A stretch of 23,577 nucleotides of DNA, from positions 1-23,577 of IMG/VR virus record IMGVR_UViG_3300001450_000319. One strand, written 5' to 3'. Shown here piece after piece: positions 1 through 23,577 of this stretch (positions are counted from its first letter, which is position 1; each line of letters begins with the position of its first letter). Source of the stretch: a virus. A program made the translations under genes and the position numbers. The notes under the pieces are model-generated. The model did not search any database and had not been told where the DNA came from. It saw only the letters and a list, made by a program, of their open reading frames with translations.

Positions 1-507
1 AATGATGGTTTTAATACCGATAACAGCACCTATGGTGATAATGATTATGGTTTCAGTGCTCGTCTCGAATACGATGCATTTGAAAACTTCACCCTCGGTG
101 GTGCCTATGCGTACCAGAACACCGTCGCTGAAAACTACAGCAGTTATACGGTTGATGCTGGTGCCAAGTTCGGTGCTTTTGATGTAAATGCTGCTCTCGT
201 TGGAGCAGAGTGGAATGATAGCTGGAACAACTACTCCGCAGTAGGAACTGCCAGCTACAATCTTGATGATGAATTTCAGGTTTTTGGTCAGTACGAATAT
301 GGTGTTCTTGAGAACAGCGCGACTGATCTGAGTGTTGGTACTGTTGGTGTCAACTACATCTTCAATGACAATGTTCGTTGGACTAACTCTGTGGGTTATT
401 CCTTCAACGGTATTGATGGTGGTTACAACCTCTATGACACTGGGTGGGCAGCCACCAATGAGAGTGGACAGTACCTCATCCGTAGTATGATTCAGATTAC
501 CTTCTGA
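1..507 (+). CDS. Outer-membrane beta-barrel porin, C-terminal part (5' truncated)
   Basis: The frame is open from base 1 to a TGA at 505-507, giving about 168 residues with the start outside the window. The protein shows alternating polar/hydrophobic residues with many Tyr, Trp, Asn and Gly and short Asp/Asn-rich turns, as in transmembrane beta-strands. It ends in Ile-Gln-Ile-Thr-Phe; a terminal Phe after an alternating strand is the usual outer-membrane barrel insertion signal. The style resembles phosphate-selective (OprO/OprP-like) porins, but the substrate cannot be read from this fragment. It is followed by a stem-loop and a strong terminator, so its message ends before the resolvase gene. 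Next to phage genes it is probably a phage-carried accessory gene, though a host gene at a junction cannot be excluded. Barrel call fairly sure; porin subfamily unsure. Confidence 0.75.
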   Translation, partial: NDGFNTDNSTYGDNDYGFSARLEYDAFENFTLGGAYAYQNTVAENYSSYTVDAGAKFGAFDVNAALVGAEWNDSWNNYSAVGTASYNLDDEFQVFGQYEYGVLENSATDLSVGTVGVNYIFNDNVRWTNSVGYSFNGIDGGYNLYDTGWAATNESGQYLIRSMIQITF

Positions 508-518
508 ATAGATACTAG

Positions 519-563
519 TACTCATTTAATATAAGAGACTGCTGGATCACTTTCGAATGAGTA
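519..563 (+). other. Stem-loop in porin 3' UTR holding a 16S-tail-like 13-mer
   Basis: TACTCATT (519-526) and AATGAGTA (556-563) form a perfect 8-bp inverted repeat. Its 29-base loop holds ACTGCTGGATCAC (538-550), of which GCTGGATCAC matches the conserved 3' end of bacterial 16S rRNA but without the CTCC anti-Shine-Dalgarno core. The same 13-mer recurs at 7725-7737. The structure lies between the porin stop and the terminator hairpin, so it would be in the porin mRNA 3' UTR. Function unknown. Confidence 0.45.
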
Positions 564-566
564 TAG

Positions 567-590
567 CCCCCGCCGCAAGGCGGGGGTTTT
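567..590 (+). terminator. Rho-independent terminator after the porin gene
   Basis: CCCCCGCC (567-574) pairs perfectly with GGCGGGGG (579-586) across a GCAA tetraloop, and TTTT follows at 587-590. An 8-bp GC-only stem with a GNRA loop and T-run is a classic intrinsic terminator for the porin transcript. Confidence 0.9.
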
Positions 591-611
591 CTATTACTCA
601 CTATATACTGT

Positions 612-1178
612 ATGGTTATAGCAGGTATAGATTATTCATTATGTGGTCCAGCAATATGTGTTTGGAAAGGAGAGGCGACAACTCCATTCGAATTCAAACA
701 CTGTAAATTTTATTATCTTACAGACACAAAGAAATATGCTAATACGTTTCTTAAAAATATACATGGTAGTAATTTTGACGAGTATAATCATGAGTGTGAA
801 CGATATGATACAATCTCATCATGGGCAGTAGATGTTTGTTATGGGTGCGAAGAAGTTGCCTTGGAGGGGTATGCATACGGAGCAAAGGGACGAGTGTTCC
901 ATATCGCAGAGAACACGGGAATACTTAAGTACAAGTTTTTCCAAGCATCAATTCCAGTTGATGTTATTACTCCATCAGAAATTAAGAAGAAGGCAACAGG
1001 AAGTGGGAATGCAAGTAAGCACGATATGCATTTAGCTTTCACAAAAGAGACAGGGTACAATCTTCTTGCCGCAATAACACCAGACAAAAAGGAAGTGTCG
1101 AATCCAGTGTCCGATATCATTGATTCGTATTATGTTTGTAAGAGATTATGGCAAAAAATTTGGATCGAGCGAGTCTAG
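612..1178 (+). CDS. RuvC-like Holliday junction resolvase (RNase H fold)
   Basis: A 188-aa protein. The N-terminal GIDYS (residues 5-9, Asp7) opens an RNase H-fold strand; LEGYAYG (Glu85) is the second acidic motif; SDIIDSYYV (Asp168/Asp171) is the C-terminal acidic helix. This order of acidic residues is that of RuvC-type resolvases found in many T4-like marine phages, where they would cut branched DNA during recombination and packaging. The ATG at 612 is the only start that keeps GIDYS. No Shine-Dalgarno precedes it; a TATACT box sits two bases upstream without a matching -35, so initiation may be leaderless or rely on readthrough. It is the only complete plus-strand gene here and converges on the minus-strand operon with about 10 bases between stops. 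Assigned from motifs; fairly sure of the fold. Confidence 0.8.
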   Translation: MVIAGIDYSLCGPAICVWKGEATTPFEFKHCKFYYLTDTKKYANTFLKNIHGSNFDEYNHECERYDTISSWAVDVCYGCEEVALEGYAYGAKGRVFHIAENTGILKYKFFQASIPVDVITPSEIKKKATGSGNASKHDMHLAFTKETGYNLLAAITPDKKEVSNPVSDIIDSYYVCKRLWQKIWIERV

Positions 1179-1188
1179 TAGCACCAAA

Positions 1189-1401
1189 TTATTTTTTATA
1201 GTTCCATACCTTGATCGAAACCAAAGTTAGTACAGCAACCAGTATAAAATACCATGGAATCCATGTTCTGGTTGCAGAATCTAAAGCTATTGCAATATTA
1301 GATTCAGAACCGGTCTCTACACCCGGTTTTGCATTATTAAATACTTTACTCGTTTCGCATCCGCCCATAATGAGCAATAACAGGGGGTATATGTACTTCA
1401 T
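1189..1401 (-). CDS. Small lipoprotein with C-terminal TM segment; spanin-like candidate
   Basis: A 70-aa protein. Residues 1-14 form a short lipoprotein-type signal (Lys2, then a Leu-rich core) ending Met-Gly-Gly-Cys15, a slightly off-consensus lipobox because Met, not Leu, sits at -3. A short linker of about 30 residues follows, then a hydrophobic segment near residues 48-64 and a basic tail (KKstop). N-terminal lipidation plus a C-terminal TM helix is the topology of unimolecular spanins such as T1 gp11, but the linker here is very short for spanning a periplasm. The start overlaps the end of the holin-like gene by four bases (ATGA), implying coupled translation and supporting a lysis role. 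Last gene of the operon. Topology is visible; function is inferred. Confidence 0.5.
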   Translation of the reverse strand: MKYIYPLLLLIMGGCETSKVFNNAKPGVETGSESNIAIALDSATRTWIPWYFILVAVLTLVSIKVWNYKK

Positions 1402-1847
1402 GCTTTGTTCGCTGCTACAGCGTTCCCAAAATAGAACCCGACAATGCTGATTAGAATCTGTCTGTTCTCTTTAATGAGCAGATATCCATCAATTGGTTCA
1501 ATTGTTGTTGTTGTGAAGGTTCCTGCGAGTCCGAAGATGTCCCACCATTGTCTTCTGGTCTCTTCGATTTCAATTACTGTTGGTATCTGGAAGAAGGGTA
1601 GTATGAAGGGGGCAAGTATGGTTCCAAATAGGATTGCCAGTACTATGCCCCTTCGTACCCATTTACCTGCTGTTATGGAAACTCTCTCGACAGCCGCATT
1701 TTGGTTATCATTTGTAGCTTTATTAGCTTCCATGATACGGTTGAATATTTCTGTTTGTTCTTTGCGTCTTTCCGCATTTGAGCGAAACAGAAATCCAACG
1801 AGACTACTACCAATCAATGATATAAATTCGACTGTCAAGAATTCCAT
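1398..1847 (-). CDS. Membrane protein, holin-like (about three TM segments)
   Basis: A 149-aa protein with hydrophobic stretches near residues 5-20, 67-87 and 131-147, separated by a charged, Asn/Glu/Arg-rich region (about 22-60) and a linker with Trp-Trp and a Thr run. The arrangement resembles the three-TM holin family found in phages and gene transfer agents, and similar proteins occur in T4-like marine phages, but I recognise it only by pattern. If a holin, it would collect in the inner membrane and set lysis timing. It sits just downstream of the dockerin-like gene (10 bases) and overlaps the small lipoprotein gene by four bases. Shine-Dalgarno is weak. It could instead be a structural membrane protein. 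Confidence 0.5.
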   Translation of the reverse strand: MEFLTVEFISLIGSSLVGFLFRSNAERRKEQTEIFNRIMEANKATNDNQNAAVERVSITAGKWVRRGIVLAILFGTILAPFILPFFQIPTVIEIEETRRQWWDIFGLAGTFTTTTIEPIDGYLLIKENRQILISIVGFYFGNAVAANKA

Positions 1848-1857
1848 TAGTTATTAC

Positions 1858-2253
1858 TTACGCTTTTCTCTTCTTTAAAATAGACTGAATGGCACTTGTA
1901 TCAGGTGAGATTGGAGTAGCAGCGGCGGTCTCGACAGGATTCGCATCGCCACCCATTCGACTAAGGAATGTTGTGAGGTCGGTGCCGTCAACGATACCGT
2001 CACCATTGAAATCGTATTCAGCATTATCAGATCCCCATGCAGCAAGGAAGTCATTTAGTGCATCTTGATCAGCACCGGCAGATGGGCTTGCTCCGGCTGA
2101 TGAGTTTGTGACTGGATCACCAGCACCAACTTGTTTGTTGCCGATACCACGATCTGATTTAATACCAGCGGTACTAATCATTGCTGCTTCTTCTGCTAAG
2201 TATGATAAAAAGCTCTTGACTGATTCTAGAGCTAAGTTTTCGGAAAGATTCAT
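1858..2253 (-). CDS. Dockerin/EF-hand-like calcium-binding protein
   Basis: A 131-aa protein. Residues 1-30 are a helical segment, 40-62 are Gly/Ser/Ala-rich linker, and about 65-102 hold a dockerin-type unit: a helix ending LAAWGSDN, then DFNGDGIVDGTDL (81-93) with acidic/Asn ligands at 81, 83, 85, 89 and 92, then TFLSRMGG. Only one Ca-binding loop is present; type I dockerins normally have two, so this may be half a domain or rely on pairing. The tail is Ala/Pro-rich ending in KKRKA. AGGAG lies ahead of the ATG, supporting the start. It sits between virion-type genes and the holin-like gene. Such loops are common in Planctomycetes and marine bacteria. Calcium binding is an inference; the molecular role is unknown. 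Confidence 0.6.
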   Translation of the reverse strand: MNLSENLALESVKSFLSYLAEEAAMISTAGIKSDRGIGNKQVGAGDPVTNSSAGASPSAGADQDALNDFLAAWGSDNAEYDFNGDGIVDGTDLTTFLSRMGGDANPVETAAATPISPDTSAIQSILKKRKA

Positions 2254-2263
2254 CTGGGTTCTC

Positions 2264-2962
2264 CTAGTGTAATTTTGATTTAAAATACTTCAGCATGGAA
2301 GTATTTCGTTGTGTGTTAGTATTTATTGATTCAGTATCTTCGTTGTCCCGGTTTGGGAAAAAGGCGCCCATTTCAATTCCAGTTAGATTGTTTGATCTTG
2401 ATGCAGAACCAACAGCATTTGATGTTCTGTATACATCTCGTGGACTTGTGATTATAGCACCAACGTCTATGTTAGCCTGTGGAAATCTTTTTGCTGCTGA
2501 TGCCAGATTTCGTGTAACACGAGAAAGGTTTGGGGTACTAACTTCCAAACCATTGATGCCCTTTGCTAACTTATTCGCTTTGGGTAGGATTACCTTTCCC
2601 GGTGGGAGATTGTCAGCAAGTTTATCATTGATACCTGCAATGGGAGCCTTTCCACCAGATACATTTGTACTTAATGATGTTCCGCCTTTTGGAGTTGCTG
2701 CTGCTGCTTCTTTTAGTACAGTTCCTGGCATTGTTTTCTTCATCAAGATTGATACGAGTTTCGATATTCTATCTTCATCTTTTTTGTTTGCTTTTTGTCG
2801 CTTACCTAAACACGAACCAGAGTTCTGAACCACAGGAGCAGGGCATCCAAGCAGACCCGGCATTCCTGCTATATTTCCGGGTTCTCCGATTTGTCCTGTT
2901 TGGAAATTGCCTCCCATTACGTTTGCAATTTGCTCTAAAATTTGGTTGGTGGTTGTGTTCAT
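2264..2962 (-). CDS. Uncharacterised protein in the virion operon
   Basis: A 232-aa protein I do not recognise. The N-terminus carries ILE at residues 8-10, then a Gly/Pro-rich stretch with two Cys (about 40 and 51), a Lys-rich helix (about 54-76), an Ala/Gly/Lys-rich low-complexity centre and an Asn/Arg-rich C-terminal third ending KYFKSKLH. It has no signal peptide or TM segment. Its start overlaps the stop of the 125-aa gene upstream by four bases (ATGA), so it is translated as part of the late operon. Composition and place suggest a virion or assembly protein, possibly packaged inside the head; no enzymatic motif is visible. Confidence 0.6.
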   Translation of the reverse strand: MNTTTNQILEQIANVMGGNFQTGQIGEPGNIAGMPGLLGCPAPVVQNSGSCLGKRQKANKKDEDRISKLVSILMKKTMPGTVLKEAAAATPKGGTSLSTNVSGGKAPIAGINDKLADNLPPGKVILPKANKLAKGINGLEVSTPNLSRVTRNLASAAKRFPQANIDVGAIITSPRDVYRTSNAVGSASRSNNLTGIEMGAFFPNRDNEDTESINTNTQRNTSMLKYFKSKLH

Positions 2963-3336
2963 AAGTCTTTTAGTTCGTGCGTTATTCTATGATCTAGTGC
3001 TATTTCTTCTAAATTTAGTTCTGGTAGTGTTGTTGGTAAGCAATTGAGGTATTCTAAAAATGATTTTATGTATCCGTAGTATTTTTCTTCGCTTTTATAA
3101 AACAGAATCCTTGATGTGCCCTCACTACCGAATACGTTTGTTAGGATTATTATATGATTAAGAATAAGTCTTAATTTTAATTCTCCCGTATTATCATATC
3201 GAAAAAATAGTCGTTTAATATACTTAACTCTGTTCAAATCCTCATAAAACTCCTCTTCACTTTCACATGAAGGATTGTCATAAATGCTAGAGGCATACAA
3301 TATAAAATTATCATCATTTAGGGGTATATTAAACAT
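2959..3336 (-). CDS. Conserved hypothetical protein of T4-like marine phages
   Basis: A 125-aa protein beginning MFNIPLNDDNFILYA, with DNPSCESEEEFYEDL, a basic helix KYIKRLFFRY, then LKLRLILNHIIILTNVFG and a C-terminal FLEYLNCLP. This word order recalls a small protein family common in T4-like cyanophages and pelagiphages, located beside the same type of neighbour as here (the gene that follows in this list). Molecular function is unknown; the profile is a compact helical cytoplasmic protein with no TM segment. GGTGAT just before the ATG is a plausible ribosome site. It overlaps the downstream gene by ATGA. Family recognition is from memory, not a search. Confidence 0.7.
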   Translation of the reverse strand: MFNIPLNDDNFILYASSIYDNPSCESEEEFYEDLNRVKYIKRLFFRYDNTGELKLRLILNHIIILTNVFGSEGTSRILFYKSEEKYYGYIKSFLEYLNCLPTTLPELNLEEIALDHRITHELKDL

Positions 3337-3357
3337 ATCACCGTCACATTTTTTTAT

Positions 3358-3933
3358 TTAATCGTCATCTTCTGTTCCATCAGCACCCTGTTCTTTTTCG
3401 TCATCATCGACTGGGTTGATTGCAATAACTGCAATGCCGGCTGGAGTAGTTTCTTCTAGTTTGGTATCTAATCTAGATACACCGTTCGATGTCTGTGTGA
3501 CGTTGAGAACTAGTTCAAATCCTTTACCGTCATTGTACTCTGAAATGCCATCGCTGTTATCAAACTGGTCAAATGGGGTGTCTAGTGATTTACCAAAAGC
3601 TCCACCAAAACGAGTAATTGGGAAACGAGTTTCTCCCTCGTCATTGAATTTCGTGGTTGCATTATAATCAAAATCAAGACCTGCAATGTTTAGTTTTGCC
3701 CTAAGCATTCCAAGTGCAGCCCGGGGTTCAATGTATTCTTTACTAGAAAATGCATCTAGAAAAGCATTGATTCGGTTGAGCTGTGATTTTCTTTGAATAT
3801 TATATACACCTTCATCACTTACCGCAGAGACTTCTCTGGGTGTTGCTGATGGAAATTGAACACCACCACCAATGCTGTGTTCTCCACTTTCGTAGAGTCC
3901 AATCTTAGTTGCTAATTCTTTGAAATTTTTCAT
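3358..3933 (-). CDS. Virion-region protein with capsid-targeting-like N-terminus
   Basis: A 191-aa protein. It begins MKNFKELATKIGLYESGE: the MK-x-F-x-E start and the LYE (13-15) before Ser resemble the capsid-targeting peptide and (L/I)-x-E cleavage site of T4 head-internal proteins. The middle (about residues 52-118) contains RINAFLDAF, EPRAALGMLRAKLN, GLDFDYNATTKF and a Gly/Phe-rich FPITRFGGAFG, word order I associate with a conserved T4-like cyanophage protein found beside the preceding 125-aa family. The C-terminus is very acidic (a run of Asp/Glu after Val175). Its ATG overlaps the upstream stop by four bases. Probably a head or scaffold-associated component; exact role unknown. Confidence 0.65.
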   Translation of the reverse strand: MKNFKELATKIGLYESGEHSIGGGVQFPSATPREVSAVSDEGVYNIQRKSQLNRINAFLDAFSSKEYIEPRAALGMLRAKLNIAGLDFDYNATTKFNDEGETRFPITRFGGAFGKSLDTPFDQFDNSDGISEYNDGKGFELVLNVTQTSNGVSRLDTKLEETTPAGIAVIAINPVDDDEKEQGADGTEDDD

Positions 3934-4532
3934 TTAAAATCTCTCCTGAGTATGTTCTTAATAGTATTTAGGCGGTCAAAAGATTCGTTGGTTTTTTCTT
4001 TCTTCCTCCCACCTTTCTTATTACCTTTACCGGTGGCTCTGTTTGTGCATATTCCATACGCAACGTCATCTATGTTCTTTCCAGGCGCCTTTATATTGTC
4101 TGAGTTGCTATATCTTTCTTTAAACTTCGGATTATCTAGCAATTCATTGGCACATGTGTCTCGTTTCTTGATTTGAGCCTTGGATAGTTTCTGTTCAGTT
4201 AGACTTGATACAGTCTTACCCTTGATTTCCATATTTGGATCACCAAACCGAACTGTGACAATATTGCCCTTTTCATTTCGAACCTTCACAGCAAACTTCT
4301 TACTTTCACCGGAAGTTCTTTGTGGTTTGTTTAATTTTGGTTCAGCTTTTTCGTCTAGATAAACTTCTGTGTTTTTTCTAATCCTGAGATTTACATTTTC
4401 CTCTTCACAGAGAGCAGAAATTTCATTAAAAGAAGTAGAAATTTCATTGTTTTCTATGATGCTATACTTCTTTCCTTCTAGAAAGAATATATCACCGGAA
4501 TTCAATTTGTTTATTTCTTGGGTTGTTCTCAT
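3930..4532 (-). CDS. Basic virion-region protein with FGDPNMEIK motif
   Basis: A 200-aa protein. Residues about 10-60 form a small beta-rich segment (SGDIFFLEGKKYSIIE). The centre holds KKFAVKVRNEKGNIVTVRFG followed by DPNMEIK, a phrase typical of a family of T4-like cyanophage virion proteins. After it come Cys126 and Cys161 and a strongly basic Lys/Gly tract (about 167-181). Net positive charge suggests nucleic-acid contact or a head-internal location. Its ATG overlaps the upstream stop (TGATG), so translation is coupled. The family role is not established; no catalytic motif is visible. Confidence 0.6.
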   Translation of the reverse strand: MRTTQEINKLNSGDIFFLEGKKYSIIENNEISTSFNEISALCEEENVNLRIRKNTEVYLDEKAEPKLNKPQRTSGESKKFAVKVRNEKGNIVTVRFGDPNMEIKGKTVSSLTEQKLSKAQIKKRDTCANELLDNPKFKERYSNSDNIKAPGKNIDDVAYGICTNRATGKGNKKGGRKKEKTNESFDRLNTIKNILRRDFK

Positions 4533-4798
4533 CAGTTAGTATCCAATTGGTCCAGTCTTTGTTTGATCCATGTTAAATCTGTTCGTATTTCAGATAGTTG
4601 CTCAACAATTGTTAATCTGAAGTTTTCTGTTTCATCAATTCTGATCGATACTTCTACTACGTCTCGTTCGATTTGAGATATCTTCTGAGTATATGTAGCA
4701 TCCTTTACAGCAACTTGCCAAATAATGGTTAATAATGTTAGGGCCCATCCCAGAAAAATCGCGATTGTTCCTATCTGGGGTTTTCTATTATTTGTCAT
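4532..4798 (-). CDS. Small membrane protein with TM helix and coiled coil
   Basis: An 88-aa protein when started at the ATG at 4798, preferred because TAAGGAC lies about seven bases upstream and the gene then overlaps the end of the large upstream gene by only 11 bases; an in-frame ATG at 4870 would add a residue stretch lying inside that gene. One TM helix (about 11-30) is followed by a heptad-rich segment (about 37-85, with regular Ile/Val/Leu and Asp/Glu/Arg). TM plus coiled coil recalls XhlA-type phage lysis accessory proteins, though in XhlA the order is usually coiled coil then TM. It could instead be an inner-membrane or tail-associated protein. Confidence 0.6.
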   Translation of the reverse strand: MTNNRKPQIGTIAIFLGWALTLLTIIWQVAVKDATYTQKISQIERDVVEVSIRIDETENFRLTIVEQLSEIRTDLTWIKQRLDQLDTN

Positions 4799-7616
4799 CA
4801 GTGTCCTTATCTTTAGATGTACATTTACAGTCTTTTTTGGATTTGTTGGGTGGCTTTGGTGTGTACCCAATGATTGAGCTATATGGTGTATCTTGTAGAT
4901 ATTTCTGTAGTAATTCTAAGGATCCCATAAAACCAGCACCATGATCTTCTTTTATTCTTTTTTTGCTACCCGAACCGTTTCGTTTTCTGTTGCTACTTTC
5001 GTCTTCAAATCCAGCTATTACACCATCTTTGTGGGAAGCATCTTTACCATCACCATTACCATGAGTGCCTTTTTCGCGGTTATACTTCTGTAGTTTGGCT
5101 CGGTATTTTTTTCTCTTCTTCTGGTAGCAGTACTCTGAGTCAGATCCGGTTCCGCATTTTCCCTTTTTGTACTTACGGACCTTTCTACCTTCCACAATAG
5201 TTTCATTGAATATTGCATCAATGTAATTGTAATCATCCATGATGTCCTGTGCATCTCGTTCGACAGGAACTCTAAATCTCTTACCATCAACTGTTATTAT
5301 ATTGTACTTATCGGCTTTCTTATCATTTAGAACTGTGGTGTTTATTGGATCAATGTCGATTGCTTCTACTCCAATACTAAAGAATCGCATAACATCAAGA
5401 ACACTATTGAAGCTCTGGATTGCTTGTTGCACCATTGTTCTAAGAGATTGTGTCGTTTCTACGTCTGAAAATTGTGCTTGTGCTGGTTCTTCTTGTGTTC
5501 CTGCAAACGGATCAGTAGTGCCAACAAGATCAGAATTGGAATTACCAGCACCATCAAGAGAGAAGTCTGATGTTACATCATAGTCTCGTGAACGGAAAGA
5601 AAGGTCATCAACGTCGAGTGTATCATCCATAGTCGCTGTCAGAGCGCGTAGATAGTCTATGAAGGTCGTACCATCAGTTTCCTGTGTTTCGATTCGTTCT
5701 TCTATATCCGCAGCAGAAAAGATTATGTTTACATTTGCAATTCTTTCTAATCGCGAAATGTATGCATCGGTAATTGGCTGCACCTGAGTGTTTGTACCAT
5801 CTTTGTTGGTCGAAAGTATATGAGAGGCTGTAGCAGTTGAATCTGGACCAAATTTAAGTTCTCCTGTTAATACTTCCTTCAGGATAGCTCTCTTAAGGTA
5901 TTTGTCCACAGACATATAATCCTCAATTTTACCAGCGATTTCATCATAGATGCGAGTTGCTTCTGAATACACATCTTCTTTACCTTCTTTAATTGTTCTT
6001 CCACTAGACTCTAACGACGAGAAGGTTTGGTTGATTTTAGATTTCAGATCAGCGGTGAGCTTCTTTACTTCTTTTCGTTGGGTGAATGGGGTGACCATTC
6101 CCAATGATGACATTGTGTTGAAAAGAGTAGTTGCTTCCCCGGGGATCGTGGGCATTAGTTGCTGCTTTCCAGCAACAACATTTGCACGAATGAAGTCATT
6201 TGTTGCGGGATTCATAAACACGAGGTCTGCCTTTGGCACGGCATCCTGTCCACCGTTCTGTGCCCATTCTGGGGTGAGCTGACTAACATTTGCTGCATTA
6301 TCATATGCAACGTAGTCTGGTGGAATTTCTTGTATAAGTGAATCAATCACTCGTTGTGCTGCTGGTGCGAGAGTTTCACTGACATTCATCATTTCAGCTA
6401 CGTCGGGAGAAATACCACCATCCATTGGGTTTCTTCCTGTTGCCATATTCCATGCCATAACTGCACCACCAATGAGTTGTCGGGGTTGGTGATCCCAGTC
6501 TGGGTTGGTTGATGCTTTGTCGGTGATCATCCTTCCATCACTTGGCATTCTTGGCATTTCCATATCAGGAGATATCATTTCGCCGCCAACTGGGGCAGGA
6601 GCACCACCAGCATTTCCGGGTGCCTGAGATGAACCAACGTCAAGATCCTTTGGATCACTTACACCAAACATCTTAAGGAGTTTGTTTGAAGTCTTTGATG
6701 CTTCAAATTCTGGTTCTTGCATGACACTGAATGCAATTTGTGGTGTCATTTCACCCATGGGGGGTGCATCTGGCATGTTACCAACAAGGATTTCTTGGAA
6801 ACTTGGATTGAAATCTGCTTTTGGTACAATTCGGATCTTGTTATCCTGTGCGTTTCTGATTACGAGAAGCTCAGGCCATGGATTTGTTTCTGCTTGTTTT
6901 CTTGATGCCTGTCTATCAATTCGCTTTCTATCTCGTTCTTGAGTTTCTTGTCCATAGTCCGCACCACCACGCATGGTATCCATTGCCATGTTCTGTGCAG
7001 TATATGTGTCTTGCTCAAAGAGATATTTCATTGGAAGGAATGCTTCGTAGAAAAGATCAAGCTCCTCTTGGTCCGAAAATAATTCATTCGTTAGATTGAA
7101 TTCTTCCATTTGACTTTGTAGATCAGCATACATTTGTCTGGATTGTTTCTTTGACATGAGAGTTGGTGTCATACCACTAAAGTCTCCATATCGTTTTTCT
7201 TTTGCTGCTGTTCTGGCACCAGAAGCGGAAATGTTTTCAATTTCTCCACCTTCTCGTTCACCAGCAGATACAACATTGTAGTTGTCAAATTTGAAGTCTT
7301 TGTGTGACCCAATTCGTTCAAATTCATTTACTCTATCGGCACCTACAACTACAGTTACGTCCTTGTATCCGTTATCTTGTAGGTGTGTGAGTGCGTGGAA
7401 TGGGGATGGTTGGGATTGAATATTTGCATCGGGGAATGAGGATTTCATATAACTTCCCTTTTGGTCCGGCGAAAGGGGATTTCGTTTAGGATCGTGTGTT
7501 TGACTGGTAAACACATGATGATCATCATCACCAGCGAGTTCCTTCACCTTATTGATGAGCTTTTCATGGCCGCGGGTGGGGGGATTCATTCTACCAAATG
7601 TAATAGTTGTCTTCAT
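4788..7616 (-). CDS. Nucleotidyltransferase-like domain fused to a long virion-type protein
   Basis: A 942-aa protein when started at 7616, which has GGAG about five bases upstream and places the enzyme fold at residue 1; an ATG at 7646 lacks a ribosome site and lies inside the promoter. Residues 1-150 are a HIGH-superfamily nucleotidyltransferase: TFGRMNPPTRGH (6-17, a T/HxGH motif), VGADR (91-95) and ISASGAR (129-135, the ISxTxxR-like motif), as in NMN adenylyltransferase or cytidylyltransferase relatives. The remainder holds acidic, Gln/Met/Pro-rich linkers, a helical region with ILKEVLTGELKFGPDSTATA recalling a T4-like cyanophage virion protein, and a basic Cys/Lys/Arg C-terminus. Substrate unknown; it may be a structural protein with a captured enzyme domain. 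First gene of the late operon, behind a T4-type late promoter. Confidence 0.75.
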   Translation of the reverse strand: MKTTITFGRMNPPTRGHEKLINKVKELAGDDDHHVFTSQTHDPKRNPLSPDQKGSYMKSSFPDANIQSQPSPFHALTHLQDNGYKDVTVVVGADRVNEFERIGSHKDFKFDNYNVVSAGEREGGEIENISASGARTAAKEKRYGDFSGMTPTLMSKKQSRQMYADLQSQMEEFNLTNELFSDQEELDLFYEAFLPMKYLFEQDTYTAQNMAMDTMRGGADYGQETQERDRKRIDRQASRKQAETNPWPELLVIRNAQDNKIRIVPKADFNPSFQEILVGNMPDAPPMGEMTPQIAFSVMQEPEFEASKTSNKLLKMFGVSDPKDLDVGSSQAPGNAGGAPAPVGGEMISPDMEMPRMPSDGRMITDKASTNPDWDHQPRQLIGGAVMAWNMATGRNPMDGGISPDVAEMMNVSETLAPAAQRVIDSLIQEIPPDYVAYDNAANVSQLTPEWAQNGGQDAVPKADLVFMNPATNDFIRANVVAGKQQLMPTIPGEATTLFNTMSSLGMVTPFTQRKEVKKLTADLKSKINQTFSSLESSGRTIKEGKEDVYSEATRIYDEIAGKIEDYMSVDKYLKRAILKEVLTGELKFGPDSTATASHILSTNKDGTNTQVQPITDAYISRLERIANVNIIFSAADIEERIETQETDGTTFIDYLRALTATMDDTLDVDDLSFRSRDYDVTSDFSLDGAGNSNSDLVGTTDPFAGTQEEPAQAQFSDVETTQSLRTMVQQAIQSFNSVLDVMRFFSIGVEAIDIDPINTTVLNDKKADKYNIITVDGKRFRVPVERDAQDIMDDYNYIDAIFNETIVEGRKVRKYKKGKCGTGSDSEYCYQKKRKKYRAKLQKYNREKGTHGNGDGKDASHKDGVIAGFEDESSNRKRNGSGSKKRIKEDHGAGFMGSLELLQKYLQDTPYSSIIGYTPKPPNKSKKDCKCTSKDKDTDDK

Positions 7617-7645
7617 TCCAACTCCATAAGAGATTGTGCTATTCA

Positions 7646-7653
7646 TATTTATA
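7646..7653 (-). promoter_or_regulatory. T4-type late promoter, TATAAATA
   Basis: The minus strand reads TATAAATA exactly, the T4 late-promoter -10 octamer. It ends 30 bases before the ATG at 7616, leaving a leader of about 24 bases with a GGAG ribosome site. It overlaps the T-tract of the terminator ending the upstream unit, so transcription stops and restarts at the same spot. It implies a phage-encoded gp55/gp33-like late sigma and co-activator elsewhere in the genome. Confidence 0.7.
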
Positions 7654-7686
7654 AAAAAATGTCGGAGAGCCTTGCGACTCTCCGAC
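7651..7686 (-). terminator. Rho-independent terminator of the nuclease/42-aa gene unit
   Basis: On the minus strand GTCGGAGAG (7686-7678) pairs perfectly with CTCTCCGAC (7669-7661) across an 8-base loop, followed by ATTTTTTTAT (7660-7651). A 9-bp stem with a seven-T run is a strong intrinsic terminator. It ends transcripts coming from 8942 and 7922. Confidence 0.85.
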
Positions 7687-7692
7687 CTTACT

Positions 7693-7778
7693 GTGTCGAG
7701 TAAATGTATATGAAATAGGGTTGAACTGCTGGATCACCTCCTACCTGTGTGCAAAAGAGTTGCTAAACAACTCGACAC
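7693..7778 (-). ncRNA. Structured 3' UTR or small RNA candidate carrying a 16S-tail complement
   Basis: GTGTCGAGT (7693-7701) and ACTCGACAC (7770-7778) form a perfect 9-bp stem closing 68 bases. A local hairpin, GAGTTG (7757-7762) with CAACTC (7768-7773), shares bases 7770-7773 with the long stem, so the two folds exclude each other. The enclosed segment holds AGGAGGTGATCCAGC on the minus strand (7742-7728). With the terminator at 7651-7686 right after it, the minus-strand product would be a folded RNA of about 130 bases at the end of the 42-aa gene's message. No start codon lies at usable distance after the AGGAGG. The assignment as RNA is inference; both strands fold equally. Confidence 0.4.
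7728..7742 (+). other. 15-base match to the 3' end of bacterial 16S rRNA
   Basis: GCTGGATCACCTCCT on the plus strand equals the near-universal end of 16S rRNA including the anti-Shine-Dalgarno CCTCC. On the transcribed (minus) strand it becomes AGGAGGTGATCCAGC, a 15-base perfect partner for that rRNA tail. It belongs to no gene I can find. The preceding bases AC (7726-7727 with T) extend a repeat shared with 538-550. Confidence 0.75.
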
Positions 7779-7793
7779 GATAAGAAATGTTCT

Positions 7794-7922
7794 TTAGTCC
7801 TTATTCCATGGGAGGAATTTCTTGACCCAATTCCAAAGTGGAGTACCAATTAATGCACCTGCTACGAAAACTATCACACTGTAAAATACTGTTCCTAAAA
7901 TTCCGCTAAATGGTTCTGGCAT
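7794..7922 (-). CDS. 42-aa single-TM membrane protein
   Basis: The minus strand from 7922 reads ATG-CCA-GAA to a TAA at 7796-7794, giving MPEPFSGILGTVF followed by a hydrophobic helix (about residues 8-30, SVIVFVAGALIG) and a Trp/Lys-rich tail ending WNKD. GAGGAG lies about nine bases before the ATG, a strong ribosome site, and the gene follows the NUMOD-like gene by four bases. An uncharged helix with a basic C-terminus fits a small inner-membrane protein; such proteins include pinholins and lysis regulators, but nothing specific identifies this one. I do not recognise the family. Confidence 0.7.
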   Translation of the reverse strand: MPEPFSGILGTVFYSVIVFVAGALIGTPLWNWVKKFLPWNKD

Positions 7923-7926
7923 TGTT

Positions 7927-8280
7927 CTACTCCTCTATCTTTGAGCACTTGTGGTGCTTATGATGATTTCGCTTTCCGTTCATGACCAAATACATGGTAG
8001 ACTTGTTTAAGTTATTCTCTCTACAGAATTTTGAGAGGTTGTCTATAGTAACTTGTCCACCATCAGGTTTCGTAATTATGTATAAAGGTTTTTGATTGGC
8101 AACTTCATTTTTTTCCTCTTTTATAGTAGCCTTTTCATACCACTGCCAAGATTTACCATTATTTACGAATTCCCCACCATTTTGTTCGATGAATTTTTCT
8201 CTCCAGCGAGGTGCATAGCTATCCTCATTGCACCGAACCCATTCACGGGTATTTGGAATATTAATATATGATTTGTTCAT
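7927..8280 (-). CDS. NUMOD-like DNA-binding protein without nuclease domain
   Basis: A 117-aa protein. Residues 1-50 hold aromatic-rich sequence (WRCNEDSYAPRWREKF-type, then SWQWYEK). Residues about 66-112 form a modular unit: YIITKPDGG, VTIDNLSKFCRENNLNKSTMYLV, then a NGKRNHHKHHKC end. This Asn-Leu/Phe-Cys helix-turn-helix followed by a Gly-Lys and His-rich end is the repeat attached to GIY-YIG and HNH homing endonucleases of T4-like phages. No GIY-YIG or HNH catalytic motif is present, so it is either a free-standing DNA-binding protein or a remnant of a homing endonuclease. Its start overlaps the PD-(D/E)XK gene by four bases (ATGA), so it is co-translated with that nuclease. Confidence 0.6.
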   Translation of the reverse strand: MNKSYINIPNTREWVRCNEDSYAPRWREKFIEQNGGEFVNNGKSWQWYEKATIKEEKNEVANQKPLYIITKPDGGQVTIDNLSKFCRENNLNKSTMYLVMNGKRNHHKHHKCSKIEE

Positions 8281-8942
8281 GCAAACAGCCCTAAACTTTC
8301 CTTATATTCTTCTATTGTGTCATGAAGTTTCTTTGCATATTGTAGGGGGCTACCCTGAAATACTTGCGTTGTACCATCTTCACAACTTATTAGAATTTTG
8401 AATTTTTTGATCTCCGTACCAGTTCTATCTTGCCACATAAGAGCATATGCAGTAGCTTGTAGGAAATAATTTTCAATATCAGAGGTCCGCTTTCTTCGCG
8501 TTGCTCCCTTGAAGTCGATGATGCTTAATTCACCATCATGCTCTGCAACACAGTCTACACGTCCTGCCAATCCCACAGATTCACTCCAGAGGGGAACTTC
8601 AAGTGCAACAATGTTGTCTATCTTGTCTAGTTCCGGCTGAAGCTGTAGGAAGAGTTCTAGGATGTCTGGGCGGACTTCTGACTTGTCTCTATCAACCTCA
8701 AACTCATTGTTCAGATAATTTTCGATGAGACTATGGAAGGTATTACCACGGGTGGTGACCCGTTTCGCTTCCTTTGGATTCTCTGCACGCCATTTTGCAA
8801 AGAATTTGGATTTTTTAAATCCAGTAACTGTTGTAACACTGGGCAACTTGCCATTGGGGGTAGAATAATATCTGCCACCTTCGTTGGTGGTGGTGGCAGA
8901 TATTTCTTCTAATAATGGGGAACTAACATGTGTAAATTTCAT
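8277..8942 (-). CDS. PD-(D/E)XK nuclease (RecB/Cas4-like exonuclease of T4-like phages)
   Basis: A 221-aa protein. RGNTFHSLIE (65-74) gives the upstream Glu; GLAGRVD (125-131, Asp130), IIDFKG (Asp143, Lys145) and a QATAYA helix (from Gln162) are the RecB-like nuclease motifs in order, all intact. The N-terminal pattern (a Tyr-Tyr-x-Thr-Pro-Asn-Gly, then SVTTVTG) matches the phage exonuclease family that would degrade or process DNA ends during phage recombination or host DNA breakdown. A TTGATT-16-TATAAT promoter ends six bases before the ATG and there is no Shine-Dalgarno, so the message may be leaderless. It heads a short unit with the NUMOD-like and 42-aa genes. Confident of the fold; biological role inferred. 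Confidence 0.85.
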   Translation of the reverse strand: MKFTHVSSPLLEEISATTTNEGGRYYSTPNGKLPSVTTVTGFKKSKFFAKWRAENPKEAKRVTTRGNTFHSLIENYLNNEFEVDRDKSEVRPDILELFLQLQPELDKIDNIVALEVPLWSESVGLAGRVDCVAEHDGELSIIDFKGATRRKRTSDIENYFLQATAYALMWQDRTGTEIKKFKILISCEDGTTQVFQGSPLQYAKKLHDTIEEYKESLGLFA

Positions 8943-8948
8943 ACTATA

Positions 8949-8976
8949 ATTATACCAAAAATAAACAAAAAATCAA
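8949..8976 (-). promoter_or_regulatory. Sigma70-type promoter before the PD-(D/E)XK nuclease
   Basis: Minus strand: -35 TTGATT (8976-8971), 16-base T-rich spacer, -10 TATAAT (8954-8949). The -10 ends six bases before the ATG at 8942, placing the expected start of transcription at or next to the start codon. The same hexamers with the same spacer occur at 22208-22235. Confidence 0.65.
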
Positions 8977-8994
8977 GAAATTACAAAATTAAAA

Positions 8995-9324
8995 TTAAGG
9001 CGTGTATTTTTGAGCTAATTCGCCAATTAGTCTCACTCGTTCTTTTTCGTCAAGATTCTTGATGTTTTCTGCAATATAACCACTAAACGCTTGGATTTCG
9101 GTATCGCTTAGGCGTCGTTTCATTGCATCTTCTGCAATAAGAACGGTATCGGCAACATATTCGACAATTAGGTTGTCAATATTGCCAGCGAGTTTATCTT
9201 CGTTGAGTAGTTCAGCCGATTCGGTTAGATTCTTTTCTTCTGAAATTCCATGAGATTTAGTATAGATGCTGATTGCAGTCTTTGCTAAGTCTCTGTTGAT
9301 TTTACTGTCGTATTCGTAAGACAT
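8995..9324 (-). CDS. Uncharacterised 109-aa helical protein
   Basis: Started at the ATG at 9324, which has AAGGAA about eight bases upstream; an in-frame ATG at 9354 is possible but has a poorer site. The protein is acidic and predicted helical throughout: YEYDSKINRDLAKTAISIY, then ESAELLNEDKLAG, VEYVADTVLIAEDAMKRR and LDEKERVRLIGEL. No TM, signal or catalytic motif is visible, and I do not recognise it. It follows three genes for low-complexity virion-like proteins and precedes the nuclease promoter, so it is the last gene of that unit. It could be a small assembly factor or chaperone; that is a guess. Confidence 0.6.
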   Translation of the reverse strand: MSYEYDSKINRDLAKTAISIYTKSHGISEEKNLTESAELLNEDKLAGNIDNLIVEYVADTVLIAEDAMKRRLSDTEIQAFSGYIAENIKNLDEKERVRLIGELAQKYTP

Positions 9325-9392
9325 TGTTGGTTCCTTGTTAGTGCCATATGGCATAGTTACTTCTTATGTATAATAATTTGTGAGTATCGCGG

Positions 9393-9995
9393 TTAACGGA
9401 AGAACGATCCCCCACCGCCCTTTGCAAGTTGCTGTCGTAAATCGTCTACATTTTTGTACAGATCTCCTGCAATCATTGATCCAAGACCACCAGCAGCAAG
9501 AGCAAGACCCTTCTTTCCAGTTGCGGCTCCCAGAGCACCACCGGCGGCACCAGCACCAAGTAGTCCAGCACCAGTTGTGGGTCCACCCTTCCATCCAGCA
9601 TATGCACCACCTGCGCCACCAAGTCCTGCGCCAGCTGCTGCTTTGAGTGCTGTCTTACCGGGACCAAGTAGTCCACCAATAATTCCTTTAGCTAGTTTAG
9701 ACTTTGCAGATCCGCCACTCTTGATACCCTTTTTGATTCCTTGTAGGGTATCACCGAATATTCCTCCGCTTGCCATTCCTGCACCCAAAGCTGCACCACC
9801 GATAGCACCAGCGGCCGCTGCCGGGGCTTTTTGTTGATCAATTGCTTGCTGACCAACACGCATTATAGCCTGTTGTTTAACTTGTGGCATAATGCTAGAC
9901 CAACCTCGAATGGTTGGTTCAATTGTTTTATATGCAAGATTTTTTATACCTTGTACGTGTTCTTCCCATGATTCATCTAATTGAGTCGAGTTCAT
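9393..9995 (-). CDS. Gly/Ala-rich glycine-zipper protein, possible ejected virion protein
   Basis: A 200-aa protein. The N-terminal ~45 residues are amphipathic and Trp-containing (LDESWEEHVQ, then IRGWSSIMPQVKQQ). From about residue 57 to 175 it is dominated by Gly and Ala with GxxxG spacing (GAIGGAALGAGMASGG, GAGLGGAGGAYAG, GAGLLGAGAAGGALG), the pattern of glycine-zipper helices that pack in or against membranes. The C-terminus ends GGGGSFFR. LDE near residues 6-8 is a possible head-protease site. Its ATG overlaps the upstream stop by four bases. This composition fits internal proteins that leave the virion with DNA and insert in host membranes, but no homology was recognised. Confidence 0.55.
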   Translation of the reverse strand: MNSTQLDESWEEHVQGIKNLAYKTIEPTIRGWSSIMPQVKQQAIMRVGQQAIDQQKAPAAAAGAIGGAALGAGMASGGIFGDTLQGIKKGIKSGGSAKSKLAKGIIGGLLGPGKTALKAAAGAGLGGAGGAYAGWKGGPTTGAGLLGAGAAGGALGAATGKKGLALAAGGLGSMIAGDLYKNVDDLRQQLAKGGGGSFFR

Positions 9996-11050
9996 TGTCC
10001 TGTTGCCCTTCGGGTGAGTGCGTTAAGTGCTGTTGCTGCTGGATTGAATCCACTAACATATCCGAGTGTTGATGAAAGTTGTTGTAGTCTTCCCATACCA
10101 CTTTGGGCAGCAGGTCCACCTCCACTGTCTCTGGCTGCTCCCTGTCTTGCGGGATCAGCTACAAGATCCTGACCACCAGTATAATTGGAAAGTGTTCCAG
10201 AGATGCTACCGAGAAGACTTGGTACTGTTGCAATTCCTAAACCAAGTGCAATTGGATTTGCTGCAAGTTTACCTGCTTTGCCAACTGCCTTCTGAAGAAA
10301 TCCTTGTTGCGTGTCGGGAGTATCGTCGGGGGCATCGACAGTATCTTTGTCTTGTTTGCCCTTTTTACCCTTTTTACCCCCCACCAATTTACGAATAACC
10401 TTACCCGCTTCCTGTTTAACTTCATTGAGTTCTTGTTGATCTCTTCTGGTGTAGATTTCAGTGGAGTCGGCCCATGTTGCATATTCCTGTCCGGTGCTTG
10501 CAAGTCTGGTATTGAACATGGACTGTGTTATCATTTTTGCTAACTCATCTGAAATTTTCTTTGATCTGTCATCAGGTTTGTCATCGGGAGTGGTATCAGG
10601 AGTGGTGTCGGGCGTAGTAGCCTTACTAGGATCTTTTGGTGTATCTTGTTCTGATGGTAGGAATGCTGATCCACCAATTGATGCAGTCTGAGCAACAGCT
10701 TGAGGAACTTTACTGGCCACTTTACCTGCTTTACCTACCACGTTACTCACACCAGCAAGTTTTGGGGCGGCTTTCGTTGCAGCTTGGGCACCCTTGGATA
10801 TAAAACTACCAGCACCGGGAAGAGCAGCAACTGTACGCAGACCTGCTTGTCCGTATTGTCCTTGTGCAACATCAACACCAGCACTTAGAGCATCAATTGC
10901 ATCTCCAACAACAGGAACAAACCCAAGCAAATCAGTGTAGTTCTGGATAGTATCAATAGTGCTTCCAGTTCCAGATTTGAACCAATCTTTATGTAAATCA
11001 CCTAATGAATATTCATTGAGTTGATTTCGTATTTCGTCTCTTCTGGTCAT
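9992..11050 (-). CDS. Virion-like protein with hydrophobic pre-toxin-type segment
   Basis: A 352-aa protein. Residues about 40-85 read LGFVPVVGDAIDALSAGVD, then GLRTVAALPGAGS: the VPVVGDAIDAL...GLxxxAxxPGAG phrase is found before toxin domains in polymorphic toxins and in some phage virion proteins, and suggests membrane interaction. A Thr/Pro/Asp repeat linker (TPDTTPDTTPDDKPDD) splits it from a charged middle, followed by KKGKKGKQDKD and another hydrophobic Ala/Gly/Leu segment (about 262-290). No toxin catalytic domain is present. LNE at 11-13 is a possible head-protease site. It overlaps both neighbours by four bases, so three genes form one translational set. Function inferred only from composition and place. 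Confidence 0.55.
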   Translation of the reverse strand: MTRRDEIRNQLNEYSLGDLHKDWFKSGTGSTIDTIQNYTDLLGFVPVVGDAIDALSAGVDVAQGQYGQAGLRTVAALPGAGSFISKGAQAATKAAPKLAGVSNVVGKAGKVASKVPQAVAQTASIGGSAFLPSEQDTPKDPSKATTPDTTPDTTPDDKPDDRSKKISDELAKMITQSMFNTRLASTGQEYATWADSTEIYTRRDQQELNEVKQEAGKVIRKLVGGKKGKKGKQDKDTVDAPDDTPDTQQGFLQKAVGKAGKLAANPIALGLGIATVPSLLGSISGTLSNYTGGQDLVADPARQGAARDSGGGPAAQSGMGRLQQLSSTLGYVSGFNPAATALNALTRRATGQ

Positions 11051-13161
11051 CGTTGGAGTGGTCCTTTTGCTTCGAATAGAGTTACGCCATATTTATTCGT
11101 AGGATTATAGCTCTGTGTTTGAAGTTCAACAAAGTTATTGGGTCTTCGATTCTCATCAGGATTAGGAGGAGAAGCTGGTGGTGGTTTTGCTATACTTGCG
11201 GGGGGTGTAGTTGTGTTGACGTTGTTTCCGGTGACAGGATCGTTTTGTATATTTTCGCCAGATCGTGTCGCAGCAGCTTGCCGTTGTGCTTCGCCGGCAG
11301 GGGGACTATCTTGTGCCGCAGCAGCTTGCTGCTGTGCTCTGCCGGTAGGTGAACCATCTTGTCTCGCAAAGGTGTCGGGATCGATTCCGTCAGCTCGCTG
11401 TTGTGCTCTGCGGGCAGCCCAAGAAGAGTCGCGATCGGCTTGCTGTTGTTCAGGGCTCTGCGGTCGAATGCCCATCGCTCTCTGTTGGAACGCAAATTCT
11501 TCATCAGATAGGTTTCCTTGGGCCCGGTTTCGTTCGGCGGCAGCTCTTCGGTCTGTGATATCTAGAGCGGTTAGGTGTTCGTCAGAAACACCACCGAGCT
11601 TATCGGCACGTAGTTGCTGTTCGTATTCTTGTTGGCGAGCGACCTGACTGGGACCGGCTTCAGCGGAGTAATCGAATGGTCTCGCCAGCGGATTCCTTCC
11701 ATCACCAATCTCTCGGGCAATGTCAACGGCTGTACCAGTTGTCTTTTTGAGAGCCTCGTACCCCAGTCTAGGGAGGTAAGACAATCCCTTCGTAGTGGTA
11801 TCCAATCGGGTCGGTTCAAACACCTCTAATCCAGCGTCATCTCGGAAAATTCCTTGGCCAGGCAGACCAGGCTGAGACATAACATCGACGGCCGTCCCTA
11901 CCGTATCGACGGCAGTATCAATGCCCTTCTGGACTTCAGGTGAAAGTATAGAATCTGGATCTGGTGTGAAAGTATCGTTACCATCACCACCAGTTGTAGT
12001 ATCGTCAGTTTTAGTATCTTTATCATCACCACCAGTTGTAGTACCACCACCAGTTTTAGTATCTTTACCATCACCACCAGTTGTAGTATCAGGACTATCC
12101 TCACCCTCTCTGGCATATTCGCTACGATCGGCTGCGGTATTTCTTCTTAATCGGTGAGCCTTTCGATACAATTCAATCGACTTTTCTTTGTCTCCCGCTC
12201 TTCGAGCAGCCTTTGCTTGTGCTTCGATTTCTTCGATTTCGTCTGTAAATTTTCTACGTCTGGTTATGTTAGTACCATCGTCCTTCATCTTGTCGAAATC
12301 TTTCATTCTACCTTGACGCTTCTTGGTGCGATCTCGGTAATCTGCTACAGACAGACCTTCCCGTTCGGCTTCATCTGCTTCGATTTTATCCATCTTGGTA
12401 CCAAAGTCTGTTTTTGCTTGTGTGTCAACTTCAGCAGCCAGTTCTTCGTCACTCATTGCATCGAGTCGTTTTCGTTCTTCACTTCCCTCTGGTGCTCTAT
12501 CAAGAATATTATCAATTGCTTGATCTCTTCCGGGATTTCTAACATCAGCAGGATTTCTTTGACTTGGATCAAAACCACCACCGCCAGCACTGCCACGAGT
12601 ACCGGTACGTCTTGGATCAGTTGCTCTGGATCCCCTAGCTCCCGATGATGCTAGTTGATCGGCAACTTCTGCGCGTCTCTGTCTGTCTGCATCAGCTTCC
12701 TGTGATCGAGCTTCCTGTGATCGTCTGGTTCTTTCTGCTTCTACATCAGCACCAAGTCCTGCATCGGGACTCTCTTCTTTATCAATTTGTGCCTGTCTTT
12801 TATCAACTTCTGCTTGGTCTCTCGCATTTCTTTCTGCGGTTTCCCTCGCGATTCTTGCACGCTCTTCGTCTGATAGGTCATCATCCTGACCCCCGGGACG
12901 AGAACTTCCGGGACCAGCAGATGGTTGTTCAACCAATCTCTTACGCTTGAGGGCACCACCATCTAGTTGCTTGTAGTGGGGATCAATGTCAGGTCTATAG
13001 AAGCCATGATCATTTTCTTTGATGTGATCAATGGTAGATTCCCGGGCACTTTTGAATATTTCATTTAACTTATCTTCATTACGTAGCTCAGTTTCATTGA
13101 GTTTTTGTCCTCGTTGTACTGATTCTTTCCATGCTTCGGTGATTGATCGTGGATTTGGCAT
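11047..13161 (-). CDS. 704-aa highly charged, coiled-coil/disordered virion-like protein
   Basis: Start chosen at the ATG at 13161 because AGGAG lies about eight bases upstream; the frame stays open farther but those codons run into a terminator. The N-terminus (SITEAWKESVQRG, then LNE at 21-23) is followed by long Glu/Arg/Ala/Gln-rich helices (about 90-200, 240-380), a Thr/Gly/Asp tandem repeat (about 358-397), a short structured part (FEPTRLDTTTKGLSYLPRLGYEAL) and Gln/Ala/Arg-rich sequence with a Pro/Asn-rich tail. There is no enzyme motif. Length, charge and low complexity suggest a scaffold or head-packed protein. It is the first gene of a unit behind a possible late promoter and overlaps the next gene by ATGA. 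Confidence 0.6.
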   Translation of the reverse strand: MPNPRSITEAWKESVQRGQKLNETELRNEDKLNEIFKSARESTIDHIKENDHGFYRPDIDPHYKQLDGGALKRKRLVEQPSAGPGSSRPGGQDDDLSDEERARIARETAERNARDQAEVDKRQAQIDKEESPDAGLGADVEAERTRRSQEARSQEADADRQRRAEVADQLASSGARGSRATDPRRTGTRGSAGGGGFDPSQRNPADVRNPGRDQAIDNILDRAPEGSEERKRLDAMSDEELAAEVDTQAKTDFGTKMDKIEADEAEREGLSVADYRDRTKKRQGRMKDFDKMKDDGTNITRRRKFTDEIEEIEAQAKAARRAGDKEKSIELYRKAHRLRRNTAADRSEYAREGEDSPDTTTGGDGKDTKTGGGTTTGGDDKDTKTDDTTTGGDGNDTFTPDPDSILSPEVQKGIDTAVDTVGTAVDVMSQPGLPGQGIFRDDAGLEVFEPTRLDTTTKGLSYLPRLGYEALKKTTGTAVDIAREIGDGRNPLARPFDYSAEAGPSQVARQQEYEQQLRADKLGGVSDEHLTALDITDRRAAAERNRAQGNLSDEEFAFQQRAMGIRPQSPEQQQADRDSSWAARRAQQRADGIDPDTFARQDGSPTGRAQQQAAAAQDSPPAGEAQRQAAATRSGENIQNDPVTGNNVNTTTPPASIAKPPPASPPNPDENRRPNNFVELQTQSYNPTNKYGVTLFEAKGPLQR
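11979..12090 (-). repeat. In-frame tandem repeat, 42-45 bp period
   Basis: Three copies of a unit containing CATCACCACCAGTTGTAGTA (11982, 12024, 12069) lie 42 and 45 bases apart. They encode TTTGGD-x-KDTKT units in the 704-aa protein. Period lengths are multiples of three, so the reading frame is kept. This looks like slippage-born linker sequence. Confidence 0.8.
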
Positions 13162-13187
13162 AAATCTGCTCCTATTCATAGTATATA

Positions 13188-13195
13188 TATTTACG
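13188..13195 (-). promoter_or_regulatory. Possible late promoter, CGTAAATA
   Basis: The minus strand reads CGTAAATA, matching six of eight positions of the T4 late octamer including the TAAATA core. It ends 27 bases before the ATG at 13161, nearly the spacing of the exact site at 7646, and likewise directly follows a terminator T-tract. Weaker than the other site. Confidence 0.4.
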
Positions 13196-13202
13196 CAAAA
13201 AT

Positions 13203-13251
13203 AAACCCCCACCCTAAAGTTCACCCTCTGATATATGGTGGGGGTTTTTTT
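13203..13251 (-). terminator. Bidirectional-looking terminator with 11-bp stem
   Basis: AAACCCCCACC (13203-13213) pairs with GGTGGGGGTTT (13237-13247) across a 23-base loop. On the minus strand the stem is followed by TTTATTTTT; on the plus strand by a seven-T run. On the minus strand it would stop readthrough from the protease side before the 704-aa gene. The large loop is unusual. Confidence 0.7.
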
Positions 13252-13282
13252 CAGCCTAAGGTAGCGAGCCCATAGGTGAAAC

Positions 13283-13318
13283 AAATGACGTAGTGGAAAC
13301 TAATCCGCTACGTCATTT
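13283..13318 (-). terminator. Long hairpin downstream of the protease gene
   Basis: AAATGACGTAGTGG (13283-13296) pairs with CCGCTACGTCATTT (13305-13318) over all 14 positions, one of them a G-T/U wobble, with an 8-base loop. On the minus strand a weak TTTGTTT follows. It stands 30 bases before the second terminator, so the two act in tandem. It may also protect a 3' end. Confidence 0.65.
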
Positions 13319-13387
13319 CAATTTGATTTCTTTTTTATTGTACAGGTGAAAAAGGAAGCTGTTGACGAATCTAATCATGTTGACCAT
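13313..13387 (-). CDS. Possible 24-aa basic peptide
   Basis: Minus-strand ATG at 13387 with GGAG about seven bases upstream, stop TGA at 13315-13313 inside the long hairpin stem. The peptide is MVNMIRFVNSFLFHLYNKKE followed by IKLK: an amphipathic, hydrophobic-then-basic sequence. It begins 20 bases after the protease stop. The ribosome site is good, but a peptide this short could be chance; I recognise no relative. Confidence 0.35.
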   Translation of the reverse strand: MVNMIRFVNSFLFHLYNKKEIKLK

Positions 13388-13406
13388 ATAATTCTCCACT
13401 CTCAAC

Positions 13407-14138
13407 TTATTTAGTAAACCAAGGCTGCCAAATGTCATCAGATATATTAATGTTATCGGTACGACGTGCTGCACACTCGTATATTTTATCATCTGAAGTT
13501 GCAAAATGTGTGATAATTCCTATAAGAGCATAGTTCCCGTCTTGATCCTCACAGACTAGGGCACCACCAGAATCACCAAACCAAACAGTAGTTTTGAGTG
13601 GGAGGAATATAACTTCGTTTGGTCTATTTTTTAGTATACCATAGAACCTAAACACATTATCCTTGCTTATTTTCTTATCACCACTACCATGGGCAATCGT
13701 GTGCAGAGGAAACATAGTACCAAGTTTCTCTACATTGTCTATTACTGGCATAGGAGTATGTGTAGATTCAGTGCCGAATACCAACAGACCAATGTCATCA
13801 CCATGCAAGAAGTAATCTTTATGGGTTAACTGCATGTCAATGAGTATCTCTTCTTCGCCAAACTTAACGTATTTAAGATTACCATATTCGATACAATGTG
13901 CAGCGGTTATTGCTATATTTTTAGTGACAAGGACACACGAACCAATAAATTTACCATCTCTATTATACAGTGATCCAGCAGCAGGAATGGTGCTGTGATC
14001 AATGAAGTCGAAATGTAGTTCTGTTTGTGCTTTAGAAAATCCTGATGGACGATCTGTATCGTCTAACTTTTCACGGGATACACAACAAGGTGTTAGGACG
14101 ATCAGCAGTGATAATAGGGCTGATCTTGGGATTAACAT
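13407..14138 (-). CDS. Trypsin-like (S1 family) serine protease, predicted lipoprotein
   Basis: A 243-aa protein. Residues 1-17 are a lipoprotein signal (Arg5, Leu-rich core) ending Leu-Thr-Pro-Cys18. The full catalytic triad is present in chymotrypsin-fold context: ITAAHC (His81), GDDIGLLVF (Asp115) and GDSGGALV (Ser200). Cys68/Cys82 flank the His loop and Cys206/Cys232 lie where trypsins have their conserved disulfides. It would be lipidated and act in the periplasm or at the cell surface, where disulfides form. No Shine-Dalgarno is visible; TATAAT lies four bases before the ATG without a good -35. Substrate unknown: it could cleave host surface proteins, take part in lysis, or exclude other phages. 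Fold and triad are certain; localisation is a strong prediction. Confidence 0.85.
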   Translation of the reverse strand: MLIPRSALLSLLIVLTPCCVSREKLDDTDRPSGFSKAQTELHFDFIDHSTIPAAGSLYNRDGKFIGSCVLVTKNIAITAAHCIEYGNLKYVKFGEEEILIDMQLTHKDYFLHGDDIGLLVFGTESTHTPMPVIDNVEKLGTMFPLHTIAHGSGDKKISKDNVFRFYGILKNRPNEVIFLPLKTTVWFGDSGGALVCEDQDGNYALIGIITHFATSDDKIYECAARRTDNINISDDIWQPWFTK

Positions 14139-14180
14139 CTACATTATATATGCCAGTTTTAGGAAAAAGTTCGGTATTTT

Positions 14181-14396
14181 TCAAAAAAGTCCGTAGCAAG
14201 TGCCAGTAACCGTAATAACTTCTTTTACATAAATTGGGAAGATTTCACTGTCATTGGTTCTTTCTAGAGTAAACCCAGTGTCATATCGATCCTTACAGTG
14301 TACTTCACCGTTGGTTACTAATATACCCTTTGGGGCCGCTCCTTGAGTGAATCCTTGTCCTGCAAACATTGGTATTACTTTATTATATTCAGCCAT
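14181..14396 (-). CDS. Uncharacterised 71-aa protein
   Basis: Begins MAEYNKVIPMFAGQGFTQGAAPKG, then a beta-rich stretch (ILVTNGEVHCKDRYDTGFTLE, IFPIYVKEVITVTG) ending CYGLF. It has two Cys (34 and 68) and no TM or signal peptide. The look is of a small beta-strand domain such as a decoration or tail-accessory protein, but I do not recognise a named family. Its start overlaps the stop of the Cys-cluster gene by eight bases, indicating co-translation. Confidence 0.55.
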   Translation of the reverse strand: MAEYNKVIPMFAGQGFTQGAAPKGILVTNGEVHCKDRYDTGFTLERTNDSEIFPIYVKEVITVTGTCYGLF

Positions 14397-15063
14397 TGGA
14401 TTGCCCTTTCTTTTTTCGGCTTAGTATATATCTTATTCTGCCCCAGAAGCCTTCGTAGATGCCCGTGGATTCTCCCCACTTGTCCAGAGGACATGATGTA
14501 GCAGGGAGCTTGAGTTTCACCGTGAGTTGCGCTCTGGGATTTGCACCACAACCACACTTGGTACAGAATCCCAATGGATCCTTGTAGCCCTTTACCTGCT
14601 TTTTGTGTGGGCATTCACCACATATTCTTTTTCGTTCTTCAAATATTGGTAACGATACTGGTCCTTGTTCTATATTTGATATTTCTGCTCGAACGTAGCT
14701 ACGAATGTTCTTGAGTGACATTTCTGGTAAGTTTGCCAGAAATGAAATTAGTTTTGTTGGGACCAGCTTCTTTGGTAGATTTACAATTGACTGTATGCGT
14801 TTTTTTCTATTATAGATTCGCATTTGTTCCATGAACAATTCAAAGTTTTTCTGCTCATCAATAGCTTGTGGTTTATTTAAGTTTCGTGCGATGGCTTCAT
14901 ACTTTGCATCGCCTCGCTTGCTTCCCAAGGTATTCGAGAAATTTGATATTAATTGATTGCCGCTGGGTGATTCTAGACTCGTATTACTATTTTTAGTATA
15001 GTTGGTACCATTTCTAAAGATGGTTCCTTTTCGCAGAGGATCTTTTGGATTAATCGATAACAT
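14389..15063 (-). CDS. Protein with C-terminal Cys-cluster zinc-binding domain
   Basis: A 224-aa protein. The N-terminal two thirds are basic and helical without recognisable motif (SINPKDPLRKGTIF, then a Lys/Arg-rich region at 85-125). Residues about 147-200 hold a Cys cluster: RKRICGECPHKK (Cys-x2-Cys), GFCTKCGCG (Cys-x2-Cys-x-Cys) and TSCPLDKWGE (Cys). CxxC-spacer-CxxCxC-spacer-CPLDKW is a pattern I associate with small phage proteins of unknown function and fits one or two zinc ions. A short Trp/Arg/Lys tail follows. It comes 15 bases after the giant cysteine-rich gene, as part of the same transcript. Zinc binding is likely; partner unknown. Confidence 0.6.
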   Translation of the reverse strand: MLSINPKDPLRKGTIFRNGTNYTKNSNTSLESPSGNQLISNFSNTLGSKRGDAKYEAIARNLNKPQAIDEQKNFELFMEQMRIYNRKKRIQSIVNLPKKLVPTKLISFLANLPEMSLKNIRSYVRAEISNIEQGPVSLPIFEERKRICGECPHKKQVKGYKDPLGFCTKCGCGANPRAQLTVKLKLPATSCPLDKWGESTGIYEGFWGRIRYILSRKKKGQSNG

Positions 15064-15078
15064 AATATTTTATACCTT

Positions 15079-18000
15079 TCATAAACAATTAGCGTCTGTT
15101 TGTCTACAATTGTAGAGGTTTGCGTTGGTAAATCCAATCATTCTTTCAATATTGACAACAAATGGTTCTCTACTCTTAAATCCAACGGGACCACGGAAGC
15201 CGGATGGTGGGTTAACTCCCTTTAATCCACAGTTTCCGGGATTCGGACTTGCTTCAGGAACTCCTGAGCAGAATTCATATACCTTTCCTAGCATTGGTCC
15301 AGTTCCAGTTTTTACATTTGCATATGTTATACCAGCACCACATAACCAACCAAATTCTTCTGGGCAAGTTGGATCGTCTGCGGGAACACAATCTGTCCAG
15401 AATGGATTCCTAGAAGGTCGAGCAACAAATCGACAATTTGCCATCTTGTTATTCTCTCCATCGTCTGGTTGTCCGGGAATTCCCTCAGTACCAATAGTCA
15501 TGCTTAGGTTTTTGTTACCAATTTCGTTATCGAAATTGATCGTGTCTTGTTCTGATGCAAATATTGGAACCATGGTTCCTGCAAACTGACCACGTAGACT
15601 GACAGGGGGTGGTTCTAAATCGGGCACTTTTCCTCCACCCCAACCAGTTCCTAGTCTATCATCAACTTGGAAATTGCCAACTCCAAATAGTCTTATTTTT
15701 TCTAGTGATGGATATTTTCTCTTCATCCAGAAGTTTGGCCAAAGTGCATCGTCTGTGTCATTATCAACATATTCTGCGCTTACGCCGGCTAGGGTACCGA
15801 AGTCTGTAGAACTATCTACACCGTCATAATGCTTAAACACAATTCCAGTTTCTGTTGGGGGTAAGTGTAGAGTATCGTTGAGATCCATCTTTGATGCTTC
15901 TTTATCATTCCAATAATCAGCACATTTATCTAACACAGAACCTTCAGGAATTTTATCTGGACTGGGCAATTCGGTGGTGTTTTGTGCGCCACGCGATGGG
16001 CATATGAACTGTGGAATTCCACTAATTGCATAGTTTTCGTTGGGGTCGAATGGGGTGTATACGCGCTGACCAATGTCTCCAATTAGTGGATCAAATCTAT
16101 AACTCAATGCATTAAAGGTTGCATCTCTTTGTAGATTCATGCAATAGCCACCATGGTTTAGTGTTCTTCCAGAACGTATTGCTCGAATAGTACCAAATGT
16201 ACAATCATCATCGGCGCATCTTATTACAGATGTATTGATGTCAGTACCATCGAGACATGCGTTAGGTTGACCCTCCTCCTTGACGGGGCAAGTTTCGTTA
16301 GTCCCATAAGCGCAGACTTCACTCTCAGATATTCCTCCACCACCAACAGTATAAGAAAATACGTGACAACTCATTGGATCTACTCTACCAACCAGAACTC
16401 TCGGAAGTCTGTTGATATATTCATCATCATCAATTGCAATCAGTTCTTGTAACAAACCACATCGTTGGAAGCCGTTTATGTCTGTGATCTGAGAACATCG
16501 TATCTTGTATGGATAGACAGTGACAGTAAATTCTTGCGCTCTTTCATGGAATGCACCACTTACTGTTTCAGATGCATTACTACATATACCGCGTGTATTG
16601 TGGTACCCACTACACTGGGGACAGCAACATCCCCATATAGGATTCGTTTCCGCCCCGAATCTGGCAGGACATGAACCTCCTTGAGAACTATACTTATTCA
16701 GTGTTGAATATACCACAACTCGGAAGGCGGCACTTGATGCTTGGTAGTGCCAGAGAGCACATGTGTCTAGGGCATCGTGCGCACGCATTGCACACGGAGC
16801 ATCCGACAATGGTGCCCATCGAGTTGCTACCCTACCAAACCCCGGAATTAATGGTTGGCACCCGGTAAGTTTTGGTCCTAGACCACCACAACCTTCGTCT
16901 GGGTCTCCGGGTTCACATGAATTTCCACTACATAGTCTACCGCGAATGTAGTTACCACCATCCTCTATACACTCGCGTTCTGTTGTAAAATTCTCGCAGC
17001 TACCATCGGGGAAGCAGCAGTGACTGAACAGCCCTTCTGTGCATGGATTTATTTGTGGTACGTCCGGATTTTCATCTGGACATGGGGCACTGATCAACAC
17101 TCCATCACAATCTTCTGGTCTGTTAACCTGTGTACATTGACCAACCCCCAGGCAACAAGTATATGTCTCTGCAAGACAGTCATCACAACTTCCCCCCTCA
17201 GTCCATACATGAGTCTTGCTTGGACAATTCTCTTGCCATGTGTTATAGCAATCGGGAGTTGGCATTCCCTCTGTTATATTATTATTGCAGCAGGATCCAT
17301 CGGGACCATCCTCTGGGTTTGTACATGGAGGCTCTAAATCTGCACAGTTGGTATTCGGGTAAAAGGTGGCATCATTTCCTATTCCAACGCCCTTGAGACA
17401 CTGAGCTTCACTGAAATCGTCCCCACAGGTATAAATTATACGGTCATCTGGTCGTTCATATGTTTGACACTGTTCATCGTCACCATCCACCCAGCCGTCA
17501 CTACCCGGACCCTGACCATCTCTCCATTCACATTCACAACATGCACCGAAAACTTTGGGTGGTAGACCACACTCAGCAGTTTCACAACTGAAGGCTTGGG
17601 CCTCCCATTTATTGGGTCCGCCGGGATCGCAGAGTGATCCATCTTCACCACAACATGCAACCGAACTAACATCGTCTTGGCACACAGGATTATTTGATTC
17701 CCAATTAAAACAGCAAACACCGTCATAATCACAGCATGGACCATCTGGATTCTCGTCAGAACATGGTGGAAATTCACACAGCTCAGGAGTATTACAAAAC
17801 GTGTTACTGTCGCTACAACTTGCATCACCATAACAACAAATGCAGCCAGTTGTACAGTTACCACCACCTACGCTTCCACATAGCTCAAATGGCTGTGAAC
17901 ATATGTTATCTCCACTACTACTACGAAGTTCTGATCCTATGGTACCAACAATCGATGCATTGTTTGGATAATTCGTTGTCACGAATTCTTGCAACTCGTA

Positions 18001-21000
18001 TGGAGATGCGCTTTTTGCCTCAATGACTTGTTTGTTACGGGATTGTTTGATGTACGCAGTTGCTCGTTTGAATGGATTCTGTCTATCGTATGGATCAAAT
18101 TCCTTACAGCAATTATATGGTGTGACCTTGGGCACAATGCAGCTCGGGTCGTAGCCTACAGCGTTCTCATCCTCACACTCCCCGTATACGGGCCCATCAA
18201 TATTAAGTACGCATCCTTGATAAGCAGCTTGGCAACAGGTATTCGACCCCTCGTCGAGAGGATCTGGGCACTCTTTATTTTGTGAAAATGGTGAACTACA
18301 CCCAGCACATTGAGCGGGAAGGGTATTGCATCTTACTCTTGACGGAAGATCTCTTGGTTGTAACTCCATTGATGGTTCACTATAGCCGCTGTCAACATCA
18401 CTGTATAGTCTTATATTGTTTGGGAATGGTGGGTATGGAGGAATCATGCATGTACCATCATCACTACAGTCACAGCACTGTGATGTATATTCTTCAGCGT
18501 CGGGCCCGACGAAACACGAAAACCCGGACGCGCCGTTACCACCAGTAAGAGTATTCATATTAATTTGATATAGACTTGTTAGCCTACTCAAATTCCAATT
18601 ACCACCGGCACCATTTCCCCAGTTACATGCCCTGTTTCGGGGGGTTGGTCCCCATCCTGTTCCTGACCACGACCAGCCGCCCGGTGTTGCGTGGAAATAT
18701 ATTGGAATGTTTGTATACCATGCCTCAAACAGTTCCTTCTCCCACTCTGGAATCTCAACATCTATACCAGCAACATCATACATTTCTTGTATTGGGTATC
18801 TGAAATTAAACGTACCCCAACTAAAATCGATGGGTATTGATGGACGATCGTTGCCCAACTTCACTCCAGTATTGGTAAGATTGGAATATTCTTCATGCCA
18901 TGGATCGATTCTATCAATAAAGAACCCACGATCATATGATCTTACTTCACCGGAGGCTGGAATTCCCTCGACAGGTGCAGTTATCTGGTAGTCTGACATT
19001 TCTCCAGATAGTTTATATTCATATTGGGCCCCTTCTGTTATCAGGCCAGTTGGATCACTACTTTGTCCTTCTCCCCGCCGAATCTTTTCTTTACCAATCG
19101 ACTGATTGATAAATGCTGACAACATGAATCTATTTGTTTTCTGTACGGGGAGTAGTTCTGCACCGGGACCATAGTTATCAATTGGATCAAGGGGGTCTGG
19201 CTCTCCAAAATTTGGTGTGATGTAACTTCGGATTGCACTTGGAACTTGATAATCGGAAAATTCTCTTGGAACACTATTAGGATTTTCTGAATATATTCTT
19301 GCAAACTCTTCTTCAAGAGTATCATATTTTATAAGTTGATCTTCTCGCCAATCTTTTGCATTGAATCTTCCCGTGTCACCCAGTCTCTGGACGGCTGGAC
19401 CCAGTTGACTACATTCGAATCTAGCCTTTTCCTGACCATCATTCGGTCCCAGTCCATCATCAGGATATGGGCCGTTGTTCCAATATGTTGAAAGTGTAGT
19501 TCTGTCGCCCGGTGAGAAATCAATCGATTCATCTTCTACCAGTTCATCAATTTCATATGAAAACACGGGAACTCCGGCGCACATATAAATCATACCCCAC
19601 GGTCCACCGTGTTGCTTCTGGCATGGTGTATATCCACCCGCAAATGTGGATCTTCTCATTCGCTCATTCACCAGTGGTGGGTGGAACGCAGTGATCTCTC
19701 CTAATTGATTGGGACCGACGGCTATCGGATTGCTTCCTCCACACTCGAATGTTGCACCATAACCAAGAAAATCACATGCGTTTTCAATAACCGCGCCCTC
19801 GGGGGTTGTCCAACCTTCTACGGTTCTGGCGCAACATGACATTTGATTACTATCTTCACCAAAGAAGTGTTCGTTTAGTGCGTAAATATTACCGGGAACT
19901 GCATCAGATTCACCTTCTTCCTTACAACAGTCCGTGCCGTCACCGCCATATATTGGAAATCCAGCAGGATCTGTACCAACTTGCACGTCCGAAGCAATAG
20001 TACACCAGTTATTTGGTATCCATGTGCCGTCGTAGCCAAGGTCACATGTTGATCGAGTTATGTTTTCTAGACAGTTGCCCCATGTAATACAGCAACTACC
20101 TAGTTCTGTGTCTTGTGTGCCTTCTTCACCGAACCCGGTTGTGCATGGATATGCAAATTTATCTTCCCCGGTCTGTAGATAGAATTTATCTGCGCGGACC
20201 CAAAGTCTTGCTCTGTATAATGTACCAACTGTAGTTGTGTATAGGTCTGATACTGCTCCCTCAATCCCATCAACTTGTGGTGCTGAGAAGAGTTTTGCAC
20301 CATCACCAAAGGTTGCAACATCTGCAAGAGTTCGAAGCTCCCGATTGTGTTGCATCATGTAGCACTGCCACGAACTAAATCCTCTTGCACTCAACCCCCC
20401 TCCCGCGCCACCGTTCGACAGTGGGTTGATTGGGTTATGATTGGATCTACAACCACTTCGAATATTCATTAATTCTGGTTCATAGATATCACCCTCGTCG
20501 AGAACTCTGGCATCGTGACTATAGTGCGCTGATTTTAAGTGGGCTTGGAATTCACTAGCGTCACCAATAGTATCCCCATGTATATCCTCTAAATTGTTTT
20601 TATAGAAGTATGGGTTAAGTGGGTTTGTAACTCTCTTCAGTTCCGGAAAGCACATGTAGTTACCATCAGTTGGGTGGGGGATTGTACTTGCACATGCATT
20701 TAAAGGATCGCTTGGGGTGGGTGGGAATCCAAACCGTCTATTTCCGAAGTCATCACTATAGTAACTGTTGCTGGGTGTGGATAGTGGGGGTCGTCCCTCG
20801 TCCCACCATGTATATGGAACACCAACAACAGCAGGCTCGAAGTGCCAATAATCTTTCCAATGAACATATAGAACCGATATCGATTCTTCTTTAACCCTTG
20901 CCCGGTCCTCGTAGGTGTATAGTAATTTTTGATTACATGGACTTGCTGTCTCAGGACACAACGCTTCCTCATCAGTATTGCCTCCCTGACAAAGTTGCTC

Positions 21001-21363
21001 AATATATCCCGCATCGAACCAATCTTTTCTGGAAAAATTCATTACAAGTGCGTGTTGACATAACATACAACTCATACCAGTTGTATTCCATGTGTTTTTT
21101 ACATTAGATCCCGGTGGACCATCAGTTAACTGTGGTCTGTTTGTTCTGTAATACTGGTGGCCAAACATTTCTTGAACATGAGACGCACCCAGCATGAGTG
21201 GATTTATTGCGTATGCAGTGGTTGGTGTTGTTGATCGGTATGATTTACCAAAGGGATCACCCTGTGGTTCCTCTTCCATGTGCCGGAAAATTTTATCACT
21301 GTTGACACAAGAGATTTCAACTCCGGCCACTTCCCCACAACAACACTCCCTCTGCTGACTCAT
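15079..21363 (-). CDS. Giant 2094-aa cysteine-rich modular protein
   Basis: Start at 21363 has AAGGGA just upstream and follows the FmdB stop by one base. No signal peptide is seen. Residues 1-420 have scattered Cys, Trp and Tyr (MSCMLCQHA, HWKDYWHFEP). From about 420 to 1580 there are more than a dozen Cys-Cys modules, for example SCCITWGNC (Cys424-425) and HCCFPDGSC (Cys1449-1450), several followed by a T-x3-C-x3-G-G phrase: the CCxxDGxC-type repeat seen in Planctomycetes and marine phages. About 1580-2094 is a less regular C-terminal region with FRGPVGFKSREPFVVNIERM near its end. Likely a virion surface or fibre protein whose Cys pairs bind metal or form disulfides after release; adhesin or receptor-binding is inference. 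Nothing catalytic is visible. Confidence 0.75.
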   Translation of the reverse strand: MSQQRECCCGEVAGVEISCVNSDKIFRHMEEEPQGDPFGKSYRSTTPTTAYAINPLMLGASHVQEMFGHQYYRTNRPQLTDGPPGSNVKNTWNTTGMSCMLCQHALVMNFSRKDWFDAGYIEQLCQGGNTDEEALCPETASPCNQKLLYTYEDRARVKEESISVLYVHWKDYWHFEPAVVGVPYTWWDEGRPPLSTPSNSYYSDDFGNRRFGFPPTPSDPLNACASTIPHPTDGNYMCFPELKRVTNPLNPYFYKNNLEDIHGDTIGDASEFQAHLKSAHYSHDARVLDEGDIYEPELMNIRSGCRSNHNPINPLSNGGAGGGLSARGFSSWQCYMMQHNRELRTLADVATFGDGAKLFSAPQVDGIEGAVSDLYTTTVGTLYRARLWVRADKFYLQTGEDKFAYPCTTGFGEEGTQDTELGSCCITWGNCLENITRSTCDLGYDGTWIPNNWCTIASDVQVGTDPAGFPIYGGDGTDCCKEEGESDAVPGNIYALNEHFFGEDSNQMSCCARTVEGWTTPEGAVIENACDFLGYGATFECGGSNPIAVGPNQLGEITAFHPPLVNERMRRSTFAGGYTPCQKQHGGPWGMIYMCAGVPVFSYEIDELVEDESIDFSPGDRTTLSTYWNNGPYPDDGLGPNDGQEKARFECSQLGPAVQRLGDTGRFNAKDWREDQLIKYDTLEEEFARIYSENPNSVPREFSDYQVPSAIRSYITPNFGEPDPLDPIDNYGPGAELLPVQKTNRFMLSAFINQSIGKEKIRRGEGQSSDPTGLITEGAQYEYKLSGEMSDYQITAPVEGIPASGEVRSYDRGFFIDRIDPWHEEYSNLTNTGVKLGNDRPSIPIDFSWGTFNFRYPIQEMYDVAGIDVEIPEWEKELFEAWYTNIPIYFHATPGGWSWSGTGWGPTPRNRACNWGNGAGGNWNLSRLTSLYQINMNTLTGGNGASGFSCFVGPDAEEYTSQCCDCSDDGTCMIPPYPPFPNNIRLYSDVDSGYSEPSMELQPRDLPSRVRCNTLPAQCAGCSSPFSQNKECPDPLDEGSNTCCQAAYQGCVLNIDGPVYGECEDENAVGYDPSCIVPKVTPYNCCKEFDPYDRQNPFKRATAYIKQSRNKQVIEAKSASPYELQEFVTTNYPNNASIVGTIGSELRSSSGDNICSQPFELCGSVGGGNCTTGCICCYGDASCSDSNTFCNTPELCEFPPCSDENPDGPCCDYDGVCCFNWESNNPVCQDDVSSVACCGEDGSLCDPGGPNKWEAQAFSCETAECGLPPKVFGACCECEWRDGQGPGSDGWVDGDDEQCQTYERPDDRIIYTCGDDFSEAQCLKGVGIGNDATFYPNTNCADLEPPCTNPEDGPDGSCCNNNITEGMPTPDCYNTWQENCPSKTHVWTEGGSCDDCLAETYTCCLGVGQCTQVNRPEDCDGVLISAPCPDENPDVPQINPCTEGLFSHCCFPDGSCENFTTERECIEDGGNYIRGRLCSGNSCEPGDPDEGCGGLGPKLTGCQPLIPGFGRVATRWAPLSDAPCAMRAHDALDTCALWHYQASSAAFRVVVYSTLNKYSSQGGSCPARFGAETNPIWGCCCPQCSGYHNTRGICSNASETVSGAFHERAQEFTVTVYPYKIRCSQITDINGFQRCGLLQELIAIDDDEYINRLPRVLVGRVDPMSCHVFSYTVGGGGISESEVCAYGTNETCPVKEEGQPNACLDGTDINTSVIRCADDDCTFGTIRAIRSGRTLNHGGYCMNLQRDATFNALSYRFDPLIGDIGQRVYTPFDPNENYAISGIPQFICPSRGAQNTTELPSPDKIPEGSVLDKCADYWNDKEASKMDLNDTLHLPPTETGIVFKHYDGVDSSTDFGTLAGVSAEYVDNDTDDALWPNFWMKRKYPSLEKIRLFGVGNFQVDDRLGTGWGGGKVPDLEPPPVSLRGQFAGTMVPIFASEQDTINFDNEIGNKNLSMTIGTEGIPGQPDDGENNKMANCRFVARPSRNPFWTDCVPADDPTCPEEFGWLCGAGITYANVKTGTGPMLGKVYEFCSGVPEASPNPGNCGLKGVNPPSGFRGPVGFKSREPFVVNIERMIGFTNANLYNCRQTDANCL

Positions 21364-21364
21364 G

Positions 21365-21661
21365 CTATCCCTTCCATCTCTTTCCCGTTTGAGAGGAAGC
21401 GTTATCTAGTCGTTGGTGATATCTTTCGGGAGTGTAGTTCTTCATTTTGCCCATGAGATCATTCCACTGACCACCAGTCTTTTTGTTTGGTGTGAGTTCA
21501 CTGTCAGTTGTCATTAATGGAAATGTTCCGATGTGACGAATTACTTTCTTCTTACCACAATGCGGGCACTTTTCTTTACATGCTTTGTCTCGATTGCCTA
21601 TGCTTGTAAAGATATCCCAAATTTCTTCGCATGATTCACATTTATAATCATAGCTGGGCAT
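21365..21661 (-). CDS. FmdB-type zinc-ribbon protein
   Basis: A 98-aa protein beginning MPSYDYKCESCEEIWDIF, with Cys8/Cys11 and CPHCG (Cys32/Cys35) in the spacing of the FmdB/CxxC-CxxC zinc ribbon, and YDYKCESC matching the family's opening. The C-terminal half is charged and disordered (SELTPNKKTGGQW, then ERYHQRLDNASS). Family members are often annotated as regulators, but the role in phages is unknown. It overlaps the SET gene by 14 bases and abuts the giant gene, so all three share a message. Confidence 0.75.
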   Translation of the reverse strand: MPSYDYKCESCEEIWDIFTSIGNRDKACKEKCPHCGKKKVIRHIGTFPLMTTDSELTPNKKTGGQWNDLMGKMKNYTPERYHQRLDNASSQTGKRWKG

Positions 21662-22163
21662 TAAATTCGTCCGTCACCTTAAACATTTCTTCTTGTTCGA
21701 GTTCAGTTTTTGGATAGAGTCCAGCATAGTTGATGAATAGTTCATCTTCCTTGTGGATTGCTGTTGCGGCTCGGAGTTCAATGATTGCATTGCTGGTGTC
21801 AAACTTGATTTCTGTATTTGGAGTATTGTGATACTGTACAAAAATTAGGTTTCCGGAGGGAACAACGAGGGATGGTCCAACAATCTTGCACGCATCACAT
21901 GAACAGGGTAGAACCGGTAGGAAGTTTGCAAGAAGTTTGCTTCTGGAATCTGGTTCATTGCTCTTGTAGGGTAACACAACGAAACCACATTTTTCGATGA
22001 GTTCGCCTGGCTTGATATTCTTCTTGGCAACTGCAACGTATCGACCATTCTTTTTCAGAACGGTCATTTGGCTGAGTGGGGTAAATCCCTCTTCGAAAAC
22101 AGGGGCATCTTCTTCGCGAGGTGTAGTCTGGTGCTCTAGATCTGATGTGTGCGTTGTTGTCAT
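21648..22163 (-). CDS. SET-domain protein, putative protein lysine methyltransferase
   Basis: A 171-aa protein. The SET core runs from about residue 40: GRYVAVAKKNIKPGELIEKCG (41-60) gives the first strands and the G-E-L-I-E turn; a PCSCDAC triplet (Cys87, 89, 92) may bind zinc; FVQYHNTPNTEI stands where the NHSxxPN cofactor motif is expected; and DELFINYAGLY (about 141-150) matches the E-L-x-x-x-Y end. The N-H pair of the usual motif appears as Gln-Tyr, so activity is uncertain. GGAG sits about eight bases before the ATG. First gene behind a sigma70-type promoter. Such proteins would methylate lysines using S-adenosylmethionine, target unknown. Confidence 0.65.
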   Translation of the reverse strand: MTTTHTSDLEHQTTPREEDAPVFEEGFTPLSQMTVLKKNGRYVAVAKKNIKPGELIEKCGFVVLPYKSNEPDSRSKLLANFLPVLPCSCDACKIVGPSLVVPSGNLIFVQYHNTPNTEIKFDTSNAIIELRAATAIHKEDELFINYAGLYPKTELEQEEMFKVTDEFNAQL

Positions 22164-22207
22164 AACAAAGTCTCCATAAAAAAGTTATATCAGTACTATG
22201 TATACAG

Positions 22208-22235
22208 ATTATATAAAAATATATTGAATAATCAA
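22208..22235 (-). promoter_or_regulatory. Sigma70-type promoter before the SET-domain gene
   Basis: Minus strand: -35 TTGATT (22235-22230), 16-base AT-rich spacer, -10 TATAAT (22213-22208), leaving about 40 bases to the ATG at 22163, with GGAG in between. Hexamers and spacer are identical to those before the PD-(D/E)XK nuclease. Confidence 0.7.
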
Positions 22236-22238
22236 GGA

Positions 22239-22649
22239 CTAATATCCAGAAGCAGAACCAGCCTGTGGGGAAGCTGCCATCCCAGCAGAAGCAGAACCAG
22301 CCTGTGGGGAAGCTGCCATCCCAGCAGAAGCAGAACCAGCCTGTGGGGAGGCTGCCATCGCTCGAATACTCTTTCTTCGTTCCAACTGATCTGAACTATT
22401 GAACGCCATGAAGTCACTCCTTGCATGACCACCGCGCAATTCATCGGCAGTTGATTCGTCATCAAGATCACCTTGCTTCACATCTATGAAATCAGGAATC
22501 TCCTCGCCTTCGGATTTATGAAGAGCAATTACCTTTTCTCGTTCGAGAGCAGCTTCGTCTTCATCCTTTGTCATACCACCGAGGGCTTTTGTTTTGCCTC
22601 TGGCAACAACAAAATCGTTTTCCGTAATGTATTCTAAAAATGATTTCAT
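22239..22649 (-). CDS. Repeat protein with capsid-targeting-like N-terminus
   Basis: A 136-aa protein. MKSFLEYITE followed by Asn matches the T4 capsid-targeting peptide style (MK-x-Y/F-x-E-F-I-x-E) and carries ITE, an (I/L)-x-E site for the prohead protease. The middle is acidic and charged (KDEDEAALEREKV, EEIPDFIDVKQGDLDDES). The last about 40 residues are nearly three copies of a 13-residue unit, AGMAASPQAGSAS. The profile fits a head-internal protein packed with the DNA. The ATG overlaps the GTPase stop by four bases (ATGA), and there is no own Shine-Dalgarno, so it depends on translation of that gene. Identity beyond this is unknown. Confidence 0.65.
   Translation of the reverse strand: MKSFLEYITENDFVVARGKTKALGGMTKDEDEAALEREKVIALHKSEGEEIPDFIDVKQGDLDDESTADELRGGHARSDFMAFNSSDQLERRKSIRAMAASPQAGSASAGMAASPQAGSASAGMAASPQAGSASGY
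22251..22360 (-). repeat. 39-bp in-frame tandem repeat, 2.8 copies
   Basis: Units start at 22251, 22290 and 22329; the first two are identical over 39 bases and the third differs by one base (AGGCTGCC for AAGCTGCC) before the repeat ends. Each encodes 13 residues of Ala/Ser/Gly/Pro/Gln at the C-terminus of the capsid-targeting-like protein. Near-identity indicates recent duplication. Confidence 0.9.
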
Positions 22650-23577
22650 CTGAGTTTCAACTGTAACTTTCTTTTATCTGACACCGACAATCCACTCACA
22701 AGAGTGAAGAGGCGGAGAGTGTCCTTGTTGTCCTCATAGATGCCACGGTGCAGGGTTGCATTCGGGCAGAGTGAGGAGAGAGTATCGAATCCATATGAAA
22801 GGCTGTCCATCAGCCCTGCGGTGTTCTCCATGATGTCCTTGCCACCCACAGCGACACAGGCAGCAACCCGTGCATCGGAGATGTCAACGTCGCTCAGGAG
22901 AGTCTTCTCGATGTTGGTCTTGACGGCACGCGAGACAGATTGCTCATCCTCGAACTCCTTGAGCTTCGCAACACCCATCACCATGACTCCACCGCACTGG
23001 AGCACGGTAGCATAGTCTGTGGGATCGAATGAGGTGTAGGGTGAGGACTGGTTGGTGAGGACATTGAAGACGTGGAAGAGTCCAGAGATGGTGTTGTTCA
23101 CCGTTGGCCAGAACTTCTTCACCGTGAGTCCCTTGTACATCTTCTCGATCTTGGCATTGTCGAGAATGATGAGGGGTGAGATCTCGTTGTTGACTGCGAG
23201 TTTGTTGGTGGTGTCTAGAACCTCGTGTGCGTTCTTTGCCACCTGTGGAGATCCTGCTTCACCTCTGGTTGGAAGTGACAGGACAACCCCGACGCGCTTC
23301 TCTGGGTTGTCATGCCCGATGTACTTCATGTACTTCTTTGCCACTTCGATGAGGATGTCTGTTGAACCGCTGCCGCTTCCTCCACCGGCACCGATACAGA
23401 CGAAGAGGTGATCCACGTTGTTCCCGTAGATCTTCCTCATCAGGTCGAAGATGTGCTGCTTGTACTTGCTGGCGGCTTCCCGTCCACGGCTCATGTCCTT
23501 CCCTGCTCCCTGCTCACCGACATCGAGCAGGAGCTTCTGTGCCTTGGGAAGATCGAGAGTATCGAGATCCTGATTGG
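22646..23577 (-). CDS. Tubulin/FtsZ-superfamily GTPase (5' end outside window)
   Basis: The frame is open to the window edge, with 27 codons before the ATG at 23494, so at least 309 residues are present and the N-terminus is missing. VGEQGAGKDMSRGREAA corresponds to the T3-side GxGAGxxxxxGRxAA; FVCIGAGGGSGSGSTDIL is the tubulin-signature glycine loop; SPLIILDNAKI follows; FDPTDYATVL matches the FtsZ NxDxxD T7 loop, keeping both Asp residues needed to stimulate GTP hydrolysis in the next subunit, with Asn replaced by Ser. It should polymerise with GTP. Phage relatives include PhuZ and TubZ. GC is near 55% against about 37-40% for neighbours, suggesting acquisition or codon optimisation. It overlaps the next gene by ATGA. 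Confidence 0.85.
   Translation of the reverse strand, partial: NQDLDTLDLPKAQKLLLDVGEQGAGKDMSRGREAASKYKQHIFDLMRKIYGNNVDHLFVCIGAGGGSGSGSTDILIEVAKKYMKYIGHDNPEKRVGVVLSLPTRGEAGSPQVAKNAHEVLDTTNKLAVNNEISPLIILDNAKIEKMYKGLTVKKFWPTVNNTISGLFHVFNVLTNQSSPYTSFDPTDYATVLQCGGVMVMGVAKLKEFEDEQSVSRAVKTNIEKTLLSDVDISDARVAACVAVGGKDIMENTAGLMDSLSYGFDTLSSLCPNATLHRGIYEDNKDTLRLFTLVSGLSVSDKRKLQLKLR

Follow-up and report, generated by a model that had tools for sequence, protein, structure and literature searches.

A TubZ-like tubulin family of T4-type phages and its relatives in planctomycetes

Background

Few phage tubulins have, to our knowledge, been described outside jumbo phages and a small number of plasmid-like phages, and we know of no nucleus-like shell in T4-type phages. 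The closest described systems are TubZ/RepX, PhuZ and FtsZ. TubZ/RepX, the type III partition protein of Bacillus plasmids, has a counterpart in gp138 of phage G and provides the closest solved fold and the best profile match for the gene described here. PhuZ of the nucleus-forming jumbo phages is also a phage-encoded tubulin, and serves as the model for the positioning of DNA and heads (PMC13282480). FtsZ has the superfamily fold and the T4 and T7 loops in common with our protein.

The stretch of DNA analysed here (the window) comprises positions 1 to 23,577 of the IMG/VR virus record IMGVR_UViG_3300001450_000319. The tubulin encoded at its end differs from TubZ/RepX in its T4-type genomic setting, in an acidic, motif-bearing N-terminal tail, in the lack of any TubR or iterons found in our searches, and in sequence (about 24% identity). 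It differs from PhuZ in that there is no significant profile similarity, only a weak structure match, and again a T4-type contig. To FtsZ, both the profile match and the fold match are weaker than to TubZ.

Results and discussion

A truncated tubulin gene at the contig end

The open reading frame 22646-23575 on the minus strand codes for a GTPase of the tubulin superfamily, of which it holds the final 309 residues, and is still open where the contig ends. The missing 80 N-terminal residues are given by L002, a full-length IMG/VR relative which is 98% identical. The features of this region are:

22646..23575, minus strand: tubulin (TubZ-like) gene, residues 81-389 in L002 numbering, with its 5' end past the contig; matches in Pfam, NCBIfam and PDB
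23363..23392, minus strand: T4 glycine loop GAGGGSGSGS, seen in the sequence and conserved in clade A, the clade of the window
23012..23029, minus strand: T7 catalytic loop FDPTDY (DxxD), from the sequence and the family alignment
22646..22649, minus strand: ATGA overlap of the tubulin stop with the downstream start, seen in the sequence; translational coupling possible
22239..22649, minus strand: downstream protein of 136 aa with the N-terminus MKSFLEYITEN and three MAASPQAGSASAG-type repeats, seen in the sequence
22613..23577, no strand: probably an exchanged segment, with 95% DNA identity to L002 as against about 71% in the flank

The window fragment scores 30.9 bits (4e-7) with the Pfam Tubulin profile (PF00091), just under the cut-off of 33 because the gene is truncated; the full-length proteins L002, L047 and L112 pass it with 44.5, 39.4 and 42.4 bits. 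With the NCBIfam ftsZ profile, the fragment reaches 52.8 bits (4e-14), far below the equivalog cut-off of 295 bits, and this shortfall is too large to be sufficiently explained by truncation. The fragment also matches TubZ/RepX in the PDB at 1.5e-13. An earlier note on this DNA had expected an active polymer, as the glycine loop and both aspartates of the T7 loop are kept. These residues are indeed present in the window, and the aspartates (D264 and D267 of L002) are invariant in a family alignment of 32 sequences. In L002, the N-terminal part that the window lacks contains an intact nucleotide loop, GSGQGGGR. By these residues, the gene apparently encodes a competent tubulin GTPase.

Kinship with TubZ

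Profile comparison by means of hhalign ranked TubZ (probability 99.2%, E 6e-20) above FtsZ (97%, E 1e-10) and gave no significant similarity to PhuZ of phiKZ (2%). An AlphaFold model of L002, which is 98% identical over the part present in the window, reached a pLDDT of 86.4 and a pTM of 0.84, with low confidence for the tail (residues 1-37). In a comparison with the PDB, the model matched TubZ with Z-scores of 37.7 (4ei7, 24% identity) and 35.4, CetZ2 with 35.0 and FtsZ with about 31. The best match among predicted viral structures was A0A6J5RW92, annotated 'FtsZ Cell division GTPase' of an uncultured Caudovirales phage (E 2.5e-31), but the identity is 26%; predicted PhuZ structures matched weakly, with TM values of 0.51-0.55. 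The Pfam family TubZ-like_C (PF22453) is passed by L047, a member of the phage clade B introduced below (28.9 bits, cut-off 26), and has no listed match to L002 of the window's clade. In the trees, the window protein pairs with L002 (100/99) within clade A and not with FtsZ, CetZ or TubZ; it nests among phage sequences, apart from a bacterial clade. A PhuZ branch of length 10, which the first tree placed within clade B, is an artefact, and PhuZ was omitted thereafter. The structure prediction and tree against FtsZ, CetZ, TubZ and PhuZ which had been proposed earlier thus lead to a TubZ-like protein outside FtsZ: tree, profile and fold all place it elsewhere than in host FtsZ. Judged by sequence and model, the window protein is TubZ-like, and neither host FtsZ nor PhuZ.

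A family typical of T4-type phages

The close relatives in IMG/VR are L002 (98% identity), eleven loci at 75-83%, one at 48% and one short piece. A first profile-guided scan of IMG/VR found at least 128 relatives, from which 80 loci were kept, and a second scan extended the family to additional clades, the lowest identity to a planctomycete query being 27%. These phage records come from metagenomes and are for the most part fragmentary contigs. The largest group, clade B, is about 54% identical and includes contigs of 172, 179 and 191 kb. When the window protein was compared by tblastn with 50,697 phage records, gp138 of Bacillus phage G (24%) was the sole match.

Genes for gp23-type capsid proteins occur on 22 of 26 long records, on the clade A record G009, where gp20 and gp21 are present as well, and on four records of the second scan. 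Taking the pelagiphage HTVC008M as reference, orthologues of the T4-type core proteins gp4, gp6, gp20, gp21, gp23, gp25, gp32, gp33, gp48, gp53, gp54 and CobS were found on clade A contigs. In the window itself, which is too short, gp23 was not seen. The T4-type setting of the tubulin GTPase, which the earlier note had proposed, is thus borne out by the sequence, the family and the gp23-bearing relatives; the lone tubulin it had envisaged in a T4-like phage is instead a member of a widespread T4-type family. By gene content, this family appears to be widespread in, and typical of, T4-type myoviruses.

The N-terminal tail of the family is acidic, predicted to be disordered, and carries a conserved IPxLxIEDYxP-like motif, which is recognisable in most members; the most distant pair (L194 and L195) is tailless. 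In clade A relatives, the tail comprises 30-70 residues with IPDLEIPDIDLEDYEIP and is followed by the GSGQGGGR loop. The glycine loop of clade B is rearranged to GVSGGSGGGT.

Gene neighbourhood and proposed function

In clade B, the gene order is gp47-like, several small genes, a membrane coiled coil, the tubulin, a membrane protein, two small genes, terminase gp17, portal gp20, protease gp21 and capsid gp23. The upstream partner of about 104 residues has one predicted transmembrane segment and is otherwise charged; the downstream partner (126 aa) has a signal-like N-terminus and a predicted C-terminal transmembrane segment. The upstream one is the direct neighbour of the tubulin in 48 of the 53 loci where this could be tested, the downstream one in 54 of 55; neither had a match in Pfam or PHROGs searches. 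As both membrane partners are missing from clade A, where the neighbours of the tubulin vary (DUF6267 upstream in L005 and L010, other genes elsewhere), conclusions drawn from the operon may not extend to that clade. A search for late promoters detected NATAAATA at most 120 bases upstream of 4 of 12 clade A genes, compared to a background of 2%; three of the four cases are near-copies, which makes the signal suggestive only. Upstream of the clade B tubulin the element occurs in 0 of 56 cases, the gene being located inside an operon.

We consider the protein to be a TubZ-like, GTP-driven filament former of T4-type phages which positions phage DNA or heads late in infection, and assign this reading a probability of roughly 0.6. 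The tubulin would polymerise head to tail and hydrolyse GTP at the interface between the T7 and T4 loops. Late in infection, the filaments might then position replicating phage DNA or trafficking heads in the manner of PhuZ, whose work is likely to be similar by analogy; it is the location of the clade B gene together with this analogy which points to a late role. At least in clade B, the filaments may moreover be tethered to the membrane. The positioning of DNA or capsids, which had been suggested for the window gene before, is plausible on the same analogy. If T4-type phages have a large TubZ-like family of their own, the filament-based organisation of infection would be far commoner and would extend to phages without a known nucleus-like shell. 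With phiKZ gp54 as query, no nuclear shell protein was matched in 13 records, which are incomplete and contain no positive control.

That TubZ of phage G and of Bacillus plasmids is the closest known relative, both by sequence and by predicted fold, would also suit a plasmid-like partition system: during pseudolysogeny, the filament would take care of segregating a phage genome that is not integrated, in the way TubZ works together with TubR and the centromere tubC. Two TubR queries found no homologue among the ORFs of the phage loci; the sensitivity of this search is limited, as one other TubR was recovered at 8e-12 as a control and two more distant candidates were missed. Iterons were not detected either: no 10-mer is present three times within 600 bases upstream. 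Moreover, the clade B gene belongs to the packaging and capsid module, and T4-type phages are typically lytic. For these reasons we regard partition as unlikely.

Homologues in FtsZ-less planctomycetes

A scan of a genome collection yielded cellular matches on two contigs only, both from planctomycete MAGs; bacterial phyla beyond the planctomycetes were covered by a short-pattern scan only. These homologues had not been foreseen in the earlier note. In a profile search, the gene was recovered from 23 of the 118 genomes in the order to which one of these MAGs belongs. For the class, the figure was 8 of 198 genomes; among 392 genomes sampled from the phylum, 5 gave a match, one of them weak and located in a fusion of FHA and tubulin domains. 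Such a fusion of an FHA-like to a tubulin-like domain was observed in L136, another planctomycete genome. The planctomycete homologues show about 50% identity. One copy lies in a contig of 2.96 Mb and others adjoin housekeeping genes, which indicates that they are chromosomal. In L113, two homologues (7446-9128 and 9430-10608) form a tandem pair.

Most planctomycete copies carry a tail of up to about 200 residues, rich in Lys, Arg, Ala and Thr, which is followed by LPTLELEQYEP, the equivalent of the phage N-terminal motif. Among the homologues L113, L129, L118, L130 and L132, most have long, basic tails which resemble histone H1, some with tandem repeats such as TTTKAKAKPRATARKR. Divergent planctomycete paralogues (L125 and L126, also L127 and L137) keep the N-terminal motif as IPELELEHFQP. 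The glycine loop is lost in L125 and L126, whose sequences make them possible pseudo-GTPase partners. The N-terminal motif persists in bacteria, away from phage neighbours, and even in L125 and L126, so that its role probably concerns the filament itself or a partner of wide conservation; it may, for instance, make a contact within the filament.

In 22 of the 23 carriers, PF00091 matches are confined to genes of this tubulin family, and the remaining genome, a fragment, has none; hence no canonical FtsZ was found in the carriers. This is in line with planctomycetes being without FtsZ (PMC6952346, PMC5147048). Phycisphaerae divide by a process resembling binary fission, and it has been asked which other protein drives it (PMC6952346); a GTPase of the right fold is a candidate division protein in those Phycisphaerae that carry the gene.

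The planctomycete homologues form a single clade (100/100), which joins clade A (94/91; 74/95 when the tree was reduced) inside the phage family. An AU test of phage monophyly with the bacterial clade outside, whose groups were named after the first tree had been seen, rejected this hypothesis with TubZ, CetZ and FtsZ as outgroups (p 0.016) but did not reject it with L194 and L195 as the only outgroup (p 0.21). By these trees and tests, a transfer from phage to bacterium, and with it a phage origin of the planctomycete tubulin, is favoured without being proven. Going further, FtsZ-less planctomycetes may have taken up a T4-type phage tubulin, added a histone-H1-like tail and put it to use as a cytoskeleton for nucleoid segregation or division, with the phages as reservoir; to this tentative scenario as a whole we would give somewhat less than an even chance. 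The spread among T4-type phages, together with closest cellular relatives in bacteria without FtsZ, opens a new branch of the viral cytoskeleton to study.

The same relatives bear on the idea, already raised in the earlier note as interference with FtsZ, that the phage tubulin takes over the host by co-polymerising with FtsZ or displacing it, thereby blocking division. FtsZ belongs to the same superfamily and is the target of small proteins of other phages. However, the similarity to FtsZ is distant, the full catalytic apparatus, needless for a poison, has been kept, and the nearest cellular homologues occur in bacteria without any other PF00091 match, so that we think such a take-over improbable. 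The protein could also be a non-polymerising GTPase of tubulin fold which acts as a switch or is associated with the virion, given the disordered acidic tail, the altered glycine loop of clade B and the loss of this loop in a planctomycete paralogue. Yet both T7 aspartates are invariant in the family alignment, as expected of a protein whose GTP hydrolysis takes place between the subunits of a polymer, and this option appears quite improbable to us compared to a filament former.

Base composition and segment exchange

The tubulin gene of the window has a GC content of 0.53 and a GC3 value of 0.677, as against 0.33 ± 0.06 (sd) in the other window genes (z about 6); the contrast in base composition is thus stronger than had been estimated in the earlier note. 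The GC3 of the tubulin is also raised in contigs G001 and G002, which carry L002 and L003 (z 2.6-2.8), whereas z was between -1.2 and 1.5 in all other contigs tested. The foreign-looking composition therefore holds for the subgroup of the window; other family members have a normal GC3.

Compared to L002, four-fold sites are kept to 84% in the tubulin segment and to 26-59% in the other genes. The gene order of this sister contig is identical and the tubulin is found at the same place. On these sequences, the simplest reading is that the segment was probably exchanged recently by recombination between related phages, and the odd composition would be the mark of this exchange and not of a host gene. 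The similarity between window and L002 does jump near 22613; a chimeric join near 22650, which had been named as a possible flaw if combined with placement in host FtsZ, is unlikely because L002 is collinear, and the tree places the protein away from FtsZ. Compared to an exchange, it is less likely that both contigs have an assembly artefact in common at this position. Contamination by host FtsZ was ruled out by tree and synteny. That a cellular tubulin gene was joined by assembly error or recently acquired from a bacterial host, as the GC3 (0.68 against 0.33) and the similarity jump might suggest, is very improbable in view of the shared position in L002, the normal GC3 of most other members of clade A and of clade B, and the nesting with L002 among phages, away from the bacterial clade.

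The downstream gene and other genes of the window

The ATGA overlap of the tubulin with the gene 22239-22649 is present as the earlier note had described it. The start MKSFLEYITEN of the 136-aa protein resembles the starts of other proteins of these phages and T4 capsid-targeting sequences (CTS). The protein is 31% identical in L002 and was not found in other contigs; hence the look of a capsid-targeted neighbour stands with regard to the CTS-like start, but the protein is no conserved partner of the tubulin. In the clade A phages G002, G006, L005 and L010, several proteins start with MK(S/T/N)F..(F/Y)(I/L).E, which likewise resembles T4 capsid-targeting sequences.

Rfam and tRNA scans of the window gave no matches. 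Positions 1-507 encode a fragment of a porin-like outer membrane beta-barrel (weak match to Pfam Porin_4); a porin gene also exists in HTVC008M. A trypsin-like serine protease is encoded at 13407-14138. A Cys-rich protein of 2094 residues (15079-21363), without a PHROGs match, is 35% identical in the collinear sister contig, where most of its neighbours are more conserved. The SET-domain protein at 21648-22163 is conserved near the tubulin in the sister contigs L002 and L004. The protein of 952 aa encoded at 4788-7646 has a cytidylyltransferase-like N-terminal domain and a homologue in HTVC008M; in L005 and L010, a homologue of this protein adjoins the tubulin.
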